IMG/VR virus record: IMGVR_UViG_3300018476_000005
Location: 1 to 45,478 of that record
DNA: 45,478 bases
Source of the DNA: a virus
Direction: 5' to 3' (one strand)
Shown here piece after piece: positions 1 through 45,478 of this stretch. The first letter of the stretch is position 1. Every line of letters begins with the position of its first letter. Below the pieces are notes generated by a model. That model did not search any database. It was not told where the DNA came from and saw only the letters and a list, made by a program, of their open reading frames with translations. The position numbers and the translations under genes are program-made.

Positions 1-123
1 CATCGCCGCGCAGGCGAAGCGGGCCATCTCCGGTTGGTCGAAGATCCCGACGAACGCTTCCACGGTGTCAACGCCCCGGGGCTTCATGTAGACGGTGCGG
101 CCCAGTTTGCGGCCGACACGGAA
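1..123. repeat. Terminal direct repeat, left copy (123 bp)
   Basis: These bases are identical to 45356-45478 at the other end of the window. The repeat lies inside a protein-coding gene that becomes intact when the two ends are overlapped. The odd length of 123 is typical of a k-mer overlap left when an assembler linearises a circular graph. It is therefore more likely an assembly overlap of a circular or circularly permuted genome than a biological terminal repeat. Removing one copy gives a unit of 45,355 bp. Confidence 0.95.
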
Positions 124-147
124 ACTGGGGTCAGAGTCGCAGCTCAC
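1..147 (-). CDS. Small hypothetical protein, 5' part (gene split by contig ends)
   Basis: This is the N-terminal part of a 72-residue protein whose remainder is at the right end of the window, with its stop at 45284-45286. The GTG start at 147 overlaps the stop of the DNA methylase gene as GTGA, so the two are probably translationally coupled. The joined protein starts VSCDSDPSFRVGRKLG and contains TVYMKPRGVDTVEAF, FVGIFDQPEMA and a C-terminal EPGDGTWQLIR. No family with a known role was recognised. The clean reading frame across the join is good evidence that the genome is circular as assembled. Confidence 0.75.
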   Translation of the reverse strand, partial: MSCDSDPSFRVGRKLGRTVYMKPRGVDTVEAFVGIFDQPEMARFACAAM

Positions 148-698
148 GCCGCGTCAGCCCCGTTCATAGCGGCGGCGAGCGTCTGGCTCTCCGCTGCCAC
201 CGCTTCGCCCATGCTGCCGGTGCCGGGGAACAGGTCAACAAGAACATCACCAGGGAGGTAGCCCAGCATGTGCAGGATCCAGCGGTTGAACCTGGCCGGC
301 TTCGCACCGGTGAGCCCTTTGCGCAACTGGATCGATTCGGCCAGGTGATCGCGGGTGACCGGGGCCCCCGTCTTTGAGGACACCCGGCCGCCGCGCAGGA
401 TCACCGGCTCCCAGGTGTAGGCGTTGCGCACGTTACGCTTGAACGCCGCGAACGGTTTCACCCAAGCAGCTACCCGCACATCAGCAGGGCACATCGGCAG
501 GATCGTGCGCAGGCTCACCGACGACAACGACATGGCCCAGCCGTCGGGGTATTCGTCCACCAGTTCAGCGATCAGCGCCCGGTGCGTGGCGGGGTCATCC
601 CAGATCAAAGCATCCTCGTGGTTGTCTCGGTAGCGCTTCCCGCAGCCCAGGTAGGGCGGGTCGGCGTAAGCCAAGAGCATCGGCTCAGTCTGTAGCAC
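144..698 (-). CDS. DNA methyltransferase, beta-class (DPPY)
   Basis: A 184-residue S-adenosylmethionine-dependent DNA amino-methyltransferase of the N6-adenine/N4-cytosine type. The catalytic motif IV, DPPY, is at residues 13-16 and the SAM-binding motif I, DLFPGTGSM, is at 155-163. Motif IV before motif I is the order expected of the beta class. The central segment, with KPFAAFKRNVRNAYTWEPV, would help in target recognition. The GTG start at 698 has a purine-rich stretch just upstream; an ATG at 680 is the alternative. It is the first gene of a leftward group of three with the 72-residue gene and a small membrane protein. No restriction partner is visible, so it probably protects phage DNA against host restriction or marks it. 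The target sequence cannot be inferred. Confidence 0.85.
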   Translation of the reverse strand: MLQTEPMLLAYADPPYLGCGKRYRDNHEDALIWDDPATHRALIAELVDEYPDGWAMSLSSVSLRTILPMCPADVRVAAWVKPFAAFKRNVRNAYTWEPVILRGGRVSSKTGAPVTRDHLAESIQLRKGLTGAKPARFNRWILHMLGYLPGDVLVDLFPGTGSMGEAVAAESQTLAAAMNGADAA

Positions 699-797
699 TG
701 CTCACCCCCGTGAACGTTGTGGGTGAGGTACCGGTTCCGACCGGGACACTGGGGAGGATGACGCCCCCAGCGCTCTCCTTAAACCGGCACCCCACCC

Positions 798-833
798 GGG
801 GCTCCGCTGCTTCCCATGCAAGGCGGGAGCCCC
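798..833. terminator. Intergenic hairpin, possible terminator
   Basis: In the 177-base gap between the secreted-protein gene and the methylase, GGGGCTCC (798-805) pairs with GGAGCCCC (826-833), and an extra GC pair sits inside across a one-base bulge. There is no clear U tract on either side. It may end or attenuate leftward transcription from the secreted-protein genes. Nothing else was recognised in 699-875. Confidence 0.35.
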
Positions 834-875
834 CAACGCACGCAACCCTGTCTAGGTTCGGGGAACCCTGGCGGG

Positions 876-1385
876 TTACGGCGCTACTAGTTCAACGCGC
901 AAATGCGAATCGTCGAGACGGAAGAACGACGAGTTCACCCGTTGGGCTTCGACCCACAGCCGGTAGTTACCGGAACGTAGGTAGCCGTCACTGGAGCGGG
1001 TCACCTCATGCTGCTCCCACGAATCCCCGTCCGTGTCATAGGCGTAGTCGATGCCCGACTGCGGCGCCAGCTCCCGCACCCCACCGGGCCCCGAAACCAG
1101 GATCCGCACCGAACACCAGCCGGGGCCAGTGCACAAAGACTCAGCGGAGAAAGAAGCCACCACCAGCCGTCGTGTACCGCCGCCTACCGGAAACGAGATA
1201 CCAGAGCCCGGCACCTGCTGCCACGAGTTGACAACAGGCACCGTCCACGGCTGGTCGTTGGTGCGCAAATACTGCCGGGTGGTGGTGCCCCCGACCTGGA
1301 AGGTGAGTACCGCCAGCGCGGTGCCAGCCATCAGCACCAGCGCGGCGCCCACCGTCACCGATACAAACGCGAGCCTTCGCAGCAT
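876..1385 (-). CDS. Predicted secreted protein, unknown function
   Basis: A 169-residue protein with a good Sec signal peptide: an N-terminal MLRRLAF charge cluster, then a hydrophobic core, with likely cleavage after GTALA at about residue 25. The mature part is rich in beta-forming residues and has two cysteines in SLCTGPGWCSVRI that could form a disulfide. It resembles small beta-sandwich or lectin-like domains only in general character, and no family was recognised. It starts three bases after the stop of the upstream secreted-protein gene, so the two form one operon. Secreted proteins carried by a temperate phage and expressed beside a private regulator are often lysogenic-conversion or exclusion factors, but that role is inference here. 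Confidence 0.7.
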   Translation of the reverse strand: MLRRLAFVSVTVGAALVLMAGTALAVLTFQVGGTTTRQYLRTNDQPWTVPVVNSWQQVPGSGISFPVGGGTRRLVVASFSAESLCTGPGWCSVRILVSGPGGVRELAPQSGIDYAYDTDGDSWEQHEVTRSSDGYLRSGNYRLWVEAQRVNSSFFRLDDSHLRVELVAP

Positions 1386-1388
1386 CGC

Positions 1389-1847
1389 TTAGCGCCGCAC
1401 GCAGCCCAGGCGGAGCCGGGTTGTCCGCGCACGCGGGGCGGCGTCGTCGTCGCCACCGAGCAGGGACTCGATGCTGCGGCCCACAACGGCGTCGTCACGG
1501 TCGCGGCCACGGTCCCGGTCACGGTCAGACCGGATACCGGGGCGGCACACCCACGAGTCGCCGCGCAGTTCGATCAGCACACGGATCAGGCAGACCCGGG
1601 CACGCGCCGGGCAGTCCTGCTCGAAGGTGACAGTAGGCGTCGCGGTGGGGCGACGGTCACGGTCACGATCCCTGTCACGGTCACGGTCACGTCCGCGATC
1701 GTCGTCCCCGGTGGTCCGGATGCTGCTGGCGCCGGCTGGCGTCACAGGTGCCGCATTAGCTGCCGGGATCACGTTGAGCGTTGCGGCAGCGATCGCAGTA
1801 GCGGAGAGCAGACCAAGCGTCCGCGCTGCCGCTGAGAATCTGAACAA
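1389..1847 (-). CDS. Predicted secreted protein with Arg-Asp repeats
   Basis: With a TTG start at 1847, preceded by a GGGAG ribosome-binding site at a 5-base spacing, this encodes about 152 residues. A signal peptide (FRFSAAARTLGLLSA, cleavage near PAANA) is followed by a run of alternating RD dipeptides, then a core with three cysteines (QDCPARARVCLIRV, DSWVCRPG). A second RD cluster and a basic tail (TTRLRLGCVRR) end the protein. The open frame extends to 1949, but that extension is unlikely to be coding because it runs into the divergent promoter and regulator gene. The RD tracts are disordered and zwitterionic. Function is unknown; the gene is co-transcribed with the secreted gene downstream. 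Confidence 0.65.
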   Translation of the reverse strand: MFRFSAAARTLGLLSATAIAAATLNVIPAANAAPVTPAGASSIRTTGDDDRGRDRDRDRDRDRDRRPTATPTVTFEQDCPARARVCLIRVLIELRGDSWVCRPGIRSDRDRDRGRDRDDAVVGRSIESLLGGDDDAAPRARTTRLRLGCVRR

Positions 1848-1915
1848 GACAACTCCCGATGATCTAGTCGGTGAAACCGCCTCCGGCCAGGCAACTGCCC
1901 AGCCATGATGGCGCC

Positions 1916-2275
1916 ATGCTTGATCCAACGATTCTGGAACGTTCCACATACGGCCGGCACATCCTGGCCGTGTTCTGCGCGCTGGAACCGCGCCCGTTGT
2001 ACGCCAATGAGGTGGCTATCCGTCTGGGGGTGCCCTCTGGCAACTTCGCCCAAACGATGCGGCGGCTGATCGCGGAAGGTTTCTTAGAGCCGTGCCCGGA
2101 CGTACCGGAGCGTTACATGCGTCCACTGCGGCAGGGGACCGGCAGGCGGCAGTGGTTGCAGCTCACCGAAGAGGCCAAAGACATCATCGACAGAGAAGGC
2201 GAAGACATCTGGCGCCTGTCGTGGCACTACCGGGATCTGCTGGCAAGTGGAGAGATGTACGACGTGACGCTCTAG
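1916..2275 (+). CDS. Winged-helix transcriptional regulator
   Basis: A 119-residue DNA-binding protein. Residues about 10-75 look like a PadR/MarR-type winged helix: GRHILAVFCALEPRPLYANE, a recognition region around LGVPSGNFAQTMRRLIAEG, then a wing with a conserved tyrosine (ERYMRPL). The rest, LTEEAKDIIDREG and onward, is helical and could be a dimerisation arm. The ATG at 1916 starts the protein at the conserved segment. It diverges from the secreted-protein operon across about 70 bases, so it probably controls both itself and those genes. Its stop TAG and that of the opposing gene share the palindrome CTAG at 2272-2275. Confidence 0.75.
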   Translation: MLDPTILERSTYGRHILAVFCALEPRPLYANEVAIRLGVPSGNFAQTMRRLIAEGFLEPCPDVPERYMRPLRQGTGRRQWLQLTEEAKDIIDREGEDIWRLSWHYRDLLASGEMYDVTL

Positions 2276-2460
2276 CGTGGTTTGTCGGTGTCGTCGGCGA
2301 GCCGGCGCAGGTCGCGGGCCTTCGACAACTCCGCCACCGCTACCATCACCCGCAGCCGCTCCTTGTCCGACGGGTCGAACGGGTCGTCGGCCACATCAGC
2401 CCAGATCTTGTTGGCGACATCCAGCGGGTCAGGTGGCGGCGACTGGTAAGGCGATGTCAT
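2272..2460 (-). CDS. Small hypothetical protein
   Basis: A 62-residue acidic protein with an ATG start and a GAGGGG ribosome-binding site seven bases upstream. It contains DPLDVANKIWADVADDPFDP and a helical stretch, KERLRVMVAVAELSKARDL. Codon use and composition look real, unlike the overlapping plus-strand frame, which is arginine- and proline-rich. It converges on the winged-helix gene and shares CTAG as both stops. No function recognised. Confidence 0.6.
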   Translation of the reverse strand: MTSPYQSPPPDPLDVANKIWADVADDPFDPSDKERLRVMVAVAELSKARDLRRLADDTDKPR

Positions 2461-2490
2461 GAGATCCCCTCACGAACGGAAGGCTCAACG

Positions 2491-2733
2491 ATGATCAACT
2501 GGCGGATCTGGACAGCCTCACTCATCCTGGTGATCGGCGTTCTGATGATCGCCAATGCCGTCTCGGGGCAGGTCTGGTGGCTGGGGATGCTCGGTGGCTT
2601 CACGCTCGCATGGGTGTTGCCGATAGCCGTGGACGGCGTCGAGGCCCGGCGCCGGGCATTCGGTGACCCGCAACGGGATCACAAGATCACAGAACTGTAT
2701 GTCCGCCTGGCGGAGCTGGAACGCCGCCGCTAG
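2491..2733 (+). CDS. Small membrane protein
   Basis: An 80-residue protein with two predicted membrane helices, roughly residues 5-25 (IWTASLILVIGVLMIANAV) and 30-50 (WWLGMLGGFTLAWVLPIAV). A charged, probably helical cytoplasmic tail follows (RDHKITELYVRLAELERRR). The ATG at 2491 has GGAAGG upstream inside the recurring CCCCTCAC leader. Size and topology would fit a holin-like or accessory membrane protein, but it lies far from the lysis genes and no family was recognised. Confidence 0.65.
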   Translation: MINWRIWTASLILVIGVLMIANAVSGQVWWLGMLGGFTLAWVLPIAVDGVEARRRAFGDPQRDHKITELYVRLAELERRR

Positions 2734-2751
2734 CAGCCCCGGCGCCCGCTC

Positions 2752-2946
2752 TTACGTCACCACCTGCTCATCCTCTAGGAAGTGCATGGCCTCGAAGTAG
2801 GATGGCTGGCTTTTGTCGCGGCCCAGCATTCGGAGCATGTCTCTTGCGCACCACCCACAGAGCAGGCGGCAGGCTTTCCGACCAGTCAAGATCAGATCAA
2901 CCTGCAAGGTCGCTTCCCGGGTGCCGCAGTAGGTGCAGTTGATCAC
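2752..2946 (-). CDS. Small zinc-ribbon protein (paralogue of 23577-23783)
   Basis: A 64-residue protein with two CxxC pairs, CTYCGTRE at residues 4-11 and CGWC further on, which should bind one zinc ion. The spacing and flanking residues (CxxC, RE, DLxLxG, CxxC, then D-S-P and a hydrophobic end) match the protein encoded at 23577-23783 just upstream of the endolysin, so they are paralogues. The GTG start overlaps the stop of the upstream small gene as GTGA. Function unknown; it may bind nucleic acid or act as a protein adaptor. Confidence 0.7.
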   Translation of the reverse strand: MINCTYCGTREATLQVDLILTGRKACRLLCGWCARDMLRMLGRDKSQPSYFEAMHFLEDEQVVT

Positions 2947-3110
2947 TTCCCCCGCCGCCCGCTCTTACCTTTGCCCTTGCTCGTCTTCTTGGACTTGCCG
3001 GCCTTGTCCAAAGCGATCGCCACGGCCTGCTTCTTGCCCTTGCCGTGAGCCATCTCGGTGCGGATGTTGTCGCTCACAACCTTGCTGCTGCTGCCCTTCT
3101 TGAGCGGCAT
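2943..3110 (-). CDS. Small basic protein, DUF6496-like
   Basis: A 55-residue protein starting MPLKKGSSSKVVSDNIRTE, followed by a conserved KKQAVAIALDKAG segment and a long lysine/serine/arginine tail. The MPLKKG, NIRTEM and QAVAIAL blocks match the small DUF6496-type proteins found in many phages and bacteria, whose function is unknown. The very basic tail suggests binding to nucleic acid. ATG start at 3110 with a GGGAGGGG ribosome-binding site; the end overlaps the next gene as GTGA. Confidence 0.75.
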   Translation of the reverse strand: MPLKKGSSSKVVSDNIRTEMAHGKGKKQAVAIALDKAGKSKKTSKGKGKSGRRGK

Positions 3111-3120
3111 GACCCCTCCC

Positions 3121-3486
3121 CTACTTGCTCAGGCGCCACACGATTTCGTCCAGGTCATACTTGCCCTCAGCTACCCCGATCACTAGATCCAACACGGCAT
3201 CATCGGACAGATCCAGGCGTAGGCCGTTGATGTCGCAGAAGACCACCGTCGCGGCCCAGCCCAGCCGCTTGTTGCCGTCAATCAGACCGTGATTGCACAC
3301 CAGTGAGTGCAGCAGGGCCGCCGCCTTGTCGATCAGCGACGGGTAGGCATCCTCGTCGGCGTAGCTAGCCATCGGCCGGGCCAGCGCGGAGGCCAGCAGG
3401 CCGGCGTCACGGATGACTACACCACGGGGCCCCAGCACGTTGGAGGCGATGTGCATGAGCGCGGACATGTCCAGGAAAGTGGTCAC
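3121..3486 (-). CDS. doc: Death-on-curing (Doc/Fic) family toxin
   Basis: A 121-residue Fic-fold toxin. The signature motif is HGLIDGNKR at residues 66-74, close to the HxFxDGNKR of Doc toxins. The lysine in place of the second motif glycine of AMP-transferring Fic proteins marks it as Doc-type. Known Doc proteins phosphorylate elongation factor EF-Tu and stop translation. The length is normal for the family. The start overlaps the antitoxin stop as ATGA, the usual antitoxin-then-toxin order. In a prophage the pair could stabilise the prophage or act in abortive exclusion of other phages. Confidence 0.9.
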   Translation of the reverse strand: MTTFLDMSALMHIASNVLGPRGVVIRDAGLLASALARPMASYADEDAYPSLIDKAAALLHSLVCNHGLIDGNKRLGWAATVVFCDINGLRLDLSDDAVLDLVIGVAEGKYDLDEIVWRLSK

Positions 3487-3689
3487 TGGCCCGCCAGCTC
3501 ATCGAGGACAGCGCGGTAGCGGGTGTTGACGTAGCCGATCGCCGCGTCGATGCGGTCCTGGGTGCCCTGGCGTTGCAGGTACTCCTGAATCGCGTCCTCG
3601 ATCAGCGAGTGCGTGGAGCACCTGCGCGTCAAGGCCAGCGTCGCCAGGGATGCGGTCATGGTCTCGTCAAGTCTGAGTGTCATCGCCAT
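3483..3689 (-). CDS. Ribbon-helix-helix antitoxin for Doc
   Basis: A 68-residue protein whose N-terminus, MTLRLDETMTASLATLA, is a typical ribbon-helix-helix DNA-binding strand followed by a helix. The second helix is HSLIEDAIQEYLQRQ, and a C-terminal tail should wrap the toxin. ATG at 3689 or 3683. It precedes the Doc-like toxin with an ATGA overlap. The palindrome just upstream is the likely autoregulatory operator. Ribbon-helix-helix antitoxins are a common alternative to Phd for Doc-family toxins. Confidence 0.85.
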   Translation of the reverse strand: MAMTLRLDETMTASLATLALTRRCSTHSLIEDAIQEYLQRQGTQDRIDAAIGYVNTRYRAVLDELAGQ

Positions 3690-3697
3690 GACCCGAT

Positions 3698-3714
3698 GGT
3701 ATCACTGTGATACC
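3698..3714 (-). promoter_or_regulatory. Palindromic operator of the toxin-antitoxin pair
   Basis: GGTATCAC and GTGATACC flank a single central base, giving a perfect 17-base dyad only 9 bases before the antitoxin ATG. On the minus strand a TTGCAA (3732-3737) lies about 18 bases before GTATCA, so the dyad would cover the -10 region. Binding of the antitoxin here would repress the operon, as is usual for toxin-antitoxin modules. Confidence 0.65.
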
Positions 3715-3974
3715 AAGGTCGCCATCCTCTTTTGCAAGTGCCAAGAATGGGATAGAATGGAATGAGCGGTGAATTGACCCGCGTCATTCCCCATCTCGAA
3801 CGCAAAGCGCGGAACGCGCATTGAGCAGTGCAAATACCGGAGCTTGAATGGCGGAAAATCCGCCATCAGCTGCCTCGGGCGCTTGCGCCTCCCGCGATAT
3901 GCCCCTACTGGGGCATTTCGGACACCCCTGTCTGTCAAGTGCAAGGGGCCATCCGGTCATTGTCATCTAGCCGG
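3715..3974. other. Intergenic control region with hairpins, possible small RNA
   Basis: No convincing gene was found between the antitoxin and the early promoters. The plus strand has a TAGAAT (3753-3758) with TTGCAA 15 bases upstream. It then has a perfect 8-bp hairpin, ATGGCGGA/TCCGCCAT with an AAA loop (3848-3866), and a 7-bp hairpin, ATGCCCC/GGGGCAT with loop TACT, followed by TTTCGG (3899-3920). This arrangement could be a short structured RNA ending in a terminator, or operators for the switch region. The spacing of the proposed promoter is short, so this is tentative. Confidence 0.35.
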
Positions 3975-4010
3975 TTGGCCGACGCGGGCTGACCTGTACC
4001 CGAGTATAGT
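3975..4010 (+). promoter_or_regulatory. Early promoter copy 1 (TTGGCCGAC box and TATAGT)
   Basis: TTGGCCGAC at 3975-3983, 21 bases, then a -10 hexamer TATAGT at 4005-4010 within CGAGTATAGTT. The same arrangement occurs at 4067, 5297 and 7535, always just before rightward early genes. The box sits at about -43 to -35, one step upstream of the usual -35 hexamer position, so it may be bound by a phage factor (activator or repressor). A GAGAGAGCGAGAA leader follows, as in copy 2. Confidence 0.7.
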
Positions 4011-4066
4011 TATAGATGTAAGGGAGAGAGCGAGAAAGCAAGGGGAAAGGCCGGAGAGTTACCCGA

Positions 4067-4103
4067 TCGGCCGACAGATACCCCGCGACAGATCGAGTAT
4101 AGT
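4067..4103 (+). promoter_or_regulatory. Early promoter copy 2
   Basis: TCGGCCGAC at 4067-4075, 22 bases, TATAGT at 4098-4103. The flanks CGAGTATAGTT and GAGAGAGCGAGAA are shared with copy 1 about 93 bases upstream, so the promoter and its leader appear to be a tandem duplication. It would drive the gene at 4185 and the operon after it. Confidence 0.7.
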
Positions 4104-4136
4104 TGACGATAGAGAGAGAGCGAGAATACCGATAAC

Positions 4137-4162
4137 GCTAGGCGATTACGTATCGCCATAGC
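4137..4162 (+). promoter_or_regulatory. Conserved leader hairpin, copy 1
   Basis: GCTAGGCGAT, loop TACGT, then ATCGCCATAGC form a 10-bp hairpin with one bulged A, in the 5' leader of the gene at 4185. A second copy at 4547-4572 is identical over 28 bases except for one change, which converts a G-C pair to a G-U pair in plus-strand RNA. That favours a role as RNA structure over a DNA operator. Confidence 0.55.
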
Positions 4163-4184
4163 CTCACATAAAGGGAGATACCCG

Positions 4185-4514
4185 ATGCTCGGGAAGAGTC
4201 TGCGCAAGGGCACGACACTGGGCGCGCATACGGTGACGGATGTCCGCCGTAACGGTGCGTTCAGCCTGGTCACGCTATCTAATGGTGCGACGTTCACGGT
4301 ACATAAGTACGGCTCCGTCCGGGACGCGGTGCGTACGTTGACGATGCCGGCAGGTCCGGTGCCGGTCCGACGCCAGTGGGCGCCCGAGATTCACAAGGTC
4401 CGCTTCTCGTCGCAAGAGTGGCGCGGTGAAACGGACGGCAAGCGCGGTGAACGGTTGATCGCACGTAACGGTTCGTGGGATCGCGGGACCATCATGACGG
4501 CGACTGGAAAGTAA
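4185..4514 (+). CDS. Hypothetical early protein
   Basis: A 109-residue protein, first gene of the rightward early region. ATG at 4185 preceded by AAAGGGAGAT. It starts MLGKSLRKGTTLGAHTV and contains a predicted beta-rich segment, FSLVTLSNGATFTVHKYGS, then a basic C-terminus with KVRFSSQEWRGETDGKRGER. No family was recognised. The position right behind the duplicated early promoter suggests a host-takeover or immediate-early role, which is inference only. Confidence 0.7.
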   Translation: MLGKSLRKGTTLGAHTVTDVRRNGAFSLVTLSNGATFTVHKYGSVRDAVRTLTMPAGPVPVRRQWAPEIHKVRFSSQEWRGETDGKRGERLIARNGSWDRGTIMTATGK

Positions 4515-4546
4515 GTCTCACGCGGGCACGGGGCAACACACACAAC

Positions 4547-4572
4547 GCTAGGTGATTACGTATCGCCATAGC
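4547..4572 (+). promoter_or_regulatory. Conserved leader hairpin, copy 2
   Basis: GCTAGGTGAT, loop TACGT, then ATCGCCATAGC: the same hairpin as at 4137-4162 with one C-to-T change that keeps pairing as G-U in RNA. It lies 70 bases before the gene at 4642 and 32 bases after the stop of the gene at 4185. It may set mRNA stability, processing or translation of the two flanking genes. Confidence 0.55.
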
Positions 4573-4641
4573 TACATATGACGAGACCCCCATGCTCGGG
4601 CCCCGGGCATGACAATCCGATACCTATACGGGAGGTACATC

Positions 4642-4818
4642 ATGCGGCTCTATCGCGTCACCCGCAACATAACCGACGGCCCTTATGCCGGGATCACAGT
4701 AACGCGCGACGAACACTGGTTCCCCGCGTACGTACCCCGTGTCGGGGAGCGTGTCGATTACGGAGTGTGGACCGGTGCCGGCAACGTGGTCCTTAACGTA
4801 ACGGAGGTGTGCAGCTAA
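4642..4818 (+). CDS. Small hypothetical early protein
   Basis: A 58-residue protein. ATG at 4642 with a strong GGAGG at 4631-4635. It starts MRLYRVTRNITDGPYAGITV and continues with short strands typical of a small beta-barrel (HWFPAYVPRVGERVDYG, NVVLNVTEVCS). The stop overlaps the next start as TAATG. No function recognised. Confidence 0.65.
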   Translation: MRLYRVTRNITDGPYAGITVTRDEHWFPAYVPRVGERVDYGVWTGAGNVVLNVTEVCS

Positions 4819-5057
4819 TGTACAACGACGCCGATATCGAGCAGTGGGAAATGGATCAGGTCGGCCGCGCTGTCGCGGCGGCACACCGCGCGGGTCGGTG
4901 CACGCACGGCTCGGCCGTGGGCTACTCCGTCAAGCGGTACTACCCCGAGCAGGAAGGTTTGCGCCCGGGCCAGTCCCGGTGCCGGTCAGGTTGCAAGGCG
5001 GTTTTCGATAGCGACGAGGCATGGCACGCGGCGATGAACGAAGCAATCGGTTACTGA
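4818..5057 (+). CDS. Small cysteine/histidine early protein
   Basis: A 79-residue protein beginning with a helical acidic stretch (DADIEQWEMDQVGRAVAAA) and then a Cys/His module. The module is CTHGSAVGYS, a linker with PGQSRCRSGC, and a C-terminal helix DSDEAWHAAMNEA. The CxH and CxxxC pairs could bind a metal. Similar small proteins occur in actinobacterial phages, but no activity is known to me. Coupled to the previous gene by TAATG. Confidence 0.65.
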   Translation: MYNDADIEQWEMDQVGRAVAAAHRAGRCTHGSAVGYSVKRYYPEQEGLRPGQSRCRSGCKAVFDSDEAWHAAMNEAIGY

Positions 5058-5091
5058 ATCAACTACCCCTCACAAGGAAAGGCGGTGCGTG

Positions 5092-5292
5092 ATGTCCGAC
5101 AGTCCGCTAATTGATCGGGTCGGAACGCTAGGGCATTTCCGTCAGGAGAGCCTGATCCGGCTGTTACTGAATCACGCCGACGGGAAGATGCGACGCAAGG
5201 TGATGGAGGAGCAGCCGTTGACGTACGCGCACCTTTACCCGGGCGCGCGCGACACGGTGATTGAGGTGATCACCAGCGCGTTGGAAGGTTAG
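5092..5292 (+). CDS. Small hypothetical early protein
   Basis: A 66-residue mainly helical protein (MSDSPLIDRVGTLGHF, then SLIRLLLNHADGKMRRKVMEE). ATG at 5092; an in-frame GTG lies one codon earlier. The upstream leader has the CCCCTCACAAGGAAAGG sequence seen before several other genes. The stop is directly followed by early promoter copy 3. No function recognised. Confidence 0.6.
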   Translation: MSDSPLIDRVGTLGHFRQESLIRLLLNHADGKMRRKVMEEQPLTYAHLYPGARDTVIEVITSALEG

Positions 5293-5296
5293 CCGA

Positions 5297-5333
5297 TTGG
5301 CCGACATCGGGTCCAACGGTCGGCCGGTATAGT
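5297..5333 (+). promoter_or_regulatory. Early promoter copy 3
   Basis: TTGGCCGAC at 5297-5305, 22 bases, TATAGT at 5328-5333, with a second CGGCCGG just upstream of the -10. It lies between the stop at 5292 and the DUF932 gene at 5388 and should give that gene its own transcript, which the hairpin at 6403-6454 could end. The leader carries CCTCAC, GTAA and GGGAGAT, like the leader of the gene at 4185. Confidence 0.7.
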
Positions 5334-5387
5334 TGAACTAGCAGCAAGGAAACGAAGTAACTTACCCCTCACGTAAGGGAGATTCAA

Positions 5388-6401
5388 ATGTCACGCGAAA
5401 CGATGGAATGGCTTAACACGAATACCCGCATCGGGTTCACCGATCGGCTGGGCAACGCCTGGCACCAGCGTCTCGGTAGCAGTAACCATTTCCCTGGCGC
5501 GGTGCCGCTCGGGGAGGTCGAATCCCTGTTCGCTTGGGATGCGTTGTCGGCCCCGGTGTATGTCGGGTCGCCGGACGGGATGTCCCTGCCCACGGTGGTG
5601 GAGGGACGTCAGGCAATTGTCCGGTCGGACACGGGCGCGGTGCTCGGGATCTTCACCGATGGCTACGAGGTGCACCAGTACCGCGATTGGCTGCTTACTC
5701 AGGTCGGCAACATTCTCGACGACAGCTTGCAGATCGGGTCGGCGGGTCTGTTGCGCAATGGTGCTCAGGCTTGGGTGTCGGTTGAGGTGCCGGAGTCGAT
5801 CACCACACCGGAGGGTGAAGTCTTCCGGCCGAATCTCCTGGCTTGTACGTCACACGATGGCAGTCTGGCCACCACGTTCAAGCGGGTGGTTACGCGGGTG
5901 GTGTGTGACAACACGATGGCGGCGGGTCTGGGCGAGGAAGGTCAACAGGTCAAGATCAAGCACTCCCGCTATAGCGGTCTGCGCATCGCCGAGGCACGAC
6001 ACGCGCTGGCCATGATCCACACCATTGCCGAGGACTACGCGGCGGAGTGTGCGAAGTTGTGCCGGATCGACGTCAGCGACAAGGCGTGGTCCTACTTCCT
6101 CAACGCCCACGCGCCGCTTGAGGTGAAGGGTGCAGAGAAGACGGGCGCCGCGCGGACGATCGCGCTCAATGAGCGGGAGAACCTGACGCAACTGTGGAAC
6201 GCCGACCCGCGTGTCGCGCCGTGGCGGGGTACCGCGTGGGGCGTGCTGCAAGCGGTGAACACGTTCACTCACCACATGTCGACGGTGAAGAACGCGCACC
6301 GACCTGAGCGCAACATGACGCGGGCCATTACGGGCGGCGTCGACAAGCTGGACCGTGGCACGGTCGCCACGTTGAACAAGGTTCTGGCGACGATCGCCTG
6401 A
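5388..6401 (+). CDS. DUF932 / phage-plasmid-like protein
   Basis: A 337-residue protein of the DUF932 (TIGR03299, phage/plasmid-like) family. It shows the family pattern of an N-terminal ETMEWLNTNTRIGFTDRLG, a beta-rich core (TGAVLGIFTDGYEVHQYRDW, EVFRPNLLACTSHDGSLATT), CDNTMAAGL, and the C-terminal helical RGTAWGVLQAVNTFTHHMST with an RAI motif. Members are widespread on plasmids and phages, often in large amounts and near replication or recombination genes; the biochemical role is unknown. ATG at 5388 follows GGGAGAT. It has its own promoter and a strong hairpin after it. Confidence 0.85.
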   Translation: MSRETMEWLNTNTRIGFTDRLGNAWHQRLGSSNHFPGAVPLGEVESLFAWDALSAPVYVGSPDGMSLPTVVEGRQAIVRSDTGAVLGIFTDGYEVHQYRDWLLTQVGNILDDSLQIGSAGLLRNGAQAWVSVEVPESITTPEGEVFRPNLLACTSHDGSLATTFKRVVTRVVCDNTMAAGLGEEGQQVKIKHSRYSGLRIAEARHALAMIHTIAEDYAAECAKLCRIDVSDKAWSYFLNAHAPLEVKGAEKTGAARTIALNERENLTQLWNADPRVAPWRGTAWGVLQAVNTFTHHMSTVKNAHRPERNMTRAITGGVDKLDRGTVATLNKVLATIA

Positions 6402-6402
6402 C

Positions 6403-6454
6403 GGGGTAGGCGGGGAGACCTGACATGGCTTAGATGCCAGGTCTCCCCTACCCC
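6403..6454 (+). terminator. Strong hairpin after the DUF932 gene
   Basis: GGGGAGACCTG pairs with CAGGTCTCCCC, extended across a 3-base bulge by GGGGTA/TACCCC, giving a 17-bp stem with a 15-base loop right after the stop. No U tract follows, so it may be a partial terminator or an mRNA 3'-end stabiliser rather than a classical intrinsic terminator. Confidence 0.55.
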
Positions 6455-6490
6455 GAGGAGCGTACACAAACACAAACGAGAGGCAGAGAG

Positions 6491-6703
6491 ATGTACTTCC
6501 GAATGTTCGTAGACAGTAGCGATGCGATCTTGACGGACGACACGACGAAGGAGATGTGCCGGCTGCTGGGTTTCACGGCCGGGATGATCGAACAGGGTTG
6601 GATGAACGGAGACCTGAGGGACGGCAACGGCAACAGGATCGGCCGTTGGTACCTGGAGACAAGCAAGGCCGCGCACGACGCAAGCGGTGATGGCGATGTC
6701 TGA
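6491..6703 (+). CDS. Small hypothetical early protein
   Basis: A 70-residue protein with MYFRMFVDSSDAILTDDT, an acidic and mainly helical middle (KEMCRLLGFTAGMIEQGW) and DGNGNRIGRWYLE. ATG at 6491 after AGAGGCAGAGAG. Its end overlaps the start of the Ku gene, so the two are probably translationally coupled, which makes it a candidate partner or regulator of Ku. No family recognised. Confidence 0.6.
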   Translation: MYFRMFVDSSDAILTDDTTKEMCRLLGFTAGMIEQGWMNGDLRDGNGNRIGRWYLETSKAAHDASGDGDV

Positions 6704-7526
6704 GAAGGTAGCGCCGGTCGCTAGCCGGTCGATGTGGAAGGGCTCGGTTAGTTTCGGTCTGGTCAGTGTCGGCGTGAGCGTGTACGCGGCGACTCAGGAC
6801 AACGACGTGAGCTTCAAGCAGATCCACGTTCACGACGACGGCGGTGTCGCGCTGGTGAAGCAGAAGCGGGTGTGCTCCGGGTGCGACACGGAGGTGGCTT
6901 TCGCTGACATCGGCAAGGGCGTCGACATGGGCGACCGGATCCTGCCGCTAAGCAAGGAGGATCTTGCTGGTGTGGCTTTGGAGTCGATGCGGACGATAGC
7001 GGTGCAGGAGTTTGTACCGCTGGCATCGGTGGATCCGATCATGCATGAACGTACGTACTTCCTGGCGCCGCAGGATAAGACGCACAGTAAGGCGTATGCG
7101 CTGCTGCGGGATGCGTTGACGGACACGGGCCGCGCGGGTGTGGTGAAGGTGGCTTTGCGGCAACGTGAACAGGTCGGCCTGCTGCATGTTCGGCCTGACG
7201 GTTGCGGCGGCACAGTGCTGGCCCTGACGACGTTGCGGTGGGCCGATGAGGTGCGGCACGCCGCTATGCCGATTCTGTCGAAGCTGCCGGGGTCGGAGCC
7301 TGCCGAGCTGGCGATGGCGAAGATGCTGGTGGAAAGCCTGGCGGCCGAGGCGTTTGTCCCGGACGGGTATGAGGATGGCTACCGCCACGCGCTGCAAGCG
7401 GTGATCGATGCGAAGATGGCGGGCCAGTCTCCGGTGCCGGCCATGCCGACGGAGAGCAACGTGTTGGATCTCATGTCGGCGCTGCGGGCCAGTGTGGAGC
7501 GGGCGCAGCAGGAGCGTGCGGCATGA
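6690..7526 (+). CDS. ku: Ku-like DNA end-binding protein
   Basis: A 278-residue homologue of bacterial Ku, the ring-shaped homodimer that threads onto double-strand DNA ends in non-homologous end joining and recruits LigD. The N-terminus has the family block SMWKGSVSFGLVSVGVSVY, followed by ATQDNDVSFKQIH, a CSGC pair (RVCSGCDTEVAFADIGKG) and LPLSKEDL. Later come DPIMHERTYFLAP, KAYALLRDAL and RAGVVKVALRQREQ. The length is normal, and the C-terminus is short, without the long basic tail of some bacterial Ku proteins. Phage Ku proteins are known in mycobacteriophages Omega and Corndog, where they are linked to genome circularisation. Starts at 6687 (GTG), 6690 or 6696 are possible. It overlaps the previous gene. 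Confidence 0.93.
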   Translation: MAMSEKVAPVASRSMWKGSVSFGLVSVGVSVYAATQDNDVSFKQIHVHDDGGVALVKQKRVCSGCDTEVAFADIGKGVDMGDRILPLSKEDLAGVALESMRTIAVQEFVPLASVDPIMHERTYFLAPQDKTHSKAYALLRDALTDTGRAGVVKVALRQREQVGLLHVRPDGCGGTVLALTTLRWADEVRHAAMPILSKLPGSEPAELAMAKMLVESLAAEAFVPDGYEDGYRHALQAVIDAKMAGQSPVPAMPTESNVLDLMSALRASVERAQQERAA

Positions 7527-7534
7527 CCGACCGT

Positions 7535-7571
7535 TTGGCCGACGCGGCCACCAACAATCACTCGGTATAGT
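7535..7571 (+). promoter_or_regulatory. Early promoter copy 4
   Basis: TTGGCCGAC at 7535-7543, 22 bases, TATAGT at 7566-7571. It begins 8 bases after the Ku stop and starts the run of small genes from 7601. The predicted transcription start near 7578 lies after the first in-frame ATG (7574) of the next gene, which supports 7601 as the true start of that gene. Confidence 0.7.
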
Positions 7572-7600
7572 CAATGAGTCCACAAGGGAAGGGACAAGCA

Positions 7601-7882
7601 ATGAACATAGGGCGGCAGTTGCAGGTGCAACGCATGAACGAGAAAGCGGATCGGGCGGCGCGGCGGGCGGCGCTTGAGGAGCAGAACCGGGAGCTACTGA
7701 CGCTGATCGCGGAGGCGAGCAAGGCGTACAACGAAGCGCTGGCGGAGGCTGACGAACATCGGGGCCGGCGGGATGCGTTGATCCGTGAGGCGTTGCTGAC
7801 GCCGATCCCCCGGGCGGAGATTGCGGTGGCGGCGGATCTGTCAGAGATCCGGTTGTTCAAGATCCGACACGAGGGAGGGTGA
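7601..7882 (+). CDS. Coiled-coil protein with C-terminal HTH-like segment
   Basis: A 93-residue protein. Residues about 5-70 are a long charged helix likely to form a coiled coil (EKADRAARRAALEEQNREL, then NEALAEADEHRGRRDALIRE). The C-terminus IPRAEIAVAADLSEIRLFKI resembles the AEIAxAAGLSxxRxxxI helix-turn-helix segment used by small actinobacterial DNA-binding proteins. ATG at 7601 is preceded by AAGGGAAGGGA and lies after promoter copy 4. Probably a DNA-binding accessory or regulatory protein. Confidence 0.7.
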   Translation: MNIGRQLQVQRMNEKADRAARRAALEEQNRELLTLIAEASKAYNEALAEADEHRGRRDALIREALLTPIPRAEIAVAADLSEIRLFKIRHEGG

Positions 7883-7887
7883 GAGCG

Positions 7888-8097
7888 ATGCCTGACACGA
7901 GAGCAGTAGCCATGACACATATGGGTTGGGAGGCCAGGTGCGGCTGGTGCGGCGAGACTTTCATCCCTAGTGGCCCGGAGGACACGGTTCATCTGGTGTG
8001 TGAGAACGGAGAGGAGTGCGGAGGCGAGGCCAGCGACATCTTTGAATGGGTTCAGGTTCGGGACCACACAAACCAGAGAGGGGAAACCAATGTCTGA
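7888..8097 (+). CDS. Small zinc-ribbon protein
   Basis: A 69-residue protein with CGWC (ARCGWCGETFIPSGP) and a second cysteine pair, C-E-N-G-E-E-C, forming a probable zinc knuckle. ATG at 7888 after GAGGGTGAGAG; a GTG at 7879 is an alternative. It overlaps the next gene by 8 bases. Probably nucleic-acid or protein binding; function unknown. Confidence 0.6.
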   Translation: MPDTRAVAMTHMGWEARCGWCGETFIPSGPEDTVHLVCENGEECGGEASDIFEWVQVRDHTNQRGETNV

Positions 8098-8332
8098 CAA
8101 GAACGCCGAGAAGCAGGCTACTGCCTACGTCGATGGCTACCGGGACGGTTGGCAGGACGCCCGGGACGTATCCAGGTCCGACCGTTCCGAGCGACCGGAT
8201 AGCTACCCGTTCAGTGTCGCGTACAGCGAAGCGGTGGAGCGCTGCAACGAACAGGGGCACTGGGGGCCGCCCATATCACAGGCGTGGCGGGACTGGATGA
8301 AGCACGGCGAGATCAGGCAGGAGGAGCGATGA
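8090..8332 (+). CDS. Small hypothetical protein
   Basis: An 80-residue protein starting MSDKNAEKQATAYVDGYRDG with a QDARD segment and a tryptophan-rich end (GPPISQAWRDWMKHG). ATG at 8090 with AGAGGGGAAA upstream, overlapping the previous gene by 8 bases and the next as ATGA. Function unknown. Confidence 0.65.
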   Translation: MSDKNAEKQATAYVDGYRDGWQDARDVSRSDRSERPDSYPFSVAYSEAVERCNEQGHWGPPISQAWRDWMKHGEIRQEER

Positions 8333-8565
8333 GTAACGAAGGCAGCACGAAAGGCTGGGCGTATGAGCCGGCCGATCCGACGATGGGGCGTTACACCGGG
8401 GAGGTGTACCACGAAGACTGCGATGCATGGGACGAGGAGAACGGTTACCACGCCGGGGTTACCGAGACGCGCGACAAGGTTTCCTGCGACGGGTGCGGCG
8501 CGTTCTTCTACCAGCCTGAGCCTGACTACGAACTGATGGCCGAGATGAGCGGAAGGCGGTACTGA
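8329..8565 (+). CDS. Small cysteine-containing protein
   Basis: A 78-residue protein with VYHEDCDAWDEENGY and SCDGCGAFFYQPEP. The His/Cys and CxxC residues could bind zinc. ATG start overlaps the previous stop as ATGA, and CAGGAGG lies upstream. Function unknown. Confidence 0.65.
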   Translation: MSNEGSTKGWAYEPADPTMGRYTGEVYHEDCDAWDEENGYHAGVTETRDKVSCDGCGAFFYQPEPDYELMAEMSGRRY

Positions 8566-8566
8566 G

Positions 8567-8836
8567 ATGAGCCACAACCGGCAGGAGACGAAACGAGCCT
8601 TCAATCTAGTTAAAGGGGATGTCGTCGACCTAGAGGGGTTTGATGTAGGCGAAGCCAATTCTCAGATCGTGCAATTCGAGTACGTAACTGTTGACTCCGT
8701 CAACGGCGGCTGGGCTGATGGCATGGCAGCGCCGGGGCAGGTGGTTCTGTACTCCGCGCAATCCCTAGCCGAACCCGTGATCTTGCCCTCTGACGCGCTC
8801 ATTCCAATAGCCCGACGCGAGAACGACGGGACGTGA
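8567..8836 (+). CDS. Hypothetical protein
   Basis: An 89-residue protein with RAFNLVKGDVVDLEGFDVG followed by a hydrophobic beta pattern (IVQFEYVTVDSVNGGW, GQVVLYSAQSLAEPVILP). This suggests a small beta-barrel similar to KOW/SH3-like folds. It starts one base after the previous stop and ends in a GTGA overlap. Function unknown. Confidence 0.6.
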   Translation: MSHNRQETKRAFNLVKGDVVDLEGFDVGEANSQIVQFEYVTVDSVNGGWADGMAAPGQVVLYSAQSLAEPVILPSDALIPIARRENDGT

Positions 8837-8844
8837 CGCACGCG

Positions 8845-9087
8845 ATGAGTGAGCGACGGATGACTAGGGAGAACGCGCCCGCGCTGCCGTGGGTTGACAG
8901 TATCGAAGAGATCATCATCGACGGCACCGACATCGGGATCGTTGGCTCGGGTGATGGCGAGCCATGTCGGGCGGAGCGCCGTGCGATGTGGGAAGCGGTG
9001 CAGGCGAAGCTACGGGGCGCCAGGTACCTCGCCCATATCTCCGATGATGAGGATCAGCGCATCCTTAGAAAGCACGACGGACCATGA
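8845..9087 (+). CDS. Hypothetical protein
   Basis: An 80-residue acidic protein (ATG at 8845; a GTG at 8833 overlaps the previous stop and would add four residues). It contains LPWVDSIEEIIIDGTDIGIV and a helical RAERRAMWEAVQAKLRGARY. It ends overlapping the next ATG as ATGA. Function unknown. Confidence 0.55.
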   Translation: MSERRMTRENAPALPWVDSIEEIIIDGTDIGIVGSGDGEPCRAERRAMWEAVQAKLRGARYLAHISDDEDQRILRKHDGP

Positions 9088-9509
9088 GCAGCAACGTTCC
9101 GATCCGGGCGTGTGCGGTGTGCGCCAGGATCCTGGACCACGCTGACGGCGCAGGCTATATGCACATGATCAGCGACGGGCATGTGGTGGTGCCGGTGGTG
9201 CCGTCGGAGATTCGTACGGACTACCGTTGCGATTTCTGCACCGCGCCGCATCCAACCTGGGTGCTGCCGGCGGACAGTTTCAAGGTGGCGGGGATACCAG
9301 CGGGCAGCGATGGCGGGTGGTCGGCGTGCGAGGCGTGTGCCGACCTGTTGCGCGCCGATGACTGGGCAGGTCTGGTCAGGCGGGCGATCCGTGAGTACGC
9401 GGTGTGGGCGGGGCATCCGATGCTGGCCGAGTCCCGCATGTTTCTAGCCCAGACGTACCGCCGGCTGTCATCGAAGGTGTCGGGTCCGTTGGAACGGATC
9501 GCGCGGTGA
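9084..9509 (+). CDS. Zinc-finger protein with three CxxC pairs
   Basis: A 141-residue protein with CAVC at residues 10-13, CDFC at 49-52 and CEAC at about 82-85. The context YRCDFCTAPHPTWVLPADSF followed by SDGGWSACEACADLL resembles a family of small proteins common in actinobacteria and their phages, with no known activity. The C-terminal half is helical (ESRMFLAQTYRRLSSKV). Coupled to both neighbours by ATGA and GTGA overlaps. Confidence 0.7.
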   Translation: MSSNVPIRACAVCARILDHADGAGYMHMISDGHVVVPVVPSEIRTDYRCDFCTAPHPTWVLPADSFKVAGIPAGSDGGWSACEACADLLRADDWAGLVRRAIREYAVWAGHPMLAESRMFLAQTYRRLSSKVSGPLERIAR

Positions 9510-9847
9510 GCGGGCTGGCGCTGGTGCTGCCGCACCGGGAACCTTCGGGGGCGGAGTGCTGGGCGTCCGATTCGGCGGTGCCGTGGCCACCTCGTACGGA
9601 TCGGTGTCGGGAGTGTGGCGCGGCGGGTGCGCTGCGGCCGTTGCTGTCGGGCCGGGAGGCGGCGAAGGCGGCGGGGGTGACCTATACGACGTGGCGGGAT
9701 TTCGGGGTGGATCGTAAACGTCCGTCGCCGGATTTTGTTGGGGCTGACCGGCACCAGTTTTGGTTGCCGGAAACGATTGAGTGTTGGAATCTGCGTCGTC
9801 CGATGCAGAAGGAAACGATCAGGAGGATTTTGCGATGCATGGATTAG
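9506..9847 (+). CDS. Helix-turn-helix DNA-binding protein
   Basis: A 113-residue protein with a GTG start overlapping the previous stop (GTGA). It has a CRECG pair (zinc-ribbon half), then LLSGREAAKAAGVTYTTWRD with a following wing region (DFVGADRHQFWLPETIEC), which resembles MerR/excisionase-type winged HTH domains. Proteins of this shape act as excisionases or local regulators, so this is one of three candidates for the recombination directionality factor of the serine integrase. That assignment is speculative. Confidence 0.6.
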   Translation: MSGLALVLPHREPSGAECWASDSAVPWPPRTDRCRECGAAGALRPLLSGREAAKAAGVTYTTWRDFGVDRKRPSPDFVGADRHQFWLPETIECWNLRRPMQKETIRRILRCMD

Positions 9848-10041
9848 TGCAAATACTGGCAGCGCAGGCGGAGTCGATGGAACGCATGTACATGAGTTCC
9901 CGTGCTAATCAGGCGGCGTTGGATCGGTTGACGTTTCAAATGGAGGCGGTGATCAAGGTGTTGACGAGCATGGCGGACAACGACCGGATGTATTACCGCA
10001 ACACTGACCCGTCAGCCCGGCCTCACTTGAAGGCGGTGTAA
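9835..10041 (+). CDS. Small helical protein
   Basis: A 68-residue protein, ATG at 9835 with GGAGG upstream, overlapping the preceding gene by 13 bases. It is almost entirely helical with heptad-like hydrophobics (VQILAAQAESMERMYM, LTFQMEAVIKVLTSMADND), so it is probably a small coiled-coil dimer. Function unknown. Confidence 0.6.
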   Translation: MHGLVQILAAQAESMERMYMSSRANQAALDRLTFQMEAVIKVLTSMADNDRMYYRNTDPSARPHLKAV

Positions 10042-10044
10042 GTG

Positions 10045-10362
10045 ATGGCCCGGTTTGTTTGTAAGACGTGCGGTGGGCGGTCGCCGGCTGGTATCGGCTA
10101 CGTGGCGGCCCCCGGTCAGGGCAGGCTCCCGGCACCTGACCCGGATTGTCGCTCGCCGCATTTCCGTCGGTCGGGGTCGGCGAGCTGGGGTCTGGTGGCG
10201 TGGGACTATCAGGACGCGCGCAATGCCATCGACATCCCGGGGGCGACGTTTGCCACGTATGACGCCGCGCGGGCGGCGATGTGGGCGCTGGTTGGACCGT
10301 GGCGTGAGATCACCGATTGGGCGTTGGATGTCCTGCCGCCCGGGAAGACATCACCGCAGTGA
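10045..10362 (+). CDS. Small zinc-ribbon protein, last gene of early rightward run
   Basis: A 105-residue protein beginning MARFVCKTCGGRSPAG, a half zinc ribbon, with another cysteine in PDCRSPHFRRSGS, and a helical, tryptophan-rich C-terminus (RAAMWALVGPWREITDWALD). It ends inside the 3' end of the convergent HNH nuclease gene (12-base overlap), marking the meeting point of the two early operons. Function unknown. Confidence 0.65.
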   Translation: MARFVCKTCGGRSPAGIGYVAAPGQGRLPAPDPDCRSPHFRRSGSASWGLVAWDYQDARNAIDIPGATFATYDAARAAMWALVGPWREITDWALDVLPPGKTSPQ

Positions 10363-10707
10363 CCACGCCCCGGGTTGCAGTATCCCTGTCTGCTTCCCGT
10401 GGCAGGACCCGCACAGTGGGCGCATCCGATACCAGGCGTCGGGGTCGGGGACTCGTTGAGCGAGGAGCTGGCGGCGGGAGGTGGGCCAGTGGTCGGGGTG
10501 GGCGGCGAGGCGACCGCACAGCGCGCAGGTCGGGTGGGCGGTCAGGAACGGTAGCCGGATCCGTTTGGCCCAGTGCCGGTCGTAGCCTTGCGCGTCGGAG
10601 GTGGGGGCCCGCTGCCGGCAGGTGGCGCATTTGCCGCGTTGTTTGTTGTCGCCGGCCATGCCGCCGCATCCGGGGGTGGTGCATCGGCGGCGGGGTTGGT
10701 TGGGCAT
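10351..10707 (-). CDS. HNH endonuclease
   Basis: A 118-residue HNH nuclease. It has two zinc-binding cysteine pairs at the start (CTTPGC, CATC), then CALCGRLAAHPDHWP, where the DH is the HNH histidine, and the second zinc pair plus final histidine in RPLCGSCHGKQTG. Small HNH proteins of this type cut DNA with a divalent metal and in many siphoviruses assist terminase-dependent packaging. Here it is the last gene of the leftward early operon, far from the terminase genes. It overlaps the end of the rightward operon. Confidence 0.85.
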   Translation of the reverse strand: MPNQPRRRCTTPGCGGMAGDNKQRGKCATCRQRAPTSDAQGYDRHWAKRIRLPFLTAHPTCALCGRLAAHPDHWPTSRRQLLAQRVPDPDAWYRMRPLCGSCHGKQTGILQPGAWSLR

Positions 10708-10829
10708 AGCGCGCCGCCTTCGTCATCGATGACACATGGGCCAGCGCATATTTCGCATTCGATGCGCAGACCTGCATGTCGCCGGTCGTTTGGCACACTT
10801 CTCCTATTGGTTCGGATGGTAACTGTCAC
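10542..10829 (-). CDS. Possible small cysteine protein overlapping HNH gene
   Basis: A minus-strand frame whose GTG at 10829 overlaps the upstream stop (GTGA), with a second GTG at 10796 behind AGGAGA. Its first part encodes RIECEICAGPCVIDDEGGAL, a convincing Cys pair, but the rest runs for about 165 bases out of frame inside the HNH gene and is proline/alanine-rich. It may be a short genuine gene with a long overlap, or an N-terminal piece joined to HNH by frameshifting. Low confidence. Confidence 0.35.
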   Translation of the reverse strand: MTVTIRTNRRSVPNDRRHAGLRIECEICAGPCVIDDEGGALCPTNPAADAPPPDAAAWPATTNNAANAPPAGSGPPPPTRKATTGTGPNGSGYRS

Positions 10830-11182
10830 TTCGCATTTCTGCCACGGGTATGTGATATGAGTTCGTATATGTCACCCGCGCGGTACCACGGCCCTTTTCC
10901 CCATTGCGTGTAAACCGTCAGCCCCCGCCGCTTGACGACCTGTGTCACGCTGTTGACCTTTATGCAGAGTAGTTCCGCCGCTTGCGTGCGGGTGATCAGT
11001 TCGTCTTCGGCGTACGCCTGGGGATGTGGGGCTATCCACGCCTCACCGCATCGCACCATCCAACGGTCAACCTGCGCTGTGATTTCCGGGTCGGCCATGA
11101 GCGCAACGGCGCGGTACATTTCAGCGATCCGGCGCAGCTTGGCCGGCATCGAATCCCCGCGCCACGGCCAACGGTCGGTCAC
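10826..11182 (-). CDS. Helix-turn-helix protein
   Basis: A 118-residue protein using a GTG at 11182 that overlaps the upstream stop as GTGA. An N-terminal helical part (KLRRIAEMYRAVALM) is followed by ELITRTQAAELLCIKVNSVT and a wing (TVYTQWGKGPWYRAGDIYEL), the pattern of HTH_17/excisionase-like domains. It could regulate the early region or serve as recombination directionality factor; neither can be decided from sequence. Confidence 0.65.
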   Translation of the reverse strand: MTDRWPWRGDSMPAKLRRIAEMYRAVALMADPEITAQVDRWMVRCGEAWIAPHPQAYAEDELITRTQAAELLCIKVNSVTQVVKRRGLTVYTQWGKGPWYRAGDIYELISHTRGRNAK

Positions 11183-11388
11183 GGCTCCCCCGTGCCATAG
11201 AACTCGCCGTCCGCATAGAACATCGGCCCGTATCGCTCGATCCAATTCCGGGCGCAACGTTCGGTTGCCTCATTGAGCACGATTCCGTCGAGGTCGAGAT
11301 CAACGGCGACCTGCCTGACAGCACGCTGCTGAGCACGCTCGGACAGGTCATCGAAGTCGAGCAGCTTTGGCTCGAAGTCATCGGTCAT
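11179..11388 (-). CDS. Small hypothetical protein
   Basis: A 69-residue acidic protein starting MTDDFEPKLLDFDDLSERAQ with helical segments (QQRAVRQVAVDLDLDGIVLN) and an aromatic end (WIERYGPMFYADGEFYG). Overlaps its neighbours by GTGA and ATGA. Function unknown. Confidence 0.65.
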   Translation of the reverse strand: MTDDFEPKLLDFDDLSERAQQRAVRQVAVDLDLDGIVLNEATERCARNWIERYGPMFYADGEFYGTGEP

Positions 11389-11831
11389 GACTTCCGCTCA
11401 TCCCCCCACCGGCAAGCCCACCCGTCAGCAGCGTACGGGGATCCGAACTGATGCTCTTTCGTGCACAACAGCTTGAGCGTTTCCCCTTCCCGCACGGTGG
11501 CGCACCGACTGTCATCGCAGCGGACCATCAGCCCCGTGTCGTAGGTGACAACGACATACGAGGACGCGGCCAGGAAGCGCGTGTCCACCACCTTCACGGT
11601 CCCGGTAGCAGGTTGCAGTCGGTGGTAGTCACCCATGAAAGGCCAGTATCCGAACCCCATGAAGGCCGCGAATATCAGGGTGCCGATGCCGATAATCACT
11701 CCCACATCCGCCAGGTCATCGGCCGTGATGAAGCACGCGACGACGGCGATTACGCCGGCAAGCATCAGGAGTATGGCAAGGGGCAGGCCGATAGTCATAG
11801 TGGGCAGCCATGCCCCGTTGTGGTCAATCAC
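11385..11831 (-). CDS. Small membrane protein
   Basis: A 148-residue protein with two predicted membrane helices near residues 13-35 (GLPLAILLMLAGVIAVVACF) and 43-62 (VGVIIGIGTLIFAAFMGFG). A C-terminal soluble beta-rich domain follows (TGTVKVVDTRFLAASSYVVV) with three or four cysteines (CDDSRCATVREGETLKLLC). GTG start overlapping the upstream gene by 8 bases. It belongs to a run of membrane proteins in this early operon. Function unknown; exclusion of other phages is one possibility. Confidence 0.7.
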   Translation of the reverse strand: MIDHNGAWLPTMTIGLPLAILLMLAGVIAVVACFITADDLADVGVIIGIGTLIFAAFMGFGYWPFMGDYHRLQPATGTVKVVDTRFLAASSYVVVTYDTGLMVRCDDSRCATVREGETLKLLCTKEHQFGSPYAADGWACRWGDERKS

Positions 11832-12003
11832 GGCGACGGAACCCCCGGAACGCCTCGCCTATCGCCGCACGCACATCATCGAGGTACCGCTCCCCGGCCG
11901 GTGTCAGGTAGCCGTCGTCATCAGACAACGCCGGGTCGGAGTCGAGGGTCTGCTCCACCTGTACGCACAACTCTTCGACCATGTCGTCGTAGCGTTGTCT
12001 CAT
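11824..12003 (-). CDS. Small acidic protein
   Basis: A 59-residue protein starting MRQRYDDMVEELCVQVEQTL, with DGYLTPAGERYLDDVRAAI and a basic end. Its YLTPAGERYLDD block is similar to VTPRGERHLRLL in the gene at 12230-12451, which suggests a shared ancestry. Start and stop overlap the neighbours (ATGA upstream, 8 bases downstream). Function unknown. Confidence 0.65.
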   Translation of the reverse strand: MRQRYDDMVEELCVQVEQTLDSDPALSDDDGYLTPAGERYLDDVRAAIGEAFRGFRRRD

Positions 12004-12233
12004 TTTTTAATCCACCCTTCGGCAACCGCAATAGCGTTCTCCAGATGCCTGCCAATCAGCCGGGCCAGGGCCGGGGTTAGTTCCACACCTTCTGCCTCGT
12101 CTTCGTTGAATCCGACATACAAGAAGATGGCGCCAGGGTCGGGGCGGGTGGCGCTGCGCCCGTAGTAGGCGTTGATACGCACATAGGCATCACCGATGTG
12201 TATGACGGTGTTCGACTGGTGTTCAGTTGTCAT
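12000..12233 (-). CDS. Small hypothetical protein
   Basis: A 77-residue protein with a beta-rich start (NTVIHIGDAYVRINAYYG), AIFLYVGFNEDEAEGVELTP and a C-terminal helix (ALARLIGRHLENAIAVAEG). Overlaps both neighbours by 4 bases. Function unknown. Confidence 0.65.
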   Translation of the reverse strand: MTTEHQSNTVIHIGDAYVRINAYYGRSATRPDPGAIFLYVGFNEDEAEGVELTPALARLIGRHLENAIAVAEGWIKK

Positions 12234-12451
12234 CCCAGTTCTCCTCGTTGTTCGCGCAGGTATCCCCGCAGCCGCACAGTTAGCTGCGCAAGTAGCAGCC
12301 GCAAGTGCCGCTCCCCTCGCGGTGTGACCGCGCCCGTCTTCTCATCCCACAACAGGTCGTTGTTCAGCAGGATCTTGCCGATCTGTTCGTCTACCTCTTC
12401 GGCGATGAGAGCGAAGCGGTGCGCGTCGTCGGGGGCGAGAGGGTTGGTCAT
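12230..12451 (-). CDS. Small helical protein
   Basis: A 73-residue protein starting MTNPLAPDDAHRFALIAEEV, followed by NDLLWDEKTGAVTPRGERHL and a basic helix (LTVRLRGYLREQRGEL). The ATG at 12451 overlaps the upstream stop as ATGA, which fixes the start. Related in its TP-GER block to the 59-residue protein encoded downstream. Function unknown. Confidence 0.6.
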   Translation of the reverse strand: MTNPLAPDDAHRFALIAEEVDEQIGKILLNNDLLWDEKTGAVTPRGERHLRLLLAQLTVRLRGYLREQRGELG

Positions 12452-12633
12452 TGGCGCTCCCCTAGCTTGCGGTGCCATTCGTCGTTGCTTGCTCTCATGC
12501 TGCCGATGACGTCAACCAGGATGGTGAAGTCTTCCCGCAGCCGGTACTGCCCTACGGCGAGGTACACCACTGCCCCGGCCATGCCGGCGAACGCGACCAG
12601 TGCACCGATGATGGCGACGTCAGCGATTCCCAT
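12448..12633 (-). CDS. Small single-pass membrane protein
   Basis: A 61-residue protein with one membrane helix (IADVAIIGALVAFAGMAGAV, residues about 4-27) and a charged cytoplasmic helix (RLREDFTILVDVIGSMRAS). Overlaps the following gene. Function unknown. Confidence 0.65.
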   Translation of the reverse strand: MGIADVAIIGALVAFAGMAGAVVYLAVGQYRLREDFTILVDVIGSMRASNDEWHRKLGERQ

Positions 12634-13021
12634 GCCGGTCCCTGGCGGTGATGGTGAGCAGCCGGGCGGCGATGGTCCGTTTACGTGGGTCCATGTCCTG
12701 CCAGTCCCGCCGTGCCTCCTGCAACGATTCGGTGAAACGGTCGGCGAACGTGGGCGAATCGGCTCGCAGCGTCCGCAGCGCTCGCCCTTGCGCGTGTTGT
12801 TCCCTGCCGGCGACGTCGCGGGCTTGGTTCACGTCATCGATGAGACGGTCAATCTGTTTAGTGCGTTGCCAACTGCCGTAGACAACGACAACGAGCAGGA
12901 CAACGATCATGGTCGCGGTGAACCAGGAACGGTAGACGGCGAGCAGGTACCCCAGCGCGACGGCCGCGAGGTAACTGATCGTCTCTGCCGCCAGCAGCCC
13001 GGTCGCCAGTCCCCGCCTCAC
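12620..13021 (-). CDS. Membrane protein with cytoplasmic helical domain
   Basis: A 133-residue protein. The GTG at 13021 overlaps the upstream stop as GTGA and places two membrane helices right after the N-terminus (ETISYLAAVALGYLLAVY and TATMIVVLLVVVVYG). A long charged helical tail follows (RTKQIDRLIDDVNQARDVAG, FTESLQEARRDWQDMDP). The open frame upstream of 13021 lies inside another gene and should not be used. Two-helix membrane anchor with cytosolic coiled coil; function unknown. Confidence 0.65.
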   Translation of the reverse strand: MRRGLATGLLAAETISYLAAVALGYLLAVYRSWFTATMIVVLLVVVVYGSWQRTKQIDRLIDDVNQARDVAGREQHAQGRALRTLRADSPTFADRFTESLQEARRDWQDMDPRKRTIAARLLTITARDRHGNR

Positions 13022-13251
13022 TGGTGGATCTTCTCTTCGGTGATGATCCCTTGAGCTAGTCGGAAGGCGGCGGTCACCGTCGCCAGGAAAGCCATGATCA
13101 TGACGTATGAGTACCCGAGCCAGTGAGCCAAGGCAGCCAGGAAGCCGTCGTCGCGCATGTTCCACGTCTGGCCGGCCAGCCAGCTAGTCAAGAGCATCAC
13201 CGGGAAGGCGACCGCTACGGCCAGCCAGAATTGTTTGGTGTTCGCTTTCAT
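13018..13251 (-). CDS. Small membrane protein
   Basis: A 77-residue protein with two membrane helices (FWLAVAVAFPVMLLTSWLAG and YSYVMIMAFLATVTAAFRLA), and short charged ends. It is the fourth membrane protein within 1.9 kb of the leftward early operon. Coupled by GTGA to the next gene, which is also a membrane protein, so they may form a complex. Function unknown. Confidence 0.65.
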   Translation of the reverse strand: MKANTKQFWLAVAVAFPVMLLTSWLAGQTWNMRDDGFLAALAHWLGYSYVMIMAFLATVTAAFRLAQGIITEEKIHQ

Positions 13252-13258
13252 TCGTCGC

Positions 13259-13528
13259 TCACCGCTCCGCCCTGGGCCCGTTGTAACCGCACTGGCTATA
13301 AGTGCCGGGGACTTGTGACACGCCGGCGGTGGGTAGTCCCTGCTCGTCGTGTCCGGCCTGCCATTCTTGGATCTTGTCGGATCTTGTCCCTAACGGTGGA
13401 TGGTCGGGCATCGTCGGGCATCCGGACTCGGTGAGCATGTGGGTTGCGGCTGCCCAGTTTTCCGCACACCCGCCCCGGTACTTGCGTCCTTCGATCTGGA
13501 CGTAGACGTGGTAATGATGCTCGTTCAT
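13259..13528 (-). CDS. Small hypothetical protein
   Basis: An 89-residue protein starting MNEHHYHVYVQIEGRKYRGG, with two cysteines and LGTRSDKIQEWQAGHDEQGL. A His-rich first strand and Tyr pattern suggest a small alpha/beta domain. ATG at 13528 follows a GAGTGAGGGG leader. Function unknown. Confidence 0.6.
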   Translation of the reverse strand: MNEHHYHVYVQIEGRKYRGGCAENWAAATHMLTESGCPTMPDHPPLGTRSDKIQEWQAGHDEQGLPTAGVSQVPGTYSQCGYNGPRAER

Positions 13529-13532
13529 CCCC

Positions 13533-13919
13533 TCACTCTTTCCACAGCACGAGATCCCGTCTCTTCTTGCGCGGTTTGCATGAGGGTTTCCACCTGCTGC
13601 CGGTCAGGCGCCAGGTACAGCGGCAGGGCTCCATGTCGTGGATGGTGGTGGGGTAGCCGCAGCGGCATACGGCGTGCAGCAGCATCCGCACGGCGATGGC
13701 GGTGGCGGCGTCAACAGGAGTGGACAACCCCGACACCTCGATGATCTTGTTGCGGGTCCATGTCACCTCAACGTGCCACCGATCAACGTCAGCAGAAGAC
13801 GACCACGACCACAGCTTGAAGTGTCGGGCCCCAGCCCGTTCCGCCAGGTCGATCGCGCCGGCGATGGTGCCTCGCGCGAACACGTCGGTAGCGCTGTGGG
13901 GTTCCACCTCAACATCCAC
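13533..13919 (-). CDS. Hypothetical protein with cysteine cluster
   Basis: A 128-residue protein. The N-terminal half has an alpha/beta pattern (VFARGTIAGAIDLAERAGAR, DRWHVEVTWTRNKIIEVSG). The C-terminal half carries a cysteine cluster (CRCGYPTTIHDMEPCRC), then a basic tail (KPSCKPRKKRRDLVLWKE). The cysteines suggest a zinc site for nucleic-acid binding. Function unknown. Confidence 0.6.
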   Translation of the reverse strand: MDVEVEPHSATDVFARGTIAGAIDLAERAGARHFKLWSWSSSADVDRWHVEVTWTRNKIIEVSGLSTPVDAATAIAVRMLLHAVCRCGYPTTIHDMEPCRCTWRLTGSRWKPSCKPRKKRRDLVLWKE

Positions 13920-13969
13920 GCCGAAACGCTAGCAGCGCCCCCAACCACCCCGGCGCCAACCGGGCGGGG

Positions 13970-14683
13970 TCACGCGAACGTGTCAACTCCGAGCTGCGCG
14001 AGGATGATCTTCGGGTAGTCGCCGTGCGGCAGCCGGTGCCGGCAGGCGTGGCAGTACACCCACTCCTCCTCAGCCCGTCGCCGCAGCGCAGCGTCCCCGC
14101 ACTGCGGACACGGACCCGGCATGTGGGTCACCGGGTCGGTCAAGTCAAGGATCGCCATAGCGCGGCGGTGGCAGCGCCGCAACTGTTCAATCGCATCGGC
14201 CCCATCGCGTTGCACAATCGCCTCATCAGGTCCGTCGAAGAAACCGTGCGTCAAAGGGGTCGCCGCGAGCAGGTCCAAACGGTTGGCGATAAAGCGCACA
14301 CATGAATCAACCGCCCACCCTGGCCGCACCTGTGTGTAATCGACGTCGGACAATTCCGCGCGGTCGCGTACCACCTGTTCCCAGCAGGTCAGGGCCCAGT
14401 AGATGGAACGGCACGCGCTTTCACAAATCTCATCGAGAGGAACAAATGACAATACGTCGGCGGGTCGGATCCCGGCCGTTTGTGCGCGGCGTCGCCCGGC
14501 GCGGGTGCGGGCTAGGATGGACAGGTCAACGTAGTCGCGGGGCAGGGCCCGCACGTCAGCCCGGATCATCTCGGTACACGGATCGCACAGCCCCGGCGTC
14601 TCACCTACATATGCCCTTAAAGGCCCCTCATTTGCCCGCTGCCGCGAGTAGCACCCATCTCCTAGGGCACATGACCTAATCAT
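13970..14683 (-). CDS. Zinc-binding protein, possible DNA-binding
   Basis: A 237-residue protein with an N-terminal cysteine module (CALGDGCYSR, GLCDPCTEMI). A helical middle with RRRAQTAGIRPADVLSFVP and GPDEAIVQRDGADAIEQLRR follows, then a C-terminal zinc ribbon (GPCPQCGDAALRRR, YCHACRHRLPHGDYP). Two separate zinc modules flanking a helical core resemble proteins seen in actinophage replication operons, with no defined activity. It lies just downstream of the endonuclease VII region, so a role in DNA metabolism or early gene control is likely. Confidence 0.65.
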   Translation of the reverse strand: MIRSCALGDGCYSRQRANEGPLRAYVGETPGLCDPCTEMIRADVRALPRDYVDLSILARTRAGRRRAQTAGIRPADVLSFVPLDEICESACRSIYWALTCWEQVVRDRAELSDVDYTQVRPGWAVDSCVRFIANRLDLLAATPLTHGFFDGPDEAIVQRDGADAIEQLRRCHRRAMAILDLTDPVTHMPGPCPQCGDAALRRRAEEEWVYCHACRHRLPHGDYPKIILAQLGVDTFA

Positions 14684-15005
14684 GTTTCTGTCCCCTTACG
14701 TTGGCTCTCAGGGCGCCAACGAGTCTGGCCTCTTTGTGGTCGTGGCACAGCAGCGTCACGAACCCCTGGTCGGTGCGTTTCCACCGCACGGTGCGCATCC
14801 GGGGCGCGTGCAGCCAACCCCGCAACTGGCATTCCCGCTGGCAGTCGTCGCAGAACCGGGGCAGTTTCGGCCGGTAGTGCACGTAGCTGACCGGCTTGTC
14901 GTCGGGCTTCACCCCGGTCGGCAGGGCCAGCCGCTCCGGCGCGGGCTCCGGGAACAGGGCGAGCTGCTCGCGGGCGAAGCCTTTCTTCGGCCGTTGCCTG
15001 GTCAC
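14676..15005 (-). CDS. Hypothetical cysteine protein of replication operon
   Basis: A 109-residue basic protein (KKGFAREQLALFPEPAPERL) with a cysteine cluster, FCDDCQRECQLRGWLH, and a final LLCHDHKEARLVGAL that could complete a zinc site. It overlaps endonuclease VII at its start and the 237-residue gene at its end. The association with endonuclease VII suggests a DNA-related role; the function is unknown. Confidence 0.65.
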   Translation of the reverse strand: MTRQRPKKGFAREQLALFPEPAPERLALPTGVKPDDKPVSYVHYRPKLPRFCDDCQRECQLRGWLHAPRMRTVRWKRTDQGFVTLLCHDHKEARLVGALRANVRGQKHD

Positions 15006-15412
15006 GGCGCGTCCACATCGGCGAGCAGCGCCCTAGCCGGCGGGTGCTCCAGGTAGAGAGCGGCGCGGTCGAAGAACGCCGGGTCGTCACGGCCGTGGCC
15101 AACCATGTCGTTGCAGGGCCGACACAGCAGGCCCCGTACCGCCCCCGTGGCGTGGTCGTGGTCCACCGACAGGCGTCGGGTGGCGCCGGTGGCACGGCGG
15201 CAGATCGCGCAGCGCCGGTCCTGGGCCTCGTACAGCCGGTCGTATCCCTCGCGGCCCAGCCCGTACACCCGAGCCACCCGGGTCCGGTGCGATGCGTCAC
15301 GCGCCGCCTTGGCACGGGCAAGGGCGCACCGGAAGCAAAACTTCCGACTGGCCTGCTTCGGTCCCTTGGTCCCGGCGCATCCGGCGCAGGGCTTGCCGAT
15401 CCACGCGGTCAT
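15002..15412 (-). CDS. Recombination endonuclease VII family
   Basis: A 136-residue protein. The core YDRLYEAQDRRCAICRRATG, then LSVDHDHATGAVRGLLCRPC with a final N, is the endonuclease VII-type HNH motif: CxxC zinc pair, DHDH and CxxCN. The phage T4 enzyme resolves Holliday junctions and branched DNA before packaging. An extra N-terminal zinc ribbon (CAGCAGTKGP, KFCFRC) should help DNA binding. ATG at 15412 (MTAWIG) is favoured; the frame extends upstream into the palindromic spacer and is unlikely to be coding there. Confidence 0.88.
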   Translation of the reverse strand: MTAWIGKPCAGCAGTKGPKQASRKFCFRCALARAKAARDASHRTRVARVYGLGREGYDRLYEAQDRRCAICRRATGATRRLSVDHDHATGAVRGLLCRPCNDMVGHGRDDPAFFDRAALYLEHPPARALLADVDAP

Positions 15413-15565
15413 GTGCCATCCCCCGTTCTTTGTTGATCTTCTTCGTCGGTGCGCCCTTGGATCTTGGTATTCGGCGCTATGTCCCGGTATGCCCCGGTTT
15501 GCAGGCGGGTGGGCTATTCGCCTCCCCGGGCTCAAAATGGTCTGCTTTTCCGTGGGCGCTCAGCC

Positions 15566-15611
15566 CCCCTCCTGGCCCCCCCCCTTTATAAAGGGGGGGG
15601 GCCGGGAGGGG
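15566..15611. repeat. 46-base near-perfect GC palindrome
   Basis: The two 23-base arms (15566-15588 and 15589-15611) pair except for one T-G position. The centre is C9-TTTATAAA-G9, and the outer part is CCTCCTGG/CCGGGAGG. It sits in the 226-base gap between the RepA-like ATPase gene and endonuclease VII. It could be a strong terminator hairpin on either strand, but no U tract follows. Operator, replication-related structure or assembly-difficult homopolymer are alternatives. The remaining gap (15413-15565 and 15612-15638) holds no recognised gene. Confidence 0.7.
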
Positions 15612-15638
15612 TGGCGGCGGCAGCCCCACGGGGGAAGA

Positions 15639-16808
15639 TCAAGTTAAAGGAATTTCGGATGGTATGTGAAACACTCTCGCACCGTGCTTGCCGCGCTTTT
15701 CGGTGATCTGCTTCGTCTCCAGCAGCTGATCCAGAGCTAGATCAACCGCCCCCTTCCTGATCTTGGCCTCGGTGTAGGTGCTCGTCACGTTGGCCACCTC
15801 ACCGCGACTGTTGAGCGCCGCGATCGCCGCGAGCACAACCTCGGGCATCGTGCGTCCGGCACCCCACGGATCGACGTCGGGCCTGGGCGGGTACAGCGCC
15901 ACCTCCGTCCACTGGCAGTGATCAAGCTTGGTGTCATCGACCACGAACTCGCCCATGTACGTCCTGCCGGGGTTGCTGCGGTCCTTGCGACCGTGTTGGC
16001 GCAGGTGCCCTGGTCGGTCCTTGAGCACCGACAGGTGCGAGCGACCCCGGGCGCCGCGCCCGAACGGGTCTGCGTTCTCCAGCAGCAGCACGGCACCGGT
16101 GACCGCGTTGACCTTGTGGATCGAACCGATCGCGGTGCGCCCCCGCTGCTCGCGGTCCTTGACAACGTGGTCCGCCTGTAGAATTGCGGCACCGACAGCC
16201 GTGAATGGCTTGACCAGTCGCCGCCGGAAGTTCGCCGCCCCATCCTCTTCTCGGATGTTCCAGCCGTGCAGACTCATCGCCTCATTGACTCCATCCAGGA
16301 TGACCAATGAGGGATTCATATTCAACAACGGCAGCAGGGTGCTGGAATCGGCCGGAGTTTCGGGAGCCAGGAAGTGGAAATACTTGGTGATGAGTCCCTC
16401 GGGCGTATCCATGTTCATCAGTCTGGTCACTGTTTCACTCGGGTTAGACTCCTCGAAGTGCAGATACAGAACGTGATGACCCTTGAGCAATTCGGTCCTG
16501 ACGCAGGCCAGGCAGAACCACGACTTGCCGGCCTCCATTTCGCCGATGATGGCGTGTTCCTTACCGGCGTAGAGCAGTGACGTTCCATCGCCCCCAGTCA
16601 GCCCCATGTCGGGCTTGACTGGGACATAGGTGCCATCCAGGAATGGACGTAGGTCAACCAGCTTCCACGATCCATCACCATGCTCCTGCGGGCCGTCAGC
16701 GCCTTGCTCCATCTTGTCGAAGTCCTTCCAGATGTCGTAGTCCGGCGCCTCGTCACTCATGCCGTCGTCCGTTTCGGCAGGTACGGACGAAGGTCGATCG
16801 GGGTCCAT
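15639..16808 (-). CDS. RepA/RecA-like AAA ATPase (replicative helicase candidate)
   Basis: A 389-residue RecA-fold ATPase of the AAA_25/RepA type. Walker A is GEMEAGKSW at residues 89-97 and Walker B is SLVILDGVNEA at about 167-177. The sensor-like region includes AAILQADHVVKD and later LSVLKDRPGH. The C-terminal about 70 residues (LAAIAALNSRGEVANV, KGAVDLALDQLLETKQI) form a winged helix-like domain, as in RepA-type replication proteins. It probably acts as the hexameric helicase or replisome ATPase, since no DnaB-type helicase or polymerase is present. ATG at 16808; 16760 is an alternative. Confidence 0.8.
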   Translation of the reverse strand: MDPDRPSSVPAETDDGMSDEAPDYDIWKDFDKMEQGADGPQEHGDGSWKLVDLRPFLDGTYVPVKPDMGLTGGDGTSLLYAGKEHAIIGEMEAGKSWFCLACVRTELLKGHHVLYLHFEESNPSETVTRLMNMDTPEGLITKYFHFLAPETPADSSTLLPLLNMNPSLVILDGVNEAMSLHGWNIREEDGAANFRRRLVKPFTAVGAAILQADHVVKDREQRGRTAIGSIHKVNAVTGAVLLLENADPFGRGARGRSHLSVLKDRPGHLRQHGRKDRSNPGRTYMGEFVVDDTKLDHCQWTEVALYPPRPDVDPWGAGRTMPEVVLAAIAALNSRGEVANVTSTYTEAKIRKGAVDLALDQLLETKQITEKRGKHGARVFHIPSEIPLT

Positions 16809-16815
16809 GTGTCTC

Positions 16816-17136
16816 TCATATGACCTCTCCTGTCTCCCAGTCCACCGCCCCGCCCAGGTACAGCCGGGGCGGGGTGTTCATGTCGGCGAGGCGTTGCGCT
16901 ACCCGCTGCTCATAGGTCAGAGCGGGACGGGTACGCATAGCCCAGGTGTGTTTCTCCTCGGTGAGTTCTTCGTACGTGTGGCGGCGGCCGGCTACATACG
17001 CCTGCGCTGCCAGGTATGCGGCCTGGGTTTCGGTGTAGCGGCGGGTACCGGGCGGCCGTGTCGATAGCCAGTCGGATGATTCGGTGCAGCGGGTCCGCAG
17101 CCACGCCCGGATCACCGCCTCGTCGTCGGCGGTCAT
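16816..17136 (-). CDS. Hypothetical protein of replication operon
   Basis: A 106-residue mainly helical protein (MTADDEAVIRAWLRTRC, ETQAAYLAAQAYVAGRRHTY, LTYEQRVAQRLADMN). It lies between RecT and the RepA-like ATPase and overlaps the upstream stop by 4 bases. A helicase loader or recombination accessory role is possible from position only. No family recognised. Confidence 0.6.
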   Translation of the reverse strand: MTADDEAVIRAWLRTRCTESSDWLSTRPPGTRRYTETQAAYLAAQAYVAGRRHTYEELTEEKHTWAMRTRPALTYEQRVAQRLADMNTPPRLYLGGAVDWETGEVI

Positions 17137-17363
17137 TCGTGTTGGGCGCGGTAGCGCAGGTTGGCCAGTTCATGATCGACGGCGCCGGCGAGGTGAGCGA
17201 GGTGCTGGTGGTGGAACTCCAGCACGGCCAGCATCGCGGCTTGGTAGTCGACAATGAGGTTGTCTTCGTCGGCCAGCTCTGCGGTTTGCCGCACGGCGGC
17301 GAGGTAGCGTCGGACGGCGGCGGCCCGGTTGCCGTCGCGCTGGGTGCGCAGGTCATCCGGCAT
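17133..17363 (-). CDS. Small helical protein of recombination operon
   Basis: A 76-residue helical protein (RNRAAAVRRYLAAVRQ-like start, then NLIVDYQAAMLAVLEFHHQH and a leucine/alanine-rich HLAGAVDHELANLRYR). Overlaps the RecT gene by 11 bases at its start. Function unknown. Confidence 0.6.
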   Translation of the reverse strand: MPDDLRTQRDGNRAAAVRRYLAAVRQTAELADEDNLIVDYQAAMLAVLEFHHQHLAHLAGAVDHELANLRYRAQHE

Positions 17364-18072
17364 CTTCGGCCTCCATCTCCCCCGGTTCCGGTCTGGGTGT
17401 GGGTTCCGGTTCCGGTAGCGGTTCCGGTGTGGGTGCCGATATCGCGGCCGGTCGGTACGGCTCTAAAGGTGGCGGCGGTGGCGCCGGGGCCCGTTGCAGT
17501 ACCCGCTTCGCCCTCGTCGGTGGTGCCGTAACCTCGTCGCCCTCTTCGCCGTCGCGCAGCTCCTCTTGGGAGTAGGCCAAGCCGAGGATCGCGTCGGCGC
17601 CGACAAGCCGGCACACCTCCGACGTCGCGCGGGCGGTGAACATTTGTTGCGCCATCCGCTTGTACGCCGGCCTACCCGCCAAGCCCGCCTTCTCGGCGCG
17701 GGCCATCGTCCACGTTGAGGTTTCCCAGTGTTCGGACCCTTTGCGCCGGCCCCGTACGGTGACGCGGGTGTCGGACTGTTCGACGGTTTCGATTTCGTGG
17801 CCGTGGGATTGCACCAGCCCGCGCAGGGCGAGGGCATTCAACGCGGGTTTGCCTTCGATGACGTCGATCGCGGCGAGCCCCACCATCGGGGAGATGCCGA
17901 TTTCGCGGCTGGTGAGGATCGCGGCGGAGATCGCATCGGGCCGGCCTTGCAGGGCTTTGGGTACAAACTCCGTTTTGGCGATCATGGTGGCTACGGTGTG
18001 GACTTCCCGTGCTGCTTGCGCCCACGAGATCAGGTCACCGACGTCGGTGCGGTTGATGGCTAGCTCGCTCAT
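17353..18072 (-). CDS. recT: RecT-type single-strand annealing protein
   Basis: A 239-residue homologue of RecT, the phage annealase that pairs single-stranded DNA. The family core is visible: FVPKALQGRPDAISAAILTS, EIGISPMVGLAAIDVIEGKP, ALALRGLVQSHGHEIETVEQ, TRVTVRGRRKGSEHW, a WTMARAEKAGLAG block and MAQQMFTARATSEVCRLVGA. The last about 60 residues are proline/glutamate-rich and disordered, a common tail for interaction with single-strand binding protein. It is coupled through a 53-residue gene to the RecB-like exonuclease, forming the usual exonuclease/annealase pair. Confidence 0.92.
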   Translation of the reverse strand: MSELAINRTDVGDLISWAQAAREVHTVATMIAKTEFVPKALQGRPDAISAAILTSREIGISPMVGLAAIDVIEGKPALNALALRGLVQSHGHEIETVEQSDTRVTVRGRRKGSEHWETSTWTMARAEKAGLAGRPAYKRMAQQMFTARATSEVCRLVGADAILGLAYSQEELRDGEEGDEVTAPPTRAKRVLQRAPAPPPPPLEPYRPAAISAPTPEPLPEPEPTPRPEPGEMEAEDAG

Positions 18073-18230
18073 GCCTGGCCCTCCTGTTGCTGGTCGCGCA
18101 GGACGGCGGCGATGATGCGGTACACCTGATGTTCGGTGAAGCCTTGCTCCAGTAGGGCTAGGTACATTTCCCGCATCGCGTGCGCCGCGACGCGCATTTC
18201 GGCGGATGGTTCGACGGGCGGGCGGCTCAT
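18069..18230 (-). CDS. Small protein between exonuclease and RecT
   Basis: A 53-residue helical protein starting MSRPPVEPSAEMRVAAHAMR with QGFTEHQVYRIIAAVLRDQQ. It overlaps both the exonuclease stop and the RecT start as ATGA, so all three genes are translationally coupled. The tight coupling suggests a partner of the recombination pair, although this is inference. Confidence 0.7.
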   Translation of the reverse strand: MSRPPVEPSAEMRVAAHAMREMYLALLEQGFTEHQVYRIIAAVLRDQQQEGQA

Positions 18231-19021
18231 GCCGCTGCCGCCTTTTCGATGACGGTGGGTTCGCCGATCCAGGCGTCGGCGGTGCGGGTTTCCCGGGCGA
18301 CGTAGGCGACGTGCAGGAACGCGGCGTACACGTTGGGTCCGGTGTCTACGGGGTAGCAGTCGTAGCCGTCGTCGCGTAGCTGCACGACGTAGGTGTCTTC
18401 GATGCCGACTTCGGACATGGGGATTTCGGTGCCGTCGCCGGCGACGTAGCAGTCGGCCCAGCGGTAGGCGGCGAGTTGCAGTGCGGTGCGCCAGTGGGGT
18501 TTGCGCAGTCCTGTTTTGTAGTCGATGAGTGCCCGGCGCGGGGCCCCGACAAGGCCAGAGATGTCACCGATGAGGTCGAAGGTGCCGCCGTATGCCCATG
18601 CCCGGCTGCCGATGGGCTGTTCCGACAGCAGCGGGGTTACCCGCCAGTCGTCCATGAATTTGACGGCGGACAGGGCGTGTCCGTACAGCACTTCGTCTTC
18701 GTCTTCGACGGCGACGGGTTCCCCGCGTATCAGTTTTTCGGCGAGTGCGTGGACTTTGGTGCCCCGCACGGCGAGTTTTTGCCGTTTGGTGATGTAGGTG
18801 CGTTTCAGGTCGGCGATCATGGCGTCGCGGCCCAGGTCGTAGAGCTGGTCGAGTTCTTCGATAGCCATGTCGGCTACCCGTTCGGCGACGCACGCCGCCG
18901 CCCACGGCACGAGCCCGCCGGATGGGGTGCCTTCGGACAGCAGGGTGGTGACGCCGTCGACTTTCTTGCCGTCGATGTAGTAGCTGTGGCCGGTGCCGTG
19001 GTTTTTGCGCACGATGCTCAC
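18227..19021 (-). CDS. RecB/Cas4-like PD-(D/E)XK exonuclease
   Basis: A 264-residue nuclease of the PD-(D/E)XK superfamily as found beside RecT in actinophages. The catalytic pattern is readable: histidine in RGTKVHALAE (about 91), glutamate near LLSEQPIG (134), aspartate in GGTFDLIGD (149), the D-x-K of LIDYKTG (167-169) and the motif IV-like LQLAAYRW. It would resect double-stranded ends to give single strands for RecT. No iron-sulfur cysteine set is visible, which sets it apart from true Cas4 proteins. Confidence 0.87.
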   Translation of the reverse strand: MSIVRKNHGTGHSYYIDGKKVDGVTTLLSEGTPSGGLVPWAAACVAERVADMAIEELDQLYDLGRDAMIADLKRTYITKRQKLAVRGTKVHALAEKLIRGEPVAVEDEDEVLYGHALSAVKFMDDWRVTPLLSEQPIGSRAWAYGGTFDLIGDISGLVGAPRRALIDYKTGLRKPHWRTALQLAAYRWADCYVAGDGTEIPMSEVGIEDTYVVQLRDDGYDCYPVDTGPNVYAAFLHVAYVARETRTADAWIGEPTVIEKAAAA

Positions 19022-19383
19022 GCGACAACCTCGGTCGCGGCGTACATGGTGCCGTTTTTGAACTCTTCCAGTGATTCGACGGGGATGCGCAGCGGCGAGT
19101 TGTGGTCGCCGTATTTGTTGGCTTTGAGTTTCCCGTCGCGGATGAGTTGCCGGACGGTTTCGGCGGAGACGCCGAGTTGGCGGGCGACTTGGCCGGTGGA
19201 CAGCAGTCCGGTGCCGGCGTTGCGCTCGTAGCCGTTCTGCAGTGCGGCGAGGCTTTCGTCGGAGACGATCATGCCTCGGACGCCGGGTTTGCGGGTGGCT
19301 TCAAGTCGGCCGGCTGCGATGTGCCTATACACCGACTCAGGGCTTACCTGCAAAGATGCGGCACTTTCACGAATGGACGCCAT
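19018..19383 (-). CDS. Tandem helix-turn-helix protein, first gene of leftward early operon
   Basis: A 121-residue protein with two related HTH units: SIRESAASLQVSPESVYRHI near the N-terminus and LLSTGQVARQLGVSAETVRQ in the C-terminal half. Each is followed by a short wing (GRLEATRKPGVRG, GKLKANKYGDHNSP), the pattern of excisionase/MerR-like HTH_17 domains. ATG at 19383 has GGGGGAAAG upstream. As the first gene of the recombination/replication operon it probably regulates it, or serves as recombination directionality factor. The longer open frame to 19593 lacks coding character and would cover the promoter region. Confidence 0.75.
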   Translation of the reverse strand: MASIRESAASLQVSPESVYRHIAAGRLEATRKPGVRGMIVSDESLAALQNGYERNAGTGLLSTGQVARQLGVSAETVRQLIRDGKLKANKYGDHNSPLRIPVESLEEFKNGTMYAATEVVA

Positions 19384-19701
19384 CTTTCCCCCAATGTGCG
19401 CAATGTGGTATAAGCCCAGTAGAGCCAGGCAGATAGTGGATCTTGCTGGTTCATGGCTTACGACCAGAAATGTACGCATATCCGGGGGCCGCTCGGACGG
19501 ACTTTGAAACCTTCGGCTAGATGCTCTTGGTACAACCAGACAGAACGTGCCAGAACCCGACACTTGCACCACCCTTTTGGCGTACCTAGTCATCCCCTCA
19601 GGTGACGCCCTGTTGGGGTGAACTGCGGGTCACATTCCCCACCACCGCGCGGGGCCCGGCGCCGTTGGGCAGGGCACAAGCACAACCACACGGGGGTTCC
19701 G
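19384..19701. other. Divergent intergenic control region
   Basis: A 318-base gap between the leftward tandem-HTH gene and the rightward gene at 19702. It should hold promoters for both directions. A direct repeat of CAGAAC at a 10-base period (inside the segment 19537-19556) and a TATACC on the minus strand before the HTH gene are the only signals noted. No early-promoter TTGGCCGAC/TATAGT element is present, so control differs from the 4-7 kb region. Confidence 0.4.
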
Positions 19702-19956
19702 GTGCCACGGATACGTCACTGCCTGCGCCAAGGGGTCGTGTTCCGGCCCAAGATGCGCAAAGCGAAAGGGTTCGGCTACTGCCCCGCCTGCGGGCTGACC
19801 TTGGATCCCGGCCAGGACACCGTCTACCTGCCGCTGGGGCCCGGCGTCGACAAAGAGCAGCAGCGGGTCGCGCTCAAAGGCGAGTGGTACGAGGCGGTCG
19901 CACTCGAAATCCACTGGGAATGCTCAGGCTTCCGCGCCCCCGCCGCCGCCAAGTAG
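19702..19956 (+). CDS. Small cysteine protein
   Basis: An 84-residue protein using a GTG at 19702 with CGGGGG five bases upstream. The frame is open further back, but the upstream part looks non-coding. It contains GYCPACGLTLDPGQDTVYLP, a zinc-ribbon half, and a third cysteine in EIHWECSGF. Rightward, opposite to the surrounding operons. Function unknown. Confidence 0.6.
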   Translation: MPRIRHCLRQGVVFRPKMRKAKGFGYCPACGLTLDPGQDTVYLPLGPGVDKEQQRVALKGEWYEAVALEIHWECSGFRAPAAAK

Positions 19957-19973
19957 AGGGAAGGGGTGCCGCG

Positions 19974-20126
19974 ATGGAACACCGCCGCCGTTTCTGGTTT
20001 TCCCGCTGGTGCCGGTGCGGGCTGCGGCACCCGTGCCCGGATGTCCAGTACGCGAAGACGCGGCCTTCGGTGACGAAGTCGTTGGGCCTTATGCTGCCCC
20101 GTCATGAACCCACAAATTCTGATTGA
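19974..20126 (+). CDS. Small basic cysteine protein
   Basis: A 50-residue protein starting MEHRRRFWFSRWCRCGLRHP with a second cysteine and a basic tail. ATG at 19974 after AGGGAAGGGG. The tryptophan/arginine/cysteine-rich style is like that of the small protein at 45013-45156. It overlaps the next gene by 23 bases. Function unknown. Confidence 0.55.
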   Translation: MEHRRRFWFSRWCRCGLRHPCPDVQYAKTRPSVTKSLGLMLPRHEPTNSD

Positions 20127-20247
20127 CCTGATCCAGGACGCCGCGATCATCTTCCTGGCGCTCGCTATGGAGTACCGGCGCAGAGCCTTCGCGGCGTTGC
20201 AGCAAAGGGTCTCCATGCTGGAAGGAAGGTCTGTACCCCGTTCGTGA
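20104..20247 (+). CDS. Small membrane-associated protein
   Basis: A 47-residue protein with a hydrophobic N-terminal helix (NPQILIDLIQDAAIIFLALA) followed by a basic amphipathic helix (EYRRRAFAALQQRVSMLEG). The frame overlaps the previous gene by 23 bases. It lies between the recombination operon and the convergent end of the late operon. It could be a small holin or antiholin-type protein, since it sits near the lysis end of the late genes but on the opposite strand. This is tentative. Confidence 0.55.
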   Translation: MNPQILIDLIQDAAIIFLALAMEYRRRAFAALQQRVSMLEGRSVPRS

Positions 20248-20484
20248 CTGCCCGTGCGCGAGCGGCGACGGTGTGTGCATACTCATCCCAAGTGGCGGGG
20301 ACGCGCGGGTGGCGTCATTGCCGTGGGGACGTTCATTGACACGCCGGCTTCCCCGCCACCCACCCGAGCGAACTCGGGGGCAAGGTTCCGCCACAAATAG
20401 GGGAACGGACGGCAGTCGTGAGGCTGCCTGTCCAAGGGGGTTGGACGCATTCCCGCCGCTGGTCCCGATCGGGAATGCAAAAGA
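20248..20484. ncRNA. Structured intergenic segment, possible non-coding RNA
   Basis: This gap between convergent genes contains four stable stems in a row before the terminator. A 10-bp stem GTGGCGGGGA/TCCCCGCCAC (20292-20301 with 20350-20359) encloses an inner GGCG/CGCC stem. It is followed by CCCGAG-CGAA-CTCGGG (20363-20378), GGACGGCAG with CTGCCTGTCC (20407-20433) and the 9-bp GCATTCCCG/CGGGAATGC (20447-20478). The density of long perfect stems exceeds what a simple terminator needs. No protein frame was found. It may be a structured phage RNA, or a series of bidirectional terminators. Confidence 0.4.
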
Positions 20485-20518
20485 AAGGGGCGGTACCCAT
20501 CACTGGGTACCGCCCCTT
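20485..20518 (-). terminator. Intrinsic terminator of the late operon
   Basis: A perfect 15-bp stem (AAGGGGCGGTACCCA with TGGGTACCGCCCCTT) and a 4-base loop. Reading leftward it is followed by TTCTTTTGC, the U-rich run of a rho-independent terminator. It lies about 70 bases after the last late gene on the minus strand, as expected for the end of the whole late transcript. Confidence 0.85.
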
Positions 20519-20586
20519 CCGATCTTCCCCTCACAGGAAGCACTGGCCAAGTCTACCGCAACGAAGCGTCCGCACCATAACCGTGC

Positions 20587-20757
20587 TTATGGTGTCGTGG
20601 TCACTTCGCCCCACACCTCAGCTTCGAGCCGGGCGATCTCGTGGCGCAGCTTCCCGACGGTGTCCGCCAGTTGCCGGTTGACCGCTTCGGCAACGGTGAC
20701 CCTGCCGGCCAGCTCGGCGATCGCCCGCTGATACGCCGCTTCCAGTTCAACGTGCAC
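20587..20757 (-). CDS. Small coiled-coil protein, last late gene
   Basis: A 56-residue protein with a GTG start at 20757 behind GGGAGGCACC. Heptad pattern (YQRAIAELAGRVTVAEAVNR, TVGKLRHEIARLEAEVWGE) predicts a coiled coil. Directly after the tail-fibre gene, so it may be a fibre chaperone or a lysis accessory. Function unknown. Confidence 0.6.
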   Translation of the reverse strand: MHVELEAAYQRAIAELAGRVTVAEAVNRQLADTVGKLRHEIARLEAEVWGEVTTTP

Positions 20758-20768
20758 GGTGCCTCCCG

Positions 20769-22325
20769 TCACGGGCCCAGCCGGCGAAGCGTCATGAAGG
20801 GCGGCCCCAAAAGGGCGTCGGTGGTCACTGCCACTGCCGTGTAGCAAAACACGCCGAACTTGTTGCCCGCCGCGAAGTTCCAGGTCCCGCCGATGGTGTA
20901 TGACACGGGACCGGCGTTTACGGTCGCGTTAGTGGAGGCGATCATCAGAGTCGGCGATGACGTGGTATTTGCAATCGTCATTCCCCGTTCCCCCGCCGCT
21001 CCGGTCGTCATCCGCGCGTAGGCGTCAACCCTGTAGTGGCCCGGGACGACACAGGTGAACTCCGACCCGCCCGACAGCACGCCGTAGGAGAACTGGCCGC
21101 TGTGCACGATGAAGTTCCCGAAACCCAACCGGGTCCAGCCGACGCCAAGCGCCGCGCCCCCTGCTCCCTCGTATCTGCTGAACGGGCCGCCAGCCTCTGT
21201 CGCATTGACCAGGTTGGTGATGCCTGCTTCTGAGGAGAGCCAGGTGTAGCTCCAGCCCGAGCCCCACCCCACGAACGGCGCGAACACCTCTGAAACGACG
21301 AACGACGTGTAGGTCCATGTTGTTGTGGTCGTTCCCAGGAGGATGCACAAACCGGTGCCGTCGTGCCCGAGACGAACGCTGGTGAACGGCGGTCGACCCG
21401 TAACCGTGTAGGACGTGTTGACCCACGCTGGGGTACCCGTGTAGGAGTACCCGCCGATCGTCACTTCCCATTCCCCGTTGGAAGGCTGATAGTCGTAGCC
21501 CTTGATCTTGACGACCATCATTTCGCCGGTCCACGTTTTGGGCATCCTGATTTTCAGGGTGCCCGTGCTCGGGTTGGCGGTGGTCTTACCTGCGAGCACA
21601 TTCTGCCACGAGTGGTTGGGGTTGGCGTCGGACAGGTTGGTATGTGTGCTACCAGTGACATTGAGCCGCGACGTGGCATCGAGAGTGTCGGTCTCCCACC
21701 CGATCTTGACATTCTCCGATGTGGTGATCGCGCCGGACGCCGTGATCGCGGTAGGCGTCCCGCCCGCCGAAGTTTGCCATCGGGTCAGGTCTGCGGTCTG
21801 CGATGCCGTGGCCTTGATGGTGGAGGTGGTGGAGGTGGTACTGCTACTGGTGACGTTCAACTGCCCATTGACAAGAGCGTGCAGTACGTCGATCGACTCG
21901 TAGGTGGTATCGGCCATGTTGCGGAAGGCCCAGTAAGAACCGGAGTTTTTCAGAATCCCGACCGGCGTGCCTGCGCTGGTGGTGACGAACCTCGACGCAA
22001 TGACATCACCGACAACGGCCAGCGAATCGTCGGTCTTCAACTGGTTGGCCGCGCCACGGTAGATGTTAGTGTCGCCGGCCCAGGTAATGACATCATCGAC
22101 AGCGAGGTCCGTAGCGACAATGCCGGGGTCGCCTTGCGGCCCTTGCGGTCCTTCCGGTCCTTGCGGCCCCGTGGAACCTTGCGGTCCTTCCGGCCCACCC
22201 GATGGACCTATCGGACCTTGCGGCCCCGTAGGTCCTATCGGCCCCGCTGGCCCCGGAGGTCCGGCGGCGTGAACAGTCAACTCCGGCGGCGGCTGGTGGA
22301 TGATCTCAACGTCGACATCAGTCAC
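20769..22325 (-). CDS. Tail fibre / receptor-binding protein with collagen-like repeats
   Basis: A 518-residue protein. After a short N-terminal attachment segment ([16 protein letters not shown]) comes a collagen-like run of about 17 G-x-y triplets, residues about 22-72 ([16 protein letters not shown] and onwards). A beta-rich shaft and a C-terminal domain ending in [20 protein letters not shown] follow. Collagen-like triplets trimerise and are typical of phage fibres. The C-terminal half should bind the host surface and help set host range. The GTG start overlaps the previous stop as GTGA. It lies downstream of endolysin, separated from other tail genes by the integrase. Confidence 0.8.
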
Positions 22326-22726
22326 AGCGTCACCTGCTCGGAGATCAACGCTTCGCCCATCATCAGCCGGATAACGTCGCCGGTGTTGGTCGTCAGCTCC
22401 AGGTCGTAACGCGCCGGGGACACGATGATCTGCGTGGTGTCCGACGCCGGCATTTGCAGCCGGATCCGGCCAGGAGTCGAATCGGCATTCAGCACGATGC
22501 CGCCGTTGCTGGTGGTCAACTCAATCATCAGCGTCCCGTACGGCGCCGCCTCGGTCACGCCATTGCCCCGGGTTGCGCGGACCTGCATCTTCGCGGTCCA
22601 GCCGGCCATGTCGATAGGCCCCGGGGTTGGCGAGCCGGGGCCGTTGGCGTAAGACAGTTCCGTGCGCCACGTCGCGCCGCAGAAAATCTTCAAATCATAT
22701 TCGACGGGCTGATGGGTGGCGGTCAT
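22322..22726 (-). CDS. Baseplate/tail-fibre-associated protein
   Basis: A 134-residue beta-rich protein starting [20 protein letters not shown] and including [17 protein letters not shown] and [20 protein letters not shown]. The pattern is like the small BppU-N/phage-fibre-attachment domains that commonly precede a fibre gene. Its start overlaps the endolysin stop (TGATG) and its stop overlaps the fibre start (GTGA). Probably a structural adaptor or fibre-assembly protein. Confidence 0.6.
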
Positions 22727-23595
22727 CAGCTCAGACCAGCCCAGGTGAGGGCGCCGACACCACCAGCGACCGCGAGGATAAGCAGCAGGATCAGCAACCA
22801 CCGCATCTCGGTGATCGCTTTTTCCTGTCCGGTGATTGAGCTGATCACTTCGGCCATGTCGGCTTTCACCCTGTTCAGCTTTTCGTTCTGGGTGCCGACG
22901 CTGGCTTTCACTTCGGTCATCGACGTTTGCAGGGTGCCGACTTTCGCCCGGGTGTTCATCAACGCCTGTTCGATGTCGTTGATGTTGATGGCCATTGACT
23001 TGAGAGCGGTGCTGGTTTGCGGCGCCCAGTCGTTGGCCAAATACCCGGTGCGTTCAAATGTTGTCCAGGTCGCGCCGGATGCTGAATGCTTCCCGCCGCT
23101 GGGGTCAACGTCCCATGCCCATACTTCTTGAGCGCTCACGTCATCGCCTCCTGCCCATCCCCACGATTTTGTGGAATCCATCGCCCCGCCCTGGCGGGTA
23201 CAGTCGACGCTGATATGCACATGCTTGTCATGGCGGTTGAATCCGTAATAGCCTGACCACGCCCAATTGCTGGATGGGCTGGCGATGCGCCCATTGCTGA
23301 TGATGTATTTGACCCGCGTCTCGCGCTGGCCGTCGACCAAGATTTCGCCCTTGCAGCGGCGGCGCTGCCAGTCCGCATAGACATGGGCGTCGAAGCCACC
23401 GTCCGGGTCGTGGGTGAAATCGCGCGCGGTGACGACCGAGCCGCAGCAGTGCGGGTTGTGATCCGACCCCGACCCGGTGCTCTGGTGCGCCCGGTCGCCG
23501 ATCGACCCATCGGAGGCTTTACTCCGGCCCGGTGCCGACGCGTTGATCTCTTCCAGTAGTTGATTGAGGCTTGCCGCTACCCGCCAACCGGCCAT
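22726..23595 (-). CDS. Endolysin (peptidase-like) with C-terminal membrane helix
   Basis: A 289-residue protein, ATG at 23595. Residues about 30-145 match the M15-like endolysin domain of actinophages: SDHNPHCCGSVVTARDFTHD, a central VYADWQRRR and VKYIISNGRI, and the metal-site KHVHISVDC. This domain cuts peptide cross-links of peptidoglycan. A linker, a long heptad-type coiled coil (QALMNTRAKVGTLQTSMTEV and on) and a strong C-terminal membrane helix (MRWLLILLLILAVAGGVGAL) follow. The tail anchor is unusual; it may replace or cooperate with a holin. No separate late holin was found. Confidence 0.8.
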   Translation of the reverse strand: MAGWRVAASLNQLLEEINASAPGRSKASDGSIGDRAHQSTGSGSDHNPHCCGSVVTARDFTHDPDGGFDAHVYADWQRRRCKGEILVDGQRETRVKYIISNGRIASPSSNWAWSGYYGFNRHDKHVHISVDCTRQGGAMDSTKSWGWAGGDDVSAQEVWAWDVDPSGGKHSASGATWTTFERTGYLANDWAPQTSTALKSMAININDIEQALMNTRAKVGTLQTSMTEVKASVGTQNEKLNRVKADMAEVISSITGQEKAITEMRWLLILLLILAVAGGVGALTWAGLS

Positions 23596-23783
23596 GTGGT
23601 TTCCTCCACCAAATAGGAATAGATGGATCGGATGTGGGCTGGGTACGACGTGTCTTTGGGGAGATTGTGTGAGAGCCGCCACGAGCACCCTTCACACATC
23701 TCGCGCGTAACTGGTTGGCCGTAAAGCATCAGGTCGAACCTCATGGCGATCTCGCGCGATTCGCACTCGTGGCACGGGCCCAT
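23577..23783 (-). CDS. Small zinc-ribbon protein (paralogue of 2752-2946)
   Basis: A 68-residue protein with CHECESRE near the start and CEGC later. The spacing matches the 64-residue protein at 2752-2946: CxxC, RE, DLxLxG, CxxC, then a Leu-rich helix and D-S-P. It overlaps the endolysin gene by 19 bases. Because it lies directly before endolysin it may be a late-expressed copy with a lysis or regulatory role; the function is unknown. Confidence 0.7.
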   Translation of the reverse strand: MGPCHECESREIAMRFDLMLYGQPVTREMCEGCSWRLSHNLPKDTSYPAHIRSIYSYLVEETTWPVGG

Positions 23784-23796
23784 GCGACCACCACCG

Positions 23797-23818
23797 TAAG
23801 TAAGAAGCCGGTTACTTA
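23797..23818. promoter_or_regulatory. Inverted repeat between integrase and late genes
   Basis: TAAGTAA and TTACTTA flank an 8-base spacer, immediately upstream of the leftward gene at 23783 and 99 bases before the integrase start. Just beyond, GTGATACCA (23821-23829) matches a half site of the toxin-antitoxin operator at 3707-3715. The site could be a regulator operator or part of attP, which for serine integrases usually flanks the integrase gene. Confidence 0.4.
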
Positions 23819-23881
23819 ACGTGATACCACAGGGAGGGACAGGGCCTCTGGCCTGGGGAAATAGGCGGGTGCACTTTGCCG

Positions 23882-23910
23882 TTGGCGACTAATGCCGTGG
23901 GTGGTAATCT
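23882..23910 (+). promoter_or_regulatory. Integrase promoter giving a leaderless mRNA
   Basis: TTGGCG at 23882-23887, exactly 17 bases, TAATCT at 23905-23910, then six bases to the ATG at 23917. Transcription should start at or within a base of the A of the start codon, and no ribosome-binding site is present before it. Leaderless mRNAs are common in actinobacteria, so the integrase is probably translated without a leader. Confidence 0.65.
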
Positions 23911-23916
23911 GCACCC

Positions 23917-25554
23917 ATGACCCCACACGAAGATGACGCCGTAATTCGGCGCCCGCGCCGCACACTGAGACCCAAGGCGAAGATCGAGTTACCGGATCTT
24001 CCGGCCCACTGGCACGCTTACCCCTGCGACTGCGAGCCGTGCGTGATCTACCTGCGCGTATCGGCGGCGGGTGGCCGGGACCGGATCATCTCCCCGATGA
24101 TTCAGTTCGCCAGCATCCTTGAAGAATGTCACCGCAATAACCGGCGCATCGTCGGCATCTACTTCGACCTGAAAACCGGAAAGACTCTAGACGGTCGGAA
24201 GATCCACACCGTCGTAAAAGAGATCACCGACGGGAAGTACAGAACAGTGGCCGTCCACAAGTGGGACCGGTGGGGCCGCAACACCCTAGAGTCGCTGCAA
24301 ATGTGCGACATGGTCGATAAGGCCGGCGGGCAGGTCGTCTCATCCACCGAGGCATTCAACACCAAGACGCCGGCCGGTAACTTCATCCGAACCGTGCTGT
24401 TGGGGGTCGCGGAATTGCAGTCAAAGCTGATCGGCGAGAACTGGAAGGGCACTCAACAACACCGCAAAACCAGTGGCCTACCGCATTCCGGCCGTGACCG
24501 CATCGGATACGCCTACATAAATCGCCGGTACGTCATCGACAAGGTCGAGGCGGAAACTGTCAGACAGACCTACGAGCAGTACGTCAGCGGTGTGGGATTC
24601 AAGAGTCTGGCACGTCAGTGGAATACCGCCGACATTGTCACCACCACGGGCGCCAAGTGGACACCGCAAGCCTTATGTCGAACGTTGGACACCGGCTTTG
24701 CTGCCGGCTACATCCGGGAACGCAGCGACCCGGGCAATGACCCGGCGAACACCATCGCGGCATACGACATCTGGCGGCAAGGAGATCACCAACCCATCAT
24801 CTCAGAGGGGCTTTGGCAGCAGTACCGGGCCAGGCGGGAAGCCCAGGCTGGACTTCCGTCGCGGCTGCGCACCGGGACCCACGCGCTTTCGGGATTGATA
24901 TTCTGCGGGACCTGTGGCCGACGAGCCAACACCAAGTACATGGGTCGCAATGGTGCGCACCACTGGGTGTGCAACTTTAGCCAGACCTACCACCCCGGCA
25001 AGGCCAACAGTATGACTAACGCGATTGCTGAGGCCGAGGTACGACGATGGGTGGAGGAAAGAGCCGGGGCCGGTGACGCGGAGAAGGTCACGAAGAAAGC
25101 CCGGGAACTGGCGGATGCTCAACGACAGCCCGGCCCGGTGGATGGCATCATGACCAAGCTGGGGGGTATTGCCGGGGAAAAGTTCCGGGCCCGCGATATG
25201 TACCAGCAAGGGGACTGCACCCGCCAGGAAATGAAACAGCGCGTGGCTAAACTCGACGTCGAGGAGCAGGAGCTACGGGTGGAACTGGCCAGGGCCAAGG
25301 CCGCCGAGCAGAGCGCGAATGGACATACGGACTTCATCCCGATGTTCACGAAGCTGGCCAAGGAATGGGAAAACTTCGCTGCCGAGGAGCGCAGTATCAT
25401 CCTCAAGAAGATCATCGGGATGGTCCAGTTCTTCCCTCAGTCCACGGTCGGTCGTGATCCTTCGGTTCGGATCCGCGTCGTGCCCGTTTGGGAAATGTCG
25501 GAGTGGGGCGACGCTTGGCTTTCAGCGCGCCGACGCTGGCAAGAGTTGCGGTAG
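23917..25554 (+). CDS. int: Large serine integrase
   Basis: A 545-residue large serine recombinase for site-specific integration and excision. The catalytic domain begins with CVIYLRVSAAGGRD, where S49 is the nucleophile, followed by VVAVHKWDRWGRN-like (VAVHKWDRWGRN) and TPAGNFIRTVLLGVAELQS. The recombinase domain has SGRDRIGYAYINRRYVIDK and YEQYVSGVGFKSLARQWNT. The zinc domain has FCGTCGRRANTKYMGRNGAH and a further cysteine, interrupted by a coiled-coil segment (VEEQELRVELARAKAAEQ). Length is within the family range. It is transcribed against the late operon and splits it. Confidence 0.93.
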   Translation: MTPHEDDAVIRRPRRTLRPKAKIELPDLPAHWHAYPCDCEPCVIYLRVSAAGGRDRIISPMIQFASILEECHRNNRRIVGIYFDLKTGKTLDGRKIHTVVKEITDGKYRTVAVHKWDRWGRNTLESLQMCDMVDKAGGQVVSSTEAFNTKTPAGNFIRTVLLGVAELQSKLIGENWKGTQQHRKTSGLPHSGRDRIGYAYINRRYVIDKVEAETVRQTYEQYVSGVGFKSLARQWNTADIVTTTGAKWTPQALCRTLDTGFAAGYIRERSDPGNDPANTIAAYDIWRQGDHQPIISEGLWQQYRARREAQAGLPSRLRTGTHALSGLIFCGTCGRRANTKYMGRNGAHHWVCNFSQTYHPGKANSMTNAIAEAEVRRWVEERAGAGDAEKVTKKARELADAQRQPGPVDGIMTKLGGIAGEKFRARDMYQQGDCTRQEMKQRVAKLDVEEQELRVELARAKAAEQSANGHTDFIPMFTKLAKEWENFAAEERSIILKKIIGMVQFFPQSTVGRDPSVRIRVVPVWEMSEWGDAWLSARRRWQELR

Positions 25555-25759
25555 GCCCACGCGACCGCATCCCAGAACTCGTCCATGCATTCCTGCTCCG
25601 TCATGGGGTTGACCTAACGACATGCGCCGGATCGTCGTGGCCTTTTGGCTGATCACTGCAATTGACAGAGTCTTACGGTAATCCGCTAGAGGTACGATGA
25701 CACGGTAGGGGCCCCCGTCCTCCTGATCCACCTCATGATCCGGGGGCCCCTGCCTTGCG
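25555..25759. other. Gap between integrase and late genes with convergent hairpin
   Basis: Between the stops of the integrase and the leftward gene at 25760 lie 205 bases. GGGGCCCCCG (25708-25717) pairs with CGGGGGCCCC (25741-25750) around a 23-base loop, a likely bidirectional terminator. The remaining 25555-25707 segment has lower GC and no gene. Together with 23784-23916 it is the best place to look for attP. Confidence 0.55.
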
Positions 25760-26137
25760 TCACGGAACGACTGGCGGGTCCGCGAACTTCTCCAACTCGC
25801 GTGTCACGCAATTGCTGATGTCGGCCGGCGAAGCGTTGGCGGCGGAGTTGCGCAGACACCACGCCGAGACCACGTTCACCCGTGCGGCCATAGCCTGCTC
25901 GGCTTTGAGCTGATCGCGGTTCGACTGGTAGCAGTCCCCGTCGACCTTGGTGCAGTCCTCCACGCGCTGGTTCAACTTGGTTGTCTCGTCGTTGATGTTC
26001 GTCAGCGCCACGCCAATCCAGATCAGCAGCAGAACCATGATGAAACCGACGACAGCGCCGGTGATTCCCCAGACCCGAGACTCATCGGATCCGTCATCTA
26101 TGTCTCGGTGATGGCCGCGTTGCTCGGGTAGGCTCAT
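25760..26137 (-). CDS. Membrane protein of the late operon
   Basis: A 125-residue protein with an acidic N-terminus, one strong membrane helix (GAVVGFIMVLLLIWIGVALT, about residues 27-46) and an extracytoplasmic domain with four cysteines (EDCTKVDGDCYQS, SAWCLRNS, ISNCVTRE) that can form two disulfides. It is the last gene before the integrase and the only membrane protein in the tail-tip part, so it could serve in lysis (holin or spanin-like) or superinfection exclusion. Function not established. Confidence 0.6.
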   Translation of the reverse strand: MSLPEQRGHHRDIDDGSDESRVWGITGAVVGFIMVLLLIWIGVALTNINDETTKLNQRVEDCTKVDGDCYQSNRDQLKAEQAMAARVNVVSAWCLRNSAANASPADISNCVTRELEKFADPPVVP

Positions 26138-26145
26138 GTTTCCCT

Positions 26146-27366
26146 CTACTTCAGTCGGTTGACGATCTTGTTGATTATCTTTCCGGTGGTCGATCGTTTG
26201 CTGCGCGGGTCAGGATTCGGACGCGGCAGCCCCAAGGTGAGACTGACTTTCTCGATGCCGGTCGCGGGAACCTCAACGCTGATGGTTTCGACCTGCACCT
26301 CTTCATCGAGGGTTTCGTCGCCGAGGGTCACGATCAGCCGCACATAATCCCCGAGATCGATGTGCGTCCTGCCCTGCCAGAAACCGGGCATCAGTTCCAC
26401 CTGCCACGAGGCGGTGACCTTGCTGCGGCGGGCCAGCTCCTCTTTCGCCGCCCGTTCGATCCAGTCCATCGACGCGAGGGTGCGGTCGTCGTGGCGGTAG
26501 TCGCGTTGACCTTGCGGGATCTCGGCCCATTCAATCTGCGCGAGCTTGCTGCCGGTCTGCCCGGTGGCGATTACCGAGCTGGCGAAATCCTCGCCATTGG
26601 TTCTCCTGTCCCACGACTTCATCGGCGAGTAGCCGGAACCTTTATCCACGAGGATGACGCCGTGGTTTGAGCGTCGGCCCCCGGGATACAGGGTGAGTAC
26701 CGCCGCGTCGCCAACCAGTTCCACATCCCAGTCCCACAAGGTGGATCCGGTGCGCAGCCGGCTGATCACTTCGCCGATCTTGTCGCCCATCGCCATACCC
26801 AAAGCCAGGCCGGGTGCGACGGTGCCGAGGTTGGTGGCGTTGAGCGCCGACAGGTCAACCAAAGAGTTGACGGGCAGGATGTCACGCAGAATGGTGGTCA
26901 CCGGCGTGCCAGCCGGGTAGGGAATACCAGGCGGTGTGCTGCCGGGGTCCTTGTCGGTTGCGTAGATCATTCGGTCTTCGAGGACGCCCCGATAGTTCTG
27001 CCATTGGACGCTGGTGCGTATCTGGTCACCTTCGCGGTTGACCTGCACATCGCGGGCTTGGAAGCGGCCGATGTTTTCGGTGACCCCGGTGGCGTGGTTG
27101 CGCCTTCTCCACCACAGATCGGTGATCATTTCTTCTACGATGATGGCCGAACCCCGACCGGAGTAGAACTCGACGGTCGCCTCTGACACGTCGTCGCGGC
27201 TCAAGGTGAATGTCATCGACGTGGTGTCAGGTATGGCCAGCAGCGGTTGCGCCGGGTATTTGACGGTAGGCAGCAGCCCTTTGTTGGGTACAGCCCGCCA
27301 GGCGACCCCCGCAGCCCACGGGCCGATGTGCAGCAGGTGCGTCGGCGGGCGCACAGGCGGTGGCAT
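26146..27366 (-). CDS. Tail-associated (Gp37/Tal-like) protein
   Basis: A 406-residue protein (ATG at 27366; an in-frame start at 27402 overlaps the previous gene). It is beta-rich with PDTTSMTFTLSRDDVSEATV, WWRRRNHATGVTENIGRFQA, a typical IGEVISRLRTGSTLWDWDVE, and ends with KVSLTLGLPRPNPDPRSKR. This pattern corresponds to the siphovirus Gp37-like/tail-associated proteins that follow the distal tail protein. They form the tail tip and often contact the host. No peptidase motif was identified. Confidence 0.75.
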   Translation of the reverse strand: MPPPVRPPTHLLHIGPWAAGVAWRAVPNKGLLPTVKYPAQPLLAIPDTTSMTFTLSRDDVSEATVEFYSGRGSAIIVEEMITDLWWRRRNHATGVTENIGRFQARDVQVNREGDQIRTSVQWQNYRGVLEDRMIYATDKDPGSTPPGIPYPAGTPVTTILRDILPVNSLVDLSALNATNLGTVAPGLALGMAMGDKIGEVISRLRTGSTLWDWDVELVGDAAVLTLYPGGRRSNHGVILVDKGSGYSPMKSWDRRTNGEDFASSVIATGQTGSKLAQIEWAEIPQGQRDYRHDDRTLASMDWIERAAKEELARRSKVTASWQVELMPGFWQGRTHIDLGDYVRLIVTLGDETLDEEVQVETISVEVPATGIEKVSLTLGLPRPNPDPRSKRSTTGKIINKIVNRLK

Positions 27367-27376
27367 CGGGCCCCCG

Positions 27377-28264
27377 TTAAATGTCGTAGATGATGCCGTC
27401 AAGCCACACGGTGTCGGCGTTGACGGCGGTGGGGATCTGCACTCCGATACCGTTTTCGCTGATCACCACGCGGGCGGTGTTGACGTCGCCGACTGCGCTG
27501 TACTGCACGCCGACGGGGTGGTATTCAGTCCGGCTGCCTGACGGTTTGATCGTGGCCGGCATCGCCGCCGATGTCACCAGCGTTGTCGCGCCGTCGGGGA
27601 AGATTGCGGCGCCGGACTTGGCGCACGAGCCGCGTAGCCGTACGGTGTTGCCGGTTTTGCGCCACTGCGCCAGGTGGGATCCGCCGCTGCCGTCGACCAC
27701 CCCGCCGGCAGAGTTGAGGGTCAGGTTGTTCCACGTCGCTTGGGGCCCGGCTATGGCGACGGTGTTGCTGATGTGCGACGTCTGGATGCTGGGTTGTGAT
27801 GGGCTGATGCTGATGGTTCCGAGCAGCAGGTAGCCGACCGCGTTGGCTGGCGGGTTCATCACGCCGCCTGTGTCTTCGATGACAACGATCTTCGCTTCGG
27901 ACGTCGACGCCCCGTTGTAGTTTTTGTCGAAGACGGCGAGGTAGACGCGGTGGGTGCGTGTCGACGCCGGGCTGGTGGCGATGCCGGTCAGCGGAACGTT
28001 GATGGTGGTGTTGTTGTAGTACATGTATTTCTCGGCGCTGGTAATTCCGGGGATGATGCCGGCACCAGCACTCAGGTTGAACGACCAGTCAGCCGGCGCG
28101 TGGGCCTGCATCTGCAGGTGGGTTGTGTCGACCACCCCGGAGTTGGGGAACACGATGCCGATGAACCGGCGCATGTAGTCGGCTGAGTATTGGATCGGCG
28201 GGTCGGCGCCGTATGCGGATTGGACGTAGGGCAGGCCGCTCAACGACTGGACAACGTTGGTCAC
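27377..28264 (-). CDS. Minor tail / baseplate protein
   Basis: A 295-residue protein with GTG start at 28264 and a GGGAG site seven bases upstream. Repeating short beta segments (IGIVFPNSGVVDTTHLQMQA, STRTHRVYLAVFDKNYNGAS, GSRTEYHPVGVQYSAVGDVN) end in WLDGIIYDI. The middle YLLLGTISISPSQPSIQTSH resembles fibre/appendage upper-baseplate proteins. Position between the distal tail and the Gp37-like protein supports a tail-tip structural role. The long upstream frame is not coding. Confidence 0.7.
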   Translation of the reverse strand: MTNVVQSLSGLPYVQSAYGADPPIQYSADYMRRFIGIVFPNSGVVDTTHLQMQAHAPADWSFNLSAGAGIIPGITSAEKYMYYNNTTINVPLTGIATSPASTRTHRVYLAVFDKNYNGASTSEAKIVVIEDTGGVMNPPANAVGYLLLGTISISPSQPSIQTSHISNTVAIAGPQATWNNLTLNSAGGVVDGSGGSHLAQWRKTGNTVRLRGSCAKSGAAIFPDGATTLVTSAAMPATIKPSGSRTEYHPVGVQYSAVGDVNTARVVISENGIGVQIPTAVNADTVWLDGIIYDI

Positions 28265-28274
28265 TGTTTCTCCC

Positions 28275-29183
28275 TCAGGCGGTGATGCGCCGGTCGCGCC
28301 AGTAGACGTAAAGCGTTCCCCCGTCGCCGGTGAGTCCGACGGTGCTGGTCCCGGGCGGCAGTCGCCAGAAGGTGGATTGTGTCCAGTCGACTTGGTTGAA
28401 GACGGTGGCGCCGACGTCGCCGTTGAGCAGCACACTGCCGGCCCGCATGTCCACTTCGACGTACTGGCTGGGCAGGATCGAATAGGTGGACTTGAAAGCG
28501 AACTTCTCGCCGGTGCCAAGGGACGCGACGGGTCCGGTGGTGGGGCCGTAGAACCGCAGCACCGGCTCAACAGGCACCGACGATTCGACGGTGACGGTGA
28601 ACGCTGCGGTGTTGCCGGACATGTTGCCGTAGTTTTCGCCGTACGCCTCTACACCTACGGGGCCGTAGGTTTCGGGCCAGGTCTGCCCGGTGGCACTGCC
28701 GGCTTCGGCGACGGTGGTGGCGCTGCGCTGCGGTGATTCGAGCATTCCGGTGGGTGCGGTGAAACTGAGCTGCACGTCCAGCTTCACCGCCGCCATCGGC
28801 CCGTAGGAGATGGAGAACTCGTTGCCGCGTAGCTGGATGCGCCACGATTCGCCGCCGTCGCGGGTGAGGTACAGCCACGGCCGGCGTGTGGGATGCGCCA
28901 TCGCCGTCAGCCGTTCCAGGTAGGAGTACGGGGTTTCCAGGGGTGTGCCGAAAATCTGCAGGTCCAGGGTTACGGTGCGGGGTCCGGTGAAGTAGGTGTG
29001 ATCGGCCACCCCGTCAGCGCCGACGAGGTCGTTGACGACTTCGCGCACTGACGGGGAGCCGAGATCCCATTCGCGGCACAACACGGGTGACAGGTGGCCG
29101 GGTTTCGCCGGCCGTATGATGATCGTTTCGCCGGTGGTTTCGTCGACCAACTTCAACTCGGCCGGCACTTTGATCATCGCCAT
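28275..29183 (-). CDS. Distal tail protein (Dit-like)
   Basis: A 302-residue beta-rich protein with an N-terminal MIKVPAELKLVDETTGETI, GPRTVTLDLQIFGTPLETPY and LERLTAMAHPTRRPWLYLTR. Then KLDVQLSFTAPTGMLESP and a galectin-like second half follow. This is the pattern of siphovirus distal tail proteins, which form the hexameric hub between the tube and the tip. It starts directly after the tape measure gene, the standard position. Confidence 0.82.
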   Translation of the reverse strand: MAMIKVPAELKLVDETTGETIIIRPAKPGHLSPVLCREWDLGSPSVREVVNDLVGADGVADHTYFTGPRTVTLDLQIFGTPLETPYSYLERLTAMAHPTRRPWLYLTRDGGESWRIQLRGNEFSISYGPMAAVKLDVQLSFTAPTGMLESPQRSATTVAEAGSATGQTWPETYGPVGVEAYGENYGNMSGNTAAFTVTVESSVPVEPVLRFYGPTTGPVASLGTGEKFAFKSTYSILPSQYVEVDMRAGSVLLNGDVGATVFNQVDWTQSTFWRLPPGTSTVGLTGDGGTLYVYWRDRRITA

Positions 29184-29184
29184 G

Positions 29185-32100
29185 TCACACCCCTAGCGGG
29201 ACGTACTGCTGGCTGTTGAGTTTCTTGGTGACTTCGGTGCCGTCCATTTCGATAGGCCGTTGCGCGCTGGCCACCGCCAGCATCGAAGCCAACAGTTGGA
29301 TGTCGCGTTTGTCCAGCCGGATGGTGTGACCGTCCGTCGTGTTGCTCAGCCGCTCGGCGCGTCCGGTGCGGTTGAGCACCAAGTTAGGTCCGGGCGCCAG
29401 GGTGCCGCCGTTGTCGAACACCCCGGTCGGCAGCACGAACGTCCGGCTCAACTCAGGTACCGGTAGTTTTGCGCCCATCGTGTTGGCCAACTGTGTGGAC
29501 ACCTGCCGGGCGTACTGGTTCGCCGAGACGGTGGCCACCAGACGTGACGCCGCGTCCGACAGCACCGGCACCGCCGTCACGCCACCGGGTGTGACCGCGC
29601 CGGGTATCGCCCCAGTGTCCGCAGCTCCGCCGATGACACCAGCCGGGTTGACTTTCTGTCCACCCACCTCGGTCTGGAAGTGGAGGTGCGGGCCAGAGCT
29701 GTCGCCGGTGGAACCGACCAGACCGATCTGCTGGCCCGGTGCGACCAGGCTGTTGAGGCTGGCGAGGATCCGGCTCATGTGCATGTAGCGGGCAACAAGG
29801 TTGCCGGGGTAGGCGATGGAGACAGTGTTACCGCCGCCGCCGTACCAACCGGCCTGGATGACACGACCCGCGCCGATAGACACAATCGGTGTTCCACTCG
29901 GCGCTGGGTAGTCGATACCGCCGTGGCTGTACCGGCCCCGGTTGACGCCGTAACCCGAGCTGACGTTGTGGTGTCCCGGCAGCGGCCACGCATACCTGCC
30001 GCTGCTGGTGGATTCCTTCGGTCCGCCCGTGCCACCACCGGATGAGATGGTGCGCTTCGGCCCGCCTACCGCAGTCTTACCTGTTGCCCTGACCTGCTTC
30101 TTGTTCATCGCCTGCAGGTCGATGATCGAGATGTAGCCCTCAACGGAGTGCTGCTTCTGGCCGATCTTGTTTTCTTCCGCGAAAACACGCGGGTGCACGA
30201 TGAGGTTGAGTTCCTTCTTCGCCGGCAGGGCCTTGAGCTTCGCGGCGAGGTTACCGACCGCCCCCGTCGTACCATCCACCGCTGCGGTCACCCCGCGCTG
30301 CGCAACACTCAGCCCGTTCTGCGCGGTGGTCAAACCGTTGGCTGCGGTACGTGCATCGTCCTGCGCCCGGCGCAGCTCCCGGTAGTTCTTGGCCTGATCT
30401 TCGGTGACCTGCACCAACCGCTCTTTCGCGCGCAGCACCTCCGGTGAGTTCTCGATCCCCCGCTTCTCCGCGTCGGTGAGTTCTTGACGTTTCTCTTTCC
30501 CGTCGGCGAGGGTTTTGTTCAAGTCCGCTTCTGCCTGCGCAGCTTCGTTACGCATAGCCCGACGCACCAGCGGGTCAACCGCGTTGGTGTACTCGAAAGA
30601 CTTCAGCTTCTCCTGCGCGTACAGGAATTTGAGCCGTGCGTCTTCTTCGTCGGCGGCGAGCCCCTGCACTTCGGCCCGCAGTTCCCGCAGGTGTTTGGCT
30701 GCTTCGGCGCGGGCTTCGTTCAACTCGCGCTGCGCCGTAACCAGTTCACGCTGACCGCGTTTGATGTTGTTCTGCGCGTCGACCACAGCATCCCCGGCGC
30801 GGGTGACCGCCTGCCGCGCCTGGTCCATCTGATCCTTGGCGCCCTTGATCGCTGCCGGGTCGAAGACAAGCTGCCCCGCTGCAGGCTTACCGGCACCGGG
30901 CCTGACCTTGCGCTGCTCCGGTAGGTAGCGGCCGGCTTCGGGGCCTGAGATCAGGGCGGGTGCCTTCGGTACCGCTGCCGCCTCGGCTTCTTTGATCAGC
31001 TTCTCGCCGTTGTCGATCGACCTTTGCAGGAAGTCCGACGCGGTTTTAACGGAGTCGTCGATACTCGACGCGCCACTTTCGAGGTAGCCACCTACGGCCT
31101 CGAATCCCCTGGCCAGCAGTTCGTTGCCGCTCGCCCGCAGAATCTTCGCGGCGTTCGATGAGATGTTCTTAAGGAAGCCCAGCACGATCCCGTCAAGGAA
31201 CCCGATGGATTCAACGACGACCTGTAGAACTTTGGCCACGGAGACGGAGAACGACAGCCAAGCCTTGTAGCTGAACGTCAGTATCTCGATCATGCGGGAA
31301 AGTTCGCTGGACACGTAGCCGATCGCCACGACCAAGGTCTCACCGATAACAGGGGCCAGACCCTCGAAGAAGTGCAGCATCGAGTCGAAGGCGGGCTTGT
31401 TCTCCTCGATCGTCTTGCCGATGTTTTCAAACGCCTTGTCGAGGGCGGGTTTGACTTTCTCGGAGATCACTTGCCACATGCGCAGCAGTACCGCGCCGGT
31501 TTCGTTGACGAGATCCCGGAACGCTTCGATCTTGGTGTAGGCCATGAACGCCGCAGCACCGATGGTGAACAGCGCGGCCGAGACGCCGAGACCGATCAGG
31601 CCGCCCGGGGTGAACAGAGTGCCCGCCGCCATAGCGAACTTGAGGCCACCCACACCGGCCGCGACCATGCCCAGACCTTTGGCGATCTTGCCAAAGTCCA
31701 GCCGCGCGAACCAGTCGAAGAAACCTTTCAACTTCTGGACGTTGCCCTCGGCGCTGGTCCAGTCCTTGATGGTCTCGGTCAGCGCCACCAGCCGGTCAAC
31801 AAGGGTCTGTCCACTGGGTAGTGCTGCCTTGAGGATGTTGAGCAGGATCTCACCGAGGTTAGTGGCGATCGTCCACCACTTCGCCAGCTCGTCGCCAGCG
31901 CCCGCGAAGAACCCCTCGATGTCGGTGTCACTGAATCCGGCGATGAAGTCGGCGAACGTGTTGGCCAGCTTCTCGATATAGGTCATGAACCGCACCACGA
32001 GCGGCGAAGCGCCGGCGAAGATACGGGTCAACGGCTGCAGCAGCGCCACAACCGCGCGGTTCAGCGCCTCGAATGCGACCTGGTTGTTCTTGATAGTGGT

Positions 32101-33270
32101 GGCTAGTGCGCCTTTGAAGATCGAAGAACCGATGAACGCGCCGGCTTGAGCGGTGGAGTCACTGATCGCCTTGCCCATGTCGATGACCGACTGTTTGAAC
32201 AGGTCAAGGGTGGAGATCCCCTGCTTGCCCTTGTCGGTGATGGACACCAGGGCAGAGGAGAACCCGGGCAGGGTGGCGCCTTCAACTTCCTGCGCGAACC
32301 CGACGAACCCGTTTTTGAGAGCCAGCAGTTGGCCAAAGAAGGTCCGGGCAGCCGGGGCCATGCGACCGAGCCGGGCTTCCAGTTCCGCTAGTGCAGCCTC
32401 AGAACCTTTCTGCGCCTGGTCGAGCAGACCCCACGCGCCGATGACACCTTTGAACGCGACACCGAGCGCGGCGAACGCGGTGACCGCACCCATCGCGGCC
32501 GGTGCCAGCGCCACCAGGGACGTGGAGGCGTAGGCGGCGGAGGACGCGAGTGCCAGCAGGGCGGGGCTGATGGCGACGACAGCGCCCATGAGGGCGTTCA
32601 TTGGTCGAACGCCCCGGCCACCTGTGTCGATGAAGTCGCCCATGCCACTGGCGGAAGAACGGAAACCCTTCGCATCACCCATGCGATCGAAGAGACCCTT
32701 GTAACTCTTCTCTAGCCTCTTCGAGTCGCGGTGTACCTTCTCCTGCTTCTTGTCGAAGGTACTCAGCTCACGGTTGACCGACTCCCAGATAACCAGTTCG
32801 TTTTTGCGCGCGTTGATGATGTCGTTGCCGAACGTACCCCGACGCCGCAGCGCTTCCCGGTAGACAGCGTCGGTGTGCAGCAGCTTCGAGCGCACCACAT
32901 CCAGCATCTTGTGGTGCTGCTGCCATTTGCGCGTGGCGTTTTCGATTCGGTTGTCAAGGTCCCGTGTGCTCGTCGCCAGCTTCTTGTTCGCTGTAACCAG
33001 GGCGTTGGTGCGTTCCTCGTTCATGCGCATGGCGCGGGCCTGCCGTTGACCCGCCGCCTGCGCCTCCGCGTCAGCCTTCTTGCGCAACGCCATAAGCCGG
33101 TGAGTTACCGCCAGCTCTTGCCCGCTGATTCCTTTAGAGACAACCTCAACGTCGATGGTGAACTTCTGCGCCGCCAGTTTCCTGCGGGCTTCGATCAGCG
33201 CCCGGTTCCAGTTTTCAAACTCTGGATGAATCTTGACTACTGCATGTTCGATGACATTCTCGTCGGGCAC
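29185..33270 (-). CDS. Tape measure protein with M23 peptidase domain
   Basis: A 1361-residue tape measure protein, which at roughly 1.5 Å per residue predicts a tail of about 200 nm. The N-terminal third is helical (ATRKWQQHHKMLDVVRSKLL). Residues about 200-700 have alternating hydrophobic helices (AVVAISPALLALASSAAYAS), and a long coiled coil lies near 800-1000. A LysM-less M23 endopeptidase domain is near 1090-1200, with YSHGGIDYPAPSGTPIVSIG and SSGPHLHFQTEV giving the H-x3-D and H-x-H zinc ligands. It would help cross peptidoglycan during DNA entry. The conserved FDNGGTLAPGPNLVLNRTGR segment ends the protein. Confidence 0.93.
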   Translation of the reverse strand: MPDENVIEHAVVKIHPEFENWNRALIEARRKLAAQKFTIDVEVVSKGISGQELAVTHRLMALRKKADAEAQAAGQRQARAMRMNEERTNALVTANKKLATSTRDLDNRIENATRKWQQHHKMLDVVRSKLLHTDAVYREALRRRGTFGNDIINARKNELVIWESVNRELSTFDKKQEKVHRDSKRLEKSYKGLFDRMGDAKGFRSSASGMGDFIDTGGRGVRPMNALMGAVVAISPALLALASSAAYASTSLVALAPAAMGAVTAFAALGVAFKGVIGAWGLLDQAQKGSEAALAELEARLGRMAPAARTFFGQLLALKNGFVGFAQEVEGATLPGFSSALVSITDKGKQGISTLDLFKQSVIDMGKAISDSTAQAGAFIGSSIFKGALATTIKNNQVAFEALNRAVVALLQPLTRIFAGASPLVVRFMTYIEKLANTFADFIAGFSDTDIEGFFAGAGDELAKWWTIATNLGEILLNILKAALPSGQTLVDRLVALTETIKDWTSAEGNVQKLKGFFDWFARLDFGKIAKGLGMVAAGVGGLKFAMAAGTLFTPGGLIGLGVSAALFTIGAAAFMAYTKIEAFRDLVNETGAVLLRMWQVISEKVKPALDKAFENIGKTIEENKPAFDSMLHFFEGLAPVIGETLVVAIGYVSSELSRMIEILTFSYKAWLSFSVSVAKVLQVVVESIGFLDGIVLGFLKNISSNAAKILRASGNELLARGFEAVGGYLESGASSIDDSVKTASDFLQRSIDNGEKLIKEAEAAAVPKAPALISGPEAGRYLPEQRKVRPGAGKPAAGQLVFDPAAIKGAKDQMDQARQAVTRAGDAVVDAQNNIKRGQRELVTAQRELNEARAEAAKHLRELRAEVQGLAADEEDARLKFLYAQEKLKSFEYTNAVDPLVRRAMRNEAAQAEADLNKTLADGKEKRQELTDAEKRGIENSPEVLRAKERLVQVTEDQAKNYRELRRAQDDARTAANGLTTAQNGLSVAQRGVTAAVDGTTGAVGNLAAKLKALPAKKELNLIVHPRVFAEENKIGQKQHSVEGYISIIDLQAMNKKQVRATGKTAVGGPKRTISSGGGTGGPKESTSSGRYAWPLPGHHNVSSGYGVNRGRYSHGGIDYPAPSGTPIVSIGAGRVIQAGWYGGGGNTVSIAYPGNLVARYMHMSRILASLNSLVAPGQQIGLVGSTGDSSGPHLHFQTEVGGQKVNPAGVIGGAADTGAIPGAVTPGGVTAVPVLSDAASRLVATVSANQYARQVSTQLANTMGAKLPVPELSRTFVLPTGVFDNGGTLAPGPNLVLNRTGRAERLSNTTDGHTIRLDKRDIQLLASMLAVASAQRPIEMDGTEVTKKLNSQQYVPLGV

Positions 33271-33274
33271 GGGG

Positions 33275-33936
33275 TCACCCCACCTCTATGTCGCCTGACT
33301 CGACGCCCATAGAAAGCTGACCCGCCGCGCGCTCAACGACGGCGTGCCAGCTTTCCTGGACATGACATGCGGATTCGATGAGCTGCCGCGACTCTTCGAT
33401 GGGTTGACGATCTTTCGTGAACTTGGTGCGGGCGTACAGATCCAGCCGGGCCGCGCGTGTCTCAGCCACCATCGCCTCATACAGCAGGCTGTAAACCTGA
33501 TCGGGTCTCAGCTCGCCTGGCTCTTTTGTGGATCCTTGAAGGAGACAACGTTGTGCGGCGTCTGGGTGGACTCGGCACCAGGACTCGATGACTCGCCTGG
33601 CGTGAGTCGTTTTCCCGTGTAATGCTCGATCACCCAGTCGACAAGTTCGTTGACCTGCTCCAAGGTGACGGCCTTCTCGTCGTCGGCTTTGTCGTCGTCG
33701 TCGTCCTCTACCGCCATCAGGGCCCGGAACTTGTCCCTGTCTTCGGGCAGTAGAACTTTGTCCATGAAACCCACGGTGACGTCGATGGCAGCCTCGGCGC
33801 CTTCGATGTTTTCGACCGCGCGGATCATGCGTGCGAATCGTCGCGCGTGCAGCTTCGACCGGATGTGGAAGGTTTCCCCGCCAAGTTTGAACGCTTCCCG
33901 CTTGCGGCCCCGGACAAGCTCATCGAAGTCTTTCAT
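33275..33936 (-). CDS. Tail assembly chaperone GT by -1 frameshift
   Basis: Reading the gpG frame from 33936, a -1 shift at CAAAAG (33528-33523) continues as KEPGELRPDQVYSLLYEAMV and then AETRAARLDLYARTKFTKDR, to the stop at 33275-33277. The fused product of about 221 residues is the GT chaperone used with the tape measure. The shifted part has the well-known YxLLYEAMVAETRARRLDL block of actinophage T domains, and the overlap of the two frames is only about 20 bases. The slippery run is A-rich but not a perfect XXXYYYZ heptamer, so shifting probably depends on a single-tRNA slip. Confidence 0.78.
33508..33936 (-). CDS. Tail assembly chaperone G
   Basis: A 142-residue acidic protein (MKDFDELVRGRKREAFKLGG, FARMIRAVENIEGAEAAIDV, VAVEDDDDDKADDEKAV-like acidic stretch). 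It is the frame-0 product of the two chaperone products that coat the tape measure before tube assembly. It lies between the major tail protein and tape measure, as in most siphoviruses. Start ATG at 33936 with GGGGGA upstream. Confidence 0.82.
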   Translation of the reverse strand: MKDFDELVRGRKREAFKLGGETFHIRSKLHARRFARMIRAVENIEGAEAAIDVTVGFMDKVLLPEDRDKFRALMAVEDDDDDKADDEKAVTLEQVNELVDWVIEHYTGKRLTPGESSSPGAESTQTPHNVVSFKDPQKSQAS

Positions 33937-33952
33937 CTATCCCCCTGTTTGT

Positions 33953-34531
33953 TTACGGCACCGGGTTAAGGGCGCCCGCACCCATGATCTTGAAGAGTTT
34001 CTTGCCGGTCGCCGGCTTCTCCAATTGGAAGTTGGCGGGCAGTGTGGACAGTTCCGTGCCCTTGCGGTTGGCGATGGACACCGACCCGCCCTGCAGGCAT
34101 TGCCGGAAGATGAAGCGCAGGTCGTTGTCGGCGGCGTCGGGGTAGGCGTCCCAACCCAGCATGATGCGGGACTCGTCGCCCATGTCGGGTGGTTCGACTT
34201 CCCACGCCGCCCCGTCCTGCGCGGCGTCGGGGATGATGCCGCCGTTGAACACAATGTTGAGGTTCTTGAGCGTCATCTCAGCGAGCGCCATCTCGACACT
34301 GGCGTCGCGGCCGGTGGTGACCCGGGCGAAAACATCCAACTCTTCGGCAACTTCGACATTGTCCAACGTGATCTCGTAGTTGATCACGGAGCCTTCGGTG
34401 GTGTAGCCGAGGCAGATCCACCCGACACCCCACGCGGTTTTTTCATCGACGGGTTCTGTAGCCGTGAGTCCGGCCGCCCAAAGTTTGCCGGGCTTGCCGA
34501 ACCGCACCGCCGCAGCTTGAAAATCGACCAT
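33953..34531 (-). CDS. Major tail tube protein
   Basis: A 192-residue beta-rich protein with WGVGWICLGYTTEGSVINYE, TLDNVEVAEELDVFARVTTG, RDASVEMALAEMTLKNLNIV and a final KLFKIMGAGALNPVP. Size, order (after tail terminator, before chaperones) and the TTEGxxINYExxxxNVEVAE pattern fit the actinophage tail tube protein of the lambda gpV/phi13 type. It polymerises as hexameric rings around the tape measure. Confidence 0.85.
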   Translation of the reverse strand: MVDFQAAAVRFGKPGKLWAAGLTATEPVDEKTAWGVGWICLGYTTEGSVINYEITLDNVEVAEELDVFARVTTGRDASVEMALAEMTLKNLNIVFNGGIIPDAAQDGAAWEVEPPDMGDESRIMLGWDAYPDAADNDLRFIFRQCLQGGSVSIANRKGTELSTLPANFQLEKPATGKKLFKIMGAGALNPVP

Positions 34532-34546
34532 GAGTGATTACCTCTC

Positions 34547-34954
34547 TTATACGGCGACGGCCACCATGAGCGCATCGACCACATACCGGGGTGTGTTGCT
34601 GGCTAGGTCTGGCATCCAGATCCAGTTAATGACTTCGCCGACATACAGCAGCCCGGTCGGCGCGACGTACCCACCGGACTGGGCGAGGTTTTCGACTTCG
34701 GTTACCAGGGCCGCCGACAGGGTGTAGGCGCCGGTGCGCGACGTTTGCCAGCAGGAGAACGACATGCGGGCCCGGTCGGTGGGAATGTCGTAGCCGCGCA
34801 TGGGTCCACCGCCGACGCGGGAACCGATCACAGACGGCACCGGAGAAGAACCGGGCATCGACTGGAAGATCGACTGTGTGATGGCGCCGACAGGTCCGGC
34901 TTTCAACCATTCGACGCATGTCTTCTCGATGTCGACGTACGACGCGGCGATCAT
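34547..34954 (-). CDS. Tail terminator protein
   Basis: A 135-residue protein (MIAASYVDIEKTCVEWLKAG, CWQTSRTGAYTLSAALVTEV, WIWMPDLASNTPRYVVDALM). The alpha/beta layout with a start helix, a Ser-Cys-Trp strand and a C-terminal strand agrees with tail terminators of siphoviruses, which cap the tube and join it to the head. It overlaps the previous gene as ATGA and lies just before the tube gene. Confidence 0.75.
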   Translation of the reverse strand: MIAASYVDIEKTCVEWLKAGPVGAITQSIFQSMPGSSPVPSVIGSRVGGGPMRGYDIPTDRARMSFSCWQTSRTGAYTLSAALVTEVENLAQSGGYVAPTGLLYVGEVINWIWMPDLASNTPRYVVDALMVAVAV

Positions 34955-35238
34955 GCGTACAACCAGCGGACAGCTTCGATGGCTGTTCTGACGTGAGGTT
35001 GCTCGGGGCCACGACCGACGCCGTATTCGACGTAGCGCCAGTAGGAAACGTTGCTGACGATCTCGGCGCCTTCGGGTGTCGGTCTAGCTGAATACGACCT
35101 GGCAAGGTCGCCGGTCGCCCCCCGTGGTGTGGTTGGGCTTGAGGCGATGATGTCGCAGATCAGGTCCGCTGTTTTCAGGCAGTGGATGCGAGCGGCCCGA
35201 CCGAAGGTGATCTCAGGATCGAATATCAACACCCTCAC
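34951..35238 (-). CDS. HK97 gp10-like head-tail connector
   Basis: A 95-residue protein using a GTG at 35238 (start uncertain). It contains FDPEITFGRAARIHCLKTAD, DLARSYSARPTPEGAEIVSN and SYWRYVEYGVGRGPEQPHVR. The last segment matches the xxxYxxxVExGTxxxxxxPFLRPA signature of gp10-like head-closure and minor tail proteins. Located between head stopper and tail terminator. Confidence 0.72.
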   Translation of the reverse strand: MRVLIFDPEITFGRAARIHCLKTADLICDIIASSPTTPRGATGDLARSYSARPTPEGAEIVSNVSYWRYVEYGVGRGPEQPHVRTAIEAVRWLYA

Positions 35239-35653
35239 CTTCTTTCTTGGCGCGGGCCTTACGAGCACCGGGCAGACCTTCGACGCGCTGCAGCTCCCCC
35301 TCGACGTGGCCGAACCCGCCGGCGAACGCTTCGATGCCCCGGATCGGGTCGGCCACCTGCGCCACCCACACCACCTCGTAGGCCCATGTGGTCACCGGAT
35401 CCACGATCACGTACTTGTGGTCGATGACGCACGGGTCGGCGATGAGACGGAAACGGTTGATGGCTTGGGTGTCGGCGCCGTTCTCCACACTGCCGGGTAA
35501 CGGTTCGATGACCGCGTTCACCAGCACGAAAGCCGGGTCGTACGGCGGTCCCGGCTCCCACGGGTCGTCGGTGTCGTCGGCGTACTTGTGCACCTCAACC
35601 TGGTGGGTGGGGGTGGGTATGCCGGCTGACATGAAGCCACGCACGTACGCCAT
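35213..35653 (-). CDS. Head-tail stopper (SPP1 gp16-like)
   Basis: A 146-residue beta-rich protein (VEVHKYADDTDDPWEPGPPY, VLVNAVIEPLPGSVENGADT, KYVIVDPVTTWAYEVVWVAQ). It lies between the gp6-like adaptor region and the gp10-like gene, and its size and beta-rich layout fit a head completion/stopper protein that seals the portal after packaging. It overlaps the gp10-like gene by about 26 bases. Confidence 0.65.
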   Translation of the reverse strand: MAYVRGFMSAGIPTPTHQVEVHKYADDTDDPWEPGPPYDPAFVLVNAVIEPLPGSVENGADTQAINRFRLIADPCVIDHKYVIVDPVTTWAYEVVWVAQVADPIRGIEAFAGGFGHVEGELQRVEGLPGARKARAKKEGEGVDIRS

Positions 35654-35687
35654 GACGCACCCCCGTGTCTCTATGTTTAGAACATCG

Positions 35688-35879
35688 CTACTTGCGGCGG
35701 GTGGTTTTACGTGGGGCGGGCTTCTCGTCTTCGTCGGCGGCAGCCCTACGCCCGGCGCCTTTGGTTACCAAGTCGTGCCACCCGTACTCTTCGACAGCTT
35801 CGGCGCTGACCTTGTCGCCGGCCCGTGCTGCCCGGATGTGGCCGATGTACAGCGGCACCTTCGCCACGTAATCGCTCAT
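35688..35879 (-). CDS. Small structural-region protein
   Basis: A 63-residue protein starting MSDYVAKVPLYIGHIRAARA, with VEEYGWHDLVTKGAGRRA and a lysine/arginine end. It has the look of the tiny head-decoration or connector accessory proteins common in actinophages between the head-tail adaptor and stopper. Function unknown. Confidence 0.6.
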   Translation of the reverse strand: MSDYVAKVPLYIGHIRAARAGDKVSAEAVEEYGWHDLVTKGAGRRAAADEDEKPAPRKTTRRK

Positions 35880-35891
35880 GGATGTTTCTCC

Positions 35892-36410
35892 TTACGGGAG
35901 TCGATGTGGATTCAAGAGCCGCGTTTCCAGCTCGGTGAACGAGCCGCTGTCGGCGTATCGGCGTCGCACGGTCCCGGAACTTGCTTCGATGATCCGTTCG
36001 GGGTTGAGGTATTCGCGGGCGGCGGTGGCCAGTGCCACCAGCGCGGGCCCGCCTGGCCGTTCGGCGTAGCCGTGGTCGAAGTCGACAACCACGTTGCGGG
36101 TACTGCACGTCCACCACTGGTGGTAGATGAGACCCATGCCGGACCACGAGTAGGAGGTGGGGTCGAGCAGCACGCCGTCCAACGTGACGCTGTTGACGGC
36201 GTTGAGTTTCATGGTGGGCAGCCGCAGCAGTGTGGTGCCGTCGCCGTCCAGGGTCAGGGTTTCGGTGGTGGCCGGGTACATCCACCAGCCGCAATATTCG
36301 CGGACAACCGCGTTACCCAACTCGACGGAAAGGATCGCCGCGTCGTCTGTAGATAGGTCACCGAGGTGTAGGTAGTTCCCCAGGTCAACTATGTCGATCA
36401 TGTCCTGCAC
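35892..36410 (-). CDS. Head-tail adaptor (gp6-like connector)
   Basis: A 172-residue protein with MIDIVDLGNYLHLGDLSTDD at the N-terminus, a strand region (NSVTLDGVLLDPTSYSWSGM), VVVDFDHGYAERPGGPALVA and a helical end. This is the layout of gp6/gp15-type adaptors that dock onto the portal (helix bundle plus beta loop). It stands after the head genes and before stopper and tail terminator. Confidence 0.72.
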   Translation of the reverse strand: MQDMIDIVDLGNYLHLGDLSTDDAAILSVELGNAVVREYCGWWMYPATTETLTLDGDGTTLLRLPTMKLNAVNSVTLDGVLLDPTSYSWSGMGLIYHQWWTCSTRNVVVDFDHGYAERPGGPALVALATAAREYLNPERIIEASSGTVRRRYADSGSFTELETRLLNPHRLP

Positions 36411-36430
36411 CTCGATTCAATTGCACAGAA

Positions 36431-36458
36431 CCCGTGCCGGCTTGAAGTCCGGCACGGG
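36431..36458 (-). terminator. Hairpin between head and connector genes
   Basis: A perfect 10-bp stem, CCCGTGCCGG with CCGGCACGGG, and an 8-base loop, in a 66-base gap. Reading leftward it is followed by TTCTGTG only, so termination would be partial. Such attenuators often reduce expression of connector genes relative to the highly expressed capsid gene. Confidence 0.55.
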
Positions 36459-36476
36459 CCCTGCAGTTCGTTGTGG

Positions 36477-36680
36477 TCAGGCAGGTGGTGTCGTGCCTGT
36501 CCCGCTGCTGGTGGTGCCCTCTTCGGGGGTGGTCGGTTCGGCTGCTGCCTCTTCGTCGGCGGCCGGCTCGGTGCCGGTCTGGCGCTGACGCGCCTGACGG
36601 GCCTGCTCGTCGCGCTTCTGCCGTTCGCGCTTAAGCCGCTCCTGCTCCTGCTGCTGCGCCGGGTCCTCGTAGTTGGTCAC
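36477..36680 (-). CDS. Small disordered protein after capsid genes
   Basis: A 67-residue protein with GTG start at 36680 (GTGA overlap), containing a charged coiled-coil run (QQQEQERLKRERQKRDEQAR) and a Glu/Thr/Pro-rich tail (EEAAAEPTTPEEGTTSS). Low complexity but consistently encoded. Possibly an assembly or decoration factor; function unknown. Confidence 0.5.
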   Translation of the reverse strand: MTNYEDPAQQQEQERLKRERQKRDEQARQARQRQTGTEPAADEEAAAEPTTPEEGTTSSGTGTTPPA

Positions 36681-36910
36681 TTGCTCTCCTCTGTCCGGGC
36701 CTTGTTCGGCGGGGTGTGACTCTTCGAGCTGGTGGTGAGCTTCGACTTCGCGGCGGGCTCTTTGGTGGCGTAGCCTCCGGGCGCCTCGGCACTCTTCCAA
36801 CCTTGCTTCTCGTAGTCCTCTTCGGTGAGCTGCACTGTTGTCGGCACGCCGTTGAGGATGACGTTGTATTCCTTCAGTTCCGGTGCTTCGTTCTTGGTGG
36901 GCTCAGTCAT
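36677..36910 (-). CDS. Small protein downstream of capsid gene
   Basis: A 77-residue protein with MTEPTKNEAPELKEYNVILN, GVPTTVQLTEEDYEKQGWKS and a Lys/Ser/Pro-rich tail. ATG at 36910 has GGAAGGAC upstream. The frame is open back to a GTG at 37036, which overlaps the capsid stop as GTGA and would add a cysteine-containing 42-residue segment (RCPVCLNEPYGHNCGPR). Either start is possible. Location suggests a head accessory protein. Confidence 0.6.
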   Translation of the reverse strand: MTEPTKNEAPELKEYNVILNGVPTTVQLTEEDYEKQGWKSAEAPGGYATKEPAAKSKLTTSSKSHTPPNKARTEESK

Positions 36911-37032
36911 GTAACTCGTCCTTCCGGTTGCCAGGTTTACAGGCGCGACAGTCTCCGTGGTGCGTGGCCCGCAGTTGTGTCCGTACGGTTCGTTCAGACA
37001 GACGGGGCAACGCGTACCCGGAGCGGTGCCAA

Positions 37033-38346
37033 TCACGTCAGGGTGATCTTGCAAAACGCTGGGGGACGAATCACCGTAAATGCCGCGCGGAGCTCGGCCA
37101 AGATCGCCACGAGGTTCCTCGTGAAAAAATCGGCATGCTGATCTGAAACCTGAATGGACGCCTGCTCGCGGTCCCACAGCACTGCCTGACGCCAATCGGC
37201 GCAGATCGCGGTACCGGCCGGCAGCGACTCCGACTCGACAACCGGCAGACCCCACAGCGTTTGCGGTCCCATCGCAAATGGACCGTTGCCGTAGAACTGG
37301 CCGGTCGTGTCGCGCAGAAGTTCGATCTTCTCCCAGTCGATCGGGTTATACGCGAAAGCGGTGGGCACGGTACGGCCACCGATCTGCACCTTCCGCCGGG
37401 CCCGACGTGCCGCTTCGACGGAGGCGACAGTCGCGCCGGCGCCGGTGTCGGTCTGGATACCGGAGGTGTTGAGGATCCCGGTGAAAGCGTTGGCGCCGCC
37501 CGTACCGGAAACCATTTGCCATTCAAGCTGCTCCTCCAGGCCGTAGCGCAGGAAGTTGTCGATCAGTGTTTTGATCTGCGCGGCGTCCGACAGGGCGCGT
37601 TTGGTAGCAGCGAGCCAATGGGCCACGGTGTGGACGATCTCCACATCGGGCTCAAACTCCATGAACGACTGCGGTTTCAAACCGCCCGCGACGGTGGTAA
37701 CAACCGGAGGGCCGGCGCCGATGGCCGCGTCTTCGGTGGCTTCAGGCACGATGTCAGCGGCGTTGTTTTCGTTGATCAACCTGACGAACTCGATACTGTC
37801 CGACGTGGTGTTGCCAGACGTCACCAGCGACCGGATAGTCAGAGGCTTCTGGTAGTAGGGGTCGAGCAGCCCCCGGTAGTCCGGCTGTACCAGGGCGCCG
37901 GCGCTGTCGGCGTGGTCGGCACCGGTAAGAAGTGCCTTCACCCCAAACGGCGAACTGTGAACACGGGCCTGCTCGGAGAACCTGCCACCCGGCGTGGACT
38001 TGATCATGTCTGTCCATGCCTTGGACTCCACGAACTGCTGCCCGACGCTCTTGCGCTCCTTCGTGCCGCCCGACTTCAGTAGCTGCCCGTTGCGTTCAGC
38101 AACCTCCACGATGTTGTCCATCGAGTTGTCGAGGGTACCCAGATCAGCGGAGAGATCCTGCAGTTGACTCTTGCGCTCGGCGAACCCCATCAGGGTCCGC
38201 TTCGAGTCCAGCGCCTTCTGCATGTTGGCGGTGAACTCGCCTTGCTCGCCTTCGGACAGTTCGCGGTTCTCGGCGATGGCCCGGTCGGCGATAGCGGACG
38301 CTGCCTTTGCCGCATCTTCGATCGCCGCCTTGAGTGCGTGACTCAT
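37033..38346 (-). CDS. Major capsid protein, HK97 family
   Basis: A 437-residue HK97-fold capsid protein. The N-terminal about 105 residues form a helical delta domain removed by the protease (KAAIEDAAKAASAIADRAIA, TANMQKALDSKRTLMGFAER). The core begins around SKAWTDMIKSTPGGRFSEQA and has EFVRLINENNAADIVPEATE, AVAHWLAATKRALSD-type (VHTVAHWLAATKRALSDAAQ) and FAYNPIDWEKIELLRDTTGQ. A C-terminal SIQVSDQHADFFTRNLVAIL follows. It comes directly after the prohead protease. Confidence 0.93.
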   Translation of the reverse strand: MSHALKAAIEDAAKAASAIADRAIAENRELSEGEQGEFTANMQKALDSKRTLMGFAERKSQLQDLSADLGTLDNSMDNIVEVAERNGQLLKSGGTKERKSVGQQFVESKAWTDMIKSTPGGRFSEQARVHSSPFGVKALLTGADHADSAGALVQPDYRGLLDPYYQKPLTIRSLVTSGNTTSDSIEFVRLINENNAADIVPEATEDAAIGAGPPVVTTVAGGLKPQSFMEFEPDVEIVHTVAHWLAATKRALSDAAQIKTLIDNFLRYGLEEQLEWQMVSGTGGANAFTGILNTSGIQTDTGAGATVASVEAARRARRKVQIGGRTVPTAFAYNPIDWEKIELLRDTTGQFYGNGPFAMGPQTLWGLPVVESESLPAGTAICADWRQAVLWDREQASIQVSDQHADFFTRNLVAILAELRAAFTVIRPPAFCKITLT

Positions 38347-38364
38347 GCTTGGCTTCCAATCTGC

Positions 38365-39063
38365 TCAGAGAGACCAGTAGTCGGTCTCGTCGTGGTTCAA
38401 ATCAGCGACCAACAGGTCGCACTCGGCGCGGGCCTTGACCGCACCAGGCCAGCGCTTCGGCGCGGCGCCGACCTGGCCCGTCTCTGGTGATGCTTCGGTA
38501 GGGGTGGGCGTCTTCGCGGTGGCGAACAGTTCGGTGGACGTGTTGGAACCGATCTGCGTGGTGGACACCTCGAACACCGCCATCTCTGTCACGTCACGGG
38601 AATCGGTGCCTTTGCTGGCGCCACCGGGTGGGATCTCGTAGCCGTAGGAGAACTGGGTGGTGCGGCGGGCTTTCAACACCCGCAGCGCGTGGCGTGCGAT
38701 CTCGGATGCTTCGTCGCCGGTGTCGACACGGGCTTTGATCCACAGGCCGCCGTTGGCTTTGACGTCCTCGTTGGCCCAGTCGGGGATGCGGGAGTCACCT
38801 GGTTCGATCTCGGCCATCTCCACGACAGTGCCGATGTTGAAACGCGGGTCGTCAAGCCGGTGGTGCCACAGCACCGGCATGGTGTTGACAGAGTTTTCCC
38901 AGTGTTTGATCGACTTGGCGAACGCGCCGGGACGCACCACATCGTTGTCGTAGTCGCGGATGTTGAACACCGACACGATGGCTTCAAACTCGCCGGCATC
39001 GACCTGCACGCCTTCGCCGCTGGGGGCTTTGGTCAATGCCGCTGGGGCGGTTTTGTAGTTCAC
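38365..39063 (-). CDS. Prohead protease (HK97 family, U35)
   Basis: A 232-residue serine protease that matures the prohead. Catalytic residues are readable as histidine in VLWHHRLDDP (67 or 68) and serine in TTQFSYGYEIPPGG (S139). The RDYDNDVVRPGAFAKSIKHW region is the usual N-terminal block. The last 60 residues are linker-like. Coupled to the portal stop by ATGA and directly upstream of capsid. It should cut the capsid delta domain. Confidence 0.92.
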   Translation of the reverse strand: MNYKTAPAALTKAPSGEGVQVDAGEFEAIVSVFNIRDYDNDVVRPGAFAKSIKHWENSVNTMPVLWHHRLDDPRFNIGTVVEMAEIEPGDSRIPDWANEDVKANGGLWIKARVDTGDEASEIARHALRVLKARRTTQFSYGYEIPPGGASKGTDSRDVTEMAVFEVSTTQIGSNTSTELFATAKTPTPTEASPETGQVGAAPKRWPGAVKARAECDLLVADLNHDETDYWSL

Positions 39064-40421
39064 AGCAGCATCTCCTCGATGGTCGGTGCCGCGACATCAA
39101 CAGGTTTTCCTTCAAACGTGCGGGCCTTGGAAGGCAGTTGGTTGTTGGACTCTTCGTTGGACGGGTGATCCGGTGCGGTGTCTGCCGGTGAGGCAAGGCC
39201 GCCTTCGGTGACGTTCATCGGCACGATCAGGTCGTCGGTGCCTTCCTTGTGGGGGAGGTTCAACCGGGCCCGACCCTCAGCGCGAGACATGACAGGGCCA
39301 CCCACAAGAACCTGCATCGCTTTGGCTTGCTCCTCGAAGGAACCGCGCAGCTTCTCGGCGAGGTTGAACTCGACATACTTGGAGCCGTCCAACGCACCCG
39401 GGTCCAAGTCGATGAGCAGTTGGGCTTCGATGTCCTGACTGATCTGCACCAGCCACGGGCCCAGCGAATCCTGGTAGAGGATGCGGTGGAACGCCGGCAC
39501 CGACGTTTGGGTTGCGTTGCCGTGCTGGGAACCCAACATGATCGGGTTGATGTGGTACGCCATCGCGCACTCGTCGCGGGTCAACTGCCGGGCCTCGATG
39601 TACTGGGCGTCGCGGGGAGAAACCCCGGCGTTCACAAACGACATGCCCTCTTCGAGGATCGGCGTGCCACCGGACTGGGGCCCGTCGCCGGTGTACTGGT
39701 TACGCCACTCAGCTTTGAAACGGTCCCGTGCGGTGTCGGACCAGTCGGCCGCCTCAAGTGGACGCTGTATATATCCGGCGACCCGGGCCCCATTGCGCCA
39801 CAACTGCTCCCGGAACGCACTGGCAGCGAAGTCTTCGGACAACACCTGCCGCAGCGTTTCGATCGGCGACGTACCAGACCGGGTGTCGTTCGGTGAGTAG
39901 CCGTGGAAGTGGACGATCTCTTCGGCGGCGAAGTCGCGGTGACCTTTGTTGCCGGTGAAGCGGTAGGCGGTGGGGGTTACCCAGTCGGTGCCGATCGGTT
40001 GCATGAACCGGCGCGGGATCGGCAGCAGCCCGTACTGGCCGGGGCCGAACGTGAGCTTCAGCCAATACGCCTCATCGAAGATCGCCAACTCGTGCATCGT
40101 CCAACTGATGAGTCTGTATTTCGTCCACTTCGCACCGGGCACCGGCAGCGGATGCTCAAGCAGTTTCGTCAGCGGATGCCCAACCGCCTTGGTCCGGTCC
40201 TCACCGTTGCGGGTGTAGACGTCCAGCCCCAGTTGGGCGATGTTGCGGGCCAGGAAATCCACGACCGTACGCACAGCCGGCTGCTTGCGGTAAATCTCCT
40301 CGTACGTGGCGAACAACTGCGGCGCCAGTTGGATCAGCGAGTGGGGTGGGTTGGACCAGGACCAGACGTTGGCGGCTTGTTCGATGGCCTGGACTTGACC
40401 GGACGTGATGACGAAAGACAT
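39060..40421 (-). CDS. Portal protein
   Basis: A 453-residue HK97-type portal. Recognisable blocks include TVVDFLARNIAQLGLDVYTR, HPLTKLLEHPLPVPGAKWTK, the helical YRLISWTMHELAIFDEAYWL, YSPNDTRSGTSPIETLRQVL and LTRDECAMAYHINPIMLGSQ. A disordered C-terminus follows. It forms the dodecameric channel at the head vertex where TerL docks. Overlaps the protease gene by ATGA. Confidence 0.93.
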   Translation of the reverse strand: MSFVITSGQVQAIEQAANVWSWSNPPHSLIQLAPQLFATYEEIYRKQPAVRTVVDFLARNIAQLGLDVYTRNGEDRTKAVGHPLTKLLEHPLPVPGAKWTKYRLISWTMHELAIFDEAYWLKLTFGPGQYGLLPIPRRFMQPIGTDWVTPTAYRFTGNKGHRDFAAEEIVHFHGYSPNDTRSGTSPIETLRQVLSEDFAASAFREQLWRNGARVAGYIQRPLEAADWSDTARDRFKAEWRNQYTGDGPQSGGTPILEEGMSFVNAGVSPRDAQYIEARQLTRDECAMAYHINPIMLGSQHGNATQTSVPAFHRILYQDSLGPWLVQISQDIEAQLLIDLDPGALDGSKYVEFNLAEKLRGSFEEQAKAMQVLVGGPVMSRAEGRARLNLPHKEGTDDLIVPMNVTEGGLASPADTAPDHPSNEESNNQLPSKARTFEGKPVDVAAPTIEEMLL

Positions 40422-40424
40422 CGG

Positions 40425-40646
40425 CTACCCGCCTTTCGGGGCGGCGACTTGGATGAAGGCGACGCGGGGCCGGTCGATGTAGATTTCGCCGTCCATCGGT
40501 GCGGGTCGGGCTCCCGGTTCGTGAAGTTCCGCATCGGCGAGCACCAGCCAATCCCCGGCTTGCCGTAGCAGGATGCCGGCGATGGCTCTGTCTTTCATGT
40601 TGACCAGTACCCGCTGCCGGATGGGGAGCCGGCGCCACCACATCAC
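40425..40646 (-). CDS. Small head-region protein
   Basis: A 73-residue protein with WWRRLPIRQRVLVNMKDRAI, AGILLRQAGDWLVLADAELH and a final DRPRVAFIQVAAPKGG. It has the Sm-like pattern of short proteins lying between TerL and portal in many actinophages (VxVNxxxGRAIxGxLLRQxG). Function unknown, but the conserved position supports it being a packaging or head accessory protein. Confidence 0.75.
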   Translation of the reverse strand: MMWWRRLPIRQRVLVNMKDRAIAGILLRQAGDWLVLADAELHEPGARPAPMDGEIYIDRPRVAFIQVAAPKGG

Positions 40647-40840
40647 TGGTCCCGGTTTTCGTTGTCGGTGTGCGGCTCGGTGGGATCCCCCAACTCGACA
40701 GCGCCGAAGTGGTCGGTTTCGATCCGCAGCATCCGCAGCCCCGCTTCCTGACCTGATAGCAGTTCGGTGATGCGGTGCAGCAGCCAGCCTTCACAGGTGG
40801 CGTCGGGGCTGTGGCCATGCGCGGTGATCGACCAGGGCAT
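40643..40840 (-). CDS. Small hypothetical head-region protein
   Basis: A 65-residue protein, ATG at 40840 (MPWSITAHGHSPDATCEGWL) with a helical LLHRITELLSGQEAGLRMLR and acidic end. It overlaps the following gene by GTGA and the preceding gene by about 50 bases in another frame. Function unknown. Confidence 0.6.
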   Translation of the reverse strand: MPWSITAHGHSPDATCEGWLLHRITELLSGQEAGLRMLRIETDHFGAVELGDPTEPHTDNENRDQ

Positions 40841-40976
40841 CAGGTAACGTCCCCTCCGGTTCGACGCCAGCGAGGAGTGCATGGGCCACTTCCATGAGTT
40901 GGCGGGCTTCCTCAATTTGCTCTTTGGTCATGGCCCGCCAGTAACAGATTTGCTTGACCCGAAGTTCTTCCGTCAT
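40791..40976 (-). CDS. Small hypothetical protein after large terminase
   Basis: A 61-residue protein, ATG at 40976 (a second ATG directly before). Two helices (TEELRVKQICYWRAMTKEQI, EEARQLMEVAHALLAG). Its 3' end overlaps the next gene by about 50 bases. Function unknown. Confidence 0.55.
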   Translation of the reverse strand: MTEELRVKQICYWRAMTKEQIEEARQLMEVAHALLAGVEPEGTLPDALVDHRAWPQPRRHL

Positions 40977-40989
40977 CATTGCGGCCTCC

Positions 40990-42678
40990 CTATACGACCA
41001 TCAGGTTCTTGCGTTCGTACGGGCTGACCCGCGCCGGCTTAGCCTGTGCCGCGCGTAGCCCGTTGGCTGCCATCGCCAAGGTGGGGACCGCGTCGATGCG
41101 GGTGCGGTCAGCACCCCGATCGGGTTTGACCGGCCGCAGCAGCGCCGGGTCGTACGGGGCCCGTTTGATCTGCACCGAGTCGAAACAGAACTTGGCGATC
41201 GGGTTGCCGTGGTGCATGAGCCTTCGTTCCTGGCACATGCCCATCACGTCATCCATGCCGCCTGTCATACGGTCGTAGGTGTTGCGGTAGGCGGTGATGT
41301 CGCCCTTGTCGACGTTCAAGCCGCAAGCATCAGCGACGCGGGTGATGATCGGCCACATCGACCATTCGTCGGCGTCGACAGTGGCGATGGTGAAGTCCTT
41401 CGCGTCTTTGGCGATGTCGGTCACGACCCGGTCGTAGTCCAGAACGGAGCCTTCGGTGACCGTCAGCCAGCCCTGTTTCGCCCACAGCCGGAACCGGCCG
41501 CCGTTGAGCTTGTCGAGTTTGTCGAGGCCGGTTTCGGGGATCCAGAACCGCCACATGACGTGCAGCGGATCGTCAACCTCGTCGCCGGGGAACAGGAGAC
41601 ACCAGGCGGTCAGGTCGAACTTGGACGCCAGGTCCAGCCCGCCGTAGCAGACCCGTTTGGCCAGGTGTTTACGTCCCCAGTTGGGGGTGGGCCACAGCTC
41701 GGGGCCGGTGTTCTCCTCCCACAAATGCATGGGCATCCACCGCACCGCCTGGCTGACCCACTGGTTGAGGCGCAGTTGCCGGAAGCTGTTTTCTTTCGAC
41801 GGGTCGTTGCGGGCCTCTTGCGCTTCTTCCCGCAGCGCTTCGATCGACAGGAAGTCGCCGAGGCCGGGGTTGGGGTAGTACCAGTTGGCTTCGTCCCACG
41901 GGTCGGCGTCGGCGGGCAGGTTGCGGATGTAGGTGAAGACGTGCGGGGCCCGGGAAGGATCTTCGGAGATGCGAACCATCTCGTCGTGTTCGGTTTTGCC
42001 GAACGAGTTGGGGTCGTCCCCGGCTGTGGTGGCGGCGACCATGAGCGGTTGGACGCGGGCGCCCATCGCGGTGCGCATGGCGGTCCACAGTCCGGCGTCG
42101 CGTTGGGTGAGGATTTCGTCCATGATGATGCCGCTGGGATTGTGGCCGAGGTTCCCAGCCTTATCTGCCGAAATGATCTCATATGCGCTGGCCGAGCGGT
42201 CGTCCACGATCCGCTGCGGCATCTGGAATATCCGTAGCCGTTTCTGCAGGATCGGGTTTAGCTGCACCATCCGCTTGGCGACGTCGAAAACTTTGCGGGC
42301 CTGCTCCCGGTCCCGGGCACAGCCGTACACCTCGGAGGCTTCTTCGCCGTCAGCTACCAGCAGGTACAGGGCTATGCCCGCTAGTAGCTCTGACTTCCCG
42401 GCCTTCCTAGCCACCTCAATCCAGGCGATGCGATATTGCCGCACGTAGCGCTTCGTCTCGTCCGACCACCGCACGGTGCCGAACAGGGGCGCCATGATGT
42501 CGTTGATCTGCCAGTCGGCGAGGATGAACGGCCGGCGGGCCCACTGGCCTTTGGTGTGGACTAGCAGCTCGCGGTAAAACCCGACGACGTGGTCGACGCG
42601 GGTTTGGCAACGGTGGGTGCCCCGTTCGGTGCAGGTCACTCCATCGTGGGTGTGACCGCAGCGTGGCAATGAGGGCAT
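40990..42678 (-). CDS. terL: Large terminase subunit
   Basis: A 562-residue packaging motor. An N-terminal zinc-like segment (CGHTHDGVTCTERGTHRC) is followed by the ATPase with Walker A in VARKAGKSELLAG (about residues 90-96) and Walker B in GIIMDEIL (about 183-188). The RNaseH-like nuclease has GGLDLASKFDLTAWCLLF and later aspartates in ATVDADEWSMWP and GGMDDVMGM. ATG at 42678 has CAGGGGGTGTG before it; a GTG at 42708 is less likely. Belongs to the HK97/P27-associated terminase group. It cleaves and translocates DNA together with TerS. Confidence 0.93.
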   Translation of the reverse strand: MPSLPRCGHTHDGVTCTERGTHRCQTRVDHVVGFYRELLVHTKGQWARRPFILADWQINDIMAPLFGTVRWSDETKRYVRQYRIAWIEVARKAGKSELLAGIALYLLVADGEEASEVYGCARDREQARKVFDVAKRMVQLNPILQKRLRIFQMPQRIVDDRSASAYEIISADKAGNLGHNPSGIIMDEILTQRDAGLWTAMRTAMGARVQPLMVAATTAGDDPNSFGKTEHDEMVRISEDPSRAPHVFTYIRNLPADADPWDEANWYYPNPGLGDFLSIEALREEAQEARNDPSKENSFRQLRLNQWVSQAVRWMPMHLWEENTGPELWPTPNWGRKHLAKRVCYGGLDLASKFDLTAWCLLFPGDEVDDPLHVMWRFWIPETGLDKLDKLNGGRFRLWAKQGWLTVTEGSVLDYDRVVTDIAKDAKDFTIATVDADEWSMWPIITRVADACGLNVDKGDITAYRNTYDRMTGGMDDVMGMCQERRLMHHGNPIAKFCFDSVQIKRAPYDPALLRPVKPDRGADRTRIDAVPTLAMAANGLRAAQAKPARVSPYERKNLMVV

Positions 42679-42749
42679 CGCACACCCCCTGCTGTTACGT
42701 TCCTGCACAGACCTGGACCTGCGATGACAAAGGTGATAAGCGCGCGATG

Positions 42750-43208
42750 ATGCCGGAGCTGATCTACATAGGTAGGCCGGTGGGGATCAGCCGGTTCCGT
42801 CTGGCGGTACGGGCAGCGATCAGGCGCCTGCGCCGACGACGGGCCCAGGTGATCCGCGTGCAGTCGCCGGTGGTGTACGGCACGAAATACCCGACCATCT
42901 CGCTACCGCGAGTAGAACTCATGATGAGTAGGAGACGTACGGCGATGGAACACAGCGGGGACGCAAGCGAACACCTGACCCAAGCGCTGCGCAGCCTCAG
43001 CGCGGCGGTGGAGACCACGATGGCGGCAATCAACCACCTGGCCGCAGCGCAGTCGGTGCCGCAGCAGCCGGTCTCACCGGCGCCCACACCGATCAACCGG
43101 CCACGTCCGCATCCGTACCGCAACGACGGCAACGGCCGGCATGGCATCGGCGAGGATCCGCGCAGCCAGGCGTACTACGAGCAGCAGGTGTGGGCAGGTC
43201 ACCGATGA
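42750..43208 (+). CDS. Hypothetical basic protein upstream of ligase
   Basis: A roughly 152-residue protein on the strand opposite TerL and TerS. The N-terminal part is very basic (RLAVRAAIRRLRRRRAQVIR), followed by VYGTKYPTISLPRVELMMSR, a helical LTQALRSLSAAVETTMAAIN and a proline-rich C-terminus. Alternative start at 42945 (MEHSGDASEHLTQAL). The basic part should bind DNA or RNA. Its stop overlaps the ligase start as ATGA, so the two are translationally coupled and might act together. Confidence 0.65.
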   Translation: MPELIYIGRPVGISRFRLAVRAAIRRLRRRRAQVIRVQSPVVYGTKYPTISLPRVELMMSRRRTAMEHSGDASEHLTQALRSLSAAVETTMAAINHLAAAQSVPQQPVSPAPTPINRPRPHPYRNDGNGRHGIGEDPRSQAYYEQQVWAGHR

Positions 43209-43792
43209 AGAAGATCCCGACGCTGTTCCTACGCGACCAGACCGACCCGCGCTACGTCACCCGCACCGTGCACCCGGACTGCGGCTGGGTCATGGACGGC
43301 GAGGGTGTACCCACCCGCAAGTACGACGGCACCTGCACCATGTTCGACGGGCAACGGTGGTGGGCACGGCGCGAGGTCAAGCCGGGCAAGTACCCGCCGC
43401 CGAACTTCGTGTCCATCGAGTTCGATGGGGTGACTAACAAGACGGTGGGCTGGGAGCCGATCGAACAGTCAGCCTTCGCCAAGTACCACGCCGAGACCTC
43501 GGACGGATACGACGAGCCCTGGCCCGTCGGCACATATGAGCTAGTCGGGCCGAAGATCAACGGCAACCCCGAACATCTCGATCGACACCGGCTGCTGCTG
43601 CATGAGACCGCCGAGGTCATACCCCTAGCTAACGCAACACTGACGTTCGAGGGGGTCCGGTCAGCCGTGATCGCGGCCCACGAAATGGAGGGTTGCGAGG
43701 GCATCGTCTGGCACCATCAGGACGGGCGCATGGCCAAACTGAAACGCCGCGACTTCCCGTCACTATTCCCAGACGATCATGCCGACAGGTAA
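43205..43792 (+). CDS. Nucleotidyltransferase-fold ligase (DUF5565/RNA ligase-like)
   Basis: A 195-residue enzyme with the covalent nucleotidyltransferase core of DNA and RNA ligases. Motif I is RKYDGT at 38-43 with K39 as the AMP-accepting lysine, motif III-like YELVGPKING is at 111-120, motif IV EGIVWH at 165-170, and motif V MAKLKRRDF at 176-184. It lacks the OB-fold and other domains of cellular DNA ligases, like the short DUF5565/RNA ligase group. Known relatives are annotated as RNA ligases, but substrate cannot be decided by sequence. With the phage Ku gene it could join DNA ends. It lies next to TerS, on the opposite strand. Confidence 0.82.
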   Translation: MKKIPTLFLRDQTDPRYVTRTVHPDCGWVMDGEGVPTRKYDGTCTMFDGQRWWARREVKPGKYPPPNFVSIEFDGVTNKTVGWEPIEQSAFAKYHAETSDGYDEPWPVGTYELVGPKINGNPEHLDRHRLLLHETAEVIPLANATLTFEGVRSAVIAAHEMEGCEGIVWHHQDGRMAKLKRRDFPSLFPDDHADR

Positions 43793-44244
43793 CGCTCGGG
43801 GCCCATCGCGTCGTTGGGCCGCTCCCCCACCTGGATGGAAGAACGCGACGACGGGGTCAGACCGAAATGGGCGCCGAGGTTCTTGATCGTGTCCCCGGCC
43901 GGACGTTGGATCTTCGCCAGCTCGTACTGCGCCCGCGCGGCGGTCGGCCCGGAATAGTTGGCCCGCACCTCGTTCATCGCCGCACTAGTCTGCCGGTGCA
44001 GGTTGACCGCCTCGCAGTACACGTACAAGGCGTCACGGTCGGCCAGTGAGACGCAGCCCATCTTGTCGAGCTGTCGCACCGTGTACTCCCAGATTTCGCG
44101 TACGTCGTCGCACGCCTGCTCCGGGCAGGTTGGCAGTCCCGCTTCGGGGATTGGTTCGTTGGTGTTGATACGGCCTGGACGTTCCCCGTGCAGCAACTTG
44201 AGCGCCGTAGGCTTGGGGACACGGCCGGTTTTGTTGACAGCCAT
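43777..44244 (-). CDS. terS: Terminase small subunit, P27 family
   Basis: A 155-residue protein starting MAVNKTGRVPKPTALKLLHG, the hallmark P27-type N-terminus (GRxPxPTxLKxLxGxxPxRI, here ERPGRINTNEPIPEAGLP). CDDVREIWEYTVRQLDKMGC and the helical YVYCEAVNLHRQTSAAMNEV follow. C-terminal LGLTPSSRSSI-like (HFGLTPSSRSSIQVGE) is the usual family end. It recognises the packaging site and recruits TerL. It is separated from TerL by two rightward genes, which is unusual, and converges with the ligase gene by 16 bases. Confidence 0.9.
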   Translation of the reverse strand: MAVNKTGRVPKPTALKLLHGERPGRINTNEPIPEAGLPTCPEQACDDVREIWEYTVRQLDKMGCVSLADRDALYVYCEAVNLHRQTSAAMNEVRANYSGPTAARAQYELAKIQRPAGDTIKNLGAHFGLTPSSRSSIQVGERPNDAMGPERYLSA

Positions 44245-44274
44245 TGTGAATCCCACTCTCGGAAGGTTTGACCG

Positions 44275-44514
44275 ATGGATGATCCCCTAGAAACCGCGAA
44301 GGATCTGGTCGACAGGATGCTGGCGTCACCGACAGGCAAAGTCCACCAGGATCTTCCCAGTGTCATCACAGCGTTGTCGCTGGTGTCGATCGCCGGGGAT
44401 CAGCGCCGGCTGGCGGACCTGGCGCACCAGCAGTACTGGGACACCGACAACCCGGCCGTCGATGACGAGTGGACCCAGCCGGTTGATGCCGGCGAGAACG
44501 AGGGCCCGTTTTGA
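44275..44514 (+). CDS. Small hypothetical protein
   Basis: A 79-residue acidic protein with a helical start (MDDPLETAKDLVDRMLASPT) and LPSVITALSLVSIAGDQRRL. It diverges from TerS across 30 bases and ends in a TTGA overlap with the following gene. Function unknown; position beside the terminase suggests a packaging-region gene. Confidence 0.6.
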   Translation: MDDPLETAKDLVDRMLASPTGKVHQDLPSVITALSLVSIAGDQRRLADLAHQQYWDTDNPAVDDEWTQPVDAGENEGPF

Positions 44515-44996
44515 GCAACCCGACCGATGATGATGAGGCGTGGGTCGATGACGCCGACGCGATCAGCAAGGTTGCTTTCCGGTTAGCGTTGGAGCAGAAC
44601 TTCGCCGACGCGGGTAAAACCCTGCAGGGTCTCGGCGCCAAACACGGCACGGCCGGGCTGGTGCGGGCGATGGTCGATTTCTGCGACGTTTACATGTCCT
44701 ACATGTTCGGCGACGGGCCGGTGTGGATCCCGGACCCCGACGCGGTGCTGCTGGTCGATGCGTCCACCGGCGAAGCCCAACGGGACCTGTCGACGCTGCA
44801 ACCGGCGCAGGCGTGGGTGGTGCGCATGGTGCAGGCCCGGGGGATGCAGGACGAGTCGCGGTGGTGGGCGTTGTGCGACGAGATCACCACACCCGGCCAG
44901 GCCGGGGAGTACATCATGACCATGTTGTTCATGGTCACCAGCACGATCCGCACGTTGCCCGAAGGCGCCGGCAACATGGGCCACGTTCCGAGCTGA
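44511..44996 (+). CDS. Hypothetical acidic helical protein
   Basis: A 161-residue protein with a TTG start at 44511 overlapping the previous stop. It contains ISKVAFRLALEQNFADAGKT, HGTAGLVRAMVDFCDVYMSY and WVVRMVQARGMQDESRWWAL, with a hydrophobic segment EYIMTMLFMVTSTIRTLPEG. All-helical globular protein. The pair 44275/44511 is coupled and expressed away from TerS. No family recognised. Confidence 0.65.
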   Translation: MSNPTDDDEAWVDDADAISKVAFRLALEQNFADAGKTLQGLGAKHGTAGLVRAMVDFCDVYMSYMFGDGPVWIPDPDAVLLVDASTGEAQRDLSTLQPAQAWVVRMVQARGMQDESRWWALCDEITTPGQAGEYIMTMLFMVTSTIRTLPEGAGNMGHVPS

Positions 44997-45012
44997 TCCC
45001 ACGGGGGTGCCG

Positions 45013-45156
45013 ATGGGCTGCCCTGCGCAACCGTCACCGGACTCGTGGAGGCTCTGCGCCTGGCACTGGGATCAGCGGCACCGCTGCTTTCGCACCCGGC
45101 TGGGACACTGGCTACACCGATGTGTGTGCGGTTACCGGTGGGGACCGGATCGCTAG
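45013..45156 (+). CDS. Small tryptophan/cysteine-rich protein
   Basis: A 47-residue protein, ATG at 45013 behind GGGGGTGCCG, reading MGCPAQPSPDSWRLCAWHWD, then RHRCFRTRLGHWLHRC and VCGYRWGPDR. Four or five cysteines with basic and tryptophan residues suggest a small zinc-stabilised fold; its character recalls the protein at 19974-20126. Its TAG stop shares CTAG with the stop of the opposing membrane-protein gene. Function unknown. Confidence 0.5.
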   Translation: MGCPAQPSPDSWRLCAWHWDQRHRCFRTRLGHWLHRCVCGYRWGPDR

Positions 45157-45287
45157 ACAGCGAACCATCCGGTCAGCGCGAGCGGCATAGCGATGATCAG
45201 GAACAGGACACCCAGGTTGTCATCGAAGGCCAGCAGCAGCACGCCGATCACTGCGGCGGTGAGCGCGGCCCAAAGGTACTGGTTCAC
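45153..45287 (-). CDS. Very small two-helix membrane protein
   Basis: A 44-residue protein with GTG start at 45287 overlapping the stop of the split 72-residue gene. Two hydrophobic stretches (YLWAALTAAVIGVLLLA and GVLFLIIAMPLALTGWFAV) around a short acidic turn (FDDN) predict a hairpin membrane protein. Last of a leftward set of three with the methylase. It may be a phage exclusion or holin-type peptide, but no match was recognised. Confidence 0.6.
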   Translation of the reverse strand: MNQYLWAALTAAVIGVLLLAFDDNLGVLFLIIAMPLALTGWFAV

Positions 45288-45478
45288 CGGATGAGCTGCC
45301 AGGTGCCGTCGCCGGGCTCCGGTGGGTCAAACAGGCCCTCGGACACCACCTTGTTCATCGCCGCGCAGGCGAAGCGGGCCATCTCCGGTTGGTCGAAGAT
45401 CCCGACGAACGCTTCCACGGTGTCAACGCCCCGGGGCTTCATGTAGACGGTGCGGCCCAGTTTGCGGCCGACACGGAA
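45284..45478 (-). CDS. Small hypothetical protein, 3' part (gene split by contig ends)
   Basis: The C-terminal part of the 72-residue gene whose start is at 147 near the left end. The portion 45356-45478 repeats bases 1-123, so joined coordinates are 147 to 1 followed by 45355 to 45284. It ends with LFDPPEPGDGTWQLIR and its stop overlaps the GTG of the small membrane protein gene (GTGA). Confidence 0.75.
   Translation of the reverse strand, partial: FRVGRKLGRTVYMKPRGVDTVEAFVGIFDQPEMARFACAAMNKVVSEGLFDPPEPGDGTWQLIR
45356..45478. repeat. Terminal direct repeat, right copy (123 bp)
   Basis: Exact copy of 1-123; see the left copy. It joins the ends of the contig into a circle within the 72-residue gene. 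Confidence 0.95.

Follow-up and report, generated by a model that had tools for sequence, protein, structure and literature searches.

The window analysed here is the whole of IMG/VR virus record IMGVR_UViG_3300018476_000005, 45,478 nucleotides in length. A 123-base terminal repeat is present at the contig ends, and the contig is therefore probably complete. The virus is probably an actinobacterial one with a complete genome, and probably temperate, harbouring a serine integrase gene at 23917-25554. The window contains 81 predicted genes and has a non-coding share of about 13 %. The replication genes recT and exonuclease, at about 19.3 kb, run leftward. The features studied all lie on the plus strand in a block of rightward genes:

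3971..3983, plus strand: P1 upstream box, 13 bases, CCGGTTGGCCGAC
4005..4010, plus strand: P1 -10 hexamer TATAGT; predicted transcription start near 4017
4063..4075, plus strand: P2 upstream box, CCGATCGGCCGAC
4098..4103, plus strand: P2 -10 hexamer TATAGT; predicted start near 4110
4185..4514, plus strand: first gene past P1 and P2, 109 amino acids, without Pfam or PHROGs match
5293..5305, plus strand: P3 upstream box, CCGATTGGCCGAC, immediately 3' of the stop codon of gene 5092-5292
5328..5333, plus strand: P3 -10 hexamer TATAGT; predicted start near 5340, upstream of the DUF932 gene
5388..6401, plus strand: DUF932 gene past P3 (PF06067, E=1.9e-43)
6412..6448, plus strand: strong hairpin past the DUF932 gene, no T run (-37.9 kcal/mol for 6400-6460, z -5.5)
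6690..7526, plus strand: Ku gene, upstream of P4 (PF02735, E=9.9e-43)
7531..7543, plus strand: P4 upstream box, CCGTTTGGCCGAC; the Ku gene ends five bases before it
7566..7571, plus strand: P4 -10 hexamer TATAGT; predicted start near 7578, with gene 7601 23 bases on
7601..7882, plus strand: gene past P4, 93 amino acids, with a weak match to a phage HTH family (phrog_686, E=0.008)

Each bipartite unit consists of the conserved 13-base box CCGNTYGGCCGAC, 21-22 further bases and RGTATAGT, with RG directly 5' of the -10 hexamer. Four copies occur on one strand, in identical orientation, and none overlaps a predicted gene. The first-pass annotation had placed four copies of a 9-base box at 3975, 4067 (the variant TCGGCCGAC), 5297 and 7535, at 21-22 bases from TATAGT, and all four were recovered, with TATAGT at 4005, 4098, 5328 and 7566 and spacers of 21, 22, 22 and 22 bases, respectively. 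Over both strands of the window TYGGCCGAC and TATAGT occur four times each, every time inside the four units. The expectation from 300 first-order Markov sequences derived from the window was 2.0 for the box alone and 2.1 for TATAGT, and the bipartite unit appeared in 0 of the 300. A weight matrix run over both strands gave 31-33 bits for each of the units and 16 for the top unrelated site, and no fifth unit was found. Hexamer and box counts, Markov sequences and weight matrix together rule out a chance origin. The exact counts and the matrix scan also bear out the earlier remark that the other operons lack the unit. Repeats found with 8-base seeds were not significant alone, as random sequences also yield 3-5 copies; for this reason the analysis relied on 9-base seeds and aligned flanks.

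The spacer between box and hexamer has diverged. Mean identity among the four copies is 35 % when aligned from the -10 side and 30 % from the box side, with 27 % expected. Since the box, the -10 hexamer and their distance are preserved against a near-random spacer, the box/-10 pair is constrained. Recent duplication of four units with no common regulator would agree with the duplicated leader described below, but recent copies would have a common spacer, and this explanation is considered highly improbable.

Rightward genes follow the units at plausible leader lengths. The first-pass annotation described the units as lying directly before early rightward genes. The direction holds; the first unit, however, is followed by P2, and the next predicted gene start lies 180 bases from it. 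The term early is deduced from position and gene content, which suggest that these promoters are used early. The hairpin at 6412..6448 is probably a terminator bounding the P3 unit. The 52-base leader adjoining P2 is itself duplicated, and this leader repeat had 0 matches in IMG/VR.

From their sequence the four units are predicted to be promoters. The best match to a -35 hexamer at spacers of 15-20 bases amounts to 3, 3, 2 and 3 of 6 bases in the four promoters in order. The TTGACA-like -35 at 16-19 bases of an ordinary sigma-A promoter is not present in the four units, and an extended -10 (TGn before the hexamer) is absent from all four. The 13-base box spans about -47 to -35 when the -10 is taken to occupy -12 to -7. 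The position of about -43 to -35 given earlier for the shorter box applies to three copies; in the first copy it is -42 to -34. Under the assumed start site the centre of the 13-base box falls at -40 in P1 and at -41 in P2-P4, which is the position of a class II activator. Dyad symmetry about the box centre comprises GGCC and one or two adjoining pairs only. The core of the P2 box, TCGGCCGA, forms a perfect dyad; three of the four copies have a weak dyad outside GGCC.

The best explanation, to which we give about an even chance, is that these are early promoters of the sigma-A type with a -10 only, at which one box-bound protein supplies the missing -35 contact. The RNA polymerase would be the main host form, with a sigma-A/HrdB-type factor, and the protein on the box at about -47 to -35 would stand in for the -35 hexamer by contacting sigma region 4 or the polymerase, in the fashion of a class II activator or a MotA-like co-activator. 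It would probably be phage-encoded and may turn on the rightward block of small genes and DUF932 as a single set. Some actinobacterial promoters function with a good -10 alone, and an activator would thus not be strictly required. The shared box, its fixed place and orientation and the lack of a usable -35 fit the suggestion in the first-pass annotation of one regulator, here acting at all four promoters, and its alternative of an activator that overlaps the -35 region is also the one preferred here. None of the candidate regulators was linked to the box.

Known phage systems offer partial parallels for such an activator. The MotA-dependent middle promoters of T4 combine a normal -10 with a short phage-specific box that stands in for the -35. 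The MotA box is AT-rich and centred near -30, whereas the present box is GC-rich, lies further upstream and is not accompanied by a MotA match. In phage Mu, the middle promoter Pm likewise has a -10 without a -35, and a 16-base Mor element centred at -43.5, bound by a phage activator, takes the place of the -35 (PMC4390567); under the assumed start site the present box would be centred close to this, at -40 to -41. Mu has one such promoter, the present phage four. The Mor element contains two 5-base inverted repeats; these are absent here, the box being largely asymmetric. Mu encodes Mor, whereas no Mor-family protein was recognised among 50 readings searched against Pfam, a set that takes in a minority of the virion genes.

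The main rival, possible though in our view doubtful, holds that the box is an operator, at which a repressor made in the lysogen would bind at -47 to -35 and block RNA polymerase at four otherwise constitutive promoters. The probably temperate genome with its serine integrase and the perfect dyad in the P2 core are in line with this. The operators/stoperators of the cluster A phages L5 and TipsytheTRex are asymmetric 13-base sites, used by L5-type repressors in promoters and elsewhere, with a single orientation relative to transcription (PMC9283540), as is the case for 4 of 4 units here. However, cluster A genomes are described there as having more than 20 sites, many outside promoters (PMC9283540), whereas the four exact sites found here are all in promoters, and the site sequence differs from the present box. 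Repression via an inverted repeat was proposed for the repeated promoters of Adephagia (PMC11373665). These cluster K ESAS elements resemble the present units in being several near-identical intergenic sigma-A-like promoters before rightward genes, with an extra conserved element and a regulator reported as unknown (PMC11373665). The Adephagia promoters have -35 and -10 hexamers spaced 17-18 bases apart and a 15-17 base inverted repeat (PMC11373665); here there is no -35, and no such repeat was found about the box centre or as inverted pairs at the promoters. The operator explanation is further weakened by the weak dyad beyond GGCC in three of the four copies. An immunity repressor would also be expected to act on the leftward recT/exonuclease genes and the integrase, but exact counts and the weight-matrix scan placed no box before these, nor near any gene able to regulate itself. 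Moreover, an operator needs neither a fixed distance to the -10 nor a missing -35, and no repressor gene was recognised in the proteins scanned. The L5 consensus is absent from the window apart from one match at two mismatches, at 21717.

Protein searches covered 50 readings against Pfam and 30 against PHROGs, taken from the 81 genes and some alternative readings and including a minority of the virion genes. Among these readings there was no match to Mor, WhiB, MotA or CII, and no sigma factor or known repressor gene was recognised. Candidate HTH genes lie at 1916-2275, 7601-7882, 9404-9847, 10826-11149 and 19018-19272. The last two encode MerR-like HTH proteins; that at 19018-19272, a small HTH_17 protein, has two weak sigma region 4 matches under the Pfam cut-off. 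With MerR-like proteins present, the box could be read as a -35 that is used by an altered polymerase, by a phage sigma factor or by a MerR-type regulator tolerating a long spacer; TTGGCC resembles a -35 in its TTG. MerR promoters have spacings of 19-20 bases, however, and the 24-25 bases from TTGGCC to TATAGT exceed these. MerR proteins bind within the spacer, which shows no conservation here, and the MerR form was rejected on this ground. No sigma factor gene was recognised among the proteins scanned, and the explanation as a whole is very unlikely. An RHH antitoxin is also an unlikely box binder, its own gene having a near-adjacent palindrome (3698-3714) unlike the box.

It is unlikely, too, that the phage borrows the site of a host transcription factor for its early genes. 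Early genes need to be read ahead of phage protein synthesis, and the box is short and GC-rich, as are many actinobacterial binding sites. But when 786 actinobacterial genomes were scanned for GGCCGAC-N21/22-GTATAGT with a reversed control, the unit was at control level, in 3 of 390 genomes of one family (control: 3 genomes) and in 2 of 396 genomes of the phylum (control: 6). Two units never occurred within one of the 786 genomes. At this frequency a general host promoter class is rejected for the genomes searched.

Relatives were sought via gene 4185, the exonuclease and Ku, and via DUF932 in genome contigs, and none was found. DUF932 loci and terminase loci were obtained and scanned for the unit. 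In 170 loci (L084-L253; 2.94 Mb, some overlapping), phiC31 and REQ1 included, no box resembling TYGGCCGAC was accompanied by TANNNT at a distance of 18-25 bases, and the unit occurred in 0 of 20 whole records. Loci L076-L083 gave a single GGCCGAC with TACATT 26 bases downstream, taken as chance. The first-pass annotation had proposed conservation in related phages as a check, and the box is absent from every relative found; this is a weak negative, since these phages are only remotely related, the DUF932 gene reaching the highest protein identity at 64 %. Exact TTGGCCGAC-N20-23-TATAGT was found in 71 IMG/VR stretches, with GC of at least 0.55 in 3 of the 71, and these matches, one per stretch, were likewise taken as chance. 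No earlier report of the box or layout was found in the portions of the open-access literature searched, and the papers combining TTGGCCGAC, phage and promoter appear, among the matches listed, to be unrelated.

Repeated phage promoters are already a known kind, but neither the layout nor the box described here turned up in the relatives scanned. We infer activation by a bound protein of phage origin, and tentatively propose, with clearly less than even confidence, that a previously unclassified phage activator reads the four promoters via an asymmetric GC-rich 13-base box replacing the -35. No Mor, MotA, CII, WhiB or sigma gene was recognised among the proteins scanned from this genome, which is probably complete. 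Early-gene regulation in actinobacterial phages is poorly defined, as stated for mycobacteriophage promoters (PMC11373665). Four clean copies with diverged spacers can serve directly as a test set in the search for the bound protein, and the system may perhaps provide GC-rich bacteria with an orthogonal activator-promoter pair. The repeat finder detected no repeated promoter family in phiC31. Repeated early promoters were also found in the actinophage loci L251, L223 and L256, which together with the present units suggests that actinophages commonly carry sets of matched early promoters, with a different sequence in each phage.

The first-pass annotation had described four copies of a promoter with an unusual upstream box, and all four are present. 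Each unit reads CCGNTYGGCCGAC-N21/22-TATAGT, with the spacer ending in RG in 4/4 units, and none overlaps a predicted gene. Numbering here assumes that the -10 hexamer lies at -12 to -7.

Putative promoter units (predicted transcription starts follow from the assumed -10 placement)
3971-4010, + strand, P1, box and -10; predicted start near 4017
4063-4103, + strand, P2, box and -10; predicted start near 4110
5293-5333, + strand, P3, box and -10; predicted start near 5340
7531-7571, + strand, P4, box and -10; predicted start near 7578

On both strands of the window, every occurrence of TATAGT and of TYGGCCGAC, the 9-base part of the 13-base box, falls inside these units. The earlier statement that other operons lack the box was thus confirmed: it does not occur at the leftward replication genes (exonuclease, RecT) or the serine integrase. 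In 300 Markov sequences the box and TATAGT singly gave about 2 occurrences each and the whole unit none. A weight-matrix scan of the window scored the four units at 31-33 bits; no further unit appeared, the best unrelated site reaching 16. Spacer identity among the units is 35% in an alignment anchored at the -10 and 30% in one anchored at the box (27% expected from base composition), and the flanks 5' of the box and 3' of the -10 have little in common. Judged from these alignments, the box, the -10 and the interval between them are conserved and the spacer has drifted, which argues for joint function and against recent copying.

The box spans -46 to -34 in P1 and -47 to -35 in P2-P4, centred at -40 or -41. 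The best match to a TTGACA-like -35 is 3, 3, 2 and 3 of 6 for P1-P4 (spacers of 15 to 20), and TGn precedes the -10 in none of the four. An activator bound to the box at a class II position would take the place of the -35; we give the box an even chance of being such an activator site, and infer that the P1-P4 genes are early. At Mu Pm the activator Mor occupies an element whose centre is at -43.5 and substitutes for the -35 (PMC4390567, in part). A -10 lacking a -35, paired with a phage-specific element that keeps its place and orientation and, on the assumed numbering, lies at the class II position, would work in the same way. However, inverted repeats are missing here and no Mor protein was recognised among the scanned readings; membership in the Mor-dependent family is therefore not claimed. 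The chief rival, that the box is an operator, has a precedent in the asymmetric, oriented 13-base sites of cluster A phages (PMC9283540, in part), but the missing -35, the rigid distance between box and -10 and the replication genes without a box make it the less likely of the two.

A regulator was sought in 50 Pfam and 30 PHROGs readings, which covered a minority of the virion genes. Profile matches gave five HTH-like candidates (1916-2275, 7601-7882, 9404-9847, 10826-11149 and 19018-19272), among which 9404-9847 matches the DNA-binding family phrog_597 and gene 7601 weakly matches the phage HTH family phrog_686 (E 0.008). No tie between the box and any of the five was found.

A leftward gene pair for a Doc-like toxin and an RHH antitoxin (3121-3689) has P1 and P2, in tandem, in the gap on its right, with gene 4185 downstream of them. 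In both promoters (4003-4010 and 4096-4103) the minus strand of AGTATAGT likewise gives TATACT, and the two may fire both ways, towards the toxin-antitoxin genes too. A 17-base palindrome, GGTATCACTGTGATACC (3698-3714), adjoins the start of the antitoxin gene and is probably the operon's own operator. A 24-base element, CTAGGNGATTACGTATCGCCATAG, lies in two leaders (4138-4161 and 4548-4571) within a repeat of 52 bases at 79% identity. Both copies form the same RNA hairpin, one change preserving pairing (C to U opposite G), and are followed by ATGCTCGGG, the second of which opens only a six-codon frame. The repeat would represent a duplicated leader or leader peptide; IMG/VR holds no exact copy of the element. 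P3 lies upstream of a DUF932 gene (PF06067), 3' of which lies a very stable hairpin without a T run (6412-6448), probably a tail-less terminator. P4 lies between a phage-encoded Ku gene (6690-7526, PF02735) and gene 7601. An RNA ligase-like gene (phrog_14301) is found at 43205-43792.

The first and last 123 bases of the 45,478-base virus record (1-123 and 45356-45478) are an identical direct repeat, so that it is most likely complete, probably a circular assembly of ~45.36 kb. Its DUF932 relatives in IMG/VR reach at best 64% identity, and its terminase relatives there mostly 55-76% (one 38%). In named genomes terminase identity is up to 61%, the closest relatives being mostly from Pseudonocardiales and Nocardiopsis. 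Conservation of the unit in relatives was not seen, which, on the test set by the first-pass annotation itself, counts against the proposed regulon: it is absent from 20 of 20 whole relative records and from loci L084-L253, and a single near match in loci L076-L083 was judged chance. This negative weighs lightly because the sample includes no close relative and these phages are mosaic. Among actinobacterial genomes, GGCCGAC-N21/22-GTATAGT occurred once each in 3 of 390 from the family of a Saccharothrix (the genome of locus L134) and in 2 of 396 from the phylum, versus 3 and 6 for the reversed control. These counts rule out a general host promoter class in both sets.

The same search recovered candidate matched promoter sets of other sequence in relatives. 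Locus L251 (3846-14746) has at least eight similar TATACT promoters, one directly 5' of its DUF932 gene. Their -35 elements are of the TTGC or TTGT type at an ordinary distance of 17-18 bases, and the promoters have start-side sequence in common, like GATAGTACACACA. Locus L223 has three (TATAGT or TACAGT) sharing long upstream sequence. Microbacterium phage Shotgun carries four intergenic copies around CTATAGGTGTAAG; its repeated elements around CTATAGGTGTAAGC, with TTAG-containing sequence upstream, lie at 7068, 11960, 15952 and 19238. In the repeat search, the significance check run on these sets, short seeds alone were not significant. The ESAS set of Adephagia, already published (PMC11373665, in part), was recovered in a minus-strand reading. 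By eye, nearly every small gene of Gordonia phage Guey18 (14230-18408) has ahead of it a leader that contains an inverted repeat and a AGAGAGGAAAG-like ribosome-site sequence.
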